Source: Chloroflexota bacterium
GTDB lineage: Bacteria; Chloroflexota; Anaerolineae; B4-G1; DUEL01
DNA length: 64,000 nucleotides
Direction: 5' to 3'
Assembly (NCBI GenBank): GCA_014874475.1
Contig: JADBJJ010000026.1
Location: 224,020 to 288,019 of the forward strand
Part shown: one piece after another, positions 1-64,000 of the stretch
Position numbering within the stretch: position 1 is the stretch's first letter
How the letters are laid out: each line of letters opens with the position of its first letter
The notes under the pieces: generated by a model
What the model saw: the letters and a program-made list of their open reading frames with translations, nothing else
Databases searched by the model: none
What the model was told of the DNA's origin: nothing
Program-made: the position numbers and the translations under genes

Positions 1-2
1 TC

Positions 3-386
3 GGCGGGCTGGGATGTTTCCCCAACGCGCGGCGGCCGCGTGTTATCTGGGTGGGCGTTCAGGCTATGGGGGAAGAACTGGCTTCCCTGCAACGGGCGGT
101 GGAACGGGCGATGAAACCGCTGGGGTTTCCCCCTGAAGGGCGAGATTTCACCCCTCACCTGACCCTGGGGCGGGTGCGGGACCGCATTCCTCCGGCTGAC
201 CTCTCCCGCCTCGGTGCCCTGGTCTCTTCCACCGACATCGGGACGTTGGGAGAGGTTCAGGCGCGCAGTTTCGCTCTGATCCAGAGTGTCCTGAAGCCCT
301 CCGGGGCCGAATACACTCCGCTGGCCGAGTTCCTGATCGGACCCGACGGAGCCGCTATCCTCCGGACACCACAGAGACCAGTTTGA
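3..386 (+). CDS. thpR: RNA 2',3'-cyclic phosphodiesterase (2'-5' RNA ligase family), 5'-truncated
   Basis: This is the C-terminal part of a ThpR/LigT-type 2H phosphoesterase, which opens 2',3'-cyclic phosphates on RNA ends. The frame is open from base 3, so the start and the first HxT motif lie outside the window. The visible part opens with G-x-F-P-N-A-R-R-P-R-V-I-W-V-G, a typical family stretch, followed by the second catalytic motif H-L-T-L-G-R-V-R. About 127 residues remain of a protein that is normally about 180-190. Its 3' end overlaps the convergent ThiS/MoaD-like gene by 32 bases. The family assignment is firm; the enzyme's cellular role is not well defined in bacteria. Confidence 0.85.
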   Translation, partial: GGLGCFPNARRPRVIWVGVQAMGEELASLQRAVERAMKPLGFPPEGRDFTPHLTLGRVRDRIPPADLSRLGALVSSTDIGTLGEVQARSFALIQSVLKPSGAEYTPLAEFLIGPDGAAILRTPQRPV

Positions 387-543
387 CCGTATCTCCCGGC
401 TCCAGTACAGTGTCCTCGGTGAGCAGTTTCCCATCCCGTACGGCCAGCACCGTTTCCGGAATCAATCCCACTTTCTCTATCGCCTGGCGGACGGTCATCC
501 GCCCCTCCAGTTCCCATTCCCGGTCTCGGTAGATGAGTTTCAT
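355..543 (-). CDS. ThiS/MoaD-like ubiquitin-fold sulfur carrier protein
   Basis: A 62-residue protein of the beta-grasp ThiS/MoaD/Urm1 type that ends in Gly-Gly, the terminus adenylated and thiocarboxylated in sulfur carriers. The ATG at 543 is preceded by AGGAGGTGAGC, an ideal ribosome site; an in-frame GTG at 549 overlaps that site and is unlikely. It is the last gene of a minus-strand run, 15 bases after the isoaspartyl peptidase. No E1-like activating enzyme or thiamine or molybdopterin gene is adjacent, so its acceptor pathway (thiamine, molybdopterin, tRNA thiolation or protein modification) cannot be told from context. The 3' end overlaps thpR tail to tail. Confidence 0.8.
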   Translation of the reverse strand: MKLIYRDREWELEGRMTVRQAIEKVGLIPETVLAVRDGKLLTEDTVLEPGDTVKLVSVVSGG

Positions 544-558
544 GCTCACCTCCTGATG

Positions 559-1470
559 TCATCGGACGCGGATCCCTGCGCGGCAGGTGCCATCTGGGGT
601 GACAACAGCCCAGGCCATATGCGGGGTGGTGTGGGCGATGCCGTAGCGACCGCGCGGGTCCAGCACGATCAGGCCGCCATAGCCGCCCGTCCGCTCCGCC
701 AGCAGGGCCAGCACCTCCTCCGCGGCTTCCTGCGGACTCTTCCCCGCCCCCACTCGCGCGCAGACGGCGCCGGTCGCCAGGATACGCATCAACGCCTCTC
801 CATCCCCGGTGGCAGAGGCCGCTGCCGACCGGTCATCAGCGTAGGCGCCGCAGCCGACCAATGGCGAATCCCCCACCCGGCCCGGCCATTTGCCCGGTTT
901 GCCACCAGTAGAGGTTGCCGCTGCCAGATGCCCTTCCCGGTCCAGCGCGACCGCCCCTACCGTTCCGGTGGAGTTGAAGAGTTCGGCCGCGTAGAGGCCC
1001 TCTCCGGCCCGCCAGGCTTCCCAGCGGGCCCGCTCCCGCTCCACCACCAGTTCCTCCGACGGGATCAGGCCCATCCCGTGCTGCCGGGCGAACTCCTCCG
1101 CGCCGGAATCCACCAGGAAGTTGTGTGGTCCCTTCTCCATAATCAGGCGGGCCAGTGTTACCGGATTGCGGATGCGCCGAACGGCGGCCACAGCCCCCAG
1201 GCGCAGCGTCTGTCCGTCCATAATGATGGCGTCCAGTTCCACCTCGCCGATGGCGTTCAGGCAAGACCCCCGCCCAGCATCAAAGGTCGGGTCATCTTCC
1301 AGAAGGCGGACTGCCGTCTCCACCGCGTCCAGCGCTGAACCGCCCGCGCGCAGCACCTCCCATCCGGCGGCCGCCGCGCGCTGACACCCCTCCACGTGCG
1401 GCCCATGCTCTTCCTCTGGAATCTTCCACGCACCCCCGTGAACAACGATTACAGGTGTCCGGTTCATCAT
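559..1470 (-). CDS. Isoaspartyl peptidase / plant-type L-asparaginase (Ntn hydrolase)
   Basis: A 303-residue Ntn-hydrolase that removes beta-aspartyl (isoaspartyl) residues from damaged peptides or hydrolyses asparagine. It begins V-I-V-V-H-G-G-A, the usual N-terminal strand. The autocleavage site and nucleophile threonine are in N-S-T-G-T-V-G-A-V. The downstream T-S-T-G-G-K and G-R-V-G-D-S-P-L-V-G-C-G-A-Y-A form the substrate pocket of the family. The start chosen is the first of two adjacent ATGs (1470 and 1467); a longer open frame to 1818 lies over the upstream TPR gene and has no family similarity. It follows the TPR lipoprotein by 65 bases and probably belongs to the kbl operon. Confidence 0.9.
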   Translation of the reverse strand: MMNRTPVIVVHGGAWKIPEEEHGPHVEGCQRAAAAGWEVLRAGGSALDAVETAVRLLEDDPTFDAGRGSCLNAIGEVELDAIIMDGQTLRLGAVAAVRRIRNPVTLARLIMEKGPHNFLVDSGAEEFARQHGMGLIPSEELVVERERARWEAWRAGEGLYAAELFNSTGTVGAVALDREGHLAAATSTGGKPGKWPGRVGDSPLVGCGAYADDRSAAASATGDGEALMRILATGAVCARVGAGKSPQEAAEEVLALLAERTGGYGGLIVLDPRGRYGIAHTTPHMAWAVVTPDGTCRAGIRVR

Positions 1471-1535
1471 CTGTCCGTCTTTCAAGCAGTGGTGCGAATG
1501 CAGCCGAAGGCCGCTTCCGCAAGCGCTCTCTTTCC

Positions 1536-2516
1536 TCACTTTTGCTGACAGATCATCGCCTGCCCGATGAGCGTGGGCAAATCGGGCCGGTTGAAGCCCA
1601 GCGCCCGTGCGTATCGGAAGGCCGCTTCGGCATCCCCGCAGCGGCCGGTGTGCAGATACGCCGTCCCCAGCGCCAGGGCCAGAGTCGCTGCTGGGTTCCC
1701 GGAGACCACGCCCAGGGAGGAGTCTCCGGCCTCCATCAGCGCCTGCGCCTGTTCGTAGCAGATGAGGGCCTCTCGCCAGGCCCTCTCGGCGGCGTAGACC
1801 TCTCCCAGGACAAACCACAGCGCAGCCGGGCTCCTCTCCTGCTCTATGGTCTCCCCCAACACCCGGATGGCAACGCGGGGCAAGCCCTGAGCCAGCAGGG
1901 CCTGGCCCCGGTAATACATCCGCATCGGGTCGTCGGGATGGAGACGGGCGTACTCAGCGGCCAGTTCGGCCATCCGGTCGGAGCGGGCCGCCGCTACCGC
2001 ACACTCCCAGCGGACCGGGAAAAGGGCCGGTGAAAGCGTTGGGTTCCGCTGCACTGCCGCGTTGTAGGCATCCAGCGCCTGAAGAGGGTCATTGAAGGCC
2101 CGGCGGAGGACCTCCCCCAGCAAAGCATAAGCCCCGGCGTCCTCCGGGGCCAGCATGATAGCCGTCTGCGAGTCCCGCAGGGCCGCTGGGCCATCTCCCA
2201 GGGCCAGGTGGACGGCCGCCCGTGCCCGGTAGGCGGGGGCGAAGCCCGGGTCCAGTTCCAGAGTACGGGAGAAAGTTGCCCGGGCACACTCCCAGTCCCC
2301 CGCCTGCTGGCAGGCCAGCCCCTGTTCGTAAAGGACGGCGGGGCCGGGCGTCGGTGTCGGCGACGGAACCGGCAGCGGAGAGATAGCAGCGGGAGAGGGC
2401 GCTACCGTACAGCCGGTGAGGGCCAGGAGCAATATTCCCAGAATGCTCTGAACCCGGTGACGGTCACCTCTGGTCGCCCGTAAGGTGACCGTCACCCTGC
2501 GAAGCGCAACCGTCAC
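1536..2516 (-). CDS. TPR-repeat lipoprotein
   Basis: A 326-residue putative lipoprotein. A hydrophobic segment ending in the lipobox L-T-G-C lies near residue 35, followed by a Pro/Ser/Thr linker and a run of tetratricopeptide repeats (A-x-x-x-x-R-A-L-E-L-D-P-G-F type helices) to the C terminus. TPRs mediate protein contacts, so it probably works as a surface-anchored scaffold; no partner is indicated. The GTG start overlaps the kbl TGA stop as GTGA, suggesting translational coupling. The N-terminal codons coincide with a set of GGTGAC/GTCACC palindromes, so the true start could lie a little downstream. Confidence 0.75.
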
Positions 2517-2517
2517 C
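2456..2517. repeat. Clustered GGTGAC-N-GTCACC palindromes
   Basis: Two 13-base palindromes of the form GGTGAC-N-GTCACC occur at 2456-2468 and 2484-2496, 28 bases apart, with a third half-site (CCGTCACC) at 2510-2517. They cover the kbl stop and the start of the TPR lipoprotein gene. This could be a protein-binding site or a small mobile repeat that has added an N-terminal extension to the lipoprotein. Confidence 0.5.
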
Positions 2518-3697
2518 CAACGACTCCCAGTTCCTTCCCGACCTTCGCGAACTTTTCCAGACCGTAGTCCAGATCATCTCTGCTCAGCATAGCGGAGACC
2601 ATGACCCGGATGCGAGCCTGGCCCTTGGGGACGGTGGGGTAGCCGATGGCCATCGCGAAGACGCCTTCTTCAAAGAGGCGGCGGCTGAACTGCTGGGCCA
2701 GCGGGGCCTCTCCCAGCATCACTGGCGTGATGGGGGTCACACTGCGACCCACGTCAAAGCCCAACCGCTTCATCTCCCCCTTGAAGTAGCGGGTGTTTTC
2801 CCAGAGACGGTCCACCAGTTCGGTGGACTCGGAGAGGATGTCCACCGCCGCTATGCACGCAGCGGTATCGGTGGCGGTAACGGCGTTAGAGAACAGGAAG
2901 GGGCGGGCCCGCTGACGCAGATAGTCTATGACCACCTTCTTGCCGGAGATAATCCCGCCGACGACGCCGAAGGCTTTGGAGAAGGTGCCGATCTCAATGT
3001 CAAACTTCCCGTGGAGGCCAAAGTGGTCCACAATGCCGCGACCGCCGTGGCCCAGGACACCCTCACCGTGGGCATCGTCCACCATAGTGATGAGCCCGTA
3101 GCGCTCCGCGACCTCGTAGATTTTGTCCAGCGGGGCTATGTCGCCATCCATAGAGAAGACGCCATCGGTGATGACCATGCCGCGCCGGAAGTTGGAGAGA
3201 TTCTCCTTGACCTTAGCCTCCAGGTCGTCGGGATCGCAGTGCTCATAGACGATGATTTTGGCCCCGCTGAGGCGACATCCATCAATGATAGAGGCGTGAT
3301 TCAGCCGGTCGGAGAAGATGACATCCTCCCGGCCCACCAGGGGCGGGATGGCGGCCTGATTGGCGCAGAAGCCGGACTGGACGTAGAGGGCGTCTTCCAC
3401 ATGCTTGAACTCGGCGACCTTCCGCTCCAGTTCCACGTGGATGCTGAGAGTCCCAGCGATGGAGCGGACCGCCGTTGGCCCAACGCCCCAGTGGTCCAGC
3501 GCCTCGTGAGCCGCTTGGACCAGTCGGGGGTGGGTCGCCAGGCCCAGGTAGTTGTTGGTGCAGAGGTTGAGGACCTTTTTGCCGTCCACAATCATCCGTG
3601 GGCCGGGGGCCGAACCGATAGTACGCAGATGGATGAAGAGGCCAGAATCTTGCAGCGCGGCCATCTCCTCGCGGATGAAGTCAAATTTGTCGCCCAT
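2513..3697 (-). CDS. kbl: Glycine C-acetyltransferase (2-amino-3-ketobutyrate CoA ligase)
   Basis: A 394-residue PLP enzyme of the alpha-oxoamine synthase family. It cleaves 2-amino-3-oxobutyrate with CoA to glycine and acetyl-CoA in threonine degradation, or may serve as a related synthase. Visible family signatures are N-N-Y-L-G-L near residue 50, the D-D-A-H-G cofactor-binding aspartate, and G-T-F-S-K-A-F-G with the Schiff-base lysine. The start is the ATG at 3697, preceded by AGGAG at 8 bases; an upstream in-frame extension is not family-like. Length matches Kbl. No threonine dehydrogenase is adjacent, so 8-amino-7-oxononanoate synthase-like activity cannot be excluded, but the N terminus favours Kbl. 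The consensus promoter at 3886-3914 drives it. Confidence 0.9.
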
Positions 3698-3754
3698 AGT
3701 CTTGCTCCTTAGTGGAACAGCGAATTTTTTCCACTTGTACGATTCGTACGGTTG

Positions 3755-3809
3755 CACCGCAAAGGACGAGAAAGTTGTGTGGATTTCTTTTGCGCCCTTT
3801 GTGGTCTTT
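3755..3809. repeat. Dispersed intergenic repeat (CCACAAAGGACACGAAGG family), copy a
   Basis: An imperfect inverted repeat with ACCGCAAAGGACG facing CGCCCTTTGTGGT, in the kbl leader. The same CCRCAAAGGACRC-type text recurs in several other gaps of this window. Confidence 0.55.
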
Positions 3810-3885
3810 AGTAAGGGACTCCCGCACCCGAGCGTCGCCGGGTAATCGTACAGGTAGAACTTTTCCCGTCGGGTCAGCGGAGGTC

Positions 3886-3914
3886 ATTATACAGAGGCAG
3901 AGTGATTCTGTCAA
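3886..3914 (-). promoter_or_regulatory. Sigma-70-type promoter of the kbl operon
   Basis: On the minus strand, TTGACA (3914-3909) and TATAAT (3891-3886) are separated by 17 bases: a perfect consensus. It leaves a leader of about 180 bases before kbl, containing dispersed repeat copy a. Confidence 0.8.
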
Positions 3915-4076
3915 TTTGCTACGGTGTAAAGAAAGGCAGGGGAACGCTCATCGGGCGTATTGCCCCCGGGCCCATTCCTCATCCCTTCCTTGCCCTTTCC
4001 TTCCTGCTTGCCTGTCGACGGTCGGGAGAGGAGAACATCCTCCCTCAAACTCACACTTCCGGGCCCGTCTCGCCTA

Positions 4077-4105
4077 TTGTGAAATTGCAAAATTAGGGGT
4101 ATAAT
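4077..4105 (+). promoter_or_regulatory. Promoter of the REC-CpaE gene
   Basis: TTGTGA and TATAAT (4100-4105) lie 17 bases apart, about 40 bases upstream of the REC-CpaE start. The 3698-4146 gap holds this promoter, the divergent kbl promoter and one repeat copy; I see no gene in it. Confidence 0.7.
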
Positions 4106-4146
4106 TATAACAACGAGCGTCGCCGGGGGTAAATAGGAGGAGGGAC

Positions 4147-5271
4147 ATGGCCCGTATCCTGGTCATAGACGATAATGCCGACTTGCTGCAGATGATCCGG
4201 ATGTTGCTGGAAGAACGGGGCGGGCACGAAGTGATTCTGAGCGCCGATGGTGAGGATGGTCTGGCCAAAGCCCGCGCAAACCCGCCGGACCTGGCCATCG
4301 TGGATGTGATGATGCCGGGGATGAACGGGTACGAGGTCTGTCGCCAGTTACGACAAAACCCTGCTACCGCCCAGATGCCGATCATCATCCTCACCGCGCG
4401 CGGCCAGCCAGTGGACCGGGAGACTGCACTGGCAGCGGGTGCCGACGAATACATCCCTAAGCCGATCACGATGGCGGAACTTCTGGAGCGGGTCAATCGC
4501 CTGCTAACCAGGAAAGTCGTCCACCGCGCAGCGGGAGGGACGGTCGCCGTGTTGAGTCTGCGCGGAGGGGTGGGGGTGACCACGTTGGCCGTCAATCTGG
4601 CTGTCATTCTGGGCCGCTCATCACCGAATCAGGTATGCCTGGTGGATCTCTCTCCCTCTTCCGGGCACGGTGCGCTTCAGATGGGACTCCGGCCCGACCC
4701 CAACTGGTCTGCTCTGGCCCTCCTGACCTCCGGACCCGGCTCTGCGACTATCCGCAATTATCTTCTGACCCATCCCTCTGGCGTCCATCTGCTCGCTTCG
4801 CCCTTCGTCCCTGTCGTGGGAGGAGGGTTATCCCCGGAGATAGTGCTGGCGGTCCTGGCAGCCCTGAGGGAGAATTTCCTCTATGTGGTGGTGGACCTTC
4901 CTGCGATTCTCACCGAGGGAGTGATGGCGGTGCTGGGAAAAGCGGACACCATCCTTCTGGTCACTGCTGCCGACCCATCCGCGCTGCAGACCACGGTGGG
5001 AACCCTTCAGGTCTTGAAGCCCTATGCTTCAAAGGTCCGGCTGATCCTGAACCGGACGGGGCCGGAGCCGGCGCCCCCTGTGGAAACCCTCCAGCGGGTT
5101 CTTAAGCATCCCATCTCCGGGGTTATTCCCTTTGACCCCTCCCAGCTGCGGGCGCTGGCTCAGGGCAAACCCCTGGCTTTGAGTGCCCCTGACTCTCCTC
5201 TGGCGCAGGCGGTGGCTCATCTGGTGGCCGAACTGGAGAAGATGCCGGTGCCGAAGGGCACAACCGGATGA
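4147..5271 (+). CDS. Response-regulator receiver fused to CpaE/TadZ-like ATPase
   Basis: A 374-residue protein with an N-terminal REC domain (about 1-122; phospho-acceptor D53, T in L-T-A-R, K-P switch near 105) and a C-terminal ParA/MinD-like P-loop domain. The loop reads R-G-G-V-G-V-T-T (139-146), lacking the usual Walker lysine, as is common in TadZ/CpaE proteins that localise type IV pilus (Tad) assembly. Such proteins often carry REC-like domains. No other tad/cpa gene is adjacent, so its partners lie elsewhere or it has another localisation role. The ribosome site GGAGGAGGG and the promoter at 4077-4105 fix the start. Confidence 0.8.
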   Translation: MARILVIDDNADLLQMIRMLLEERGGHEVILSADGEDGLAKARANPPDLAIVDVMMPGMNGYEVCRQLRQNPATAQMPIIILTARGQPVDRETALAAGADEYIPKPITMAELLERVNRLLTRKVVHRAAGGTVAVLSLRGGVGVTTLAVNLAVILGRSSPNQVCLVDLSPSSGHGALQMGLRPDPNWSALALLTSGPGSATIRNYLLTHPSGVHLLASPFVPVVGGGLSPEIVLAVLAALRENFLYVVVDLPAILTEGVMAVLGKADTILLVTAADPSALQTTVGTLQVLKPYASKVRLILNRTGPEPAPPVETLQRVLKHPISGVIPFDPSQLRALAQGKPLALSAPDSPLAQAVAHLVAELEKMPVPKGTTG

Positions 5272-5364
5272 AGGAACATCCCATGTTCTCAAAGATAACA
5301 AATCGCGCTGACGACAAACACAGGAGTACCCTTCCGCTTCGCTACATAGCGGACTACGAACATC

Positions 5365-5643
5365 TCATGGAGAGAACGGAACGATCCGGCCGGTCATTAC
5401 CAGGCACATACAGCCCAGAAGCGCAACGTTCAGAAACAACAGCAGTGCCAGCACGAAGCGCTGAAAGGGGGAGAGCATCCCGATAAGTCCTGCCAGCGCT
5501 CCAGAGGGCGTACGGGATGATCGCTTCCCGGGGCCTTTCTTTTGGCTCTTTTTCGGCCGTTCCGTCTCCTCGCCCCGAGTCTCCTCTTCCACCTCCCAGT
5601 CGGGCATCCATTGCCCGCGTCCCAGCCAGTCATCGCCCTGCAT
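5365..5643 (-). CDS. Small single-pass membrane protein of unknown function
   Basis: A 92-residue frame with a charged, Glu/Lys/Arg-rich N-terminal half and one hydrophobic segment near residues 63-84. GGAG lies directly upstream of the ATG. It follows the LysM gene by 27 bases on the same strand and so probably shares its transcript. I do not recognise a family. The acidic/basic head plus a single membrane span suggests a small anchored or accessory envelope protein, but no function can be assigned. Several overlapping frames exist here; this one has the best ribosome site and operon placement. Confidence 0.45.
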   Translation of the reverse strand: MQGDDWLGRGQWMPDWEVEEETRGEETERPKKSQKKGPGKRSSRTPSGALAGLIGMLSPFQRFVLALLLFLNVALLGCMCLVMTGRIVPFSP

Positions 5644-5670
5644 CTTCTCCTTCGCTCCTCTGCCTCTCTT

Positions 5671-6642
5671 CTAACCCACCCGCACTCGCCAGCCTTCCTC
5701 CAGATAGACATCATCTCTGGGTAGCCCTCGCTCGTCCCAGAGATGGCCGTTCCATTCCCAGAATTGGGCCTTGGAGATATTGTATCGCTTGCAGATGCTC
5801 CAGAGAGTATCGTTGACCGTTACGACATAGAACTGGGCAGTGGCGGGAGCCGGCTCTTCTTCGGCTGATATGAGCAGTTCAGAGGCTGCCTGAGGCACAG
5901 GTGGTGGCGCCGCCGGCCCCAGCGACGCCAGAATCGGCCACAGTTCCCGGCCCAGAAAACCGATGCCATAGATGCTCAGAAACGGTGGATTGTGGGCCAC
6001 CAGCGCCTGAACCCATTTCAAGAACTCCGGGACGTCAGGCCGGTGGGCGTCTTCCCCGTTGGCCCCGATGGCCAGGATAGGATAGAGGGGGGGCATGTTG
6101 CCCCATTCCCGCCCCCAGCGGGCGTGTTCCCCATACGCCCACTTATCCACCACCGTCTTGGGCGTCCGCTGGGCGGTCAGGGAGCACCAGGGCATAAATC
6201 CGCTGCGACAGAAGTCGTTCATCTGCTGATAGGGAATCTCCGGATGCCGCCAGATGTCGGGCGGGGCGGAGTAAAAAAGACGCTCCGGTTCTATCCCGGC
6301 CTCCAGGATGCTCCGCCCCAGTGTTGCCGCAGCAACGGTCTTCCCTGCCGTCGCGTCGGTCAGGTCCAGAATGATCCCCTCATAGCCCACGCGTTGGGCT
6401 TTGACAACCAGTGCAGCCTCAGCAAAGGGATCGTCCAGAGAGAGGGGAATCCAGGCCAGGGGCATCAGCCCGGCCTGACGGACACGGCGATCCACCCACC
6501 GGGCGGCCTCCACGAAGAACATGCCCCGTATGCCCACCCGGTAAATGAGATGGGTAGCGCCGACGGCCACGGCCATCTCCAGCGCGCCGTCCAGGTCGCC
6601 AGAGAAAGGAAGCCAGAGGCCTTTGCCGTGCAGTTCCCCCAT
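5671..6642 (-). CDS. TIM-barrel-like protein with C-terminal LysM domain
   Basis: A 323-residue protein. Residues about 1-235 contain alternating strand/helix segments (G-L-W-L-P-F, M-P-L-A-W-I-P, G-I-I-L-D-L-T) resembling glycoside-hydrolase-like barrels of the DUF4015/GH18 kind. The C terminus (about 272-323) is a LysM module: Y-V-V-T-V-N-D-T-L-W-S-I-C-K-R-Y-N-I, which binds peptidoglycan or chitin-like glycans. There is no obvious signal peptide, so export is unclear. It lies 6 bases downstream of dnaN on the same strand and is followed by a small membrane protein. A cell-wall role is inferred from LysM only. Confidence 0.65.
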   Translation of the reverse strand: MGELHGKGLWLPFSGDLDGALEMAVAVGATHLIYRVGIRGMFFVEAARWVDRRVRQAGLMPLAWIPLSLDDPFAEAALVVKAQRVGYEGIILDLTDATAGKTVAAATLGRSILEAGIEPERLFYSAPPDIWRHPEIPYQQMNDFCRSGFMPWCSLTAQRTPKTVVDKWAYGEHARWGREWGNMPPLYPILAIGANGEDAHRPDVPEFLKWVQALVAHNPPFLSIYGIGFLGRELWPILASLGPAAPPPVPQAASELLISAEEEPAPATAQFYVVTVNDTLWSICKRYNISKAQFWEWNGHLWDERGLPRDDVYLEEGWRVRVG

Positions 6643-6648
6643 TTGCCG

Positions 6649-7848
6649 CTACCGTTCCAGCGTCATCGGCATAACCACGTAGGTAAAGTCGTCCCCGCCG
6701 ACAGGTCGGAGAACACCCGGGCTAGAGGGGGAGATGATGTCCATCATCACTTGCGGCGAGTTGACCACCCCCAGCGCGTCCAGAATAAACTTCACGTTGA
6801 AGGCAATCTCCACCGCCGCCCCTTCTATCGCCGCGTCCATTTCGGTCACATCGCTGCCCGTCTCGGCGGAGGTGGCGGAGACGACCAGCCGCCCCGGCTC
6901 CAGGTCGGAGGCGGGATGGATGTGGAAGAGCAGGGTGTTGGTATTCTCGCGGGCGAAAATATGGGCCGTCTGGCAGGCCTTCAGCAGTTCCGCTGTCCCG
7001 ACAATCAGCCGGGTGTTCCGGTCGCGCGGGATCAGTTGCTGGTAATCGGGGAAGGTGCCAGGGATCAATTGGGAGACCAGCACAACCTCCATCGGGACCG
7101 GGGCATCGGGCAGGGTCTGAGCCTGGAACACGATGCGGTTCTGGTCAGGGGTAAAGGTGATGTGGACCGGTGGGCGTTCTTCGCGGCCCTTCGCCATTTC
7201 GCCGCAGATGCGGGCCCATTCGGTCATCGTACGGGCCGGGACGATGACGCTGAAGGGGCGCGCGACCTCGCTCTCAGGCAACGGGACCCGCCGGACCGCC
7301 AGCCGGTACCCGTCGGCGGCGGCTAAGGTCAGGGTGGGGCCTGTGGCAGTCGCTTCCCACCGGAGGAGGACGCCGGTCAGAATGGGGCGGGCCTCATCGG
7401 TCGCCGCCGCGAAGGCAACCTGGTTGATGGCGGTCCGCAATGTCTCCGGGTCCACGGAGATACCGTCTGCTGTACCCTCTTCAGGGGTCGGAATGGGCGG
7501 AAAGTCCACCGCGTCCAGGCCTTTGATGTTGGCCTCACTCCGCCCACAGCGGGCGTTGAGGGTCATCGTGCGCACTTCCTGGCGCAAGTCCACCCGGTCC
7601 GGCGGGAAGGCATTGACCAAGTCAACGATCGTCCGCGCCGGCACGGCAATAGCCCCCTCTTCCTCTACCCGTCCACCGATCCAGCAGTGGATACCCATCT
7701 CCAGATTTGTAGCGGAGAGGCGAAGCCGCCCCTTATCGGTGGTGAAGAGAATGTGGCTGAGGATGGGGAGAGCAGAGCGGGCGGATACCGCCCGTCCGGC
7801 AACGCTCAGACCACGAGATAGATTCTCCTGCAGGCAAGAAACCTTCAT
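6649..7848 (-). CDS. dnaN: DNA polymerase III beta subunit (sliding clamp)
   Basis: A 399-residue beta clamp, the ring-shaped processivity factor of the replicative polymerase. Three repeated clamp folds are recognisable. They start at M-K-V-S-C-L-Q-E-N-L, near A-I-N-Q-V-A-F-A-A-A-T-D-E-A-R-P-I-L-T-G-V, and near the T-R-L-I-V-G-T-A-E-L-L segment. The C terminus V-V-M-P-M-T-L is the canonical family end. The start follows GAGGAG. dnaA is not adjacent, so this is not the classic dnaA-dnaN origin layout; the gene may be a relocated or second clamp gene. Confidence 0.95.
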   Translation of the reverse strand: MKVSCLQENLSRGLSVAGRAVSARSALPILSHILFTTDKGRLRLSATNLEMGIHCWIGGRVEEEGAIAVPARTIVDLVNAFPPDRVDLRQEVRTMTLNARCGRSEANIKGLDAVDFPPIPTPEEGTADGISVDPETLRTAINQVAFAAATDEARPILTGVLLRWEATATGPTLTLAAADGYRLAVRRVPLPESEVARPFSVIVPARTMTEWARICGEMAKGREERPPVHITFTPDQNRIVFQAQTLPDAPVPMEVVLVSQLIPGTFPDYQQLIPRDRNTRLIVGTAELLKACQTAHIFARENTNTLLFHIHPASDLEPGRLVVSATSAETGSDVTEMDAAIEGAAVEIAFNVKFILDALGVVNSPQVMMDIISPSSPGVLRPVGGDDFTYVVMPMTLER

Positions 7849-7889
7849 CCGCGCTCCTCCTGAGGGAATGGACGATTCATCCGGCTGGA

Positions 7890-7918
7890 AGTATACCGTA
7901 TTGTCAGGTAACCGTCAA
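7890..7918 (-). promoter_or_regulatory. Promoter of dnaN
   Basis: Minus-strand TTGACG (7918-7913) and TATACT (7895-7890) with a 17-base spacer, about 40 bases before the dnaN start. Confidence 0.75.
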
Positions 7919-7936
7919 CTCCAGAAGGTAAAGGGA

Positions 7937-9085
7937 TCAGCGAACGAGCAAAGCCCCGGTGGGCCGACCGGGCAGTTGTTTGTGCCGGATCAGCCACACC
8001 CCCAGACCGACTAGCCAGAGGGCCGTCGCTTCCAACTGGAAAGGCAGTGTTCCCAGTGTCCCGCGAGTCCTCAAACTATAACCCGCTACGCCGGCAACCA
8101 GTACAGTGAGGGCAAGGAGGAGAAGGCCCAACATTCGTCCTTCCCGTCCCTTTAGGCTCAGCATACCAGCCAGCCCAATGGTTCCCAGGACCAGCCCCAC
8201 CCACTTGGGCCAGAGCCCGGGGTCACAGGCAATAGCCAGGAGGGGGTAGGGTTGACGGGAGATTTCCAGGTGGACTCCATCTACTATCTGGGAGAACTGG
8301 TCCTCCTCCACAATCGCTTCCTGGACCCGCTCCCCTCCAGGGGCCCGGAAGATTTCCACCCGAATCGGGCTCTGCGCAGAGAGGTTGCCCTGGACCCCCA
8401 ATCGGACCACCAGGCCGCTCTCCGGTATGGCGAGCGAGCGCTCCGGAGATGAAGGGGTCAGATACAGAACCAGTTCCGTTTGCGCCGGCTCGCGGGCGGT
8501 TTGCTGGAGTTTCAGGGGACGGTTGGCATCATCAGTGGCCCGAACGGTCAACGAAGGCCCGAACCCCATCAGGTATTGCTTCAGTGTCCTCCCTTCGTAG
8601 TTTGGAGACAAAGCGATCTCTGGGCCGACCAGGCCCTCTTCCCGCCATCCCCATCGGTGACCGATGAGCAGTCCGGCCAGCAGAACCAGCACTCCCAGAC
8701 AGGCCAGAAGGAGGGATGCGATAGCCCACCACTGGCCCCGGTTATCTTTATCGCGGAGGTGAGAACGGAGCGCTTCTATCAGTTCTGCAGTCCATAGAAG
8801 CAACAGGAACGCCAGCAGGGAAAGGAGTACTGGGGTGACAGGAGATCTGGCCAGCGAGAAGAGTCCCAGTTGGTACATGGTGCTGGTCCATAGGCCAAAG
8901 CGGGTCTGAACCAGCCATCGGTCCGTCGTCGCCGGGCCAGGGGGGAACTGGGGAATCCATGCCATAAGCAGGAGATAGATTGCCAACGCGAAGAGGCATA
9001 TCGCCAGCGGGATATTTCCCGTGGCCGTGCGCCAGGCCAGGCGCCAGGGATCCGGTCGGTGTGGAGGCGATACCGTCATCGTCAT
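7937..9085 (-). CDS. ResB-like cytochrome c biogenesis protein
   Basis: A 382-residue membrane protein of the ResB type, which with CcsA/ResC delivers heme for c-type cytochrome assembly (system II). Three hydrophobic segments lie in the first 150 residues, then a large extracytoplasmic domain of beta-rich text (about 170-300) and two or three more membrane spans at the C terminus, as in ResB/Ccs1. The start is the ATG at 9085 (another at 9079); the frame stays open into the tRNA-Thr region, which is not coding. No ccsA is adjacent. Assignment rests on topology and recognisable ResB-like segments, so it is moderately firm. Confidence 0.7.
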   Translation of the reverse strand: MTMTVSPPHRPDPWRLAWRTATGNIPLAICLFALAIYLLLMAWIPQFPPGPATTDRWLVQTRFGLWTSTMYQLGLFSLARSPVTPVLLSLLAFLLLLWTAELIEALRSHLRDKDNRGQWWAIASLLLACLGVLVLLAGLLIGHRWGWREEGLVGPEIALSPNYEGRTLKQYLMGFGPSLTVRATDDANRPLKLQQTAREPAQTELVLYLTPSSPERSLAIPESGLVVRLGVQGNLSAQSPIRVEIFRAPGGERVQEAIVEEDQFSQIVDGVHLEISRQPYPLLAIACDPGLWPKWVGLVLGTIGLAGMLSLKGREGRMLGLLLLALTVLVAGVAGYSLRTRGTLGTLPFQLEATALWLVGLGVWLIRHKQLPGRPTGALLVR

Positions 9086-9159
9086 CCAGACAGGGGTTCC
9101 GCCCTTGCCCTGCAGGAGGGCCTGGAAAGGCCGTCCTAAGTAAACTGTGAGTCCTGACA

Positions 9160-9184
9160 GAAAAGGCCCCGGACTCCGGGGCCT
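9160..9184 (-). terminator. Rho-independent terminator of tRNA-Thr
   Basis: AGGCCCCGG and CCGGGGCCT form a 9-bp stem with a 3-base loop, followed on the minus strand by TTT. It lies 76 bases downstream of the tRNA. Confidence 0.8.
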
Positions 9185-9259
9185 GCTGGGAGTGTAGAGA
9201 TGCCGGGGGCGGCCACCGGGGCATCGCTCCAGAGTTCGGGCACCCCCAGGGGATTCAGG

Positions 9260-9332
9260 AGCCACCCGTCGGAGTTGAACCGACAACCGGCCGCTTACGA
9301 AGCGGCTGCTCTGCCGATTGAGCTAGGGTGGC
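9260..9332 (-). tRNA. tRNA-Thr (anticodon CGT)
   Basis: A full cloverleaf on the minus strand: acceptor arms GCCACCC/GGGTGGC, D-stem GCTC/GAGC, anticodon stem GCCGC/GCGGC closing the loop TTCGTAA (anticodon CGT), and T-arm with GGTTCAACTCC. The 3' CCA is not encoded. It has its own promoter and terminator. Confidence 0.95.
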
Positions 9333-9342
9333 GCCAGGAAGA

Positions 9343-9370
9343 ATTATACCACATTTATGAACGCTGACAA
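9343..9370 (-). promoter_or_regulatory. Promoter of tRNA-Thr
   Basis: Minus-strand TTGTCA and TATAAT separated by 16 bases, ending about 10 bases before the tRNA 5' end. Confidence 0.75.
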
Positions 9371-9425
9371 GTTTTGCGGTGAGATTCGGATATCAGTAAA
9401 ATCTCTCATCCCCTTATCGGATAGG

Positions 9426-10436
9426 TCAGCAAATTCGCGGGAGCAACTCCCCCAGCGGCATGTCCACCACCCGTCGCCCGCCGATGCCGGTACGGGCCAG
9501 AACCAGGCCGGGATGCTCCGCCGTCGCCTGGCCGATGCGGGCGGCATCCCGACCCAGCGGGTGGGCTCGCAGCGCGTCCAGGGCCGCCTCCGCCTCTTCT
9601 GGCGGGACAAACGCGATCAGTTTTCCCTCATTGGCAACCGTCAAAGGGTCAAATCCCAGCATCTCGCAGGCGGCCATGACGGCCGGACGGATGGGGATGG
9701 CGGCCTCATCCAGTTCCACCCCCACTCCGGCGGCGACGGCCAGTTCGTTCAGCGCCGCCGCTACTCCGCCTCGCGTCGGGTCCCGCAGACAGTGGGTATG
9801 GGGAGCCGCCGTCAGTAGTGCCTCCACCAGGCCGTTCAGCGGCGCACTATCCGAAACCAGATCCGTTTCAAAACCCAACCCTTCCCGCTCGCTGAGCACG
9901 GCGATCCCGTGGTCGCCAACGGTGCCGCTGATCAGGATGACGTCGCCGGGGCGGATGCGATGGGGAGCCACATCCACCCCATCGGGCACCACCCCGACGC
10001 CGGTAGTGTTGATGTATATCCCATCCCCATGGCCTCGTTCCACCACCTTCGTATCCCCTGCGACCACGGCGACCCCCGCCCGACGTGCGGCGTCGGCCAG
10101 AGACTGAACCACCCGCTGGAGGTCCTCTATCGGCAGTCCCTCTTCCAGAATGAAGGCGGCGGTGAGCCAGAGAGGATGGGCGCCGCGCATGGCCAGGTCA
10201 TTCACTGTGCCGTGGACGGCCAGGGAACCGATGTCTCCGCCCGGAAAGAAGAGCGGTCGCACAACAAAGGAATCGGTGGAAATGGCGATTCGGCCATTCC
10301 CGGCAAGGGCCAGGACAGTGGAATCGGCCAATTGGCGCAGGAGAGGATTATCCAGATGGCGGAGGAAGACCTCCTGGATGAGGTCCGCCATCATACGTCC
10401 CCCCGCGCCGTGGCTCATACGAATGGTCGTTTCCAT
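9426..10436 (-). CDS. hypE: Hydrogenase maturation protein HypE (carbamoyl dehydratase)
   Basis: A 336-residue HypE of the AIR-synthase fold. It dehydrates the carbamoyl group transferred by HypF onto its C-terminal cysteine to a thiocyanate, the source of the CN ligands of the [NiFe] centre. The hallmark C terminus L-P-R-I-C, ending in the acceptor cysteine, is intact, as are the N-terminal M-S-H-G-A-G-G, the ATP site A-V-V-A-G-D-T-K-V-V and D-P-T-R-G-G. The ATG at 10436 follows GAGGGG; a GTG at 10442 is an alternative. No other hyp gene is adjacent; the hydrogenase it would serve lies at 33-38 kb. Confidence 0.95.
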   Translation of the reverse strand: METTIRMSHGAGGRMMADLIQEVFLRHLDNPLLRQLADSTVLALAGNGRIAISTDSFVVRPLFFPGGDIGSLAVHGTVNDLAMRGAHPLWLTAAFILEEGLPIEDLQRVVQSLADAARRAGVAVVAGDTKVVERGHGDGIYINTTGVGVVPDGVDVAPHRIRPGDVILISGTVGDHGIAVLSEREGLGFETDLVSDSAPLNGLVEALLTAAPHTHCLRDPTRGGVAAALNELAVAAGVGVELDEAAIPIRPAVMAACEMLGFDPLTVANEGKLIAFVPPEEAEAALDALRAHPLGRDAARIGQATAEHPGLVLARTGIGGRRVVDMPLGELLPRIC

Positions 10437-10476
10437 AAACACCCCTCAAGACGGAACAGGGCAGATTTTTGAGAGG

Positions 10477-10505
10477 ATAGTAACCCAGTCTGTACATTTT
10501 GTCAA
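10477..10505 (-). promoter_or_regulatory. Promoter of hypE
   Basis: Minus-strand TTGACA (10505-10500) and TACTAT (10482-10477) with a 17-base spacer, about 40 bases before hypE. Confidence 0.75.
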
Positions 10506-10534
10506 CCGCGCATTGAACCAAAAATTGAACCCAC

Positions 10535-10562
10535 TTGCAATCTGGACAAAATCGGTTATCAT
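10535..10562 (+). promoter_or_regulatory. Promoter of tyrS
   Basis: TTGCAA and TATCAT with a 16-base spacer, divergent from the hypE promoter. The implied leader before tyrS is about 215 bases. I find no T-box signature in it. Confidence 0.55.
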
Positions 10563-10629
10563 AATTACGACTCCCCAGGTCAGACGCAGGATATGAACCG
10601 CTGGAGAGCGCTCACCTACATCTACGTTA

Positions 10630-10683
10630 GCGGATTGTAGCGCGGCTTTCCGGGCCTGCTGGCCCCTCCGCGCTACAATCCGC
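10630..10683. repeat. Perfect 15-bp inverted repeat in the tyrS leader
   Basis: GCGGATTGTAGCGCG (10630-10644) and its exact complement (10669-10683) flank a 24-base centre that itself folds as GGGCC-TGCT-GGCCC. In RNA it would form a long two-tier hairpin. It has no T run, so it is not a standard terminator; it may be a regulatory stem or a palindromic repeat element. Confidence 0.75.
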
Positions 10684-10785
10684 CCTCGCTTGCCCCGCTC
10701 AACATGTGAGGCTCTTTCCCTTCAATCCTCGCTTCCCTGCTCCCGCATCTTTGTGCCCGTATATCCTTTCCGTAAGGAGCCGGCT

Positions 10786-12009
10786 ATGAAATCATTATCT
10801 GTAGACGAACAGGTTGCCCTGCTGATGCACGGGGCTGAATTTGGCGATGACCAGATCAAAGAGCGGATGGCTCAGGAACTCCGGGAGCGCTTAAAAGAAG
10901 GCCGTCCCCTGCGGGTCTACTGCGGGTACGACCCCACCGCTCCCGACCTCCACCTGGGCCACACTGTCACCATGCGCAGACTGCGGCTGTTCCAGGAACT
11001 GGGGCATCAGGCCATCTTCGTCATCGGGGACTACACTGCCCTCATCGGCGACCCCTCCGGCCGCGATCGGGCCCGTCCTCGCCCCACGCGTGAACAGGTC
11101 CAGGCCAATGCCCGCACCTACGTCCAGCAGGCCTTCAAAATACTGGACCCGGAACGGACAGAAGTCCGGTACAACGGGGAATGGCTCTCCAAACTCTCCT
11201 ACGAAGAGTTTATCTTTCTGGCTGCGCAGGTGACCGTTCAGCAGTTTCTGGCGCGGGAGAATTTTGCCAAACGGTACGCTGAGGGGGACGCCATCTGGCT
11301 GCATGAACTCCTCTACCCTCTGGCCCAGGGGTACGACGCGGTGATGCTGCGGGCGGATGTCCAGATTGGCGGCACGGACCAACTCTTCAACCTGCTGGTG
11401 GGCCGAAAAATCCAAGAAGCCTATGGTCTGCCTCCTCAGATCTGTATCACGTTTCCCATCCTGGTCGGCACCGACGGCAAAATACGGATGTCCAAGAGTA
11501 TGGGCAACTACATCGGCGTGGACGAGCCGCCGGAGGTGATGTATGGCAAAGTCATGTCCATCCCCGACGAGGCGATGCCGAACTACTTTGACCTGGTGAC
11601 CCGCTGGTCGCCGAAGGAGATTGCCCAGATCAAAGCGGCTATCGCTGATGGCTCCCTCCACCCGATGGAGGCCAAGAAGCGGCTGGCCTGGGAAATCGTG
11701 GACATCTTTCACGGACGGGAGGCCGCCGATGCTGCGGCAGAGCACTTCCGTCGCGTCTTCCAGGAACGACAACTCCCGCCGGATATGCCTATCTGGAAAC
11801 TGCAGGAGCCGGTTAACATTGTAGACCTTATCTACGCTGCCGGGATGACGCGCTCCAAAAGTGATGCTCGCCGGTTAATCCAGCAGGGGAGCGTCCTGCT
11901 GGACGGGGTAAAAGTCACCAGCATAGAAACCGTCGTTGAGCCAGGGAAGGAGACCGTCCTGCGAGTTGGCAACCGGGGCTTCCTGCGGCTGGTGCCGACC
12001 CGTGAATAG
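10786..12009 (+). CDS. tyrS: Tyrosyl-tRNA synthetase
   Basis: A 407-residue class I aminoacyl-tRNA synthetase that charges tRNA-Tyr. Seen: the HIGH-type motif H-L-G-H-T-V near residue 55, the K-M-S-K-S equivalent R-M-S-K-S-M-G-N near residue 235, and a C-terminal S4 RNA-binding domain (K-S-D-A-R-R-L-I-Q-Q-G-S-V-L-L-D-G-V-K-V). The ATG at 10786 follows AAGGAG; upstream in-frame codons lie in the structured leader. The gene ends in a strong bidirectional terminator. Confidence 0.97.
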   Translation: MKSLSVDEQVALLMHGAEFGDDQIKERMAQELRERLKEGRPLRVYCGYDPTAPDLHLGHTVTMRRLRLFQELGHQAIFVIGDYTALIGDPSGRDRARPRPTREQVQANARTYVQQAFKILDPERTEVRYNGEWLSKLSYEEFIFLAAQVTVQQFLARENFAKRYAEGDAIWLHELLYPLAQGYDAVMLRADVQIGGTDQLFNLLVGRKIQEAYGLPPQICITFPILVGTDGKIRMSKSMGNYIGVDEPPEVMYGKVMSIPDEAMPNYFDLVTRWSPKEIAQIKAAIADGSLHPMEAKKRLAWEIVDIFHGREAADAAAEHFRRVFQERQLPPDMPIWKLQEPVNIVDLIYAAGMTRSKSDARRLIQQGSVLLDGVKVTSIETVVEPGKETVLRVGNRGFLRLVPTRE

Positions 12010-12011
12010 CG

Positions 12012-12047
12012 AAAAGGCCAGGTGCTTTCCGAAGTGCCTGGCCTTTT
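12012..12047 (+). terminator. Terminator of tyrS (bidirectional)
   Basis: AAAAGGCCAGG (12012-12022) and CCTGGCCTTTT (12037-12047) form an 11-bp perfect stem with A and T flanks. The core belongs to the recurrent GGCCAGGCACTT palindrome family. Confidence 0.9.
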
Positions 12048-12065
12048 GATTCTCTGGAGGAGCGT

Positions 12066-12854
12066 ATGCCCTACGTTCGGGTGGACGGTCTGCGTCTGCA
12101 CTATCTGGTCCGGGGATTCGGACCGGCCACTGTGCTGATTCACGGTCTGGGCTCCAGGGCGGAGGACTGGTCCCTGTTGCAGGCGCCGGCTCTGAGCCAG
12201 CGCTATCGGGTCCTGATGCCGGACCTGCGCGGCCACGGCCGAAGCGACAAGCCCCCCGGCCCTTATACCGTGCCCCAGATGGCCGACGACATTGCAGGAT
12301 TCTTGAGCGCCCTGGGGACGGATTCGGCCCACATCATCGGGCTCTCCCTGGGCGGCGCGGTGGCCCAGGCGCTGGCTGTTCGGCATCCGGAGAGAGTGCG
12401 CTCCCTGGTGCTGGTCAATACCTTTGCCTATCTGCGGCCAAAGGGATGGGCGGAGTGGCGGCTGACCCTGATCCGCTTGGGGGCCCTGCTGGTGAACCTG
12501 GCACTTCATGCTCGGCTGGAGGCGGAGAAACTGTTCCCCCGACCGGGCCAGGCAGCTTTACGACGAGTGGCCTATCACCGACTCTGCACCAACGACCCCG
12601 CCGCCTACCGGGCGGCGATGATGGCGGTGGCCCGCTACGACGGCCGTGGGGACCTGGGACGCATCCGGGCTCCCACCCTGATTGTGGCAGGCCGGGAGGA
12701 TACCGTGGTCCCCTTGCGAGCCAAGGAGGAACTGGCCGCAGGCATCCCCGGCGCCCATCTGGTGGTCATTCTCCGTTCCGGCCATGCCACGCCGACCGAC
12801 CAGCCGGTAGTGTTCAATCGCCTAGTGCTGGAGTTCCTGGATGAACACTCCTGA
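12066..12854 (+). CDS. Alpha/beta-fold hydrolase
   Basis: A 262-residue alpha/beta hydrolase. The oxyanion-region H-G-L-G-S lies near residue 26, the nucleophile elbow G-L-S-L-G-G near residue 97, an acid aspartate in A-G-R-E-D-T-V-V-P, and the catalytic histidine in S-G-H-A-T-P near the C terminus. The ribosome site TGGAGG precedes the ATG. Family members include esterases, haloperoxidase-like enzymes and MhpC-type C-C hydrolases; the substrate is unknown. A bidirectional terminator separates it from tyrS, so its promoter must overlap that region. Confidence 0.85.
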   Translation: MPYVRVDGLRLHYLVRGFGPATVLIHGLGSRAEDWSLLQAPALSQRYRVLMPDLRGHGRSDKPPGPYTVPQMADDIAGFLSALGTDSAHIIGLSLGGAVAQALAVRHPERVRSLVLVNTFAYLRPKGWAEWRLTLIRLGALLVNLALHARLEAEKLFPRPGQAALRRVAYHRLCTNDPAAYRAAMMAVARYDGRGDLGRIRAPTLIVAGREDTVVPLRAKEELAAGIPGAHLVVILRSGHATPTDQPVVFNRLVLEFLDEHS

Positions 12855-12885
12855 TCGCCTGGGCCCTGCGATGTTCATCGCGGGC

Positions 12886-12913
12886 TTGACAACTGGAATG
12901 GTTTCGCTATAAT
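12886..12913 (+). promoter_or_regulatory. Promoter of tRNA-Met
   Basis: TTGACA and TATAAT separated by 16 bases, ending 8 bases before the tRNA. Both hexamers are perfect consensus. Confidence 0.85.
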
Positions 12914-12921
12914 ATGACACA

Positions 12922-12993
12922 GGCGACGTAGCTCAACGGTAGAGCAGGGGACTCATAAGCCCTTGGTTGGGGGTTCGAATCCCTCCGTCGCCA
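12922..12993 (+). tRNA. tRNA-Met (anticodon CAT), probably elongator
   Basis: A 72-base cloverleaf: acceptor GGCGACG/CGTCGCC, D-stem GCTC/GAGC, anticodon loop CTCATAA, and T-loop GGTTCGAATCC. Position 1 pairs with 72, unlike initiator tRNA, so elongator Met is likeliest; a lysidine-modified Ile tRNA is the alternative. CCA is not encoded. Confidence 0.9.
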
Positions 12994-13015
12994 TTCAGAG
13001 ATGTTTGTTTGTCCA

Positions 13016-13771
13016 CTATGGGGATTCTTCGCTCCCTGGGGGCTTGCGCCAGCCCAGACGGGCCAGGAAGGCCCGATCCTCCTCGGTCAGAGTGGCCCGC
13101 TCCAGCAGGTCCGGACGGCGTTCCAGGGTGCGCCGCAGCGCCTGCTCCCGCCGCCAGCGAGCAATGGCCGCATGGTTGCCCGAAAGGAGTACCTCCGGCA
13201 CTCCCCATCCCCGGAAGACCGCCGGCCGGGTGTAGTGGGGATATTCCAGTAGCCCCCAGGCATAGGAATCCTCAAACGTCGCGCCGGGGTCCCCAAGAAC
13301 CCCCGGCAGGAGGCGGGTAACAGCGTCTATGATGACCATTGCCGCCAGTTCGCCGCCACTGAGAACGTAATCCCCGATGGAAATCTCATCGGTTGCCAGA
13401 TGCTCCCGCACCCGTTCGTCCACTCCCTCGTAACGCCCGCAGATCAGCACCAACCGGGGGTGACGAGATAGTTCCTTCGCCACCTCGTGGGTAAAGAGCC
13501 GTCCCTGAGGGGATAGAAGAATCACGGGGACTCCCTTCTCCTCTCCCAGCACCGCCTCCACGGCGGCAAAAATGGGTTCCGGTTTCATCACCATCCCCCC
13601 ACCGCCCCCATAGGGGGCATCGTCGGTGATGCGGTGACGACCGGCGGCGTAGTCCCGGATGTTGTGAAGGTGAACGGAGATCAGCCCGCGCTCCTGCGCC
13701 CGCTTGATGATGCTCTCCTGCAGCGGGCCGGTGAACATCTCCGGGAAAAGCGTTAGCACATCAAACCGCAT
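13016..13771 (-). CDS. trmD: tRNA (guanine-N1)-methyltransferase
   Basis: A 251-residue TrmD, the SPOUT-class enzyme that methylates G37 next to the anticodon and prevents frameshifting. It begins [13 protein letters not shown]. The trefoil-knot SAM site includes [18 protein letters not shown] and [11 protein letters not shown]. The usual neighbours rpsP, rimM and rplS are absent, so the gene has been relocated. It converges on tRNA-Met. Confidence 0.96.
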
Positions 13772-13800
13772 AGGGAGCGCTTCTTTCAGCGACGCAGGGG

Positions 13801-16041
13801 CTACCCCTGTGTGCGATGGATGCCCTTCCAGACCCGCTCCGGGGTCAGCGGTAACTCATGGAACCAGACCCCCGTGGCATCGTGGACGGCGGCGACCAGG
13901 GCTGGCGCGGCAGGGAGGACCGGCATTTCTCCCACCCCCCGCGCCCCCCAGGGCCCGCGCGGGTCGGGCCGCTCCACAATGACCGACTCCACCCGTTCCG
14001 GCACATCCAGCGCAGTGGGGATCAGATAAGTGCTCAGCCGGTCAGTGAGAACGTAGCCATCCCGCACGATGAAGTTCTCCACGGTGGCCCACCCCAGACC
14101 CATAACCACGCCACCCTCTATCTGGCCTTTCACCTGCTGGGGGTTGACGGCGGTCCCCACATCATCGGCGCAGACGACGCGAGGGATTCGGATCTGCCCG
14201 GTCTCGGTATCCACCTCCACCTCCACGGCCTCGGCCACGTAGCCGTAGGCGAAGTTGGGGGTACCGAAGCCGGTTTCGGGGTCAAAGGGGGTGGTTTTCG
14301 GGGCCAGATAGGTATATTCGGCGATGGCGGGCCGCTCTTCCGCACGCCACTTTTCCAGCGCGGCCGCCGCCGCGCCCCGGATGGTGTTGCCGGCCATAAA
14401 GGTGGTCCGAGAGGCAGAGGCGGAGCCGGAACTGCCAGGACTGGTGGCGGTATCGGAGGCGACCAGGCGTATCCGTCCTACGGGAATCCCCAGCGCCTCC
14501 GCGGCCATCTGGACGATGACGGTATGAGCCCCCTGGCCGACTTCAGCACTGCCGATGTAGACGATGGCCTGTTCTATCTCCGCTTTTCCATGCAGTTCCA
14601 CTTTCGCCCAGCAGTTCTCCTGGTAGCCGAAGGAGAAACCGATGTTCTTGAAGCCGGCAGATAAGCCGATCCCCCGACGGATCGGGCCGGGGGACGGAGG
14701 AAATTGAGGCTTACGCCATCCGGCTTCCGTCTTTGTCCAGCCAGCGGCGACCGCGCATCGCTCCACTACCTCCACCAGGTTGACGCCGCCGGGTAGCGGA
14801 GTGCCCATCGCAGTCAGGCTTCCCTCTCGCAGGAGGTTGCGCATCCGCAGTTCCACCGGGTCCATCCCCAGCACCTCGGCCAGTTTATTCATTTGCGTCT
14901 CGGCCAGGAAGAGGCCCTGCGGCGCGCCGAAGCCCCGGAAGGCCGCGCTGGGCGGGTTGTTGGTGTAGTAACCGTCTACATCCACTTTGATATTCGGGAT
15001 TTCGTAAGGGCCTGTGCAGGTGACGGTGAGGTTGCCCAGCACCTTGTTGGTGGTATAGCAGTAGGCACCGCCATCGGCGACGACACGCACTTCGGCGGCC
15101 ACCAGTTTCCCCTCGCGCGTGGCGCCCCACTTGCAGCGGGCCCAGATTGGATGTCGCTTGCCGTGCCCGATAATGGACTCCTCCCGCGTCCAGACGATCT
15201 TCACCGGACGGCGCAATTTCCAGGCCGCCAGGGCCAGGACAATTTGGACGGACATATCTTCTCGGCCGCCAAAGGCGCCGCCGATGGCCGGGTAGACCAC
15301 CCGGACCTGCTCCGGAGGGATGTTCAGCGCATGGGCGATCTGGTGCTGATCCTCCCAGGTCCATTGCCCGGCAACAATGACGGTGATCCGTCCCTCTTCG
15401 TCTATATAGGCCAGGCCGGCTTCCGGCTGGAGGTACGCGTGCTCCTGGGAGGGGAGCCGGTATTCGGCCTCTACGATGACGTCGCACTGAGCCCAGGCAG
15501 CCTCTACGTCTCCCTTGCGGATCTGGTGGTGACTGATCCAGTTCCCCTCCGTTCGGAGTTCCGGATGGACGGGGTTGGGGGCGCGGGGCGGATGGATGGG
15601 GTAGGCGTCTGGCTTCATGGCCTCCAGGGGATCAGGGATGACGGGGAGGTCCTGGTACTCCACCCGGATCAGGTCCCGAGCGCGGGCGGCGGCCTCTTCC
15701 GTCTCGGCGACGATGAGGGCCACCTGGTCGCCCACCCAGCGGACGACGTCAGCGCCGGGTTTATCGGAGCCGGGCCCGCAGAGGACGGGCTGGTCGGGGG
15801 TCTGGAGGCCGTACTCGTTGACGGGCACGTCCTTTGCTGTGAATATCGCGATGACGCCGGGGACCTTCTCCGCCGCGGACGTATCTATGCTCAGGATGCG
15901 AGCATGGGGCCGCCCAGCGAAGAGAAGTTTGGCGTGGCACATTCCCGGCATAGAGAAATCGCCGGGGTACATTGCCTCGCCAGTGACTTTGGCTCGGGCA
16001 TCTATCCGGGGGAGGGATTGGCCAACAATACGTTTGGTCAT
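13801..16041 (-). CDS. Xanthine dehydrogenase family molybdopterin-binding subunit
   Basis: A 746-residue large (molybdenum) subunit of the xanthine oxidase/CO dehydrogenase family. It has the N-terminal a/b hammerhead domain (about 1-130) and Mo-cofactor domains, including [18 protein letters not shown] and the C-terminal catalytic-glutamate motif R-G-V-G-E-M-P. ATG 16041 follows GGAGG. Enzymes of this family hydroxylate purines, aldehydes or CO, but the diagnostic CO-dehydrogenase loop is not evident. Neither the FAD-binding nor the 2Fe-2S partner subunit is adjacent, so those must be supplied from elsewhere. Confidence 0.9.
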
Positions 16042-16101
16042 AGAGACCTCCGGATTCACGAAAGTCGTTTTTACGGCAGCCTCCAGGCCGCCGCAAAAAC
16101 C

Positions 16102-17199
16102 TTACGGGATCTCTTCCCACCGTCCCACCAGTTTTTCCATGACCTGGGGGAGTGTCGTGTATTCCATCTCCTCCATCGGCAACCGGTGGGGCTCAAAGGG
16201 GCCGTGACGGCGGAAATGGTCGGCGATGACGTTGCATAGATGGCGCGCCTCGTCAAAGCCTGGGTCGTCAAACATATCCCGGGGCCCCACCAGCCGCCCC
16301 CCGGCAATCTGGAACCCCAGACAGACGACGCGCGGGGGGCCATCAAATCGGCTGGGGGTGGCATGATAGAGGGGGACGGGCATCAGCGGGCCGTAGTGGG
16401 AGCCCCGCATCCAGCCCTCCACGATGTGGGGCATGGTGAACGGCTCCAACACCTCGCCGACAGCGGGGAAATCCCCCTGGCTGCGGACGATACAGACGGG
16501 GTCGTCCTTCCCCACGTACCGCCCGGCGATGAGGGAGAGGCGCTGGGTGGAGGAGACGGCCGCAATCTCGCCCTTTTTGGTGTACACCGCCTTGACCATA
16601 TAGCGGCCCGGCGCGCCAATAAAGACCAGCAGGTCGTATAGTTCCTCCGGTGTATCAAAGAAGACCCGCTTGCTCTCCTTCACGTCGTGGACCTCAAAGC
16701 GGAAGCCATCGTGCATTGCCGGGGAGATGACCAGACCGGCAGTGTTGAAGGGATCGGCGAACATACGGTAGAGAGGGAGGTTCCAGGCCCCGGCGGAGGT
16801 CTTATCGGCCATGAAGATCAGCACCGGTTCGGAGGGCCGCTCGGTGAATTCCATCTCCGCCACACCAGGGCCCATGCCTTTTACATTGCCGGAGAAAGCA
16901 TCCGCCAGCAGGTCCTGCCCGGCGCCGTAGAGTTTCAGCCGTCTGGCGACTTCGGTGCAGGCCTCGAAGGTCTCCCAGGCCAGACGGTGAATGTTGGGGT
17001 TATCCACCCCCTGGCGATGGGTTATAATCAACTGCAAATCATCCCCACAGGCCGTCACATGGAAATCCACGATGATGTCCTCTTTGACCGCCGCTTCCAG
17101 CCGGTCTTCCGCTTCTTCTATAAGTTCATCGTGAACGCTGGAGTGGCCCACGAACCCGCCAACATCAGCCTTAATGACGCTGAGCGTGATGCGGTCCAT
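16102..17199 (-). CDS. fbp: Archaeal-type fructose-1,6-bisphosphate aldolase/phosphatase
   Basis: A 365-residue bifunctional FBP aldolase/phosphatase (FBPase class V), which both condenses triose phosphates and dephosphorylates FBP, making gluconeogenesis unidirectional. The signature N terminus T-L-S-V-I-K-A-D-V-G-G-F-V-G-H-S-S-V-H and the later G-S-H-Y-G-P-L-M-P-V are both present, and length matches the family. The start follows AAAGGAGG. This family is typical of archaea and deep-branching thermophilic bacteria, which supports an autotrophic or thermophilic Chloroflexota host. It lies between the FAD oxidoreductase and the molybdenum hydroxylase on the same strand. Confidence 0.93.
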   Translation of the reverse strand: MDRITLSVIKADVGGFVGHSSVHDELIEEAEDRLEAAVKEDIIVDFHVTACGDDLQLIITHRQGVDNPNIHRLAWETFEACTEVARRLKLYGAGQDLLADAFSGNVKGMGPGVAEMEFTERPSEPVLIFMADKTSAGAWNLPLYRMFADPFNTAGLVISPAMHDGFRFEVHDVKESKRVFFDTPEELYDLLVFIGAPGRYMVKAVYTKKGEIAAVSSTQRLSLIAGRYVGKDDPVCIVRSQGDFPAVGEVLEPFTMPHIVEGWMRGSHYGPLMPVPLYHATPSRFDGPPRVVCLGFQIAGGRLVGPRDMFDDPGFDEARHLCNVIADHFRRHGPFEPHRLPMEEMEYTTLPQVMEKLVGRWEEIP

Positions 17200-17259
17200 T
17201 TTTCCTCCTTTCTGGACTGCCAGGTCTCAACTTCTTCCGGTGAATGTTGTCCGAGCGCC

Positions 17260-18417
17260 CTATTTCAGTTTCTCCTCCCCACCGAAAAGCCGATACGGGC
17301 TCAGTTGATCCAGAATCTCCTGCTCTTCTGGGGTGATGGCGTTCTGGACCATATGGGTCAGAAGGACGCCGACGCCCGGTCCCAGCATGTACCCCTGCCC
17401 GCACATCCCGACGGCGTAGATGTACCCCTCCAATTCCCGCGCCCAGCCGATGATGGGGAAGCCGTCAGGGGTCATCGGGTAGAGGCCCCGCCAGGTGCGC
17501 CGTACTTTGATGTTGGCCAGTTTGGGCATCAGGTCCACCATCCGCTGGGCGATCATAGGCAGGAAGACGGAGGTCTCCCGCCGGTCGGTGCCGATGATGG
17601 GCGGCTCGGGCGTGATGCAGAAGACGACGGGGCCGGGTTTGTGCTGGTAGAAGTAGTAGTTCTTGGAGCCCTCAGCGGGGCGGATGTCTACGACCATCGG
17701 CTCCAGGAACCGGGCGACTGGCTCGGTGATGCCCGCCTCGTGGCAATCCGGCACCACGGGCACATCCAGCCCGGCCATCTGGGCGACGGCGCGCGCCCAG
17801 GGGCCAGCGGCGTTGACTACCACTTCGGTGGCGTAGCCGCCCCGGTCGGTGCGAACTCCCACCACCCGTCCCCGGCGGCGGATGATACCGGTGACCCGCT
17901 CCCGGAAGTGGAACTCGGCGCCCCGCTCCCGCGCCCGCACATAGAAGGCGTGCGCCGTCAACAACGGGGAGGCGGAGCCGTCTCCCGGGGAGTACGTCCC
18001 GCCGATCAACCCGTCCGGATTCAAATCCGGGATGACCTGGAGAAGGTCGTCCCGGTCCAGCCAGCGGATGTTCAGCCCGTAGGAGTGCTGGATTTTCAGC
18101 AGGTTTTTGAGGACTTGCTCCTCCTGCTCCCGGTAGGCGACGAAGGAGTACCCGCCCTGGTACCACTCAATGTTGTCGCCGTAAATCTCCTCCCAAGTGG
18201 AGAAAATCTCTATGGACTTGAGACAGAGGCGGATTTTGGCGGGGTCGGAGTGGGTGGCGCGGATGCCACCAATGGCGGCCTTGTTGGAACCCTGTCCAGG
18301 GCTGGCGAACTGGTCAATGACCAGGACTTTCAGGCCGGCGTCGGCCATGAAGAATGCAGCAGGCAGGCCAATACTCCCGGCCCCGATAATCACTACATCG
18401 TAGGTCTGGGTGGTCAT
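17260..18417 (-). CDS. FAD-dependent amine/amino-acid oxidoreductase (sarcosine oxidase beta / DadA-like)
   Basis: A 385-residue flavoprotein of the D-amino-acid oxidase (DAO) family. The dinucleotide-binding motif V-V-I-I-G-A-G-S-I-G is at residues about 8-17, followed by a family-typical G-S-N-K-A-A-I-G-G-I-R segment. The C-terminal D-G-F-P-I-I-G and G-M-C-G-Q-G-Y-M-L-G-P close the FAD site. It resembles sarcosine oxidase beta subunits and soluble glycine/proline dehydrogenases, so oxidation of an N-methylated or secondary amine is likely. There are no alpha, gamma or delta sarcosine oxidase genes, so it probably acts alone. Confidence 0.85.
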   Translation of the reverse strand: MTTQTYDVVIIGAGSIGLPAAFFMADAGLKVLVIDQFASPGQGSNKAAIGGIRATHSDPAKIRLCLKSIEIFSTWEEIYGDNIEWYQGGYSFVAYREQEEQVLKNLLKIQHSYGLNIRWLDRDDLLQVIPDLNPDGLIGGTYSPGDGSASPLLTAHAFYVRARERGAEFHFRERVTGIIRRRGRVVGVRTDRGGYATEVVVNAAGPWARAVAQMAGLDVPVVPDCHEAGITEPVARFLEPMVVDIRPAEGSKNYYFYQHKPGPVVFCITPEPPIIGTDRRETSVFLPMIAQRMVDLMPKLANIKVRRTWRGLYPMTPDGFPIIGWARELEGYIYAVGMCGQGYMLGPGVGVLLTHMVQNAITPEEQEILDQLSPYRLFGGEEKLK

Positions 18418-18443
18418 AAGGACCTCCGTGAATGTGGAGCGGG

Positions 18444-18517
18444 AAGCGGGAAGCGTGAAAAAAATGAAATGTGAAACGTGAAGCGGGAAGCGTGAAAAAA
18501 ATGAAATGTGAAACGTG
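18444..18517. repeat. Exact 37-bp tandem duplication
   Basis: The unit at 18444-18480 is repeated exactly at 18481-18517, followed by a partial copy. It is built of GTGAA/GGGAAGC subunits and lies in the gap between mltG and the FAD oxidoreductase. A related GTGAAGCGTGAA text occurs near 51225. Confidence 0.85.
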
Positions 18518-18537
18518 AAGCGGTGAAACGTGAAATA

Positions 18538-19710
18538 TCAGGGAACGGTGCCGCCGCAAGAGGCGTAGTTGGCGTTGTGCTCCTCTTCTGTGCGGGCGAA
18601 GAGGTGGCTCCCGTCGTTCTTGTGGCAGTCGGCGATGAAGTAGAAGTAGTCGGTCTGGGCAGGGAAAGCCGATGCCTGGATGGACGCCAGGCCCGGACTG
18701 CAGATGGGGCCCGGCGGCAGGCCGGGGTAACGGTAGGTATTGTACGGGTGGTCTATGTCGGCCAGGGAGTTAACGCCCAGTTCGTCAAAATAGAGCCGAC
18801 GCCACCATTTCCCGGTCTTTTCGTCGTAGCCCAGGGCGTACTGGACGGTGGGGTCGGCGTTGAGGAGCCAGCCGTTCCGCAACCGGTTCAGGAAGACGCC
18901 CGCGATGACGGGCCGCTCCTCCGGGACGACCGCCTCCCGTTCTACCAGCGAGGCCAGGGTGACCAGTTGGTGGACGGTCAGGCCCTGGTTGGCCGCGCCC
19001 AGCCGTATCTCCTCGGTCACCCGCGCGTCAAAGGTGGCCAGCATACGGGCCACCACGTCGTAGGCCGTCATCTCCTCCGGCAGACGGTAGGTCTCCGGGA
19101 AGAGGTATCCTTCCAGGGTGGTCCCCGGCGGCAGGTCGGCCAGGAAGGGGTAGTCCTTCAGGTCGGTCTCCCGCCAGCCACGGGTCACCAGGGCGATAAA
19201 ATCCGCCTCGGCGATACCGGTCTGCGCAGCGACGGCGGCCGCAATCTCCTCCAGACGCAGGCCCTCGCGGATGGTCACCACCCGCTCCGGGCGGAGCCCC
19301 GTCTGAAGCGCTTCGGCAATTTCGGGAATGGTCATCGTCTGGCGCAGGGTGTAGGTGCCGGCCTCCAGCCCAGCGTCCATGCCCTTGTACTGCAGGTAGC
19401 GCCGGAAGAGTTCGGCGTCGGAGATGAGGCCGGCCTCCTGGAGGCGCTGGGCAACCGACGCCGCCGTCTCCCCGGGCTGGACAACGAAGGTGACCGGGGT
19501 GTTGTCGGTGCCGGCGGGGCGCTGGAGTTCGTCGGCGTGCATCTGGATGTAGGTCTCCAGCGCGACCTCTTTGGGAGAGCCCGCCGCGCTGATGTTGCAG
19601 AGGGAAAGGCTCAGCCCGCTGGTCCGGTAGAGCGTCCACACGCTCCCGCCGATGATGCCAACAGAGACCAGCGCCAGCAGAAAGGCCACAACACGGATGG
19701 TTCGTTTCAT
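18538..19710 (-). CDS. mltG: Endolytic murein transglycosylase MltG
   Basis: A 390-residue YceG/MltG protein that cleaves nascent peptidoglycan strands. An N-terminal membrane anchor (about 8-27) precedes a LysM-like region (F-V-V-Q-P-G-E-T-A-A-S-V-A) and the transglycosylase domain, with the catalytic glutamate in L-A-S-L-V-E-R-E-A and the N-A-D-P-T-V-Q-Y-A-L motif. The end motif S-P-G-L-A-S-I-Q-A-S is intact. ATG 19710 follows AAGGGG. It is the last gene of the alaS-ruvX-mltG cluster, a gene order also common in Firmicutes. Confidence 0.93.
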   Translation of the reverse strand: MKRTIRVVAFLLALVSVGIIGGSVWTLYRTSGLSLSLCNISAAGSPKEVALETYIQMHADELQRPAGTDNTPVTFVVQPGETAASVAQRLQEAGLISDAELFRRYLQYKGMDAGLEAGTYTLRQTMTIPEIAEALQTGLRPERVVTIREGLRLEEIAAAVAAQTGIAEADFIALVTRGWRETDLKDYPFLADLPPGTTLEGYLFPETYRLPEEMTAYDVVARMLATFDARVTEEIRLGAANQGLTVHQLVTLASLVEREAVVPEERPVIAGVFLNRLRNGWLLNADPTVQYALGYDEKTGKWWRRLYFDELGVNSLADIDHPYNTYRYPGLPPGPICSPGLASIQASAFPAQTDYFYFIADCHKNDGSHLFARTEEEHNANYASCGGTVP

Positions 19711-19724
19711 TTTCACCCCTTGTG

Positions 19725-19766
19725 AAACCACGAAGATACTGGGGTCTTCGTGTCTTTGTGGTTTTT
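19725..19766. repeat. Dispersed intergenic repeat, copy b
   Basis: AAACCACGAAGA and TCTTTGTGGTTT-type arms form an imperfect palindrome in the ruvX-mltG gap. Confidence 0.55.
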
Positions 19767-20181
19767 ACGCTTTTCGGGCTTCCAGGAATCCCTGGAGCAG
19801 GACGGCGGCGGCGACGGCGTCCAGGTTGCTGCGCCGGCGGCGCTTTCCGGGCCGGCGGACGGTCTCCAGAATCTCCTGGGCGGCGACGGTGGTGTAGCGC
19901 TCATCCCACAATTCCACCGGCACCGGCAGCGTCTCTGCCAGAGCCTGCGCGTACGCCTCCACCCAGCGGGCCTGAGGGCCAACTTCGCCGCGCAGGGTCA
20001 GCGGCCGTCCGACGATGACCCGCTCCGCGCCATACTCAGCGACCAATCGGGCGATGGCGGCGAAGTCCTCGGCGCGGGACTTCCGCACCACCACCCCCAC
20101 CGGTCGGGCGACCGTTCCGGTGGGATCGCTCACCGCCACGCCGATCCGCCGTTCTCCCAGGTCCAGAGCCAGAATTCGCAT
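19765..20181 (-). CDS. ruvX: Putative pre-16S rRNA nuclease / Holliday junction resolvase YqgF
   Basis: A 138-residue RNase H-fold protein of the YqgF/RuvX family, involved in 16S rRNA 5' maturation and possibly Holliday junction resolution. The catalytic strand R-I-L-A-L-D-L-G-E-R-R-I-G-V-A is at the N terminus. The V-I-V-G-R-P-L strand, the W-D-E-R-Y-T-T segment and the C-terminal N-L-D-A-V-A-A-A-V-L-L-Q carry the remaining acidic residues. It sits 54 bases upstream of mltG, in the conserved alaS neighbourhood. Confidence 0.95.
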   Translation of the reverse strand: MRILALDLGERRIGVAVSDPTGTVARPVGVVVRKSRAEDFAAIARLVAEYGAERVIVGRPLTLRGEVGPQARWVEAYAQALAETLPVPVELWDERYTTVAAQEILETVRRPGKRRRRSNLDAVAAAVLLQGFLEARKA

Positions 20182-20187
20182 TATAAA

Positions 20188-20258
20188 CGAACAGGACGCA
20201 AAGACATGAGGAAATGGGCCAGTGCCCCGCTCTTTGTCTCTTCGTGTCTTTGCGGTGA
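20188..20258. repeat. Dispersed intergenic repeat, copy c
   Basis: ACAGGACGCAAAGACATGAGG faces a CTTTGTCTCTTCGTGTCTTTGCGG-type arm in the gap upstream of ruvX. Confidence 0.55.
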
Positions 20259-20262
20259 ACCC

Positions 20263-21798
20263 TTATGGCGTCACCTGGACGGTGATGCGCAGGGGGAGCA
20301 GGGGCATCTGCGGCAGCCACTGGGGCCAGACCTGTATCTGGGGCGGCTGGGCCAGCGGCCACTGGGCGGCGAGCAGGTCGGCGGCCTGAGCGATGCTCTT
20401 CCCGCGCACCGTCTGCCGGACGACCTCAGGGTCCACCTCTGCCGCCGCGTAGCCCACCGCCAGGACGGCGAACTGAATGACGCCGTTCTCGGGGCCTGCC
20501 ATCGGCTCCAGGATCTGAAAGTCGGCATCTATCAGTCCGTGCTCAGGCGGCAGACGGCGCACCAGGGCGGCGTAGCCTACGGCCTCGGCGTTATCCCGAT
20601 CCACCGCCATCCCGGTGATCAGCAGTCTCATGTAGACCTGCAATGTATCCGCCTGCTCGTAGAGAAACCGGTCGTAGGAGACTTCGCTGGCCTGGATCTC
20701 CAGCGATTGCCGGAAGAGTACCTCAGTCGGTTCCAGGTATGTCTGCAGGCCCTGGTAGGCTTCCTCCAGCAACCGGGCCGTCAACTGCTCCCGGGCCCGG
20801 TCCATATCTTCCTGAGAGACGGCGCGGACTTCCTTGAGGCCGCCGCCCCGCGTCGGTTCGGGGTTGATGACCCGCAGGGCCAGGGCACTAACGCCTTCCA
20901 TCTGATTGATGAGTCCGGCGCCCACATTGCCCGCCGGCCCTTCCTCCAGGGCCTCTATAGGGGCTGGGGCCTGGCCGAAAGGCGGCACCGTTACATCCTG
21001 GGTGGTGGCGAAGCGGACCGGGAAGGCGCCGGCGGACGTGCGGACAATGGTGCGGGCGGGGACGGTAATCTCCTGGCCCAGCATATTAGTGAAGAGGACA
21101 GTTCCGGTGGCTCGGCCGGACTCGTAGGCGGCGGTACCGGTGGTCTCCACTGCCAGGCTGCCTGCAAAGTAATCTCCCACCCGACGGGCGGGAATCTGCC
21201 CGCTGGCGGCGTCCACCGCCTGCGTTTCCAGCCCGGCCCAGACGGAGACGGTCGCCCGGATGGTCTCCACGGTGGGGACCAGGGTGACGGTGGCCTGGGG
21301 GACGACGGCGTAGGCGAAGGCGATGATGACCAGTAGGGTGAAGATAAAGACGGTCAGCCGGGCACCCAGGCGGACGTTCTGGGCCCAGGGTGGGAGCGGG
21401 CGGGCCTGTGGCGGTCGGAGCGGGACTTCCTCTTCCCACCAGGCACGAGGCGGCGGCTCCATCGGCTTCTGCTCCGGACGAGGCCAGCGCGGGGCCGCTT
21501 CCGCCTCGGCAACGGACGCGAAGGCCGGCAGCCCGATCCAGCGGACGTAGGCCCGCCGGTCCGGGTCTTCGGATACGACGGCGACTTCGGCGCCCAGCCG
21601 CTCTGCCTCTCGGCGCACCCGTTCGCCATCCAGCGGATTGGAGAAGAGACGGGTCTCCCAGGGAAGGACGATGATGACCCGTCCGTCGGTATCTGCGGCA
21701 TTTCGCTTTGCCCCGTGCCGGACTGCCAGCGTCTGGCGTAACTGGTGACGCAGGACGGTCAGGTCATCATCGGGGTGAAGGGAGATAATGTGTGGCAT
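20263..21798 (-). CDS. Membrane protein with baseplate-J/gp47-like domain
   Basis: A 511-residue protein. The N-terminal part (about 1-115) has alternating strand/helix text; a Pro-rich linker precedes one membrane span near residues 150-170. The C-terminal half resembles the baseplate J/gp47 family seen in non-phage loci of Chloroflexota and cyanobacteria (F-T-N-M-L-G-Q-E-I-T-V-P-A-R-T-I-V-R-T and G-P-A-G-N-V-G-A-G). It begins P-H-I-I-S-L-H-P-D-D-D. It sits between alaS and ruvX, so it is likely housekeeping rather than prophage. The biochemical role is unknown; an envelope-associated assembly is a guess. Confidence 0.65.
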   Translation of the reverse strand: MPHIISLHPDDDLTVLRHQLRQTLAVRHGAKRNAADTDGRVIIVLPWETRLFSNPLDGERVRREAERLGAEVAVVSEDPDRRAYVRWIGLPAFASVAEAEAAPRWPRPEQKPMEPPPRAWWEEEVPLRPPQARPLPPWAQNVRLGARLTVFIFTLLVIIAFAYAVVPQATVTLVPTVETIRATVSVWAGLETQAVDAASGQIPARRVGDYFAGSLAVETTGTAAYESGRATGTVLFTNMLGQEITVPARTIVRTSAGAFPVRFATTQDVTVPPFGQAPAPIEALEEGPAGNVGAGLINQMEGVSALALRVINPEPTRGGGLKEVRAVSQEDMDRAREQLTARLLEEAYQGLQTYLEPTEVLFRQSLEIQASEVSYDRFLYEQADTLQVYMRLLITGMAVDRDNAEAVGYAALVRRLPPEHGLIDADFQILEPMAGPENGVIQFAVLAVGYAAAEVDPEVVRQTVRGKSIAQAADLLAAQWPLAQPPQIQVWPQWLPQMPLLPLRITVQVTP

Positions 21799-21804
21799 AA
21801 TTTA

Positions 21805-21827
21805 AAAAAACCGCAAAGGACACAAAA
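21805..21827. repeat. Dispersed intergenic repeat, copy d
   Basis: AAACCGCAAAGGACACAAAA, half of the repeat, in the alaS downstream gap. Confidence 0.4.
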
Positions 21828-21944
21828 TTTCAACACCATGTTGCAACAGCGGGAGAAGCCTCTCCGGTCATCTCGCCATCGCGCAGGATTTGGGATAACT
21901 CTTTGACGGCCACTCTGTGCGCTTGCTGCCCTCTGCGGGGGGAG

Positions 21945-24707
21945 TTATGCCCGGCCCAGTGTCTCCTGCAGGAGTTGCGGGGCCCGTCGGAGTGCCTCGT
22001 CCAGCCGGCGGGCGTCTTTGCCGCCTGCCTGGGCCAGTGTAGGCCGTCCACCGCCGCCGCCACCCACGACCTGAGCGATCCCGCGCACCAGTTTCACAGC
22101 GTCCACCCCCTGACGGGTCAGGTCTTGAGTGACTGCTACCACGAAGGCCGGGCGTCCTTCCAGCACTGTGCCCAGCACCACCACGCCGGAGCGAATCCGC
22201 TCCCGATACCAGTCCGTCATCTCCCGCAGGGTCTCCATATCCGGAACATTCACCCGCGCCACCAGCATGGGCACTCCGGCTATCTCCTGGACCTGGTCCA
22301 GCAGGTTCTCCAGTTGATGGCGGGCCAGTTGCCGCTGGAGACGGGCGATCTCTTTGCGGGCCGTCTGGAGTTCGTCTTGCAACTCCAGGACTTTGCGGCT
22401 CACTTCCTCTGGCGAGCAAAGGAGATGGGCCGAAATGGATTCCAAGGAGCGCAGGCGTTTCTGAACCCAATCCACCGCGCCGCGCCCGGTGACGGCCTCA
22501 ATCCGACGCAAGCCCGCGCCGATGCCCTGTTCGGAGATGATGTAAAAGAAGCCAATCTCGCCGGTCTCGTCCACGTGGGTGCCGCCACACAGTTCATGGC
22601 TGAAAGGCTCATCGGGCCAGCCGATGCGCAGCACTCGCACCACGTCGCCATACTTTTCGCCGAAGAGGGCGATAACGCCTTCCGAGAGCGCCTCTCGGTA
22701 CGGTTTGTACTCCCAGGTGACCGGGTAGTTGGCCAGGATGGCCTCGTTGACCCCACGCACGACCCGGTCTATTTCGTCCTGGGTGAGCATAGCGCCGTGG
22801 GTGAAGTCAAAGCGCAGCCGGTCCGGGGCGACCAGGGAGCCGGCCTGCTGGACGTGTTCACCCAGGACGTAGCGGAGTTCGTTATGAAGCAAGTGGGTGG
22901 CGGTGTGATTGCGGGCAATATCCATGCGCCGCTCGTAGTCCGCTAGCGCCCAGGCCCGGTCGCCGACGCGCGGGGTACCCAGGGTGACCTCGCCGATGTG
23001 GACAATGAGACCGGGAACGGGCCGCCGCATATCGTCCACCCGAATCTCCCAGATCGGCTCCTCTGCCTCCTCGCTGGCGAAGGCGGCGATGTGGCCCGTA
23101 TCGGAGACCTGACCGCCGGACTCCACATAGAAGCAGGTCTCGGGGAGGACGACCTCCACCTTGTCGCCGATGGAGGCGGCCTGGATCGGCTTGCCATCCC
23201 GCAGGATGGCCGCCACGGTTGTCTCCAGTTCCGTCGCCTCGTAGGGGTTGTGCAGGACGCCCTCCGGACCCAGCAGGCCTTTCTTCTGCAAAATCTCCAG
23301 CAGGTCCCGGTATACCCGGAGACTCTCTTCGTCTATCTCCTCAAACATTTCCGCCGCCCGGGCCCGCGCTCGCTGTTCTTCCAGCGCGATATGGAATCCC
23401 GCTTCGTCCACCGTCAGACCGTGCTCCTCGGCGACGTCCCGGATGATCTCCATCGGGATGCCCATAGAGTCGTAGAGGCGGAAGGCGTCCCGGCCGGGGA
23501 TGATCTTTTCCCCGCGCTCTTTCACGGCGGCGATCACCTCCTCCAGGCGGGCCAGTCCCGCATCCAGCGTCTTCAGGAAGCGCAACTCCTCCTGGCGGAT
23601 GGTAGTGAGGATGAATTCCCGTCGCTTCTCCAGTTCAGGGAAGACGTGGCTCATCCGCTCAATGACGACTTTGGCCATTTCATCCATAAAGGGACGGGTG
23701 AAGCCAATTTTGCGCCCGAAGCGAACGGCCCGGCGGAGAATCATGCGCAGGACGTAGTTGCGGCCCTCGTTGCCTGGCAGGACGCCGTCGCCGATGAGGG
23801 AGGTAACGGCGCGGGCATGGTCAGCGATGACCCGGTAGCCGACGATGTGTTTCTCCCGCTCCTCGTCGGTATGGCCCAGAAGTTCCTGGACCCGGTCCAT
23901 AATCGGGGTGAAGAGATCGGTCTTGTAGTTGGAGTCCACGTCCTGCAAAATGGCCACCAGTCGCTCCAGACCAGCGCCGGTGTCCACGTGTTTGGCCGGT
24001 AGGGGATCCAACGTACCGTCCTCTTTCCGGTTGTACTGGATGAAGACCAGGTTCCAGAGTTCAAGGTACCGTCCACAATCTTGGTTGACACCGCAGACGT
24101 GAGTCGGGTCGTCCTTTTGAGAGCAGAACTGAGGCCCCCGGTCATAGTGGATTTCGCTGCAGGGACCGCAGGGGCCGGTGTCGCCCATTTCCCAGAAGTT
24201 GTCCTTGCGGCCGAAGAAAAGGATGTGAGAGGGGTCAATATCGGTCTCGGAGCGCCAGTAGCCGGCGGCCTCATCGTCGCGGGGGAGTTCACCCTTTTCG
24301 TCTTCAAAGCAGGTAACCCAGAGCCGCTCTTTGGGCAGGCTCCAGACCTGGGTGAGGAGTTCCCACGCCCAGGCGATGGCCTCTTTTTTGTAGTAGTCGC
24401 CAAAGGACCAGTTGCCCAGCATCTCAAAGAAGGTATGGTGGTAGGTATCCCGCCCCACGTCCTCCAGGTCGGCGTGTTTGCCGGAGACGCGCAGGCACTT
24501 CTGGGTGTCGGCGGCCCGCTTGTACGGGCGAGTACCGATGCCCAGGAAAACGTCCTTGAACTGGTTCATCCCGGCATTGGTAAACAGAAGGGTGGGGTCG
24601 TCCACCGGCACCAGACTGGAACTGGGGACAATGGTATGGCCCCGAGCGGCGAAGAAATCCAGGAAACTCTGTCGGACTTCATCGCTGGTCCACTTTTTCT
24701 TGCTCAT
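21945..24707 (-). CDS. alaS: Alanyl-tRNA synthetase
   Basis: A 920-residue class II synthetase. Seen in order: the catalytic core with F-T-N-A-G-M-N-Q-F-K-D and the D-T-Y-H-H-T-F-F-E-M-L-G-N-W-S-F motif, the anticodon-independent tRNA-binding region, and the editing domain with N-H-T-A-T-H-L-L-H and C-G-G-T-H-V. The C-terminal C-Ala domain follows, ending in the usual G-G-G-G-G-G-R-P-x-x-A-Q-A-G-G. All zinc-binding residues of the editing site are present. The start follows GAGGAG, with a near-consensus promoter 30 bases upstream. It heads the baseplate-J-like - ruvX - mltG run. Confidence 0.98.
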   Translation of the reverse strand: MSKKKWTSDEVRQSFLDFFAARGHTIVPSSSLVPVDDPTLLFTNAGMNQFKDVFLGIGTRPYKRAADTQKCLRVSGKHADLEDVGRDTYHHTFFEMLGNWSFGDYYKKEAIAWAWELLTQVWSLPKERLWVTCFEDEKGELPRDDEAAGYWRSETDIDPSHILFFGRKDNFWEMGDTGPCGPCSEIHYDRGPQFCSQKDDPTHVCGVNQDCGRYLELWNLVFIQYNRKEDGTLDPLPAKHVDTGAGLERLVAILQDVDSNYKTDLFTPIMDRVQELLGHTDEEREKHIVGYRVIADHARAVTSLIGDGVLPGNEGRNYVLRMILRRAVRFGRKIGFTRPFMDEMAKVVIERMSHVFPELEKRREFILTTIRQEELRFLKTLDAGLARLEEVIAAVKERGEKIIPGRDAFRLYDSMGIPMEIIRDVAEEHGLTVDEAGFHIALEEQRARARAAEMFEEIDEESLRVYRDLLEILQKKGLLGPEGVLHNPYEATELETTVAAILRDGKPIQAASIGDKVEVVLPETCFYVESGGQVSDTGHIAAFASEEAEEPIWEIRVDDMRRPVPGLIVHIGEVTLGTPRVGDRAWALADYERRMDIARNHTATHLLHNELRYVLGEHVQQAGSLVAPDRLRFDFTHGAMLTQDEIDRVVRGVNEAILANYPVTWEYKPYREALSEGVIALFGEKYGDVVRVLRIGWPDEPFSHELCGGTHVDETGEIGFFYIISEQGIGAGLRRIEAVTGRGAVDWVQKRLRSLESISAHLLCSPEEVSRKVLELQDELQTARKEIARLQRQLARHQLENLLDQVQEIAGVPMLVARVNVPDMETLREMTDWYRERIRSGVVVLGTVLEGRPAFVVAVTQDLTRQGVDAVKLVRGIAQVVGGGGGGRPTLAQAGGKDARRLDEALRRAPQLLQETLGRA

Positions 24708-24738
24708 GGGCGCTCCTCGTCAACGCTTTGTGATGTGT

Positions 24739-24767
24739 ATTGTAGTCTAAAGGAGAGAAACTGTCAA
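24739..24767 (-). promoter_or_regulatory. Promoter of the alaS operon
   Basis: Minus-strand TTGACA (24767-24762) and TACAAT (24744-24739) with a 17-base spacer. Confidence 0.8.
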
Positions 24768-24939
24768 CTTTCCGCTTCATCCGGTGTTTCAGATACTCCC
24801 TTACCGTCGGGCGACTCGCGGCGGCCAGCATGCCTTACAAAACCCCACGCGGCTCGGCGGGGCTGCTCTGTGAGGGACAAAGAGGCCTCCTGATCCCCAG
24901 GCCCTGGATGCCTTCTGAGAGGTAGGTCCGGATTCTCTG

Positions 24940-24968
24940 CTGGCAAAAGATCGGGTTTGTGCTACAAT
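24940..24968 (+). promoter_or_regulatory. Possible promoter of dcd
   Basis: CTGGCA and TACAAT with a 17-base spacer, about 80 bases upstream of dcd. The rest of the 24708-25050 gap shows only the divergent alaS promoter; I see no gene in it. Confidence 0.45.
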
Positions 24969-25050
24969 CCAGTGGGTACGGGGGATTTCGCGGCGCTCCC
25001 ACCTGCCCCCAAATCCTCCGGGTTACCAATCCTCTACAGGGAGTGGGACG

Positions 25051-25611
25051 ATGGGTCTGAAACCTGACCACTGGATTCGCCGGATGGCGCTGGAGCGCCG
25101 GATGATAGAGCCCTTCGTGGACCACCAGGTCCGGGATGGCACTATCTCCTATGGCCTCTCTTCTTACGGCTACGACATCCGCGTCGCCGACGAATTCAAA
25201 ATTTTTACCCCTGGTCTGGGTGATCTGACCGTCGTGGACCCGAAGCAGTTTGACACCCGGGCGATGGTGGATTTCAGGGGCAAGGTGTGCGTCATCCCAC
25301 CGAACTCCTTTGCGTTAGGACGGTCCGTGGAGTACTTTCGGATTCCGCGCAATGTCCTGTGTGTTTGTCTGGGGAAGTCCACCTACGCGCGGTGCGGGAT
25401 CATCGTCAACATCACGCCTTTTGAACCGGAGTGGGAGGGCTACGTCACGCTGGAAATCTCCAATACCACCCCGCTGCCGGCCAAAATTTACGCCGGGGAA
25501 GGGATTGCCCAGGTCCTCTTCTTTGAAGCCGATGAAGAGTGTCAAGTATCTTACGCCGATAAGAAGGGCAAGTACCAAGCCCAACAGGGCGTCGTCCTGC
25601 CTCGGCTGTAG
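25051..25611 (+). CDS. dcd: dCTP deaminase
   Basis: A 186-residue trimeric dUTPase-fold enzyme converting dCTP to dUTP for thymidylate synthesis. Characteristic segments are [26 protein letters not shown], the catalytic-glutamate region [12 protein letters not shown] and the C-terminal [12 protein letters not shown]. Length matches Dcd. Whether it is monofunctional or the bifunctional dCTP deaminase/dUTPase cannot be settled by eye. GGGAG precedes the ATG. Confidence 0.95.
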
Positions 25612-25647
25612 GCTTCCGCCGTCGCGGCTCGGAAGGGCTCCGTCGGA

Positions 25648-25676
25648 TTGACAATCCAGCATCGTCATATTATAAC
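25648..25676 (+). promoter_or_regulatory. Promoter of the first REC-histidine kinase gene
   Basis: TTGACA and TATAAC with a 17-base spacer; the leader to 25787 is about 100 bases. Confidence 0.7.
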
Positions 25677-25786
25677 AGCATTGAATCGGGGGGCGGTCGC
25701 TCTACCGCTGCTCCCAGTCCCTTCGGGTTAACCTTTAACAGATTTCTGGTTGCGGAGATGTACCGATCCCTACTGAAGATAATCCG

Positions 25787-26926
25787 ATGAATACCCCCTT
25801 CCGCGTTCTGGTCATAGATGATGAGGTCGGCATCCGCGAGGGATGCCGACGGGTGCTGGTCCCACAGGGGTTTGACGTAGATATGGCGGAGAACGGCCCC
25901 ACGGGCCTGCGCAAACTCCGGGAAGCCCGCTACGATGTCCTTCTTCTGGATATTATGATGCCCGGGATGAGCGGCATAGAGGTCCTCCGTCAGATCCGCC
26001 AGATGGACCCCGATCTCATCTGCATTGTTATTACCGGCTATGCTACTGTGGAGTTGGCCATCCAGGCCATCCGCGAGGGCGCCCACGACTTCATCGCCAA
26101 GCCCTTCTCCGCTGACCTGCTCCTCCAGGTCATTGGCCGGGAACTGGAGCGGCGGGCCCTGCGCAAAGAAGCCGAACGGCTTCGGGCACTGGAAGAGGAA
26201 ACCCGGGAACTGGCCCGGGCGAAAGCGGAACTCCAGAAACTGGAGGCGGTAGAGGGCCGTTTTATGCTCACCCTGGTCCACATCCTGCGGGCTCCGGTCG
26301 CGGTCCTGCAGAACACCATCCAGTTGATCCGCAAGGGCTATATCCCTCCGGAGGAGCAACCGGAGATGCTGGAGCGGGCCGAAACGCGGGCCGGGCAGTT
26401 GCTGGCGACGCTGGACGACCTCCTACTCCTGGCCCACCTGAGAGAGGGCATCGGCCTCAGCCGGGCGGAGGCTGTCTCCCTGGGGGAAGTGCTGGAAGGA
26501 GTGCTGGCGACCCTGAAACCCCGCGCGGAGCGGCAGGGGGTCACTCTGGCGGTGGATGTGCGAGATTCCCTCCGGGTGCGGGCCAACCCGGACCATCTCC
26601 GGGCCCTCCTGACACACCTGATAGATAACGCCATCCGCTATACTCCCTCCGGCGGCCAGGTGACTATCTCGCTGATGGCGGACCCGGAGCGGGGCGTGGT
26701 CGTCGGCGCCGTCTCCGATACGGGCATCGGCATCCCCGCTGACGAAATCCCCCGCATCTTTGAGGAGTTCTACCGAACCGAAGAAGGGAAGCGGATGCAG
26801 GAGATGGGCACCGGCCTGGGCCTGCCCATTGTCCGGCAGGTGGTGGAAATGTACGGGGGGACCATTGAGGTGGAATCGGAGGTGGGTTGGGGGAGCACCT
26901 TTCGCTTCACCCTGCCCCTGGGGTGA
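25787..26926 (+). CDS. Receiver domain-histidine kinase fusion protein (first paralogue)
   Basis: A 379-residue soluble two-component protein: an N-terminal REC domain (about 5-120; D55, K105), a coiled-coil linker rich in Glu/Ala/Arg (about 118-155), a HisKA domain with H165, and a HATPase domain with N-x-I-R-Y-T, D-T-G-I-G-I and G-T-G-L-G-L-P. REC precedes the kinase, so it may accept a phosphoryl group from another kinase and relay it. The H-box reads V-H-I-L-R-A-P: the residue after the histidine is Ile instead of the usual Glu/Asp, which may weaken autophosphorylation or phosphatase activity. It is closely similar to the protein at 31115-32251. Confidence 0.9.
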   Translation: MNTPFRVLVIDDEVGIREGCRRVLVPQGFDVDMAENGPTGLRKLREARYDVLLLDIMMPGMSGIEVLRQIRQMDPDLICIVITGYATVELAIQAIREGAHDFIAKPFSADLLLQVIGRELERRALRKEAERLRALEEETRELARAKAELQKLEAVEGRFMLTLVHILRAPVAVLQNTIQLIRKGYIPPEEQPEMLERAETRAGQLLATLDDLLLLAHLREGIGLSRAEAVSLGEVLEGVLATLKPRAERQGVTLAVDVRDSLRVRANPDHLRALLTHLIDNAIRYTPSGGQVTISLMADPERGVVVGAVSDTGIGIPADEIPRIFEEFYRTEEGKRMQEMGTGLGLPIVRQVVEMYGGTIEVESEVGWGSTFRFTLPLG

Positions 26927-26933
26927 GCATTTA

Positions 26934-26990
26934 CTGCAAAGGACGTAAAGGGCGCAGAGATAGGAATTCTCGGTGTCCTCTGCGGTTTAT
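26934..26990. repeat. Dispersed intergenic repeat, copy e
   Basis: CTGCAAAGGACGTAAAGGGCGCAG-type arm facing GGTGTCCTCTGCGGTTTA, at the border between the kinase and the methylase. Confidence 0.5.
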
Positions 26991-27005
26991 GGAGTGGATA
27001 GCTTG

Positions 27006-28562
27006 ATGAGTTCTCGGTGTCCAATATGCCATTTGCAGGTGGAAGAGGGGCCATTGCGGCTGCACATCCTCCAGGCTCACGGTGAGACGGCGCTGAAGGA
27101 GGCTGTGCTGGCCGATAAAAAGCGCGGGATGTCTGACCCGGAAATTGGCGCGCGGTACGGTATTTCTTTCAATACTCTTCAACAAATCATTACCGAAGCC
27201 TATGGTGCGAATATCAGCGTGCTCCAGCGTCCCAAAAGAATCAAACGCTGGGAACCTTTCTCGTTTCGGGAGGAGACCACGACCGTGTGGAGTTTCAAAC
27301 AGCGTGGCGACTGGGCTACCCACAATGGACGCTATCGGGGAAATTGGTCTCCTTACATTCCTCGCAATGTGATTCTTAAGTACTCCAAACCGGGTGATCT
27401 GGTGCTGGATTATTTTGTGGGCGGGGGAACCACGGCAGTTGAGGCCAAGTTGTTGGGACGTCGCTGTATTGCCAGGGACATTAACCCGGGAGCCGTCGGG
27501 ATAACTCTGGAAAACCTGAGGTTTTCGCCACCCCGCCTGGGGACGGGAATGGCCGAACCGATATACGAGCCCGAAGTCCAAGTTGGAGATGCTCGGGATC
27601 TTTCCGACATATCTGAAAATTCGGTGGATCTGATTTGCGCCCACCCGCCTTACGCAGGAATCATCCGATATAGTACAAAAATACTTGGCGACCTCTCTGC
27701 GCTCTCAGTGCCAGATTTTCTGCGGGAAATGCGCAAAGTCGCCCAGGAGAGCCTGCGAGTTTTGAAACCTGGTGGCAAGTGTGCCATCCTCTTGGGAGAT
27801 GCCCGGAGAGCAAAGCACGTGATTCCCATTGGCTTTCAGACCATCCGGGTCTTCTTAGATGCAGGCTTTGGGCTGAAGGAACTGGTGATCAAGCGGCAGC
27901 ATAACTGCAGGACAACGGGCTTCTGGTATGCCCGAAGTATCCAGCATAACTTCCTGTTGCTGGCACATGAATATTTGCCGATCTTTGAGAAACCATTGAC
28001 CGCGGTGTCGCGAGAACAACTCCCTCTCTGGAGGGAGACTGTGTCCTACTGGCTCTCCCGGGAGGAGGTTACCGAAGCGGAAAAGGAAAATCTGGAAACC
28101 ACTACGGTATGGATTTTCCCTGAAAACCGACTGGACGCCGAGATGCGGCGGAATCTGATTCAGCGGTTCTGCAGCAGGGGCTATTTTCTGGAAGTACAGT
28201 ATGACGAGAGAGAAGATCTGCGACTGGGTGAAACCCATGCAAATGCGCTCTTTATCCGCTGGCCCCCTCTCCTGATGACCGAACCCCGATTCGCCGGATA
28301 TCGCGACCTGGTGGTCCGTCTCGCGCGAGAGAGTTGTGACGGGATTCCTTCGGGGGCCTTTCTGATCGTAGAGGCGATGGATTTCCGCAGCGAAGGGCGT
28401 TTGATCCCCTCAGGGCTTCTCCTGTACGAGGCGCTACGGGGACAGCGGCATCTATCATTGAAGGAAATCGTGATCGTGGTCCCAGAGACTCCGCCCTCTA
28501 ACGAGCCGGAAGAAAACCTGAAGATCATCCACAGATACTTGCTCGTCTATCTTCGTAAATAG
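27006..28562 (+). CDS. DNA methyltransferase (N6_N4_Mtase type) with N-terminal zinc finger
   Basis: A 518-residue protein. Residues 5-25 form a C2H2-like finger (C5, C8, H20, H25). Residues about 41-66 resemble a helix-turn-helix (M-S-D-P-E-I-G-A-R-Y-G-I-S). A SAM-dependent amino-methyltransferase core follows: motif I D-Y-F-V-G-G-G-T-T (135-143), D-I-N-P at 158-161, and catalytic H-P-P-Y at 213-216 in place of D/S-P-P-Y. The order motif I then IV fits alpha/gamma-type enzymes. The C-terminal ~250 residues are unassigned. The ATG at 27006 is chosen because it directly precedes the finger; a TTG at 27003 and upstream GTGs are alternatives. Base composition is visibly more AT-rich than that of its neighbours, suggesting acquisition. 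Confidence 0.8.
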   Translation: MSSRCPICHLQVEEGPLRLHILQAHGETALKEAVLADKKRGMSDPEIGARYGISFNTLQQIITEAYGANISVLQRPKRIKRWEPFSFREETTTVWSFKQRGDWATHNGRYRGNWSPYIPRNVILKYSKPGDLVLDYFVGGGTTAVEAKLLGRRCIARDINPGAVGITLENLRFSPPRLGTGMAEPIYEPEVQVGDARDLSDISENSVDLICAHPPYAGIIRYSTKILGDLSALSVPDFLREMRKVAQESLRVLKPGGKCAILLGDARRAKHVIPIGFQTIRVFLDAGFGLKELVIKRQHNCRTTGFWYARSIQHNFLLLAHEYLPIFEKPLTAVSREQLPLWRETVSYWLSREEVTEAEKENLETTTVWIFPENRLDAEMRRNLIQRFCSRGYFLEVQYDEREDLRLGETHANALFIRWPPLLMTEPRFAGYRDLVVRLARESCDGIPSGAFLIVEAMDFRSEGRLIPSGLLLYEALRGQRHLSLKEIVIVVPETPPSNEPEENLKIIHRYLLVYLRK

Positions 28563-28572
28563 AAGGTGTTCT

Positions 28573-29064
28573 GTGACTACAAACTGGACTGGCCCTGACC
28601 TCATCTACACGACGTCTAATGGTACCCGGATTTATGTTCAAAAAGGTGGGAAGTCAGATTTTGACTTTAAGGTACGGTACCAGGAGCCGGGGAAGAACAA
28701 GAGAACACCCCAGCATATTCACCTTATCATTGACCTTTATATGAAAAAAGTTGGCAACAAAGAGTTGACTATGCGATTGGTCGATCATCTGATTAAAGAT
28801 GTCATCCTCAAGGTGCGACCTTCTATGGAAAATCCTCCGGCCCTTCAAGTCTTTTCGCCCGACCACATTTGGCCATTTCAGGATCTGGATGCCTACGGGG
28901 AATATTCCGTGGAGTTTCTACTGGTCGTTGGTGAATTGATCATCATTCAGGAGAAAACAAACTATCCTTATGGCACAATGACAGAGCGCCTTTTCCGTTC
29001 CTTCAGGGATGAGAAAGACATTTTCTCTGTGGTCAGCACCGCCACATTTCGGGGGAGAAAGTAA
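28573..29064 (+). CDS. Unknown protein paired with the DNA methylase
   Basis: A 163-residue soluble protein starting at GTG 28573, preceded by AGAAGGTG. It lies 10 bases after the methylase and 14 bases before the sensor kinase. It is basic and AT-rich for the region, with beta-rich text (G-T-R-I-Y-V-Q-K-G-G-K-S-D-F-D-F-K-V-R-Y, then E-F-L-L-V-V-G-E-L-I-I-I-Q-E-K). The D-F-D-F-K and E-x-x-x-x-x-Q-E-K patterns are faintly reminiscent of PD-(D/E)xK nucleases, but I cannot align the fold by eye. A restriction or other partner role is a guess from position next to a methylase. I recognise no family. Confidence 0.65.
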   Translation: MTTNWTGPDLIYTTSNGTRIYVQKGGKSDFDFKVRYQEPGKNKRTPQHIHLIIDLYMKKVGNKELTMRLVDHLIKDVILKVRPSMENPPALQVFSPDHIWPFQDLDAYGEYSVEFLLVVGELIIIQEKTNYPYGTMTERLFRSFRDEKDIFSVVSTATFRGRK

Positions 29065-29078
29065 GTTAAAGGAGAAAA

Positions 29079-31055
29079 ATGAGAGCATTTTTGTTGCGAC
29101 TTCTGGGTGGACGGCTGCGAACTGTGCTGACTGTCTCCTTCGCGCTGGTCGCCGCGCTGACGGTGGGGCTGAACGCGCTGGTCGTCTCCCGCGTCATCAA
29201 CGATTACCTGGCGGCTGCCGAGGCGGAGCGGGTGGCGCGGGATATGAAACTCGCGGAGACCTTTTACAATCTCAAACTGGAAGAAGTCGCCGCGCTCAGC
29301 CATCGGCTGGTGCTGGACCCATGGGTGATAGAGAATTTTCCCGCCGCAGTCAGAAAGGCCCCCCAGGCCATCCAGATTATTGACCGGCAGATCACCAACA
29401 AAATCATCGTCCTGGCTCTGGGCGGCACTCACCTCATCGCCGTCCTGGACACCGACGGCAACATGGTGGTCGGCAAAGTCCTCTGGCCCGAAGGGACGCT
29501 CTCCTCGGCCCTTACCAACGGTCATTTCGGCGACCTGCCCATTGTCCGTGCCGCCCTGGAGAGCGGCAAATCTCAGGCCGCCACTGAAATCATCCCCAAA
29601 GAGATTCTGGCCCAGGTCGGGATGGACCGCCAGGCCTTCATCCCCCTGCTGGAGACCCCGCTGGCCGCGCCAGAGCCCTTTGACCCCCGGGAGGGGACGG
29701 CGGGACTGGCCCTGGTGGGCGTCTCTCCCCTTCGGGACAACTCGGGACGGTTAATCGGCGCCGTCCTCTCCGCTTATATGTTCAACAACGACTACACTCT
29801 GGTGGACCGCATCAAAGAAGTCGCCGGGATCGATACGGTCACCATCTTTCTGGGCGACCTGCGGGTCTCCACCAATGTGCGGGATGAGGTGGGACGGCGG
29901 GCCATCGGCACCCGTCTCTCTCAGGCCGTCCGTCAGGTTGTGCTGGAAGAGGGGCGGGAGTACGTTGGCCGGGCCTTCGTTGTGAAGGAGTGGTACATCA
30001 CCCGCTATGAGCCATTGTGGGACCATAAAGGCAACGTGGTGGGCATCCTGTACGTCGGGGCGCGCGAGGTCGCCTTCCGGGGACTGGTCCAATCCTTCAA
30101 TCAACGGGTGGCTCTCATTGCCATCATCTGTATCCTGCTGGCGGGTGTTATCGCGGTCCCCATCGGGTACTTCATCACCCACCCCGTCTCCGACCTGGTG
30201 GAGGCCCACCGCCGACTGGCCGCGGGCGACATAGCCTTCCGGGTGCGGACTTACGGCAACGGCGAAGTGGCGATGCTGGGCCGTTCGTTCAACGCGATGG
30301 CCGAGACGCTCCACCGTACTCAACAAGAACTGCTCCACAAAGAGAAACTGGCCTCTATGGGACAACTGGCGGCAGGGGTGGCCCATGAACTGAACAACCC
30401 CCTGGGTACCATCATGCTCTTCGCCGACGCCCTCCATCGGGAACTCCCACCCGATGATTCCCGTCGGAGTGACCTGGAGATGATTCTGAAGGAGGCTAAC
30501 CGGGCCAAGAAGATTGTCTCGGACTTGCTGAACTTCGCCCGTCAGCAGGAGGTGCTGGCCCAGGATACCAACCTCCACGCCCTGCTGGACCAGTCGGTGG
30601 AAAGCGTCCGGCATCAGCCCGCGTTCGCAGAGGTGGAGATTATCCGTCGCTACGACTACCGGGTGAGCACCATCCAGGCCGACCCCGCCCAGTTGCAGCA
30701 AGTCTTCGTCAACCTACTGAACAACGCGGCAGAGGCCATAGAGGGGCCAGGGACCATCACGATCGCCACCTGCGCGCGGAACGGTCAAGTGGAAATCTCC
30801 ATCACCGATACCGGATGTGGCATCCCGGAAGAGTATATGGACAAACTCTTTACCCCGTTCTTCACCACCAAGCCGCCAGGGAAAGGGACGGGGCTGGGCC
30901 TTTCCATCGTCTACGGCATCGTCAAGATGCATCGGGGGCAGATTGCCGTCCAGAGCGAACTCGGGAAGGGGACAACCTTCACCATCCTCCTGCCCACGCG
31001 ATGGATGGGGGAAGCGGAGCGGCCCCTCGCGTCCCAGGGAGAAGTGATCGGATGA
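29079..31055 (+). CDS. Membrane sensor histidine kinase (Cache-HAMP-HisKA-HATPase)
   Basis: A 658-residue sensor kinase. A membrane span (about 14-38), a periplasmic single-Cache-like domain (about 40-340, with the [11 protein letters not shown] strand), a second span (about 347-367) and HAMP (about 368-420) lead to HisKA with H436 in [10 protein letters not shown]. The HATPase shows [16 protein letters not shown] and [11 protein letters not shown]. It should sense a small extracytoplasmic ligand and phosphorylate a receiver, most likely the REC-kinase protein 60 bases downstream. AAAGGAG precedes the ATG. The cluster abuts the hydrogenase operon, a plausible regulatory target. Confidence 0.93.
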
Positions 31056-31071
31056 AGATCGCCCAGGGAAC

Positions 31072-31096
31072 GGGCCAGGCACTTTGGAAGTGGGGC
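31072..31096. repeat. GGCCAGGCACTT-type element, degenerate copy
   Basis: GGCCAGGCACTTTGGAAGTG-type text between the sensor kinase and the second REC-kinase; a member of the palindrome family seen at 12012, 41910, 42743 and 44281. Confidence 0.4.
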
Positions 31097-31114
31097 GCGT
31101 TTTGGAGGTGATGC

Positions 31115-32251
31115 TTGAATGAGCCACCGCGCATCCTGGTGATTGACGACGAGGAAGGCATCCGCGCCGGCTGCCGACGGGCTCTGGAGCCGGAAGGGTA
31201 CATCGTGGAGACGGCCGCGACCGGACGGGAGGGGCTTCGCCGCTTCAGGGAGGGAAACTTTGACCTTGTCCTGGTGGACGTGGTCCTGCCCGATATGCGC
31301 GGGGTGGACCTTCTGAAACCGATCCTGGAGAAAGACCCCGATGTAATCTGCGTAGTCATCACCGGCTACGCCACCGTGGAACTGGCTGTGCAGGCCATCC
31401 GGTCCGGCGCCTACGACTTTCTCTCCAAGCCCTTCACCGCCGATGTCCTGCGAATGACGGTGGCCCAGGGCCTGGAGCGGCGCCGGCTCACTCTGGAAGC
31501 CAGACGTCTTCAGAAAATTGAGGAAGAGGCGCGGGAACTGGCTCGGGCCAAAGAGGAACTGGAGCGGCTGGACCGTTTTAAGACGACTTTTATGCTGACG
31601 GTGGCTCACGAATTGCGCGCGCCGCTGAACGCTCTCCAGAGTTTCCTGCTGACCATCCTCAAGGGGTACATCCCCCCCGAGGAGCAGCAGGAGGTGCTGG
31701 GACGGGCCGTCCAGCGGGTACAGGAACTGCTGGACCTGGTGGATGACCTTTTGAAACTGGCGGCGGCCAAGAGTGAGAAGGGGCTGGAGAAGCGGGAACC
31801 GGTCTCCCTGGCGGATGTTCTGGAAAAGGTTGCATCGCTCTTCCAGAAGGAGGCGGAGGCTAAAGGGCTTGCTTGGAGGTTGGAAATCCACGCCCGCCCG
31901 ATGGTGCTGGCAGAGCCCGACCAGATGGCCCAGGTGTGGAGCAACCTCATCTCCAACGCGGTTAAGTACACCCCGGCGGGAGGCTGGGTGCGGGTTCTTT
32001 TGGAGGAACGGGATGGGTGGGCCGTTGGGGTGGTGGAGGATACGGGCATCGGCATCGCTCCTCAAGACCAGGAGCGCATCTTTGAGGAGTTCTACCGGAC
32101 GCCTCAGGCCAAAGAAGTTGCCCCGCGCGGGACCGGATTGGGGCTTCCGCTGGTCAAACAGATTTTGGAAGGGCACGGGGGGAGCATCGCGGTGGAATCC
32201 GAGGTGGGGCGGGGGAGTCGTTTCATATTCCGGCTGCCCGCTTCTCCGTAG
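31115..32251 (+). CDS. Receiver domain-histidine kinase fusion protein (second paralogue)
   Basis: A 378-residue paralogue of the 25787 gene: REC (about 5-118; D55, K104), a coiled-coil linker (about 118-152), HisKA with H164 in A-H-E-L-R-A-P-L, and HATPase with N-L-I-S-N-A-V-K-Y-T, D-T-G-I-G-I and G-T-G-L-G-L-P. Unlike the first copy its H-box is canonical. It starts at TTG 31115, placed 5 bases after GGAGGT; the ATG at 31111 gives only a three-codon frame. It probably receives phosphate from the upstream Cache kinase and passes it on, possibly to the stand-alone receiver at 32361. Confidence 0.9.
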   Translation: MNEPPRILVIDDEEGIRAGCRRALEPEGYIVETAATGREGLRRFREGNFDLVLVDVVLPDMRGVDLLKPILEKDPDVICVVITGYATVELAVQAIRSGAYDFLSKPFTADVLRMTVAQGLERRRLTLEARRLQKIEEEARELARAKEELERLDRFKTTFMLTVAHELRAPLNALQSFLLTILKGYIPPEEQQEVLGRAVQRVQELLDLVDDLLKLAAAKSEKGLEKREPVSLADVLEKVASLFQKEAEAKGLAWRLEIHARPMVLAEPDQMAQVWSNLISNAVKYTPAGGWVRVLLEERDGWAVGVVEDTGIGIAPQDQERIFEEFYRTPQAKEVAPRGTGLGLPLVKQILEGHGGSIAVESEVGRGSRFIFRLPASP

Positions 32252-32303
32252 AAGAGAAGGCTGCGGCGGCCTTTGGCCGCCGCAACCTCATCCCAGAGCC
32301 CCC

Positions 32304-32340
32304 AAAAGAGCGCCGGGTATCCGACACCTGGCGCTCTTTT
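32304..32340. terminator. Bidirectional terminator between convergent genes
   Basis: AAAAGAGCGCC (32304-32314) and GGCGCTCTTTT (32330-32340) form an 11-bp stem with A and T flanks, serving both the REC-kinase (plus) and the receiver gene (minus). A second GC-rich hairpin lies at 32262-32284. Confidence 0.85.
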
Positions 32341-32360
32341 TTCCGCCTGAACCGCAAGCG

Positions 32361-32744
32361 CTACGTTTTCTTCCGCAGCATCTCCTCTATCCGCGCCAGC
32401 AGTTGGTCCGGGTCTATTGGCTTGTGGATCCACTCGTCCACCGGGATATACTCGCCCGACGGCATGACTCCCTGCGCCCGCGCCCCAACGAGCGACGTCA
32501 CCATTATCACTGGCACGTCCTTCAACTCCGGATCCTGCGCCATCTCCCGGCTCACATCCAGACCGTCCAGGATGTAAGACATCATAATGTCCAACAGGAC
32601 CAGGTCCGGCTTCTCCTTCCGCATCACCCGCAGGGCTTGCTGCCCGCTGGCCGCCGTCACTACCTCGTACCCCTTGCCGAGCAGAATCCGGCGCGTTAGG
32701 TTCACGAAGTCGGGGTCATCATCTACCACCAGGATTTTTGCCAT
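32361..32744 (-). CDS. Stand-alone response regulator receiver protein
   Basis: A 127-residue single REC domain (CheY-like): D8/D9 acidic pocket, phospho-acceptor D52 in V-L-L-D-I-M-M, T in M-V-T-S, and K-P near residue 108. It has no output domain, so it acts by protein contact or as a phosphorelay shuttle. ATG 32744 follows AAAGGAGG. It converges on the REC-kinase gene and lies between the two-component cluster and the hydrogenase operon. Confidence 0.92.
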   Translation of the reverse strand: MAKILVVDDDPDFVNLTRRILLGKGYEVVTAASGQQALRVMRKEKPDLVLLDIMMSYILDGLDVSREMAQDPELKDVPVIMVTSLVGARAQGVMPSGEYIPVDEWIHKPIDPDQLLARIEEMLRKKT

Positions 32745-32758
32745 CTTCGCCTCCTTTT

Positions 32759-32874
32759 CCCACAAAGGACACAAGGGTACACGAAGGACGCAAAAGAAAT
32801 CGGGAGTGGAGCGCAGGCCGCCAGGCTTATGGATCCAGGCTGTCGGCCTGTGCTATCCGGTCCTTTGTGGTTTA
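32759..32874. repeat. Dispersed intergenic repeat, copy f
   Basis: CCCACAAAGGACACAAGGG (from 32759) faces GGTCCTTTGTGGTTTA (to 32874), flanking about 60 bases in the gap downstream of the hydrogenase operon. Confidence 0.6.
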
Positions 32875-33591
32875 GTGCTGGGCGGCCTCCCGTTTCTTTG
32901 CCTCCCAGATTTCCATCGCCCGCTTCGGGCCGTAGTACCACTTGGCGTGGTGCTCAGCAGCATAATCCGCCGAGGTCACCCCGAAGCGCATGCTGACCAG
33001 CCCGGCCCACATCAGCGGGTGCGCCACTGCCAGGTAGAGATGCACCAGGAACATACAAACCGAGACGATCATCGCCAGGTCGTGGAACACCACCAGCCAG
33101 CGGTAGAGTTCTGGCGGGATCACTCCTTTGCCGAACCACATCGGCAGACCGGTGAGACCGAAAACGAACCAGGCAATGATCATCACTAGCCCGTTCATCT
33201 TCTCCCCGGCGTTGAAGCGGCCCTGGGGGGGCATCGCCTCGTGCCGGCCCAGCAGGTAGTAAGCGGGGGCACCCTTCAGCCAGCCCAGGTCGTCCTTGTT
33301 GGGCAGAAACTCCCGGATGTTCAGCAGCAGCCGGCGGGGTTGGATGATGAAGTAGAGGATGGGCAGCAGACCAAAGATGACCGCCGCAATCCGGTGAACC
33401 AGTCGGATCAGCAGGCCTGCCTCCCCCTGGGCCAGCGGCTGCAGGAAGGGGAAGTATAGGATCATCCCGGTGACCGCCAGGGGGACGAAGGTAGCAGTGT
33501 GGAGCCAGTGGCCCAACCGCTCCATAAAGGTGTACTTGGGAATCCACTGGATGGTGATGGCTTCTGCTCTACCTTTGAGTTGGACGGTCAT
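32872..33591 (-). CDS. Hydrogenase cytochrome b subunit (FdnI-like)
   Basis: A 239-residue diheme cytochrome b of the formate dehydrogenase gamma/hydrogenase type, passing electrons from the iron-sulfur subunit to quinone. Four membrane spans carry heme-ligand histidines: R-L-G-H-W-L-H-T near residue 29, L-V-H-R-I near residue 65, H-D-L-A-M near residue 170 and V-H-L-Y-L-A-V-A-H-P near residue 183. The G-E-K-M-N motif before span 3 is characteristic of FdnI. The ATG overlaps the stop of the ferredoxin gene as ATGA, so the two are translationally coupled. It is the last gene of the hydrogenase operon. Confidence 0.9.
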   Translation of the reverse strand: MTVQLKGRAEAITIQWIPKYTFMERLGHWLHTATFVPLAVTGMILYFPFLQPLAQGEAGLLIRLVHRIAAVIFGLLPILYFIIQPRRLLLNIREFLPNKDDLGWLKGAPAYYLLGRHEAMPPQGRFNAGEKMNGLVMIIAWFVFGLTGLPMWFGKGVIPPELYRWLVVFHDLAMIVSVCMFLVHLYLAVAHPLMWAGLVSMRFGVTSADYAAEHHAKWYYGPKRAMEIWEAKKREAAQH

Positions 33592-34490
33592 CTCACTTCC
33601 TCCATACGAATCTTACGGCGGACGAAGAGGAAGGCGCCCAGAATGCCCACCAGGGCCGCGCCGAAAGCCACGTTGCCCAGCGGCTGAATCACCCGCTGCC
33701 AAGCCCGGGCGAAGGCCGGCGTCTTGGGGACAGATGGCAGGCCATACTGTTCCGGCTCGTCCAGCAGGATGCTCAGCCGATGCAAACCTCCCGCCTCGTT
33801 TTCGCCGTAGATGCGGGCGTTCATCCCCCGGGACTGCAACTCGGTTACCCGCGCCCGGGCCTTTTCCAGCAGTTCCCCTCGCTTGCCCCAGGTCAGCGCG
33901 CCCACCGGGCAGACCTCCGCGCAGGAGGGCCCGCCAATCCCCGCCCAGAGGCGGTCCTGGCAGAGGGTGCACTTGGCCGACTTCGCCTCGCCCGTCAGTA
34001 AATTGGCAACCTGCAGATGCGGGACCCCATAGGGGCAGAACTGGGTGCAGTAACCGCAGCCATTGCATTTATCCCGGTCCAGCGAGACGAACCCCAGCGG
34101 GTCATGAGAGAGCGCGCCAGTCGGGCAGACCTCCACACAGGCCGCGTCGGCGCAGTGCATACACTGGTAGTTGAAGAAGTGCCAGCCGACCTCTGTCCGC
34201 CGGAGTTTAATGATGTTCCAGGTGATGGCGGAGAGGCCCCAAGGGGATTCGTAGATGCGCAGCGGGTCGGTGCTCTCGTTAGGCAGTCGGTTCCAGCGCT
34301 TGCAAGCCATCTGACAGGCCTTGCAGCCGACACATTTGACCGGATCGTAGAGAATTGCGACTTCGTCGGGAGAGGCCGCACGGACCGCGGTCGCAGGACG
34401 GGCGCCGGCCAGCGAGATGCCCAGCCCCAGCGCGGAGAGGCCCAGAAACTCCCGACGGCTCATCTTGATTTCGGACTTTTTGCCGTTCAT
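33588..34490 (-). CDS. Tat-exported 4Fe-4S ferredoxin subunit (HybA/FdnH-like)
   Basis: A 300-residue periplasmic electron-transfer subunit. The twin-arginine signal S-R-R-E-F-L-G is near residue 11. Cys clusters typical of four [4Fe-4S] sites follow: C-V-G-C-K-A-C-Q-M-A-C, C-M-H-C-x-x-x-x-C-x-x-x-C-P, C-N-G-C-G-Y-C-x-x-x-C-P and C-T-L-C-x-D-R. One C-terminal membrane span (about 272-290) anchors it. It links the hydrogenase small subunit to the cytochrome b encoded next. GGAGGGG precedes the ATG. Confidence 0.92.
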   Translation of the reverse strand: MNGKKSEIKMSRREFLGLSALGLGISLAGARPATAVRAASPDEVAILYDPVKCVGCKACQMACKRWNRLPNESTDPLRIYESPWGLSAITWNIIKLRRTEVGWHFFNYQCMHCADAACVEVCPTGALSHDPLGFVSLDRDKCNGCGYCTQFCPYGVPHLQVANLLTGEAKSAKCTLCQDRLWAGIGGPSCAEVCPVGALTWGKRGELLEKARARVTELQSRGMNARIYGENEAGGLHRLSILLDEPEQYGLPSVPKTPAFARAWQRVIQPLGNVAFGAALVGILGAFLFVRRKIRMEEVR

Positions 34491-34493
34491 AGT

Positions 34494-35003
34494 TCACCCC
34501 TCCTGGTGGGGCCCATCGCCTTCTGGGGTTTCCCCTAGAGGGCCAACGCCCCACCGCTGTAATTCCGCCAGAACGTTCCGGATGAGGTTTTCCACTTGAG
34601 CGGCGACGATCGGCGATAACTCCAGCCCCACCTCCAGGGAAGCGGGCTGAACGCCCCAGAGGACTACCTCGGCGGGAGAGCGACCCAGCAGGCGAGCCGC
34701 TGCCAGCAAGTCGCTCAGACCGGCCTGATGAGGGGAATACTTCAGATTCAGTACGGCGGGAACCTGTTCCCCTTCCAGCCGGGCCACTGTCCCCGGAGGG
34801 GCATCCATCTGCACGGCGTCTACGACCAGCAGTCGGCCCGCGTTCTCCACGTAGGGCAGCAGGTCCAGACTCAGGGTCCCGCCGTCCAGGATTTCCACCT
34901 CCCGCGGAAACCGGTACCGTTCCCGCAGGAGGCGGATCACGTGGACACCCACGCCCTCGTCGCTCAGGAGGATATTCCCCACTCCCAGGACCAGTGTTTT
35001 CAC
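34494..35003 (-). CDS. Hydrogenase maturation endopeptidase (HyaD/HybD family)
   Basis: A 169-residue nickel-dependent protease that trims the C-terminal extension of the large subunit after the [NiFe] centre is assembled. The N terminus T-L-V-L-G-V-G-N and the three nickel-sensing residues of HybD are in register: E16, D62 and H92. The GTG start at 35003 overlaps the large-subunit TGA as GTGA. The substrate's extension after D-P-C-M-A-C-A-V-H is 20 residues, as expected for this protease type. Confidence 0.9.
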   Translation of the reverse strand: MKTLVLGVGNILLSDEGVGVHVIRLLRERYRFPREVEILDGGTLSLDLLPYVENAGRLLVVDAVQMDAPPGTVARLEGEQVPAVLNLKYSPHQAGLSDLLAAARLLGRSPAEVVLWGVQPASLEVGLELSPIVAAQVENLIRNVLAELQRWGVGPLGETPEGDGPHQEG

Positions 35004-36718
35004 AGACAGGTCCCGTCGTTCAAGCGGATTCGGGTCACCTCCCGACCGTGCGCGTCCATAACGTGGACGGCACAGGCCATACACGGATCAAAGGAGTGGA
35101 TGGTGCGCAGAATTTCTATGGGCCGCTCCGGATCGGCGACGGGGGTACCAACCAGCGAGGCCTCATAGGCTCCCGGCCGGCCCTTCGCGTCCCGCGGCGA
35201 CGCGTTCCAAGTGGAGGGAACGACGGGCTGGTAATTAGCGATTTTGCCATCCACGATGCGCACCCAGTGGGACAGGGCTCCGCGTGGAGCCTCGTGCGGT
35301 CCCCATCCCTGGGCTTCCTTTGGCCAGGTCGCCGGGTCCCACTTTTCCCCGTTATGAACAGCGAGGTCCCCCTTGGCCATATTTTCCGCCAGTTCATCCA
35401 CCCAGGCGTTCAGTTGCTCGGCGACGACCAGGGTCTCAATCCCGCGCGCGGCGGTGCGGCCCAGGGTGGAGAAGAGAGCCTCCGGCCCAACTCCCAGCCC
35501 CTTCAGGACCGCGTCCACCACTTCCTTCACCCGCTTGTGGCCGGAGGCATAGGCCACCAGCATCCGGGCCAGTGGCCCCACTTCCATCGGCTTGTCGTCG
35601 TAGCGGGGAGCCTTGAGCCATGAGTACTTCCCATCGGTCTCCAGATACTCGTAGGGCGGTTGGGGGCCGGTATAGTTGGGAATGGTCTCCCCATCCCATG
35701 GGTGCTTGGCGACCGTATCCCCTTCGGAGTACTGGTACCACGAGCGGGCCACATACTCGGCGATCTTTTTGTGGTCCACCGGGTAGAGGGTGTTCAGATC
35801 CCGATTGAGGATGACACCGGAGGGCAGGAAGAAATTTCCGGCCCGGTCGGGGAACTCGCCATAGACCAGGAAGTTGCCCAACCCTTCGCCCAGGTTGGCC
35901 CATTCGTCCTTGTAGAACGAGGCGATGGCCAGGAGGTCCGGGATATAGACCTGCTGGACGAAGGTCAAGGCCTTCGTGAAGAGTTTCTTCAGGAAGGCCA
36001 GTTTATCGGCATTGAGGGCGGTTTCGCTATCGGGGTCCACCGGGATGGACATCCCGCCGACCAGATAGGTCTGAGGATGGGGGTTCTTACCGCCCATAAT
36101 GGCATGGGCCCGGATGACATCCCGCTGCCAGTCCAGGGCTTCCAGGTAGTGGGCCACTGCCATCAGATTGGCCTCAGGCGGCAACCGGTAGGCGGGATGA
36201 CCCCAGTAACCATTGGCGAAAATTCCCAACTGACCGCTGCGGACGAAAGCATCCAGTTTTTCTTTGAGGGAGCGGAAATAGTCGGGGCTGGAGTTCGGCC
36301 AGTCGGAGATGGACTGGGCTAATTGGGCAGTCTTGTTGGGGTCGGCCTTCAGCGCGCTGGTGATGTCCACCCAGTCCAGCGCGTGGAGGTGATAGAAGTG
36401 AATCACATGGTCCTGGACGTACTGAATTCCAGTGATCAGATTCCGAAGGATCCGAGCATTATCCGGGATTTGAATCCCCAGAGCGTCTTCTACGCCTCGC
36501 ACGGAGGCGACGGCATGCACCGTCGTTCAAACCCCTCATATCCGTTGGGCCATCAGCCAGGCTTCCCGGGGGTCGCGGCCTTTCAGGATGATTTCCAGCC
36601 CCCGGAACATCGTGCTGGAGGACCAGGCTTGGGCAACACGGCCGTCTTCAACTTGGACCTCAATCCGCAGATGGCCCTCTATGCGGGTGACGGGATCAAT
36701 AACGATTTTCTGGACCAT
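35000..36718 (-). CDS. [NiFe] hydrogenase large subunit with two in-frame TGA codons (candidate selenocysteines U61, U64)
   Basis: A 572-codon catalytic subunit of a membrane-bound group-1-like hydrogenase. ATG 36718 follows AAGGAGGGATAAG, one base after the small-subunit stop. The N terminus carries [10 protein letters not shown]. The L1 motif, normally R-I-C-G-V-C-T-x-x-H, reads R-I-TGA-G-V-TGA-T-T-V-H: codons 61 (36538-36536) and 64 (36529-36527) are both TGA exactly at the two metal-binding cysteines. The frame is otherwise open to 35000. L2 keeps standard cysteines (D-P-C546-M-A-C549-A-V-H), then a cleavable 20-residue tail. TGA is a normal stop in neighbouring genes (kbl, mltG). Selenocysteine insertion is the best explanation; two point mutations or sequence errors at exactly these positions are the alternative. 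Confidence 0.85.
36481..36538 (-). promoter_or_regulatory. Candidate bacterial SECIS elements following the two TGA codons
   Basis: Hairpin 1: CGACGG/CCGTCG (36525-36520 with 36513-36508), 6-bp stem, loop TGCATG, loop starting 16 bases after the first TGA. Hairpin 2: GAG-g-CGT/ACG-CTC (36498-36481), loop AGAAG, loop starting 35 bases after the second TGA. Both have a G among the first two loop bases and fall in the 16-37-base window described for bacterial SECIS. The hairpin identity is inference; the complementarity is seen directly. Confidence 0.5.
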
Positions 36719-36719
36719 C

Positions 36720-37805
36720 TTATCCCTCCTTCTTCGCAATCTGGCTCACTGCTACCGCGCCCGCCACACCGGCGGCGACGCCAACCGCTGCGCCGATCAC
36801 ACCCGCAGTGATGGGGGACATCTCCTCCACGGGCTCCACTTCGGGATAGGTGGTGGGCGGCGTCAGGTTGTGGATGGGGACGGGCTCATAGGCGTGCATT
36901 TCCCAGAAGTTGGGAGCCGCGCAAGCGATGCAGCCATGGCCGGCGGCCACGGGCCAACTGACCCCCTCGTTCCAGCGGATGGACGGACAGTTCTGGAACG
37001 CCACCGGCCCCTTGCAGCCCATCTTGTAGAGGCACCAACCATTGCGGTGGCCCTCGTCCCCCCAGGCCTCCACAAACTCCCCGGCGTCAAAGTGGCCGCG
37101 CCGTTCGCAGTTATCATGGATGCGGCGACCGTGGGCGAAGAGAGGCCGGCCCAGGTCGTCCAGCGCAGGGAATTCTTTGAAGGTCAGGTAGTGGACCACC
37201 GTAGCAGTCAGGTTATCCACATTCATCGGACAGCCAGGGAGGTTGACAATGGGGACGCCGGAGATGATATCCTTCACCCCTTTGGCGCCGGTGGGATTGG
37301 GAGGGGTCGCTGGCCAGCCGCCGTAGAAGGCGCAGGCCCCCACGGTGATGATGGCCGCCGTGTTGGCTGCCACCTCCTGGAGAATCTCTAAAGAGGAACG
37401 TCCGGCGATGCAGCAGTACACACCGTTGTCGGCAGTGGAAATAGAGCCTTCCACAATGGTGATGTAGCCCCCTTCCTTGATGGTGTCATGGAGAGATTTC
37501 TCGGCGAGGTGGCCGGAGGGAGCCATAATGGTTTCGTGATAGTTTAGAGAGAGGATGTCCAGAACCAGTTCGGCGACGGTGGGGCGGTTGGCCCGCAGGA
37601 GGGATTCCGTGCATCCGGCGCAGTCCTGGAACTCCAGCCAGACGACCGGAGGCCGCCGGACGCTCTCCAGCGCGCGGGCAATTTTGGCCGCCCGGTCCAC
37701 TGGGAGAGCCAGGACGCCAGCCATAATAGTGCAGAACTTCAGGAACTCACGACGGGTAACACCTCTAATCGCCAGTTCTTCAGCGAGGGTCAGAGAGCGA
37801 TCCAT
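36720..37805 (-). CDS. [NiFe] hydrogenase small subunit (HybO/HyaA-like)
   Basis: A 361-residue iron-sulfur subunit exported with the large subunit. The Tat signal T-R-R-E-F-L-K-F-C is near residue 17. The cluster ligands are seen in order: D-C-A-G-C-T-E-S (proximal), [13 protein letters not shown], the distal H-x-x-C...C-E-R-R-G-H-F, K-M-G-C-K-G-P, the medial N-C-P...W and [11 protein letters not shown]-terminal membrane span (about 333-353) anchors the complex. GGAGGT precedes the ATG. No extra proximal-cluster cysteines typical of O2-tolerant 4Fe-3S types are obvious beyond the standard set. Confidence 0.93.
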
Positions 37806-37851
37806 AAAGACACCTCCAGATCACAGGATTGGAACCGGGAGACCAGGGCAA

Positions 37852-38163
37852 TCAGGCAGATGTTCCGATAAGCACCTCCTGACGGGGATTCTGTACGGTG
37901 TACTGCGCACCGCGTTCCATTTTTCCTGGGGACCAGCACGGGAGTGTCCAGACCGAGCCGGACCTGGATTTCTGCCTCCGGCAGTGAGATGGGGAGGAGG
38001 CAATTTTTACGGGGGTCTGAGCGGAAAGAGAGGCCAGATACAGCGCGACCATCCCATGCAGTTCCGGCCAGGTGGCTGCCCAGCAGATCAACTCCGTCGC
38101 CAAGACGCACGCGTCGGCTGGAATCCAAATAGTAGAGTAATTACATGCAGAATAAGAGGACAT
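37852..38163 (-). CDS. Small unknown protein at the head of the hydrogenase transcript
   Basis: A 103-codon frame starting at ATG 38163, about 20 bases after the consensus promoter and behind AGAGAGG; it ends 46 bases before the small-subunit gene. Codon third positions are mostly G/C, as in real genes here. The text is Cys- and Trp-rich in its first third (several Cys within residues 1-30). It matches no family I know. An overlapping frame (37790-38128, TTG start) is the rival reading, and the stretch may instead be an untranslated leader. Confidence 0.35.
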   Translation of the reverse strand: MSSYSACNYSTIWIPADACVLATELICWAATWPELHGMVALYLASLSAQTPVKIASSPSHCRRQKSRSGSVWTLPCWSPGKMERGAQYTVQNPRQEVLIGTSA

Positions 38164-38185
38164 CCTCTCTTCCCTGGCAATGCCA

Positions 38186-38213
38186 ATTATAGCCCGTTTG
38201 AGCCCTCTGTCAA
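38186..38213 (-). promoter_or_regulatory. Consensus promoter of the hydrogenase operon
   Basis: Minus-strand TTGACA (38213-38208) and TATAAT (38191-38186) separated by 16 bases. It would drive the small frame, the hydrogenase structural genes, the protease, the ferredoxin and cytochrome b. Confidence 0.85.
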
Positions 38214-38230
38214 GTCGGCATCCCTTGTCC

Positions 38231-38255
38231 AATAACTGACCGGCAGTCAGTTATT
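38231..38255. promoter_or_regulatory. Palindromic operator candidate upstream of the hydrogenase promoter
   Basis: AATAACTGAC (38231-38240) and GTCAGTTATT (38246-38255) are exact complements with a 5-base centre, 18 bases upstream of the -35. The position suits an activator or repressor site. Confidence 0.6.
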
Positions 38256-38707
38256 AGACCACCACTATGATAGGCACTTTCGGACAATTGTCTATAGCAC
38301 AAAAGGACTAATTTTTGGGGAGATTTGGCCTTTTGGGACTATTGATAGTTTCCCCATAGAGGGTTGCTGAATATTCACCGCCGTGCAAGAAGGCCGAGTT
38401 CCGTTTCCCGGATAAGGGTGGGTGTGCCATCCAGCATACTCTCCTGCTCTCGGCAGTGCCTTACGCATCGGCGGCTCCACGAAGCCAAATGTCCGTTGGC
38501 TCCAGACGTTCACGGTGACGTTGGTGTTGGGAGCGTCGTCCGGCTGGATGGGGGCGTTCGCCACCGTGAGGGGGAGCAAGTAGACGATCTGGGCCCGGCG
38601 GGGGGTCCCGCGTTCAAAGAGGGGAGCGCCGGGCCGCCGATGAGGGATTCTGTGAGCAATCGGGCGATGGCGCCCGGGGTGTGCCGGGGTCGGTCGGCGA
38701 TGATGCC
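38256..38707. other. Gene-poor stretch with possible decayed coding remnant
   Basis: No convincing intact gene. A minus-strand frame at 38292-38579 (95 codons) contains coding-like text around N-V-T-V-N-V-W-S-Q-R-T-F-G-F-V but lacks a ribosome site and runs into AT-rich sequence. Open text in a different frame lies upstream, which may indicate a broken gene. The AT-rich part near 38280-38350 is the far upstream region of the hydrogenase promoter. Confidence 0.35.
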
Positions 38708-39163
38708 TTATGGACAGCCGGCGGGGCAGGAAGGTTCCGGGGGGGCGGAGGGCAGGTCGGCGGCGCTGAAACTCTCCGGCAGCAACTGGCGCAGGGTGGT
38801 CTGCCGGTGGCGGCCTGCCGCGTCGCCAATAAGGATGATCAGGTCTTCGGCGAACTCCCGCAGGGTCTGGCGGCAGGAGCCGCAGGGTGTCCCGCCGTTC
38901 TCCGTCACCACCGCCAGCGCGATGAACTCCCGCTCCCCTTCGGATACCGCTTTCACCACCGCCGTCCGCTCGGCGCAGGTGCTGAGCGGGTAGACGGCGT
39001 TCTCCACGTTGCAGCCGGTATAGATGCGCCCGGAGCGGCCCAGCAGTGCCGCGCCGACGCGGTAGTGGGAATACGGCGCGTAGGCCCGATCCTGGGCCTC
39101 CCGGGCATGCTCCAGTAAAACCTGAGGGTCAAAATCTACTATTGTAGGTTGATTCCTGTTCAT
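38708..39163 (-). CDS. cdd: Cytidine deaminase
   Basis: A 151-residue homotetrameric zinc enzyme of pyrimidine salvage. Zinc ligands and the catalytic glutamate lie in T-C-A-E-R-T-A and P-C-G-S-C-R-Q; the substrate motif Y-S-H-Y-R-V-G-A-A-L and G-C-N-V-E-N-A are also present. The C-terminal ~20 residues (Pro/Ser-rich) extend beyond the usual end. The ATG overlaps the stop of the CBS-domain protein as ATGA, so it is the distal gene of the glmU operon. Confidence 0.95.
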   Translation of the reverse strand: MNRNQPTIVDFDPQVLLEHAREAQDRAYAPYSHYRVGAALLGRSGRIYTGCNVENAVYPLSTCAERTAVVKAVSEGEREFIALAVVTENGGTPCGSCRQTLREFAEDLIILIGDAAGRHRQTTLRQLLPESFSAADLPSAPPEPSCPAGCP

Positions 39164-40458
39164 TCCATCCTCCGCGTCATCCGCACTTTGCGGATACGCC
39201 GACCGGAGACAGTCACTACTTCTAATTGCCAGTCCCCAATCTGGAGACCATCTCCGGGGACGGGGACCCGTCCTAGTGCGTCGTAGATGAAGCCGCCCAG
39301 TGTGTCAGCGGCTTCGGTGGGCAAGTCGGCCTCCAACAGTTCGTTGACGTCGTCCAGATTTATCCGCGCGTCCAGAATGTATTCTCCCTCGCCGACCTGC
39401 TCAAAAGAGGGCTCCTCTGTATCGTACTCGTCCTGAATCTCCCCGACGATCTCCTCCAGGATGTCCTCCACGGTGACCAGTCCCGCCGTCCCGCCGTACT
39501 CGTCCACCACAATTGCCATATGGATGCGCTGCTGCTGCATCTCCCGCAACAGGTCGTCTGCCTTCTTCGTCTCTGGCACAAAGTAGGCCGGACGGAGGAT
39601 CTCCCGCAGCGGCGGTCGGGGATCGTCCTTCTGCAGGTGGAGCAGCAGGTCCTTGGCGTACACCAGTCCCACGATCTCGTCCACGGTCCCTTCGTAGACG
39701 GGGATACGGGAATGGCCGGTCTCCGCGATGACCCGAACCACCTCCTCCGGCGGTGTCTGGACGTCCACGGCAACGATGTCTATGCGGGGGACCATAACTT
39801 CCCGTGCCATGGTCTCGCCCAGTTCAAAGATGGAGTAGATCATCTCTTTTTCTTTTTCCTCAATGACGCCCTCCTCTTCTCCGGCGTCCACCAGGGTGCG
39901 GATTTCCTCCTCGGTCACCAGGGTGGTGCCGCTGAGAGGGATGCCGCCGAAGGGACCGGCCAGGCGGTTGCTCACCCAGACCAGCAGGCGGACGGGGGGC
40001 CAGAGAAGGGCCTCCAGAACTCGGAGCCATCCGGCGGAGCGGATGGCCCATTCCTCCGGGCGGGCGGAGGCGATGCCCTCCGGCACCAGTCGGCCTGCGA
40101 CCAGGATGAGGGCTGAGAGGCTGCCAATGACAACGAGCAGGGCGAGGCCGTCCGCCCAGGGGTAGGGGATGCCTCCAGCGGTCAGTGCCCGGGCCAGCGG
40201 AGCGACCAGGGTGAGGGCCGCCAGGGCCGCCGCCAGCGCGGCCAGGAGTGCCTTGCCCATGTAGAGGGTGCCCAGCATACGGCTGGAATCTTCCGTCAGA
40301 CGGAGGGCCAGCGCGGCGCGCGGAACGTCCTCATCGGCCATCTGGCGAAGTCGCCAGCGCCCGGCGCTGGCGAACGCGGCCCGTATACCTGCCAGCAGGC
40401 CGTGCAGAAAGACCAGCAGAAGGGTGCCGGCCAGGCCGGCCCCGGTTTTACCGTCCAT
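39160..40458 (-). CDS. CNNM/CorC-family membrane protein with CBS pair
   Basis: A 432-residue hemolysin C/CorC-like protein. N-terminal membrane region with three to four hydrophobic segments (about 5-160), a tandem CBS domain (about 210-330; [10 protein letters not shown] and [16 protein letters not shown]), and a C-terminal CorC_HlyC domain (about 350-430). Family members affect Mg2+/Co2+ efflux. The ATG at 40458 has no clear ribosome site, so the start is uncertain. It lies between glmU and cdd. Confidence 0.88.
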
Positions 40459-40509
40459 ATAAAACAGAATGCAAATAAACGCCGGTGAACGTGAATAAAT
40501 GAAAATACA

Positions 40510-41880
40510 TCAAGCGCTCGTGTCCTTCGTGTCCTCGGTGTCCTTCGCGGTTTTACGCTCCCGCGCCGGGACCCCATAGGCCACTGTGTCGTCGGGGATG
40601 TTGTGGGTCACCACGGAGCCGGCCCCGATGACGGCCCGACGGCCTACCCGTACCGGCGCCACCAGCATGGTGCCGGAGCCGATGAATGCCTCCTCGCCGA
40701 TCTCCGTCCGGTGCTTCCGGCGACCGTCAAAATTACAGGTGACGGTGCCGGCGCCGATGTTAGCCCCGGCTCCGACCTCGGCGTCTCCCACGTAACTGAA
40801 GTGGCCCATCTTGACTCCCGGGCCCAGGTAGGCGTTTTTGACCTCGCCGAAGTTTCCCACGTGCGCCCCCGGTCCCAGGTGGGCGCCCGGCCGGAGATGG
40901 CTGAAGGGGCCGACGTCGCTCCCCTCCTCCATCACCGCTCCCTTCACTACCGACGCCACCACCCGGCAGCGGTCACCGATGAGGCTATCTTCTATCAGAG
41001 TGTTGGGACCGAGATGGCATCCCTGGCCGACCGCCGTCTGCCCGCGCAGGATGGTGTTGGGCCAGATGACCGTATCCGGGCCAATGGTCACCGTCGGCTC
41101 AAGGTAGGTGGTCTGGGGGTCTATCATAGTCACCCCGGCTTCCATCCAGCGATGGTTGATACGGCGGCGCAGGAGGGCTTCCGCCTCGGCCAGATGGACG
41201 CGGGTGTTGATGCCCAGCGCCTCGGTGGGGTCATCGGCGGTCACGGCAATCACCCGCTGGCCCTCCCCGGCGGCCATCTCCACCAGGTCGGTCAGGTAGT
41301 ATTCCCCTTTGCGGCTCAGAGGGAGGTCCGGAAGATGGGCCCAGAGCCAGGTCGCGTCGCAGGCGTACACCCCGGCGTTCAGTTCCCGGATGGCCCGCTC
41401 CGCGTCCGTGGCGTCGGCATCCTCCACGATGCGCGCTACGCCCCCGTCGTCCCGGCGCACCACCCGCCCGAAGCCCCGGGGGTCCTCTGCAACTACCGTC
41501 AGAATGGCAAGGATGGCCCGGGCCGAACGGCGCGCGTCCACCACCCGGCGAAGGGTCTCTCCGGTCAGGAGGGGCATATCGGCATAAAGGATGAGCACTT
41601 CATCCACCCGTCCCTCCAGCACCGGGCGGGCCTGCAGGACGGCGTGCCCGGTGCCCCGTTGCTCCCGTTGTTCCACGTAGGTAACGGCCTCTCCCACGGC
41701 CCGGCGCACCTCTTCCGCCCCGTGTCCCACGACCAGCACCGGGGGGAGGTCGGAGAGGCCACTCACCGCATCCAGGGCGTAGAAGACCATCGGGCGCCCG
41801 CAGAGGGGATGGAGGACTTTGGGGACCTCTGACCGCATCCGCGTCCCCTGCCCAGCGGCCAGAATGACGATTCCCAGCAT
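40510..41880 (-). CDS. glmU: Bifunctional GlmU (glucosamine-1-phosphate acetyltransferase / UDP-GlcNAc pyrophosphorylase)
   Basis: A 456-residue bifunctional enzyme making UDP-GlcNAc for peptidoglycan and polysaccharides. The N-terminal pyrophosphorylase has L-A-A-G-Q-G-T-R-M and P-K-V-L-H-P-L near residues 6-25. The C-terminal left-handed beta-helix has hexapeptide repeats and the acetyltransferase region R-P-G-A-H-L-G and N-F-G-E-V-K-N. ATG 41880 follows GGAG. The last ten or so codons (K-D-T-E-D-T-K-D-T) are encoded by a copy of the dispersed CACAAAGGACAC-type repeat, so the repeat has replaced the native 3' end. Confidence 0.95.
   Translation of the reverse strand: MLGIVILAAGQGTRMRSEVPKVLHPLCGRPMVFYALDAVSGLSDLPPVLVVGHGAEEVRRAVGEAVTYVEQREQRGTGHAVLQARPVLEGRVDEVLILYADMPLLTGETLRRVVDARRSARAILAILTVVAEDPRGFGRVVRRDDGGVARIVEDADATDAERAIRELNAGVYACDATWLWAHLPDLPLSRKGEYYLTDLVEMAAGEGQRVIAVTADDPTEALGINTRVHLAEAEALLRRRINHRWMEAGVTMIDPQTTYLEPTVTIGPDTVIWPNTILRGQTAVGQGCHLGPNTLIEDSLIGDRCRVVASVVKGAVMEEGSDVGPFSHLRPGAHLGPGAHVGNFGEVKNAYLGPGVKMGHFSYVGDAEVGAGANIGAGTVTCNFDGRRKHRTEIGEEAFIGSGTMLVAPVRVGRRAVIGAGSVVTHNIPDDTVAYGVPARERKTAKDTEDTKDTSA
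40518..40555. repeat. Dispersed repeat, copy g, inside the glmU 3' end
   Basis: CCGCGAAGGACACCGAGGAC-type text read on the minus strand, giving the K-D-T-E-D-T-K-D-T tail of GlmU. Confidence 0.65.
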
Positions 41881-41909
41881 ATTTCTCTGCTCCGGAACTC
41901 CGACTATAG

Positions 41910-41936
41910 TGCCAGGCACGGATGGAGCGCCTGGCA
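41910..41936. repeat. GCCAGGC palindrome in the glmU leader
   Basis: TGCCAGGC (41910-41917) and GCCTGGCA (41929-41936) are exact complements; a member of the GGCCAGGCACTT family. Confidence 0.6.
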
Positions 41937-41943
41937 TCTATAG

Positions 41944-41971
41944 ATTATACCCGCAAATGGGGATTTGACCA
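41944..41971 (-). promoter_or_regulatory. Promoter of the glmU operon
   Basis: Minus-strand TGGTCA and TATAAT with a 16-base spacer, about 60 bases upstream of glmU. Confidence 0.6.
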
Positions 41972-42001
41972 GCATCCCGGATTCTTGCCAGGGGGATTGA
42001 T

Positions 42002-42029
42002 TTGGCACTCCGCCCAACCGGTGTATAAT
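42002..42029 (+). promoter_or_regulatory. Promoter of the 42232 gene
   Basis: TTGGCA and TATAAT with a 16-base spacer, divergent from the glmU promoter. Confidence 0.75.
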
Positions 42030-42035
42030 TTCCAA

Positions 42036-42231
42036 GTGCGGCCACCTGACTTCCCCCCATAGGGGGTCATCCAAAGATAACAAAGAGAGCCTCATATCGT
42101 GCCCCGAACGGGATGGGAAAATCCTTTCCCCTGGTCAACTCGCCGCGCGTGGGCGAATGGGGCTTCGCCGGACCGGAGGAGGGCCGGAGAAAGGATGAGC
42201 GTTTGCGTTCATCCGCATCCTGAGGAGGGTT
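42036..42231 (+). promoter_or_regulatory. Structured 5' leader
   Basis: About 196 bases between the promoter and the start codon, rich in local hairpins: CCCCC-ATA-GGGGG at its start, GGCGAA/TTCGCC in the middle, and GGATGAGCG-TTTG-CGTTCATCC just before the ribosome site GAGGAGGG. The last stem could gate ribosome access. It matches no riboswitch class I can recall. Confidence 0.45.
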
Positions 42232-42738
42232 ATGGACAAACCAACCGAGCAGAGGGTGATAGAGATTCTGGAAACTGATCCCGAATTCTACGTTCCCGTT
42301 AAGAAACTCTGGCTGATGCTTCAGGCAGAGGGGCTGGCGCTGGACCTGGAACTGGAGGAATTCCAGGCTCAACTGGAAGCGGACGATCGCTTTGAGATAG
42401 AGGAGTTTGACGACTCCCTGCCGGGTGAACCTGAAGAGGTCGCCGAAATAGAGCGGAGCCTGGAGTCACTGGGATTCTTTGGTGGCCCCCGGGTGAAATG
42501 GACCCGCCGCGAGATGACCGCCAATGATATCCTCGCTGGTCTCCTGCAGAGCCTGGAGCGGATGAACGAGGCGCTGCGCGGCGCCTGGGAGACCCGCCCC
42601 GAAGGGGACTGGGAGGCTGAAGGGGAATTGCTGGACGCACTGGCCCTGGGCCAGGAGATGGAGCAGGAGATTCGCCAGATTATAGAGGAGCAACGCTGGG
42701 AGAATGAGGCGCCGGATACCCGGGAGGAAAGTGGGTAA
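42232..42738 (+). CDS. Acidic hypothetical protein with possible winged-helix N terminus
   Basis: A 168-residue strongly acidic protein. The N-terminal 60 residues (V-I-E-I-L-E-T-D-P-E-F-Y-V-P-V-K-K-L-W) look like a small helical, possibly winged-helix domain; the C-terminal half is Glu-rich and helical and may form a coiled coil. GAGGAGGG precedes the ATG. The acidic tail and small DNA-binding-like head recall the delta subunit of RNA polymerase in outline only; I cannot show homology. Its promoter and long leader suggest it is individually regulated. Confidence 0.7.
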   Translation: MDKPTEQRVIEILETDPEFYVPVKKLWLMLQAEGLALDLELEEFQAQLEADDRFEIEEFDDSLPGEPEEVAEIERSLESLGFFGGPRVKWTRREMTANDILAGLLQSLERMNEALRGAWETRPEGDWEAEGELLDALALGQEMEQEIRQIIEEQRWENEAPDTREESG

Positions 42739-42742
42739 AACG

Positions 42743-42765
42743 CGCCGGGCACTTCAGAAGGGCCT
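42743..42765. repeat. GCCGGGCACTT element, degenerate copy
   Basis: GCGCCGGGCACTTCAGAAGG-type text after the 42232 gene; one arm of the palindrome family is decayed. Confidence 0.35.
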
Positions 42766-42804
42766 GATACGTTCTCTTTTTCACCTGACCCTTCGGGAGG
42801 TATC

Positions 42805-44268
42805 ATGAACCGCCAACTTCGCTGGAGCGATCATATCCTCATCAATATCTACTGGCTGGGGCTGAACGTCGCTTCGGGGACCATCACGCCGGTCCTTCTG
42901 CCCTATCTGGTGGCTCTCTTCGTGCCGCCGGAGCAGAAGAACACCTACCTGGGACTGGTGCGGGTCATCGGCCTGGCAGTGGCCATGCTGGTCCAGCCGA
43001 TGGCCGGGATGTTCAGCGACCGCTCCACTCTCCGTTGGGGCCGCCGTCGCCCCTACATCTTCGCCGGGACGATGCTGGACCTGGTCTTCCTGGCCCTCGT
43101 GGGCGCGTCGCCCCTCCTCATCGGTTCGGCACTGGACGGTTTCTTCGTCCCCACCCTGGGCATCACCACCGCCCTCTTCGTCCTGATTGTGGGCATTGTC
43201 CTCCTGCAGACTTCCTCCAACATCGCCCACGGCGCCCTCCAGGGCCTCATCCCCGACCGGGTGCCGGAGGACCAGCGGGGCCGCTCCTCCGGCGTCAAGG
43301 CGGTGATGGAACTCCTGCCTGTCTTCCTGGTGATCGTCGTCGGGCCACTGGTGGACCGGGGCTTGGTCTGGCTGGTGGTGGGCTTTGTGGGGCTGGCGCT
43401 GGTGGTAACGATGCTGGCGACGGTGCTGGGCGTGCGGGAGGAGCCGCTGCGGGAGAAGCCGACCGAACCGATGGGCGAGCGGGTCTGGCGGCTGGTCGCG
43501 CTGACGGCCATCTTCGTCCTGACCACCCGCGCCGCTCTCTGGCTGGTGAACGCGGCCGGAGGGGCGACGGCTACGGCCGCGCTGGGCACGCGCGTGACCG
43601 TGGGCGTCCTGGTCGGCCTGATCGCGATGGCTGGCTCCATATTCCTGGGCGTCTACTTCGGCGCGTGGGTCGGCATCGGGCGGGAAGCCCCCCGCCAGAC
43701 CTCTTTCATCTGGTGGGTGGTCAACCGGCTGATGTTCCTGGCGGCCGTCGGCTCCGTGCAGGGTTTCGCCCAGTACTTCCTGCGGGACGTCCTCCATATC
43801 CCCAATGCGGCGACGATGACGACCATCCTCCTGGCCGTCGTGGCGGTCTTCCTGCTCCCTGCCGCGCTGGGTGGCGGCTATCTGGCGGACCGGGTGGGGC
43901 GGAAGCGGCTGGTGGTGCTGGCGGGGCTGGTCGCCGGGGCGGGAACTATCCTGCTTCTCTTCTCCAACAACATCCCGCTGGTGCTGGTCAGCGGTTGCAT
44001 TATCGGCCTGGGGACGGGGATTTTCTACGCCTCCAACTGGGCACTGGGGACGGACCTGGCGCCTTCGGCGGAGGCGGGGCGGTACCTGGGCATCTCCAAC
44101 CTGGCGGGAGCCGGGGCGGGGATTGTCGGCGCAGGCATCGGAGGGCCAATGGCGGACTATTTCAATGCCCTCCAGCCAGGGTTGGGGTATCTGGTCATCT
44201 TCGCCGTCTATGCAGCGCTCTTCTTCCTATCGGTCCTGGCCCTGACGCGAGTGAAGGCAGGGCGCTGA
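42805..44268 (+). CDS. Major facilitator superfamily transporter
   Basis: A 487-residue MFS permease with about twelve hydrophobic segments. The loop 2-3 signature (M-F-S-D-R-S-T-L-R-W-G-R-R-R-P-Y) and its C-half counterpart (L-A-D-R-V-G-R-K-R) are clear. The R-W-G-R-R-R-P-Y version resembles the GPH/SLC45 sugar-cation group, so a sugar or glycoside substrate is likely but unproved. GGGAGG precedes the ATG. No adjacent enzyme reveals the substrate. Confidence 0.85.
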   Translation: MNRQLRWSDHILINIYWLGLNVASGTITPVLLPYLVALFVPPEQKNTYLGLVRVIGLAVAMLVQPMAGMFSDRSTLRWGRRRPYIFAGTMLDLVFLALVGASPLLIGSALDGFFVPTLGITTALFVLIVGIVLLQTSSNIAHGALQGLIPDRVPEDQRGRSSGVKAVMELLPVFLVIVVGPLVDRGLVWLVVGFVGLALVVTMLATVLGVREEPLREKPTEPMGERVWRLVALTAIFVLTTRAALWLVNAAGGATATAALGTRVTVGVLVGLIAMAGSIFLGVYFGAWVGIGREAPRQTSFIWWVVNRLMFLAAVGSVQGFAQYFLRDVLHIPNAATMTTILLAVVAVFLLPAALGGGYLADRVGRKRLVVLAGLVAGAGTILLLFSNNIPLVLVSGCIIGLGTGIFYASNWALGTDLAPSAEAGRYLGISNLAGAGAGIVGAGIGGPMADYFNALQPGLGYLVIFAVYAALFFLSVLALTRVKAGR

Positions 44269-44280
44269 AGGGGTCTCTCT

Positions 44281-44317
44281 GAACGGGCCGGGCACTGCTT
44301 AAGTGCCTGGCCTGTTC
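44281..44317. terminator. 16-bp hairpin between convergent genes
   Basis: GAACGGGCCGGGCACT and AGTGCCTGGCCTGTTC pair over 16 bp (two G-U wobbles) around a 5-base loop. It has no T run and overlaps the hydrolase stop codon; it belongs to the GGCCAGGCACTT family and may terminate both transcripts. Confidence 0.6.
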
Positions 44318-45137
44318 ACATCCCCAGGAACTCCCGGATGGCCGTCCCCACCTCTGCCGGGCGCTCCATCGGCACCATATGCCCGGCATCCGGGATGACG
44401 ACAAAGCGCGCCTGGGGGAGCACCCGCTCCATCCGTCGCTGTGCCTGCGGGAAAAAGGTCCCCGATTGCTCCCCCCGGATGACCAGGGCAGGAACGCGCA
44501 GGTGGGGGATGGCTCGCCAGGTATCCGTCGGGACGAGGTAGAACAGGCGCGCCTCCCATTCCGGCGGATAGACCAGTTCCACCCCGCCGTCGGGCCGCTC
44601 TCGGGTGCCAGCCTCTACGTAGGCCCAGAGGCTCTCCTCCGGCCATCGGGCAAAGAAGGGCTTACTCCGGAAATACTCATAGCAGGCCTGCCGGTCCGGC
44701 CAGGTCCGCCGACGGTGGAGGGTCCCCCGAATCAGCGAAGCGCGAGGGGTCTGACCGAACCACCGCAGGACCCGGATGATGAGGAGCCAGTGGGGCGGCA
44801 GGATGACCGGGTCTACCAGCACAACGGCGCGGAAGAGGTCAGGCCGGGCGACGGCTGCCCAGAGGGTCATCACGCCTCCCATGGAGTGGCCGACGCCGAT
44901 GATCCCCCGCAGACCCAGCCCGTCCAGCCCCCGGACCAGGTCGTCGGCCAGATTGTGCCAGCTAGTGACCTCCTCGGGACGGCTGCCGGGCCAGAGCGGG
45001 CGCGCCGGCAGGCCGATGACCCGGTGGCGGTCGGTGAGGGTTGCCGCCAGTGGGCGGTAGGTGCCCGGCGGAAAGCCGTTGGCATGGGCGATGTGCAGGA
45101 CGGGGCCGTCCCCCCCGAATTCGTAGATGTCTATCAT
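44316..45137 (-). CDS. Alpha/beta-fold hydrolase
   Basis: A 273-residue hydrolase. Nucleophile elbow V-G-H-S-M-G-G near residue 83, an acid near R-G-E-Q-S, and the catalytic histidine in D-A-G-H-M-V-P near residue 253. The oxyanion segment reads H-A-N-G-F, typical of a lipase/esterase subgroup. Substrate unknown. It starts immediately after the GT39 stop (TAATATG), so it is co-transcribed with the polysaccharide cluster. Confidence 0.85.
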   Translation of the reverse strand: MIDIYEFGGDGPVLHIAHANGFPPGTYRPLAATLTDRHRVIGLPARPLWPGSRPEEVTSWHNLADDLVRGLDGLGLRGIIGVGHSMGGVMTLWAAVARPDLFRAVVLVDPVILPPHWLLIIRVLRWFGQTPRASLIRGTLHRRRTWPDRQACYEYFRSKPFFARWPEESLWAYVEAGTRERPDGGVELVYPPEWEARLFYLVPTDTWRAIPHLRVPALVIRGEQSGTFFPQAQRRMERVLPQARFVVIPDAGHMVPMERPAEVGTAIREFLGM

Positions 45138-45138
45138 A

Positions 45139-46890
<1,752 letters not shown>

Positions 46891-46917
46891 TCTCTGCTCC
46901 CTGCGACTTGCGATCTC

Positions 46918-48330
46918 TCAGTACGCCCCTTCTCCCAGCAACACTTTCGGGATGGTGCGCATCAGGATTTTAAAGTCCATCCAGAGGGACCAGTTCTCAA
47001 TGTAGTAGATGTCCAGGAGCACCATCTCATCAAACGAAAGGCGGCTGCGGCCGCTGACCTGCCAGAGGCCCGTCATCCCCGGCGGCGCTTCCAACCGCTT
47101 CTTGTGCCACTCCTGATACTTCTCCACCTCTGCGGGGATGGGCGGTCGGGGGCCCACCAGGCTCATCTCCCCGCGCAGGACGTTCACCAGTTGCGGCAAC
47201 TCGTCCAGGCTGAGCCGGCGCAGAATTCGCCCCACCCGAGTCAGCCGGGGGTCGTCCCGAATCTTAAAAATGGGACCGTTGGCTTCGTTCAGGTCCGCCA
47301 GCATATCCTGCTGCTCTTCCGCCCCCACGTGCATAGAGCGGAATTTGTACATCTCAAAATGGCGCCCCCGCAGACCGACCCGCGTCTGGCGGAAAATGAT
47401 GGGGCCAGGGCTATCCAGCCGGATGGCCAGCGCGATCAGCCCGAATAGCGGAGCGCAGAGCAGCAGCCCCACGGCGGCGACTGTGACGTCTATCAGCCGT
47501 TTGACCAGCAAGGCTCCTCTGCTGATGGAAACAGTCCGCACGCCGATGAGCGGTACCCCGCCCAGGTCTTCCACGTTCACCTGAGTCAGGCTCATCTGGA
47601 ACAGGTCGGGGACGATGCGGGCGCGCACCCGGCGCCGCTCGCATTCCCGCACGATGCCCATGATTTTGCGGTGGTACATCCAGGGCAAAGTGATGATGAC
47701 CTCACTGGGCCGCTCTTCGTCCAGGATGGCGGGGAGATTATCCAGCGGACCCAGGGCCCGGAAGCGCCCGATGTCGGTGTACCCTTTGCTGGGGTTATCG
47801 TCCACAAACCCGATGATGCGGTAGCCCAGGTCGGGGCGGGCGACAATGGTGCGCATGACCGTCCGCCCCACCTCCCCGGCGCCGACGATGACGACCCGTT
47901 TAATACCGACCCCCTTTGCCCGCAGATAGGCAATCAAGCCCCCCTCCACACCGCGCACCAGCGCCAGCAACCCGATGGTCAAGAGGCCAACCTCTATGAG
48001 CATGGCGCGGGAGTAGTAGCGGGGCCGGAAGATGAAGGTAATCGCCAGCATCAGCACCGTTACCTTCGCGGTGGCGTTGGTGATGCGGTAGACCTGGTCC
48101 ATCCAGGAGCGCGGCCAGGTCCGGTACACCCCGTCCACCACAAAGAAGACCGGCGTCAGGACGACGTAGAGGATCAGGAAGGGGAGATAGGCGGAAAGAG
48201 GTGCATCGTAGGCGACGTCCAGAAACCAGCGCAGGTCATAGCGCACCCAGTAGCCCCCCAGAAAGGCAACGATGATGGTGGCGATGTCCAGCAGGATCAC
48301 CCACCCGGGCACACGACCGTTCTGGCTCAT
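46918..48330 (-). CDS. Undecaprenyl-phosphate sugar phosphotransferase (WcaJ family)
   Basis: A 470-residue polyprenyl glycosylphosphotransferase that loads the first sugar-phosphate onto undecaprenyl phosphate. N-terminal four-helix membrane region, a Rossmann-like CoA-binding-type domain (V-V-I-V-G-A-G-E-V-G-R near residue 145), and the catalytic bacterial sugar transferase domain (about 275-470). That domain contains K-R-L-I-D, the F-R-Q-T-R-V-G segment, M-Y-K-F-R-S-M, L-R-R-L-S-L-D-E-L-P-Q and G-P-R-P. ATGA overlap with the upstream GT4 gene indicates coupling. Confidence 0.93.
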   Translation of the reverse strand: MSQNGRVPGWVILLDIATIIVAFLGGYWVRYDLRWFLDVAYDAPLSAYLPFLILYVVLTPVFFVVDGVYRTWPRSWMDQVYRITNATAKVTVLMLAITFIFRPRYYSRAMLIEVGLLTIGLLALVRGVEGGLIAYLRAKGVGIKRVVIVGAGEVGRTVMRTIVARPDLGYRIIGFVDDNPSKGYTDIGRFRALGPLDNLPAILDEERPSEVIITLPWMYHRKIMGIVRECERRRVRARIVPDLFQMSLTQVNVEDLGGVPLIGVRTVSISRGALLVKRLIDVTVAAVGLLLCAPLFGLIALAIRLDSPGPIIFRQTRVGLRGRHFEMYKFRSMHVGAEEQQDMLADLNEANGPIFKIRDDPRLTRVGRILRRLSLDELPQLVNVLRGEMSLVGPRPPIPAEVEKYQEWHKKRLEAPPGMTGLWQVSGRSRLSFDEMVLLDIYYIENWSLWMDFKILMRTIPKVLLGEGAY

Positions 48331-49490
48331 TTTATCCCTCTGGAAACAGTCTCTTGGTAAACGGTTACGGTATCGGCGGCGGTGCGGGGCCAGGAGAACC
48401 GGGCGGCGTGTTCCAGACCCCGCCGCCGCAATGTTTCCCGAATCGTCTCATCAGTCAGCAGGCGGTGGAGGCCGTCGGCGATGGCCTCTACGTGGTACGG
48501 GTTCACCATCAGCGCCCCGTCTCCGGCGGCCTCCGGCAGGGCGGAGACGGAGGAGGTCAGCACCGGCGTGCCGCAGGCCTGGGCCTCCAGGACGGGCAGG
48601 CCGAAGCCCTCGTAGAGGGAAGGGTAGGCGAAGAACTCGGCGGCGTTGTACCAGAGGGGGAGTTCGTCGTTGGGGATGTAGCCGGGGAAGTGGACCTGAG
48701 AGGAGAGCCCCAACCGCTCCACGGCAGCGAAAATCTCCTCGTCGTACCAGCCCCGGGCGCCCGCCAGCACCAGGACGGTTCCAGAATCGGCGCAGGAGCG
48801 GGCGAACGCCTCTATCAGCCGGACCAGGTTCTTGCGCGGCTCCAGGGTCCCCACGAAGAGGACGAAGCGGTCCGGCAGGCCCCGTCGGGCTCGGAACGCA
48901 GCCACCTCTTCTGGCGGCAAAGGCCGGAAAACGGGGTCCACCCCGTGGTAGACGACGCGGATTTTCTCCCGCGCGACACCCAGCAGGCGGACCGTCTCCT
49001 CGGCGGTATAGGTGGAGACGGCGATGACCCGGCGGGCCCGCTGGACGGAGAGGCGGGTAAAGAGGCGCAGGTAGAGCCGGTTGGCAGGTCGAAAGAGGCG
49101 GGGGTAGCGCAGGAAGCTCAGGTCGTGGACGGTGACGACCACGGGGCAGGGGGCCATCAGCGGTCCGACGAAGACGGGCCCATGGGCCAGGTCGGCGCCG
49201 ACCGCCCGCAGTGCGCGCCCCTGGGCCAGTTGCTCCCAGAGGACCCGCGCGAAGGGCCGGTGGGTGGGCCAGCGAGTGGTCCGGTAGCGTGGACTCTCCG
49301 CCTGCGCCACGGGCTGAGCTCCTGCGCCGCGCGGGCCCACGAACGCTGTCACCCGACACCCGGCCTGAGGCAAATGGGTCAGCAGGTGGTAAATGTATTG
49401 ATGGACGCCTGCGCTCCGATAGGACGGGTCCCCGGAAAGCAGGTGAGCGTTAATGACCACGTGAATAGGCCCTTGATGGGACATGGGCAT
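48327..49490 (-). CDS. Glycosyltransferase family 4 protein
   Basis: A 387-residue GT-B glycosyltransferase. The donor site shows G-T-L-E-P-R-K-N near residue 216 and the E-x7-E motif P-S-L-Y-E-G-F-G-L-P-V-L-E-A. It probably extends the polysaccharide started by the WcaJ-type enzyme encoded just downstream. The ATG at 49490 lies only about 10 bases after a TATAAT box and has no ribosome site, so translation may be leaderless; a second ATG at 49484 is possible. Confidence 0.9.
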   Translation of the reverse strand: MPMSHQGPIHVVINAHLLSGDPSYRSAGVHQYIYHLLTHLPQAGCRVTAFVGPRGAGAQPVAQAESPRYRTTRWPTHRPFARVLWEQLAQGRALRAVGADLAHGPVFVGPLMAPCPVVVTVHDLSFLRYPRLFRPANRLYLRLFTRLSVQRARRVIAVSTYTAEETVRLLGVAREKIRVVYHGVDPVFRPLPPEEVAAFRARRGLPDRFVLFVGTLEPRKNLVRLIEAFARSCADSGTVLVLAGARGWYDEEIFAAVERLGLSSQVHFPGYIPNDELPLWYNAAEFFAYPSLYEGFGLPVLEAQACGTPVLTSSVSALPEAAGDGALMVNPYHVEAIADGLHRLLTDETIRETLRRRGLEHAARFSWPRTAADTVTVYQETVSRGIK

Positions 49491-49499
49491 GGTGAAACT

Positions 49500-49505
49500 A
49501 TTATA
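49500..49505 (-). promoter_or_regulatory. Extended -10 promoter of the polysaccharide cluster
   Basis: Minus-strand TGGTATAAT; the -35 is poor. The expected transcription start falls within a few bases of the GT4 start codon. Confidence 0.55.
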
Positions 49506-49627
49506 CCACGTCCGCCACAGATGACCAAAGTTTTGCGGTTGACCGCAGAGAGGGCGGAGGACGCTGATGAGGACCCGTACACGAAGCGGCAGCGGAAATG
49601 GGCGTCTATGCTGCCTATGGGAGGCAG

Positions 49628-50392
49628 TTACGGGTGTGGAGATTCTGGAGTGAACTCCGACTCCCGCTCCAGTACCCAGAAGTGGGAAAGGCCGAAAGCG
49701 CGGAGCGGGGTCCGCTCCAGGGCGTATGTGATGGCCTGGAGCAGGCGGGCCAGGGCGGGCCAGCGGCGGGCCAGGCGGTCGTAGCCGGGGAAAATCACCG
49801 TCCGAACCACCACTCGCACGGGCAGGCCCCGCGATAAGCGCCGCAGCGTGCCCGCCGTGTACGCCCGTACATGCGGGACCAACCGGTTCCTCAGCGGATC
49901 GGGCAAGTAGTTGACCAGCGGGATGTTGCCGAAGCGGTAGCGACCCCGCCAGAAGACCCCGTGGGTCTCAAACGGGTAAAGCCGGTTGGGGACGAAGAGG
50001 ACAATCCGACCGCCGGGCCGGGTGACCCGGACCATCTCCGCCAGGGTGGCCCGGTCGTCGGCGACGTGTTCCAGTACTTCATGGGAGAAGGTCAGGTCAA
50101 AGGAGCGATCGGCAAAAGGGAGGGCTTCCCCCACGGCCTGCACCATTCCGGCGGCGCAGGCCTGAGCCTGACAGGCCCATTCCCGCTCCACCTCCACACC
50201 GAAGGCATGGGGAGTGTGGCGGCGGAAGGCCGCCAGATACATCCCCACCCCGCAGCCCACATCCAGCACGCGCTTCCCGGTGGGGTCCGCATGGTGGCAG
50301 ACCATCTGGAAGCGCCGCTCTTGCCCCGCGCGCCACGCCAGGGAGGGCACGCCGCGCTCGGCCCGCCAATCGGCTTCTGAGGGTGTCTCCAT
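49628..50392 (-). CDS. Class I SAM-dependent methyltransferase
   Basis: A 254-residue methyltransferase of the UbiE/Methyltransf_11 type: motif I V-L-D-V-G-C-G-V-G near residue 43, acidic strand-2 end in G-V-E-V-E-R-E, and post-I F-D-L-T-F-S-H-E-V-L-E-H-V. GGGAG precedes two adjacent ATGs (50395, 50392); the second has the better spacing. The large upstream frame to 50536 is Pro/His-rich noise. Beside the glycosyltransferases, a sugar or lipid carrier may be the substrate. Confidence 0.85.
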   Translation of the reverse strand: METPSEADWRAERGVPSLAWRAGQERRFQMVCHHADPTGKRVLDVGCGVGMYLAAFRRHTPHAFGVEVEREWACQAQACAAGMVQAVGEALPFADRSFDLTFSHEVLEHVADDRATLAEMVRVTRPGGRIVLFVPNRLYPFETHGVFWRGRYRFGNIPLVNYLPDPLRNRLVPHVRAYTAGTLRRLSRGLPVRVVVRTVIFPGYDRLARRWPALARLLQAITYALERTPLRAFGLSHFWVLERESEFTPESPHP

Positions 50393-50457
50393 CATTTCTC
50401 CCAGGAGAGGCAAAGGGTTGGGAGGCGGATGGTCTTGCTGCCCGCCCCCACCCCCTA

Positions 50458-51213
50458 TTACCCGAAGCGGCCGGTGATGTAGTCCTCGGTGCGGCGGTCG
50501 CGGGGAGTGGTGAAGAGGTCCCGACCGGGCTGGCATTCCACCAGTTCCCCCATCAGGAAGAAAGCAGCGTAATCAGCCACACGGGCGGCCTGCTGCACAC
50601 TGTGGGGGACAATGACGATCGTATACTGATGCTTTAACTCCTGCAATGCCTCCTCCACTTTGCCAGTGGAGATGGGGTCCAGCCCGGAAGTCGGCTCATC
50701 CAGCAGCAACACCTCCGGCTCCATGGCCAGGCTGCGGGCGATGCAGAGCCGCTGCTGCTGCCCACCGGAAAGCCGGCTGGCGGGGTCGTCCAGCCGGTCC
50801 TTCACCTCGTCCCACAGCGCAGCCAGCCGCAGGCTCCGCTCCAGAATCTCATCCAACCGAGCCTGGTCCCGGACCCCTGCCAGTTTGGGGCCATAGAGGA
50901 TGTTCTCCCGCACGGTTCCCGGCAGGGGCAACGGCAGCGCGAAAACCATTCCCACCCGCCGCCGCAAAAGGGGGACGTCCACCCCAGGCGTGTAGATGTC
51001 CTGCCCATCCAGCAAGACGCGCCCGGTCATCCGGGTGCCCTCTACTTCATCGTTCAGCCGGTTGATGAGGCGCAGGAGCGTCGTTTTGCCGCCCCCTGCC
51101 GGTCCGAAGATGACGGTAATCGCGTTAGGCGGGATGTCCAATGTCACGCCCCGCAGGGCCGGACGGTCGCCGTAGAAGTAACTCACGTTCTGGAAGCGGA
51201 TTTTGGGTTCCAT
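50458..51213 (-). CDS. pstB: Phosphate ABC transporter ATP-binding protein
   Basis: A 251-residue PstB. Walker A is G-P-A-G-G-G-K-T-T (family usually G-P-S-G-C-G-K-S-T), the signature is L-S-G-G-Q-Q-Q-R, Walker B L-L-L-D-E-P-T-S-G-L-D-P, and the H-loop is in I-V-P-H-S. The L-R-L-I-N-R-L-N-D segment is PstB-specific. It powers high-affinity phosphate uptake through PstC and PstA, encoded directly upstream. No phoU or pstS is adjacent. Confidence 0.92.
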   Translation of the reverse strand: MEPKIRFQNVSYFYGDRPALRGVTLDIPPNAITVIFGPAGGGKTTLLRLINRLNDEVEGTRMTGRVLLDGQDIYTPGVDVPLLRRRVGMVFALPLPLPGTVRENILYGPKLAGVRDQARLDEILERSLRLAALWDEVKDRLDDPASRLSGGQQQRLCIARSLAMEPEVLLLDEPTSGLDPISTGKVEEALQELKHQYTIVIVPHSVQQAARVADYAAFFLMGELVECQPGRDLFTTPRDRRTEDYITGRFG

Positions 51214-51235
51214 AGTGTGGGACGTGAAGCGTGAA

Positions 51236-52084
51236 TTACCATTCCCGACGCCGTCGGAAGTAACTGCGGATGATGGCGGCGACGGCGTTCATGGACAGGA
51301 CGATGGTCAGCAGGACCAGCGCCGTCCCGTACTGGACCCGGGGGGGCATGCCCGGCACCTGGGTGCTGATGACGTACAGATGATACGGGAGCGCCATCGT
51401 CGGCTCTAGCAGCGAGCGGGGGATGCGGGGCAGGTAGAAGGCGGCGGCGGTGAAGAGGATGGGTGCCGTCTCTCCGGCGGCCCGCAGGAGCCCCAGGATG
51501 ATGCCGGTGATGATACCCGGCAGGGCCTGTGGGAGGACGATGTAGCGGATACCCTGCCAGCGGGTCCCGCCCAGACTGGCGCTCACTAACCGGAACTCCC
51601 CTGGCACGGCTCGCAATGCCTCCTCCGCTGTGCTGATGATGACGGGGAGCGTCATAATGGCCAGGGTCAGCGAGCCTGCCAGGACTGAAACGCCAAATTG
51701 CAGGAACAGGACGAAGAGCCCCAAGCCGAAGAGGCCGTAGACGACGGAAGGGACTCCCGCCAGGTTGATGATGGCCAGGCGCAGGATACGGGTCCACAGA
51801 GTGTCCCGGGCGTACTCTGCCAGGTAGATAGCCCCGCCGATGCCGACGGGTATGGCGACGACTGCCGTTCCCAACACCAGCAACAACGTCCCGACGATGG
51901 CCGGGAAGATACCCCCTTCCTTCATCCCGCCGCGCGGCATCGCAGTGAGAAATTCCCAGTTAATGGCCCCGATTCCCTGGACGACGATGTTCCCGATGAC
52001 GAACAGAATCGGCATCACCACGATTAGGGAGATCAAGCCCAGAAGGATAAATCCCAGCCGCTGGATCCGATGCCGATTGCTCAT
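51236..52084 (-). CDS. pstA: Phosphate ABC transporter permease PstA
   Basis: A 282-residue permease with six membrane spans. The first periplasmic loop carries M-P-R-G-G-M-K-E-G-G-I-F-P-A-I-V-G-T, typical of PstA. The inner-membrane coupling motif with P-G-E-F-R-L-V-S-A-S-L-G-G-T-R-W and A-A-G-E-T-A-P-I-L is intact. The ATG overlaps the pstC stop as ATGA. Confidence 0.93.
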   Translation of the reverse strand: MSNRHRIQRLGFILLGLISLIVVMPILFVIGNIVVQGIGAINWEFLTAMPRGGMKEGGIFPAIVGTLLLVLGTAVVAIPVGIGGAIYLAEYARDTLWTRILRLAIINLAGVPSVVYGLFGLGLFVLFLQFGVSVLAGSLTLAIMTLPVIISTAEEALRAVPGEFRLVSASLGGTRWQGIRYIVLPQALPGIITGIILGLLRAAGETAPILFTAAAFYLPRIPRSLLEPTMALPYHLYVISTQVPGMPPRVQYGTALVLLTIVLSMNAVAAIIRSYFRRRREW

Positions 52085-52995
52085 CGCAGACCTCCCCGGC
52101 GGGGTTTCTTGAAGATGGTCACTGCTGCCGTAGCGTTGATAATGAAAGTGATGACGAAGAGGATGATGCCGATGCCGAAGAGGGCGTGGTAGTGGACGCT
52201 CCCCTGGGCTACCTCACCCATCTCAGCGGCGATGGTGGCGGTCATGGTGCGGATGGGGCGGAATAGAGAGTCCAGAGTGAGCGGCATGCGAGCCGCGTTG
52301 CCCGTGACCATCATCACCGCCATCGTCTCGCCGATGGCCCGGCCCAACCCCAGCATCACCGCTGTGACGATGCCGGAGCGGGCCGCCGGAACGACGACCC
52401 GCCAGATGGTCTGCCACTGGGTGGCACCCATCGCCAGACCGGCGTCCCGGTAACTTTTGGGCACCGCGTCCAGCGCGTCCTCGGCCACGCTGATAATGGT
52501 CGGCAGCGCCATATAAGCCAGGATGATGGCGCCGGTGAAAGCGGTCAGGCCAGTGGGAGCACCCAGCACCTCTCGCACCAGCGGCGCCACAATGGTCATC
52601 CCGAAGAAGCCCAGCACTACGGAGGGGATGCCGGCCAGGATTTCAATCATCGGTTTGAGGATTTCCCGAGCCCAGTTCGGGGCCACTTCCCGCACAAAGA
52701 CCGCCGTCGCCACGCCCAGGGGGAGAGCGATGAGGATGGCGGTTACCGTGACCAGAAGCGAGCCCAGGATCAGGGGCACGGTGCCGAAGAGACCAAAATT
52801 AGGATACCAGCGGGTACCGAAGAGATTGTCCGGCGAGACTTCCCAGAAGATGGGAAGACCCTCCCGGATCAGAAAGAAAAATATGAGGATAACGAAGCCG
52901 ATGCTGGAGAAAGCCAGCAGCCGGATGGTGGACTCTATGGCGAATTCGCCCCAACGGGGGTGAGAGGGGTTAGATGAGAATGTAAATTTACCCAA
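52081..52995 (-). CDS. pstC: Phosphate ABC transporter permease PstC
   Basis: A 304-residue permease with six spans: one N-terminal span and a periplasmic loop with F-G-T-R-W-Y-P, then the permease core with the P-K-S-Y-R-D-A-G-L-A-M-G-A-T-Q-W coupling motif and A-I-G-E-T-M-A-V. It begins at TTG 52995, 5-6 bases after AGGAGGTG. The usual upstream partner pstS (phosphate-binding protein) is missing here. Confidence 0.92.
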   Translation of the reverse strand: MGKFTFSSNPSHPRWGEFAIESTIRLLAFSSIGFVILIFFFLIREGLPIFWEVSPDNLFGTRWYPNFGLFGTVPLILGSLLVTVTAILIALPLGVATAVFVREVAPNWAREILKPMIEILAGIPSVVLGFFGMTIVAPLVREVLGAPTGLTAFTGAIILAYMALPTIISVAEDALDAVPKSYRDAGLAMGATQWQTIWRVVVPAARSGIVTAVMLGLGRAIGETMAVMMVTGNAARMPLTLDSLFRPIRTMTATIAAEMGEVAQGSVHYHALFGIGIILFVITFIINATAAVTIFKKPRRGGLR

Positions 52996-53161
52996 TCAGC
53001 ACCTCCTGCCTGGATGGCGGGATCGGGTCCGCAGAGTTTCTCCGCCCCTGGCGGATAGCCCAGTAACCGAGGGATATTATACCCGATGCCGGGATTTTTG
53101 CCACCGATGTCTGCGATTGCCGAAGAGGTGTTGGTGCGACGGCTCAGCCGCTTTTTTCCTT

Positions 53162-53302
53162 TCAGCGCAGAAGGTGCAGGGTGAGGTCGTCCCCGCAGGG
53201 GAGGGCCGGGCCGATGCCTGCCCGGATTGCGGGCCAGCCCAACAGAAGGACCATCAGGGCCGGAATGCCCCGGGAGGACGGGGTAAGGCGCAGGCGCATC
53301 GG
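53162..53302 (-). pseudogene. Truncated start of a membrane protein gene
   Basis: Forty-six codons with a good ribosome site (GGAGG, 8 bases before ATG 53302). The text has a signal/membrane segment (A-L-M-V-L-L-L-G-W-P) followed by C-G-D-D-L-T-L-H-L-L-R. That opening resembles bacterial YfhO/GT39-like membrane proteins (G-D-D-L-x-x-H-L), but the frame stops at once. It looks like the remnant of a deleted gene between the M16 peptidase and pstC, where pstS might have been expected. Confidence 0.4.
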
Positions 53303-53355
53303 GGTTTCCTCCGGACCCAGCAGCCACCTGGATGCTGTTCGCCGCGATTCGTGGT

Positions 53356-54645
53356 TCACGACGAACTTTCGGAGGCCTGGCCCTGCGGCACGTACCACCC
53401 CACTGTAGCGTTGGGGCGGCGCAGGACGGCCTGGGCGACCCGCAGGACGTCCTCCGGCGTGACCGCACTCAGCCGGTCCAGGTATCCCTCAAACCAGGTG
53501 TGGTCGGCGAAAATCTCGCTCCAGCCCAGCCAGAAGGCCTGCCCGGTGACCGACTCGCTGGAGTAGGCGAATTGCGCCCGTGCTTGCTGGATGGCTTTTC
53601 GCAACTCCTCTTCCAGAATGGGCTCGGCGGCAATCCGCTCCAGTTCGGCCCACAACCGCTCCTCCACCTCCGCAGGAGTGTGGCCCGACCGTGCTGTAGC
53701 CGTCAGCGAGTACACGAAGGGGTCCACCGTGGGGATGAGGCTGCCGGAGACTTCGGTGGCCAGTTCCGTATCCACCAGCGCGCGGTAGAGGCGGGAGGTC
53801 TTGTTGGTGCCCCCCCCGCCGAATAGGGTCATCCCGCTGGCCCCGCTGAGGACTGTATCTAGCACCACCAGCGGATAGAAGTCCTCATCGGTCGGGGGCG
53901 GGGTGTGAAAGACAACGGTGAAGTAGGCGGTCTGGCCCTCCCCCTCTACCACCACCCGGCGCTCTCCGCGCTGGGTCGGTTCCACCGGAGAGTCCCCGTC
54001 CGGCAGGTTCCCGGAGGGAATGTCCCCGAAGTGATGACGGATGAAATCCAGCATCCGCCCCGTCTCAAAATCCCCCACCGCCACTGCCAGCGCGTTGTTG
54101 GGGACGTAATAGGTCCGGTAGAAATGGTAAAGGTCGTCCCGCGTCATCCTCTGGAGGTCGCACATATGCCCCAGAGTCTCGTGCCCGTACGGGTGGACGC
54201 GGAAGGCGGCGGCCATGACCTCCTCGCCCAGCAGGAAGAGCGGGTCGTTCTCCGCCCCCTGCCGCTCGCTGATGATGACGGTCCGCTCCGCCTCTACCTC
54301 CTGAGGCTCAAAGAGTGCTCCCGTCATCCGGTCGGCCTCAATCTCTAGTTCCAGCCCGATTTTCTCCGCCGGAAGGGTGGCGAAGTAGGTGGTGAAGTCG
54401 TACCAGGTGGCGCCGTTCCACATCCCACCCTCGCGGGAGATAGCCTTATCGGCGGTCCCTTTGGGCCAGCGGGGAGTACCCTTGAAGAGCATGTGCTCCA
54501 CCCAGTGGGAAATGCCCGTGATGCCTACATGCTCCCGCCCGCTGCCGACGCGGTACCATATCCAGAAACTGGCGACGGGAGCCGTGTGGACCTCTTTCAG
54601 GAGGACGGTCAAGCCGTTTTCCAGCGTTGTTTTCAGGACGGTCAC
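53356..54645 (-). CDS. M16-family zinc metallopeptidase
   Basis: A 429-residue insulinase/processing-peptidase-like protein. The inverted zinc motif H-W-V-E-H (H-x-x-E-H) lies near residue 50, and the third ligand is in the E-V-E-A-E-R segment about 75 residues later. A second, inactive M16 domain (about 175-400) follows; the G-G-G-G-T-N-K-T-S-R-L-Y-R loop is typical. The start is taken as GTG 54645, 5 bases after GGAGG; GTG 54651 overlaps the upstream TGA. There is no signal peptide, so it is probably cytoplasmic. These enzymes often act with an inactive partner, not seen here. Confidence 0.9.
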   Translation of the reverse strand: MTVLKTTLENGLTVLLKEVHTAPVASFWIWYRVGSGREHVGITGISHWVEHMLFKGTPRWPKGTADKAISREGGMWNGATWYDFTTYFATLPAEKIGLELEIEADRMTGALFEPQEVEAERTVIISERQGAENDPLFLLGEEVMAAAFRVHPYGHETLGHMCDLQRMTRDDLYHFYRTYYVPNNALAVAVGDFETGRMLDFIRHHFGDIPSGNLPDGDSPVEPTQRGERRVVVEGEGQTAYFTVVFHTPPPTDEDFYPLVVLDTVLSGASGMTLFGGGGTNKTSRLYRALVDTELATEVSGSLIPTVDPFVYSLTATARSGHTPAEVEERLWAELERIAAEPILEEELRKAIQQARAQFAYSSESVTGQAFWLGWSEIFADHTWFEGYLDRLSAVTPEDVLRVAQAVLRRPNATVGWYVPQGQASESSS

Positions 54646-54647
54646 GG

Positions 54648-55217
54648 TCACCTCCGGGCCTGTTGTCGGCGGACGACCCGCCAAACTACCAGGGAGACGA
54701 TGACGATGATGAGCGCCAGAACCAGATAGGGCGCCACCAGCGCAACGATGGACGTGATAGTGGAGATGATGTCTTCTATGGTGCTGACGATGGGGTTGGC
54801 CGTGCCAGCGGTGGTGACGGAGAGGAGGGGGCGCCCGGTGGCTTTGGCGGCATGGACTCCGCCGGCGACAATCACTCCGCAGATGGCCGCTACAACGGGG
54901 TGAAGGTTGATGGTGTGGGTGCTGGCCGCAAAGAGGATGGCGCCGGCAGTCGGGCGTACCAGCGTCTGGATGACGTCGTTGATGCTGTCCACGGCGGGGA
55001 TTTTATCCGCCAAAATCTCCACCACCAGCAGGACGACCAGGACGCCGATGGTCCACCAACTGCTTAGCCATGCCCACGGCCCCTGCAGGTCTATCAGCCC
55101 ATTCGTCAGGCGGTCCACCAGCGCAATGGTCAGCAGGGGGATGTAGGCGTTGAGCCCGGCGGAGGCGGAAAGGCCGAACGCGGTAGACAGGCTGAGAAAT
55201 GCCTGGACGACGGACAT
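54648..55217 (-). CDS. DUF4126 family membrane protein
   Basis: A 189-residue integral membrane protein. The N-terminal A-F-G-L-S-A-S-A-G-L-N-A-Y-I-P-L-L is the recognisable DUF4126 opening; four or five hydrophobic segments follow, and the protein ends in R-R-Q-Q-A-R-R. Function unknown. AAAGGAGG precedes the ATG. Its stop overlaps the M16 gene region, so the two genes are likely co-translated. Confidence 0.85.
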   Translation of the reverse strand: MSVVQAFLSLSTAFGLSASAGLNAYIPLLTIALVDRLTNGLIDLQGPWAWLSSWWTIGVLVVLLVVEILADKIPAVDSINDVIQTLVRPTAGAILFAASTHTINLHPVVAAICGVIVAGGVHAAKATGRPLLSVTTAGTANPIVSTIEDIISTITSIVALVAPYLVLALIIVIVSLVVWRVVRRQQARR

Positions 55218-55277
55218 CTTACGCCTCCTTTATGAACGGATAGAACAGAACGTATTTATCTTTGGACGGAGGGGCGG

Positions 55278-55967
55278 TCAGGCTCCGACGTCCTCCGTTT
55301 TGTTGCGCGCCTCCCTGCAAGCGATCGGCCTCCAGGTCTGTCGGTGGAGAGGGGAAGGCCCCAGTCGCTGCAGTGCCTGGCGATGCTGGGGAGTACCGTA
55401 GCCTTTGTGACTGGCGAAACCGTAACCGGGGTACTCCTGGTCCATTTCCACCATCCGCCGGTCCCGCTCCACTTTGGCGATGATACTGGCTGCGGCCACG
55501 GAGAGACAGCGGGCATCGGCCCTGGGGAGTGACCGTTGCGGAAGCGAAACGTCGGGCAGAGATACATAGTCAATGAGCAAAGCGTCCACTGGCCCCAATA
55601 GTTGATGAACGGCGCGGGCCATCGCCAGTCGGGTGGCCGGAAGGATGCCCATGTCATCTATCTCCTCTACTTCCGCCCAGCCAACGCCCACCGCCAGTGC
55701 GACCTCCCGGACCACCTGGGACAGCGTTTCCCGCTGACGGGGGGGGAGTTGCTTGGAATCCCGCACAGCGGCTAACAGGTGGAGCAGGTCCGAGCGCTCC
55801 AGAGGCAGGACGACTGCCGCCGCGTAGACTGGGCCAGCCCACGCGCCCCGCCCGACCTCATCCAGCCCGGCGATCCGCCGGTACCCGCAGGCCAGAAGGC
55901 CCCTTTCTTCTTTCAGGCTCGGCTTCCCCCAGAAGGACGCGGGCTTGACATCAGGTCTGTCCGGCAT
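55278..55967 (-). CDS. rnhB: Ribonuclease HII
   Basis: A 229-residue RNase HII that removes ribonucleotides and RNA from DNA. Catalytic acidic residues lie in A-G-L-D-E-V-G-R-G near residue 34, L-L-I-D-Y near residue 130, and the D-R-x-M segment; the A-x-S-I-I-A-K-V-x-R-D motif is present (A-A-A-S-I-I-A-K-V-E-R-D). It heads the minus-strand run rnhB - DUF4126 - M16 and is divergent from the large secreted protein gene. Confidence 0.96.
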   Translation of the reverse strand: MPDRPDVKPASFWGKPSLKEERGLLACGYRRIAGLDEVGRGAWAGPVYAAAVVLPLERSDLLHLLAAVRDSKQLPPRQRETLSQVVREVALAVGVGWAEVEEIDDMGILPATRLAMARAVHQLLGPVDALLIDYVSLPDVSLPQRSLPRADARCLSVAAASIIAKVERDRRMVEMDQEYPGYGFASHKGYGTPQHRQALQRLGPSPLHRQTWRPIACREARNKTEDVGA

Positions 55968-55996
55968 AGAATATGCTCATCCTCAGAGTTGCTGGA

Positions 55997-56020
55997 ATTA
56001 TACCACATTCTTCGTATATA
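55997..56020 (-). promoter_or_regulatory. Promoter of rnhB
   Basis: Minus-strand TATAAT (56002-55997) in TGTGGTATAAT, an extended -10, with a TTGCCT-like -35 about 18 bases upstream. Confidence 0.5.
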
Positions 56021-56061
56021 AGGCAACATTGCAGGCGTTGCCCTGCATGCTTGGAGGGGAA

Positions 56062-59000
56062 ATGTCGCCATTCCGCCGGGTCTCCTTCACTCTCTGCCTG
56101 AGTCTGGGCCTTCTGGCTCTGGTTATTCTCGCCTTTAGTCCTGCCCGCAGCCGGGCCGATGAAGGGCGCTTCCAACGCCCTTTGCGCCTGAGCCCCGATG
56201 TTTACGCTGAGGCGACCGGCGCCCAGCCCGCCCAGTCCTCCGTCGCCGGCGCCGTCGTCATCAACGAGGTGGCGTGGGGGGGCACCATTGCCAACTCTGC
56301 CCACGAGTGGATTGAACTCTACAACACCACCGACCAGCCGATTGCCCTGACCGGCTGGCGGCTGTTCTCCTCTGACGGCAGCCCCAGCATTACCCTCAGC
56401 GGTACCATCCCGGCCCTGGGCTACTATCTGATTGAGCGGGGAACCGACCAGGCCGTCTCCGACATCCCTGCCGACTGGGTGGGCAGTTTCGGCACCGGTC
56501 TGAGTAACAGCGGTGAAGTGTTGACCCTGACCGACCATCTGGGCAACGTCATAGACACCGCCAACGGCGATGGCGGCGGCTGGCCTGCGGGCACGGCCTC
56601 CAGCGGGCCAATTACGTACACCACAATGGAGCGTATAGACCCCGCCGCGCCCGACGCCGACGCCAACTGGGCCTCCAACAACGGCATCATCCGCAACGGC
56701 CGGGATGCCAATGGGAATCCCATTAACGGGACGCCGAAGGCCCGCAACTCCGTTGCGTCTCCGCTGGCAGACTTGACTCTTAGTAAGGCGGGGCCCGCAA
56801 CAGCCGACCCGGGGAGCTGGGTTACATACACCCTTGCTCTGCGCAACTCCGGCAATCTCACCGCCACCGCTGTCCGCATCACCGACACTCTCCCGGCGGA
56901 ACTGGCCTTCCTGACCCAGACCTCCCCCTACACTTTCTCCCAGCCCGACTCCGCCACGCTGGTCTGGAACGTGGGCGACCTGCCCCCCGCCGCGACCTCC
57001 ACCCTCATCACCGTCACCGCGCAGGTCACCGATACGCCCCCGATGGCGGCCATCACCAACACCGCCGAAGCCACCACTGCCACCCCCGAGGTAACGACGA
57101 CCAACAACCTCGCCCAGGCCATCACTCTGATTCAGCCCCCCGCGCCGACCCTGACGCTGACCCGCACCGGCCCGCCGGTCGTCCTGGCCGGCGCTCTCTT
57201 CACCGCCGTTCTGACCCTGGGCAACACCGGCAACCTGACCGCCCCCTCCGTCGTCCTCACCGACGCGCTCCCGGCGGCGGTGTCCTTCGTCACCCATACT
57301 GCGCCCTTCCCCTTCAGCCAGCCCGCCCCGGACCTCCTCCGCTGGGACGTGGGCGACCTCCCGCCCGGCACGTCCGTCCGCATCACCACTACCCTGAGGG
57401 CCGGGATGGCCCTCTCCGGCGCACCGACCTTCACCGCCACCGCGACCGAATCGGGCGGAGGGGCCGCAACCGCTGCCTGGAGCGCCCTGGTCCTCCCTGC
57501 CGTCCGCCTCTATGCCCTGGCGCCGGTCAACTATGAAGGAAGCGGCGAAGCCGCCGCCCTGATCAACCTCGCCCCCTACACCGTCCCCCTCGTCGGCTGG
57601 TGCCTGGACGACGCGCCCTCCTCCACATCCCGCGTCTGTTTCCCGACCGGGGCGCAGATTGCGCCGGGGCAGATCCTCTGGCTGGCCCAGAACGGGGATG
57701 GCTTCTATCCCGTCTGGGGCTTTGATGCGGATTGGGCCGACACCGCCAGCGAGCGCCCCGTCCCTCTCCTCTCCGGCTCCTGGCCCGGTTTCACCGACGG
57801 CGGCGAGGCGGCCTTCCTGGTCACCGGCACGGTGGTGGTGGACGCGCTGGCCTACGGCACCGGCTCCGCTACTCAGGGCTGGAGCGGCCCTGCCGTCCCG
57901 TACCCGTACCCAGGCTATGGCGGCGGTCAGGTCCTCTATCGGAAACTGGACCCGGCCACCGGCCTTCCCGTCCCCGATACCGACACCGTCGCCGACTGGG
58001 CTCAGGACCCGGCCGACCCGCTGAGCGGCCGCAAACTTCGCTACCCCGGCTGGGACCTGGAGGCGCTATTCTTCCCCGCGGAGATCACCGCGTCGGCGCA
58101 GGTGACGGTCGCCGTCGCCCCCGAGGGGGCGCTCTCTCTCACCCTCCAGACTGTCCGCGCAGCGCAGCACTCTCTGAAGATCGCCGCCTATACCCTGGAG
58201 AGTATCCCCCTCTACGAGGCCATCCGCGAGCGCATCCAGGCCGGGGTGGTGGTGACCGTCCTCCTGGAGAGCCAGCCCACCGGCGGCCTCTCCTCCGGCG
58301 AGAAGTGGATCGCCCAGCAGTTCCACACCCCGCCCACGTCCACCGTCTACTTCATCGGCAAGGAGGCGGCCCGCTACCGCTTCCAGCACGCCAAATACAT
58401 CCTGGTGGACGACCGCCTGGCGCTGGTGAGCAGCGACAACTTTACGGAACGCTCCATGCCCTCCGACCTCATCGTCAACGGGACAATGGGCCATCGGGGC
58501 TTTGTCCTGGTGACCGACAGCCCCGGCGTCGTCGCCCGCCTGGCCGAGGTCTTCCGGCGGGACGCTGACCCCGTCCACATGGACATCGCGCCGTACGATG
58601 AGACCTATGCTCCGCCAGCGGGCTATGTCCCCTTGCCCCCGCCGGACTGGACCACCTATACCGCGCCCTTCAGCCAGGTCCTGGCGACCACCGCGACCAC
58701 TCTCACCGTCCTGCACGGGCCGGAGCATCTCCTGCGCCCGAACGACGGCCTGCTGGGATTGTTGGGGCGGGTCGGCAACGGCGATGCGGTCGCCGTCATG
58801 CAACTGAACGAACTGGTCACCTGGACGCATGGGGCGGGAGACGCGGGCGCCAACCCTCGCGTCCGCGCCCTGTTAGACGCCGCGCGTCGGGGGGCATCGG
58901 TGCGTCTGTTGCTGGACGAGTACTACGATGCCGGCGAGAACTTTGCTGCCTGTCTCTACCTGAACGCCGTCGCCCGCACCGAGGGGCTGGACCTCTCCTG

Positions 59001-59832
59001 TCGGCTGGGCAACGTCACCGGCCTGGGCATTCACGCCAAGGCCTTCTTCGTGCGGGTAGGGGGCGAGCCGTGGGTGCACATCGGCAGCATTAACGGGACC
59101 GAGACGTCCAACAAAATCAACCGCGAGGTGGCCCTGCAGTTGGCTTCGGATGGGGTGTACAATTTTCTGATGACCGTCTTTGAACACGACTGGGCGCGGG
59201 CGCACGCGCCGCTGGTCTTTCGGGTCTACCTGCCGGTGGTGTTTCGGGACTATGTCCCTCCGGCCGACTATCCGCTGGTCACCGAAGTCTTCATCAACCC
59301 GTCCGGGGACGATGCCGGGAAGGAGTGGGTGGAAATCTACAACCCCGGCCCTGCGGTGGGGATTGGGGGCTGGACGGTTGGGGACGCGATCAACGTTGGA
59401 GAGTATGGGGACGGGCGGTACGCGTTCCCGGCGGGGGCGCAACTCCTCTCTCGGCAGGTCATTGTCGTGGCGGCCTGCGCGACGAACTTTGCCCCCGTCT
59501 ACGGTTTCAATCCGGCCTACGAGTGGGCGGATTGCGACCCATTGGTGCCGGACCTGATTCCGGCGGGGTCCTGGGCGGGCTTTGGGCTGGCGCTGGGGAA
59601 CGCGCAGGATGAGGTTCTCCTGCTGAAGCCCGACGGGGCGTTGGCGGATAGCGTCGCATGGGGCGGGGGGCCGCGTGCGGGCGTGGTGCCCTTTCCGATG
59701 GACGCGGGGGACACCTTCCCCTGGTCGGCTTCGCTGAAGCGCTACCCGCCCAGCAGCGACCGCAACGATTGTTCGCGCGACTTTTACGTCAGTTGGTCTC
59801 CCTCACCGGGGCGGGTGACGGAATCGCCGTAA
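56062..59832 (+). CDS. Large secreted protein: lamin-tail, DUF11 and phospholipase D-like domains
   Basis: A 1256-residue exported protein. ATG 56062 follows GGAGGGG; residues about 8-36 form a signal peptide. Domains in order: lamin-tail domain (LTD, about 68-170; I-N-E-V-A-W-G-G and H-E-W-I-E-L-Y-N), two DUF11 repeats (about 237-340 and 362-470), a second divergent LTD-like region (about 480-633), two phospholipase D-like halves with H776-x-K and H991-x-K motifs (about 673-833 and 880-1050), and a third LTD (about 1070-1247; K-E-W-V-E-I-Y-N-P). The two HxK halves could form one active site for phosphodiester hydrolysis outside the cell (DNA or phospholipid). No sorting motif or partner gene is visible. 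Confidence 0.85.
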   Translation: MSPFRRVSFTLCLSLGLLALVILAFSPARSRADEGRFQRPLRLSPDVYAEATGAQPAQSSVAGAVVINEVAWGGTIANSAHEWIELYNTTDQPIALTGWRLFSSDGSPSITLSGTIPALGYYLIERGTDQAVSDIPADWVGSFGTGLSNSGEVLTLTDHLGNVIDTANGDGGGWPAGTASSGPITYTTMERIDPAAPDADANWASNNGIIRNGRDANGNPINGTPKARNSVASPLADLTLSKAGPATADPGSWVTYTLALRNSGNLTATAVRITDTLPAELAFLTQTSPYTFSQPDSATLVWNVGDLPPAATSTLITVTAQVTDTPPMAAITNTAEATTATPEVTTTNNLAQAITLIQPPAPTLTLTRTGPPVVLAGALFTAVLTLGNTGNLTAPSVVLTDALPAAVSFVTHTAPFPFSQPAPDLLRWDVGDLPPGTSVRITTTLRAGMALSGAPTFTATATESGGGAATAAWSALVLPAVRLYALAPVNYEGSGEAAALINLAPYTVPLVGWCLDDAPSSTSRVCFPTGAQIAPGQILWLAQNGDGFYPVWGFDADWADTASERPVPLLSGSWPGFTDGGEAAFLVTGTVVVDALAYGTGSATQGWSGPAVPYPYPGYGGGQVLYRKLDPATGLPVPDTDTVADWAQDPADPLSGRKLRYPGWDLEALFFPAEITASAQVTVAVAPEGALSLTLQTVRAAQHSLKIAAYTLESIPLYEAIRERIQAGVVVTVLLESQPTGGLSSGEKWIAQQFHTPPTSTVYFIGKEAARYRFQHAKYILVDDRLALVSSDNFTERSMPSDLIVNGTMGHRGFVLVTDSPGVVARLAEVFRRDADPVHMDIAPYDETYAPPAGYVPLPPPDWTTYTAPFSQVLATTATTLTVLHGPEHLLRPNDGLLGLLGRVGNGDAVAVMQLNELVTWTHGAGDAGANPRVRALLDAARRGASVRLLLDEYYDAGENFAACLYLNAVARTEGLDLSCRLGNVTGLGIHAKAFFVRVGGEPWVHIGSINGTETSNKINREVALQLASDGVYNFLMTVFEHDWARAHAPLVFRVYLPVVFRDYVPPADYPLVTEVFINPSGDDAGKEWVEIYNPGPAVGIGGWTVGDAINVGEYGDGRYAFPAGAQLLSRQVIVVAACATNFAPVYGFNPAYEWADCDPLVPDLIPAGSWAGFGLALGNAQDEVLLLKPDGALADSVAWGGGPRAGVVPFPMDAGDTFPWSASLKRYPPSSDRNDCSRDFYVSWSPSPGRVTESP

Positions 59833-59879
59833 GTGCGCTCTTGGGGTTCGATTGTTGAGCTGAGGTGGTTGGAAGCCGC

Positions 59880-59908
59880 TTGACAAGCCGCTTTTTTGGA
59901 CGTATACT
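59880..59908 (+). promoter_or_regulatory. Promoter of a candidate small RNA
   Basis: TTGACA and TATACT with a 17-base spacer, 48 bases after the large secreted protein gene; no open frame follows it on this strand. Confidence 0.65.
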
Positions 59909-59914
59909 CTAAAG

Positions 59915-60063
59915 CAGAATGGATGTTTCCAATTGAAAACGCCTCCGGTGAGAAGGGCACCGACTGGAGGGGTCGGTTTCTACACCGGTTGGGACAGGGC
60001 TGAGATCGCCCATCGTGGTTTAGAGGGTGGTTCCCGTCCGGTCCCAGTGGGAGTTGCTTTTTT
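59915..60063 (+). ncRNA. Candidate structured non-coding RNA with terminator
   Basis: Behind the promoter, about 150 bases contain nested stems: CCGGTG/CACCGG (from 59954 to 59986) enclosing ACCGAC/GTCGGT, then GGGC-TGAGATC-GCCC near 60000, and finally a GTTCCC/GGGAGT-type stem followed by six T. CTCTAAA at the promoter edge is also complementary to TTTAGAG near 60020. It resembles a stand-alone sRNA or an orphan riboswitch-like leader. The CTGAGA text is not a TPP riboswitch, because the partner motif is absent. The rest of the 59833-60249 gap shows only a TGGTAAGAC direct repeat (60220 and 60230). Confidence 0.45.
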
Positions 60064-60249
60064 ATGTCCTACCGATCCGGGGAATTCGGGCACCGGCTCG
60101 GGGTCCGGAGCATCACCTTCCTCCCGTTAAATCTGGATTTCCTCCTCCCATCCCCCGGCAACGAATGGCTACTTCCCACCAAAGGGATCCCATTTGGGTT
60201 GTATTGGTGAAGGGGCTTGTGGTAAGACCTGGTAAGACTGAGTGGCCTC

Positions 60250-61203
60250 TCAGAGGTCCAGCGGGGAGCGTACAGCCAGACCGCCGCGCTGGATGACGTG
60301 GGTATAGATCATCGTTGTCCGCACGTCCTTATGGCCCAGGAGTTCTTGGACGGTACGGATGTCGTAGCCGGCCTGAAGGAGGTGGGTGGCGAAGGAGTGG
60401 CGGAGGGTGTGAGGGGTTACGCGCTTCTGGAGGTCCGCCTTCTGGGCGGCCTGCTTGACGGCCCGTTGCAGGCCGGAGGGGTCGGTATGGTGGCGGCGCT
60501 CTTTTCCAGTGCGGGGGTCAAGGGAGCGTTTGGAGGCGGGGAAGAGGTACTGCCAGATGAGCTCTCGGGCGGCGTTAGGGTACTTTTTTTCCAGGGCATT
60601 GGGCAGATAGACTTCTCCGTAGCCGGCAGCCAGATCTTCCTCGTGGAGCAGGCGCACTCGCTCTATCTGGCGGCGCAGTTCGGGGATGACGGTTTCGGGT
60701 AGGGGGACGATGCGGTCCTTTTCGCCCTTGCCGTCTCGGACGGTGATGGTGTGGTACTCGAAGTCAATATCCTGGATGCGCAGGCGGACGCATTCCATGA
60801 GGCGCAGGCCGCTGCCGTAGAGGAGTTGGGCCATCAATTTGTGGGTGCCGTCCAGGCAGTTCAGGAGTTGCCGGACCTCTTCGCGGGTGAGGACGGTGGG
60901 GAGGCGTTTGGGTCGTTTGGCCGAGGGGAGGAGGACGGGGTCAATCTCTTTGTGGAGGACTTGGCGGTAGAGGAAGAGGATTGCGCTGAGGGCCTGGTTC
61001 TGGGTGGAGGCGGCGACATTTCCTTCCATAGCGAGGTGGGCCAAGAAGGCCTGGATTTCTGGGGCACCCATATCGGCGGGATGGCGTTTGTTGTGGAAGA
61101 GGATGAAGCGGCGCACCCAGTCCACGTAGGCCTGTTCGGTGCGGTAGGAGTAGTGTTTGAGTCTGAGGACTTGGCGGAGTTGATCCAGAAGTTTTTTGGC
61201 CAT
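60250..61203 (-). CDS. intI: Integron integrase (IntI-type tyrosine recombinase)
   Basis: A 317-residue tyrosine recombinase. An N-terminal SAM-like core-binding domain (about 5-85; Y-S-Y-R-T-E-Q-A-Y) precedes the catalytic domain with R134 (G-S-G-L-R-L-M-E), H265-x-x-R268 ([10 protein letters not shown]), H291 and nucleophile Y300 (M-I-Y-T-H-V). The integron-specific extra segment (about 198-225; Y-P-N-A ... W-Q-Y-L-F-P-A-S) separates it from XerC/D. The end V-R-S-P-L-D is also IntI-like. AAGGAG precedes the ATG. It is transcribed away from the cassette array, the usual layout. Confidence 0.95.
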
Positions 61204-61247
61204 CGGTTTGACTCCTTATGGAAGGGGGTGGTGATATTGTCAAATCT

Positions 61248-61301
61248 TTGCTATTTAGGTGGACAGCGACATAATTATAGCATCATTTTTGGCAACTGCA
61301 A
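61248..61301. promoter_or_regulatory. Divergent integron promoters (Pint and possible Pc)
   Basis: Minus strand: TTGCAG (61301-61296) and TATAAT (61279-61274), 16 bases apart, for intI. Plus strand: TTGCTA (61248-61253) and CATAAT (61270-61275), 16 bases apart, a weaker candidate cassette promoter. The two overlap at the shared TATAATTAT text. Confidence 0.5.
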
Positions 61302-61371
61302 GAAAACTGCTGTTTAGGCAGTCGGTTGCCAGATATAAACCGTTACACTGCAACGGTCAACCTAAACCCAT

Positions 61372-61378
61372 GTTGGGC
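61372..61378 (+). other. attI-like recombination site core (GTTGGGC)
   Basis: The heptamer fits the GTTRRRY core at which integron integrases cut between G and T. It lies 168 bases upstream of intI, immediately before the first cassette gene. A CCGTT/AACGG inverted repeat lies at 61341-61357. The exact attI extent cannot be defined by eye. Confidence 0.6.
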
Positions 61379-61409
61379 ACGTTCCTGATCGCAATGAGGA
61401 GGTATTAAG

Positions 61410-62606
61410 ATGAACCGTTACCTGAAAATTGTAGGGGGTTTGCTGGGTTTACTCGCCTTGATTGTCTTAACCGTAGGACTTGCTCTCTTACTCCGCGTTG
61501 CCACTCCGTCAATGGTTGGACAATCTCCCATAACTTCTCCCACACCTTTGGCAATAATACATTCCCCTCTTCCCACGCCCACACAGGTGCCTGTGCCCCC
61601 TAAACCTATCCCTTCCGTGGCGGTTGATCCCTTGATTAAAACTGCCACGGGTAACACGTATCGGCTCATCACCCTCCCTCGAGAGACATTTAAGGGCCAA
61701 GGAGAATTGTGCGCTTTGGAGGCTTCTCCAGATGGCCGCTACGTCGCAGTCAGCATCTGCGCCACGGAAGGGGTGATTTTCGATGTCTTTATCGTGGATC
61801 TCGTCCACGGCACAGGATTCCAAATCGGCATTTGTCATTTGGATAAGACCAACGGTTGTCGGTTCAAAGAGACCTGGTTTCGAGGGTGGTTCCCGGATTC
61901 GCGTCGGGTGCTACTGATGAGCGACTGGCTGGAGATCCTGGACATTGAGACGGGGGAGTCGCAGCGGATTACGCCGGAAGGCGAGACGGTGACCGATGCC
62001 GCCGTCTCCCCGGATGGCAACACGATTGCCTATACCGTTATCCAGGGCGACCGGTTGATCTTTAGGGATACGACTGGCCGCCTCTCCCACGAAGTGTCCG
62101 CACCTTCGCCTAAGCCGGGTGACAGGCCAGAATTCATTAGCTGGTCACCGAATGGACGATTCATCGCCTACATCTGGGATCAGACGGTCATTCAGTTTAA
62201 CAGTTTTGGTCCACTATGGGTAATGGACGTTCAGACTGGTAAGCAATGGCCCCTCAGCCCGGAGGGGGTGTTTGACAGTTTCCCCACCTGGTCGCCTCAG
62301 GGGGATCAAATCCTGGTGGTGCGGCGGGAGAATATGGAGGACCGATCGGCCGATTTCGATTTGAGCAAACTGGTCAGCAATCTGTGGATAGTGGAGGTCC
62401 CTTCAATGAAGTGGCGTCCGTTGACCTCACTGAAGGGACAAGGGGCTTGGTCACCGGTTTGGACACCCGATGGTTCAGCGGTGGTGTTTATGGCCAACCT
62501 GGATGGTCAGCCCAATGCCTGGATCATCAACGCCGATGGAAGCGGCTTGCTCCAGTTGACTCACAACAGCCCGATGATGCCGCGGCGTGTGGATGTGATC
62601 CGCTGA
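61410..62606 (+). CDS. TolB-like beta-propeller protein with N-terminal membrane anchor (cassette gene 1)
   Basis: A 398-residue protein: one membrane span (about 8-29), a Pro/Thr/Ser-rich linker (about 35-70), then repeated propeller blades with S-P-D-G-R-Y-V-A-V, S-P-D-G-N-T-I-A-Y, S-P-N-G-R-F-I-A-Y, S-P-Q-G-D-Q-I-L-V and T-P-D-G-S-A-V-V-F motifs (WD40-like PD40 repeats). It is probably exported and cell-anchored, with a binding rather than catalytic role. GAGGAGG precedes the ATG. It is the first gene after the attI core and is more AT-rich than the chromosome around it. Confidence 0.85.
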   Translation: MNRYLKIVGGLLGLLALIVLTVGLALLLRVATPSMVGQSPITSPTPLAIIHSPLPTPTQVPVPPKPIPSVAVDPLIKTATGNTYRLITLPRETFKGQGELCALEASPDGRYVAVSICATEGVIFDVFIVDLVHGTGFQIGICHLDKTNGCRFKETWFRGWFPDSRRVLLMSDWLEILDIETGESQRITPEGETVTDAAVSPDGNTIAYTVIQGDRLIFRDTTGRLSHEVSAPSPKPGDRPEFISWSPNGRFIAYIWDQTVIQFNSFGPLWVMDVQTGKQWPLSPEGVFDSFPTWSPQGDQILVVRRENMEDRSADFDLSKLVSNLWIVEVPSMKWRPLTSLKGQGAWSPVWTPDGSAVVFMANLDGQPNAWIINADGSGLLQLTHNSPMMPRRVDVIR

Positions 62607-62617
62607 GGAGGCTCCGA

Positions 62618-63823
<1,206 letters not shown>

Positions 63824-63867
63824 GCGGCAGCGCGGGCAAGGTGATCAAGCAATAGATGGCCAACCGT

Positions 63868-63931
63868 GCCCAACCTGCGCTTGGAGCGGACGGCGCTGAA
63901 AGCGCCGCCGCTCAAGCGCAAGCCGTTAGCC
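63868..63931 (+). other. attC recombination site
   Basis: R'' core GCCCAAC (63868-63874) and R' core GTTAGCC (63925-63931) bracket two arms, 63876-63896 and 63902-63920. The arms pair over 19 bp perfectly once two extra bases of the left arm (one G at 63883/63884 and A63890) are left extrahelical; the loop is TGAAA. Extrahelical bases and the RYYYAAC/GTT core pair are defining attC features. The R' core differs from GTTRRRY at one base. It ends the first cassette; the remaining 69 bases begin another cassette or flanking DNA. Confidence 0.8.
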
Positions 63932-64000
63932 CGCTCTTGGAGAGTCCAATGCGTGAAACAAACATAAGCAGCAGTGGCAAACAGCAATCTGGCGCTTACC

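Follow-up and report, generated by a model that had tools for sequence, protein, structure and literature searches.

Two in-frame UGA codons at the L1 nickel ligands of a group 1-type [NiFe] hydrogenase: a predicted double-selenocysteine large subunit with relatives in Chloroflexota and Nitrospirota

We analyzed a 64,000-nucleotide stretch of DNA from a Chloroflexota bacterium (hereafter, the window) and found that a gene on its minus strand (36718-35000) encodes the large subunit of a group 1-type [NiFe] hydrogenase, and that both UGA codons of its L1 motif are very probably read as selenocysteine (Sec, U). A preliminary description of this DNA had put forward a candidate U-x-x-U double-Sec enzyme, and this proposal was supported by the Sec genes of the genome, the alternation of Cys and TGA among homologues, and a covarying hairpin in the TGA forms. 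The gene apparently represents a widespread, undescribed class of [NiFe] hydrogenases with two Sec residues in L1, both of which are probably served by one SECIS element. Taken as a whole, it is likely that this undescribed class of Nitrospirota and Chloroflexota carries a bridging selenolate, depends on a single SECIS, and arose through forms with Cys at the first and Sec at the second position (CxxU), more than once. The presence of selenium in the protein is deduced from sequence.

The large-subunit frame begins with ATG at 36718, contains 572 codons, and ends at its own stop, the TGA at 35002-35000. Apart from this terminal codon, the frame has only two stops, namely TGA codon 61 (36538-36536, minus strand) and TGA codon 64 (36529-36527, minus strand), which the reading frame and the alignment to solved relatives placed at the first and second L1 positions, respectively. 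The L1 context is R-I-U-G-V-U-T-T-V-H, and thus the TGAs lie exactly at both Cys of R-I-C-G-V-C. The C-terminal motif is intact (D-P-C-M-A-C-A-V-H), with both Cys of the translated L2 motif C546-M-A-C549 retained (35083-35072, minus strand). The preliminary description had stated both points, an intact frame but for two TGAs replacing exactly the L1 Cys and a C-terminal motif that keeps its two Cys, and the frame, the alignment, and the finding of C546 and C549 confirmed them. Residues 1-552 aligned with residues 1-552 of 6ehq, and the ligand positions 61, 64, 546, and 549 correspond to the numbering of E. coli Hyd-2 (HybC). Structural work on such enzymes has established that Ni and Fe are bridged by the second Cys of L1 and the second Cys of L2; accordingly, we take the codon 61 site to be a terminal Ni ligand of relatives and the codon 64 site to be their Ni-Fe bridging ligand. 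Positions 61, 64, 546, and 549 are the Ni-coordinating Cys residues that were exchanged in E. coli Hyd-2, as described in the accessible part of that report (PMC11212049).

The predicted protein showed full-length matches to group 1 large-subunit models, with 646 bits for PRK10170 and 645 bits for PRK10467 (Hyd-1/Hyd-2 models), both scores being under the narrow equivalog cut-offs. Whole-length homology with L1 and L2 in place is what is expected of a group 1 [NiFe] large subunit, as is the company of a small subunit, a maturation protease, and a membrane partner. All of these were found on the minus strand: the small subunit with a Tat signal (36720..37805; profile match and sequence) lies upstream, followed downstream of the large subunit by a HycI-type hydrogenase maturation protease (34494..35084; PF01750), a 4Fe-4S ferredoxin-like protein (33588..34490; profile match), and a cytochrome b-type membrane subunit, Ni_hydr_CYTB (32872..33591; PF01292). 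Group 1 enzymes also have four Cys ligands, of which 546 and 549 are Cys here and 61 and 64 are TGA. Because the two L1 ligand codons are TGA, the window protein is a variant and not a plain group 1 member. The proximal-cluster region of the small subunit reads D-C-A-G-C-T-E-S, with a further C-C pair later in the sequence; presumably, this region is without the extra Cys typical there of O2-tolerant 6-Cys enzymes. That selenium might replace the O2 protection given by the extra small-subunit Cys was raised as a putative possibility.

TGA serves as a stop in five of nine genes checked, namely those for the large subunit, the protease, and the 4Fe-4S protein and two more. Since the large subunit itself ends in TGA, UGA is not reassigned, and UGAs 61 and 64 must be distinguished by their context; the earlier judgement that a changed genetic code was unlikely therefore stands. 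Furthermore, in all 21 pairs of seven genus members, dN/dS was 0.03-0.22 ahead of the UGA pair (codons 1-60) and 0.03-0.11 past it (codons 65-244). These low values on either side of the UGA pair indicate that both parts behave as one translated protein.

Recurrence of the UGA pair was then analyzed by running the pattern R-I-U-G-V-U-x-x-V-H on one genome each of 84,980 GTDB species. The pattern yielded 118 stretches, 117 of which are in-frame hydrogenases with UxxU in L1 and 49-91% identity to the window protein; the remaining one (L138) was rejected as a chance match that is not a hydrogenase. Because the pattern fixes R-I and V-H, this count is a lower bound. In 93 of the 117 loci, the frame continues uninterrupted past the UGA pair and L2 until a stop, and in 22 more until the edge of the stretch examined; of the remaining two, the frame of L025 stops prematurely and that of L061 is N-masked. 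As labelled, 77 loci belong to Nitrospirota, 29 to Chloroflexota, and one each to Pseudomonadota and Myxococcota, with nine lacking a phylum; the labels identify them as MAGs or bins, and two loci (L039 and L049) come from one assembly. Several protein entries of 497-506 residues begin just past L1 (P0010, P0012, P0016, P0018, P0019, and P0023, as well as P0026, P0033, P0050, P0054, and P0116), apparently because gene callers took the UGAs for stops.

Within the window's genus, six of seven genomes, the window's included, carry UxxU, and the seventh (G018) carries CxxC, with TGC/TGT at the L1 codons of a protein that is 88% identical. Comparison of close homologues had been recommended earlier, and it showed that Cys and TGA alternate exactly at codons 61 and 64, even within one genus; in-frame UGAs aligned with the Cys of homologues are as expected of a selenoprotein. 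The sharing of the TGA pair by six of seven genus genomes and 117 public loci also upholds the earlier argument that two such codons are beyond chance. The recurrence in over a hundred genomes, like the CxxU form described below, had not been anticipated there. Four further UxxU genomes were found in the same family or order, among the 48 genomes of the window's order. Across 400 genomes of the phylum, 59 matched at E up to 1e-100; 30 loci read from this search comprised 28 CxxC and two UxxU (the window and G012), and one of three further matches read at L1 was CxxU (G058, second copy). In one Nitrospirota class, 124 of 200 genomes matched, and the 30 best matches were all UxxU.

The machinery for Sec insertion was examined in the window's genome (3.02 Mb in 32 contigs, 97.7% complete). 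Matches to selA (581 bits), selB (310 bits, or 344 with a neighboring match in frame), and selD (328 bits) were all above the curated cut-offs, which in 14 control genomes were exceeded by selA in one, selB in two, and selD in two. The tRNA-Sec scored 72 bits with Rfam (gathering score 47), and ARAGORN gave the anticodon UCA; a second match to the tRNA-Sec model (47.4 bits) proved to be tRNA-Ser. Thus selA, selB, selC, and selD, the set expected of a selenoprotein-producing genome and the genes that the preliminary description had named for searching, are all present. The selD gene itself has an in-frame TGA and is a second candidate selenoprotein. A selD with an in-frame TGA (S-C-A-G-U-A-G-K) was similarly observed at L018:1243-2445, beside frames that by eye resemble a transporter and a cysteine desulfurase. 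Within the window, an AIR-synthase-family protein (9426-10442) gave a weak match in the selD search (37 bits) and is not selD by score. In the other genomes, selA was above the cut-off in 47 of the 50 UxxU genomes searched (50 of the 117 loci); the other three comprised one with a selA fragment and two without selA, with completeness figures not given. Genomes of the window's phylum without UxxU, taken from the 400-genome comparison, had selA in 42 of 57 cases (Fisher p 0.008, phylogeny ignored), or in 41 of 56 after removal of G058, later found to have a CxxU copy (p 0.005). Since selA is also frequent without UxxU, the association is modest. A smaller search matched selA in 14 of 17 genomes, 13 of them above the cut-off, including the Cys-form G018.

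Next, we analyzed the RNA downstream of the UGA pair. The bacterial SECIS model, as given in the part of the review covered here, requires a G as one of the loop's first two bases, a minimum free energy of -7.5 kcal/mol or lower, and a spacing of 16-37 nt (PMC13188914). A predicted SECIS hairpin, CGCCUC-CGUGC-GAGGCG, lies at 36509-36493 (minus strand; -9.6 kcal/mol). Its stem has 6 bp, and its loop CGUGC begins 23 nt past UGA 64 and 32 nt past UGA 61, in keeping with the model for both codons. Both spacings being inside 16-37 nt, one element can in principle serve both UGAs. Rfam, applied to the whole window at gathering thresholds, reported two tRNAs and nothing more.

Comparison of sequences indicated that this hairpin is conserved. 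In 115 distinct UGA forms (L090, L104, and L105, too short on one side, and L138 were dropped), several third positions in codons 9-13, counted from the first UGA, hardly vary, with GTG at codon 12 in 114 of 115, and the codons further downstream do vary. The 6-bp stem with its 5-base loop occurs in two registers: the first comprises CAGCUC/GAGCUG, CUGCUC/GAGCAG, CGCCUC/GAGGCG, and CGCUUC/GAAGCG, and the second is the bulged ACCGC(C)UC/GAGCGGU. With G-U pairs allowed, the stem formed in 101 of 115 UGA forms and in one of 31 Cys relatives, and 200 synonymous randomizations gave it in a mean of 10.9 and a maximum of 20 of 115. With Watson-Crick pairs only, one of three stems formed in 99/118 UxxU, 16/20 CxxU, and 0/46 CxxC sequences. 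The third of these stems, GCACUG-GCUU-CAGUGC, belongs to the paralogue clade that holds most CxxU forms, and its loop is 18 nt past the UGA. Allowing G-U pairs, 13 of 118 UxxU sequences formed none of the three strict stems, and eight of 46 CxxC sequences formed one, among them L143, a Cys relative in the window's genus. Furthermore, among variable column pairs over 160 nt, the top corrected covariation linked base 1 of codon 10 with base 3 of codon 14, a pair of the hairpin in which the synonymous third base of an Ala codon tracks its partner.

Generic bacterial SECIS criteria were passed by 116 of 118 UxxU sequences and also by 39 of 46 CxxC sequences; taken by themselves they say little, because so many Cys forms meet them somewhere. 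Longer parts of the window gained only a little stability over shuffled sequences (z -1.3 and -1.8), the hairpin was outside the lowest-energy structure of a 76-nt fold, and RNAalifold on the mixed set, which combines the two registers, returned a 3-bp core only. A candidate second SECIS dedicated to UGA 61, with arms cgacgg/ccgtcg and its loop 16 nt past that codon, was found in the window and rejected as not conserved, its middle pairs holding in 26-29 of 115 sequences. Two codons around the UGAs are nearly fixed in UxxU sequences. ATA precedes the first UGA (codon 60, 36541-36539 in the window) in 112/118 UxxU, 0/20 CxxU, and 5/46 CxxC sequences, and ACG stands two codons past the second (codon 66, 36523-36521) in 114/118, 3/20, and 15/46, respectively. 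For the fixed third base of the ACG codon, the fifth from the first UGA, no base partner was found. These codons may contribute to the decoding of UGA 61.

The states of L1 were then compared across 184 distinct L1 sequences, a set that leaves out those without 160 clean bases and comprises 118 UxxU, 46 CxxC, and 20 CxxU, the UxxU share being inflated by the UxxU pattern scan; UxxC was not found in L1 among these 184. In the CxxU forms, which came from a protein-based search, L1 reads R-F-C-G-V-U or R-I/V-C-G-V-U, its second position alone being TGA. Including L269, found after the 184-sequence count, they number 21 (L229-L240, L242-L245, L255, L256, L257, L259, and L269). Of the 20 CxxU, sixteen group in a distinct paralogue clade, which also contains two UxxU and shows about 50% identity to the window protein; the other four fall close to UxxU sequences of the main clade. 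A quick tree was restricted to rows with both motifs and at least 500 residues, and its 124 rows covered 58 of 102 usable UxxU, all 20 CxxU, and all 46 CxxC. In this tree, from a short search with long-branch warnings and no inferred root, 12 changes are needed among the three L1 states and eight between Sec and Cys forms, and the starred branches force at least seven changes for UxxU. It would appear from the CxxU relatives that Sec was acquired earlier at the second L1 position than at the first, and the Cys form of G018, inside a UxxU genus, is most simply a return to Cys. The L235 contig carries a CxxU (3086-4789) and a UxxU (7016-8731) large subunit approximately 2 kb apart, and in three genomes one Cys-form and one TGA-form large subunit occur together (L251/L252, L254/L255, and L258/L259). 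Such Cys/TGA pairs possibly serve Se-poor and Se-rich conditions.

Other explanations for the two UGAs were weighed against these results. That they are true stops in a decayed or truncated gene, whose product of approximately 500 residues would begin downstream, is extremely unlikely. Entries of that length do exist, among them P0010, P0012, and P0016, and the frame of L025 ends early, but this is one locus in 117, and nearly all others remain open through L2 or to the edge of the stretch. A protein from a downstream start would be without both L1 ligands, and a decaying gene would not retain the same two codons across two phyla; the dN/dS of codons 1-60, low in every genus pair, together with this recurrence led us to reject the pseudogene reading. 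The chance that the TGA pair stems from faulty sequencing or assembly, or that UGA has changed its meaning throughout the genome, is negligible, and nothing was found in favor of either: the pair is common to many separate assemblies, which disposes of an error, and the large subunit itself and four of the eight other genes checked end in TGA, so that a recoded genome was rejected on the gene's own stop.

Alternatively, the UGAs may be read and yet yield something other than two Sec residues. Read-through as Cys, Trp, or a mixture, by a sulphur-loaded tRNA-Sec or by near-cognate decoding, would agree with the Cys at both sites of the Cys-form homologues; it is very unlikely given the dedicated tRNA-Sec, SelA, and SelB, the selD with its own in-frame TGA, and Cys forms that use TGC/TGT and never form the Watson-Crick hairpin (0/46). 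Somewhat less remote, but still unlikely, is that one UGA, most plausibly 64, is efficiently decoded as Sec, leaving the double-Sec enzyme a minor or Se-supply-regulated product. The natural CxxU form and the closer spacing of the hairpin to codon 64 (23 nt, against 32 nt for codon 61) favor such a scheme, although both distances fit the 16-37 nt range and UxxU outnumbers CxxU by 118 to 20, in a set biased by the UxxU pattern scan. Moreover, the fixed ATA and ACG are peculiar to UxxU, suggesting that decoding of the first UGA is under selection. Sec at both L1 positions is thus the reading that we prefer.

On this preferred reading of two Sec residues, Sec-tRNA(UCA) delivered by SelB would decode both UGAs under the direction of one hairpin. 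SelB probably acts from this hairpin, with UGA 61 decoded first and UGA 64 next, and the UGA at codon 573 would still end the protein. The usual Hyp proteins would insert Fe(CN)2CO and Ni, with the adjoining HycI-type protease completing maturation. In the predicted active site, two selenolates and two thiolates would coordinate the nickel. By homology, Sec61 would be a terminal Ni ligand and Sec64 the Ni-Fe bridge, and Cys546 stays Cys. Because the Cys546 relay is thus unchanged, selenium more likely affects the electronic structure and the recovery from oxidation than the relay. The likeliest, still putative, benefit is that oxidized ligands are easily re-reduced, or that the catalytic bias is shifted, in a membrane-bound H2-oxidizing complex. 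We take C241 of E. coli HycE to be its first L1 Cys. This ligand is required for HypC binding, according to the available portion of that study (PMC12134894), and its counterpart in the window protein would, by analogy, be Sec61.

If true, these proposals would mean that a metal site with two Se ligands, one being a bridging selenolate, exists in nature, mainly in Nitrospirota and Chloroflexota. The role of selenium at the bridging and second terminal positions, addressed until now with engineered single variants, would become directly testable, and the genes would offer a natural system for studying the decoding of two close UGAs, nine bases apart, by one bacterial SECIS. In addition, some gene callers cut UxxU genes past L1, and the enzymes therefore appear as fragments of approximately 500 residues in protein collections.

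Among solved structures, the best match was 3myr, presumably the Allochromatium vinosum hydrogenase (755 bits, residues 2-552), which has the same L1/L2 layout but, unlike the window protein, Cys at all four ligands. The Sec-bearing large subunits or fragments FrhA and VhuA/VhuU have UxxC, presumably at the C-terminal position. They belong to the F420/MV families and carry one Sec, whereas the window protein is of group 1, has UxxU in L1 and CxxC in L2, and scored 142 bits with frhA (cut-off 392.5). In the part of its table considered here, a 2026 review assigns UxxC to FrhA as well as VhuA/VhuU and enters the delta subunit as CxxU (PMC13188914). In the accessible part of a 2022 table, UxxC is likewise the motif of FrhA and of the MV-reducing alpha subunit. 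The same portion of the review includes UxxU selenoproteins with two UGAs in a C-x-x-C motif, as here, in protein families other than hydrogenase (Prx-like, NF041115 metal-binding, and FmdB-like), and no hydrogenase was seen among its UxxU entries (PMC13188914). Likewise, we found no natural L1 Sec or two-Sec hydrogenase large subunit in the accessible parts of the open-literature papers listed by our searches.

The [NiFeSe] hydrogenases, such as Desulfovibrio vulgaris HysA and that of Desulfomicrobium baculatum, are, like the window protein, bacterial [NiFe]-type enzymes with a UGA/Sec at a Ni ligand, and the solved members 5jsk and 1cc1 match it by sequence. Their single Sec stands at the position of the first L2 Cys, which is kept as Cys in the window protein (D-P-C-M-A-C), in contrast to the two UGAs of the latter, both in L1. 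The window protein was under the cut-offs of the HysA (409 of 780 bits) and NiFeSe_hydrog (558 of 600 bits) models, as were all four CxxU/UxxU relatives scanned. As far as the consulted sections of the Hyd-2 report extend, the Sec of [NiFeSe] enzymes occupies the site of Hyd-2 Cys546, which is a proton relay, and this bears out the earlier statement that known [NiFeSe] enzymes carry Sec in the C-terminal motif (PMC11212049). In E. coli Hyd-1, Sec at this natural position raised O2 tolerance, and H2 oxidation dropped wherever Sec was placed, according to the part of the review available (PMC9961374). The same sections on E. coli Hyd-2, whose ligands are numbered as in the window protein, describe single Sec exchanges at all four ligands that left the enzyme active at lower levels, with H2-oxidizing activity remaining, although reduced, for Sec at 61 or at 64 (PMC11212049). 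The activity of these two variants indicates that selenium at either position is compatible with catalysis. The Hyd-2 variants are engineered singles made at TAG, whereas the window gene would be a natural double at TGA, accompanied by a conserved hairpin.
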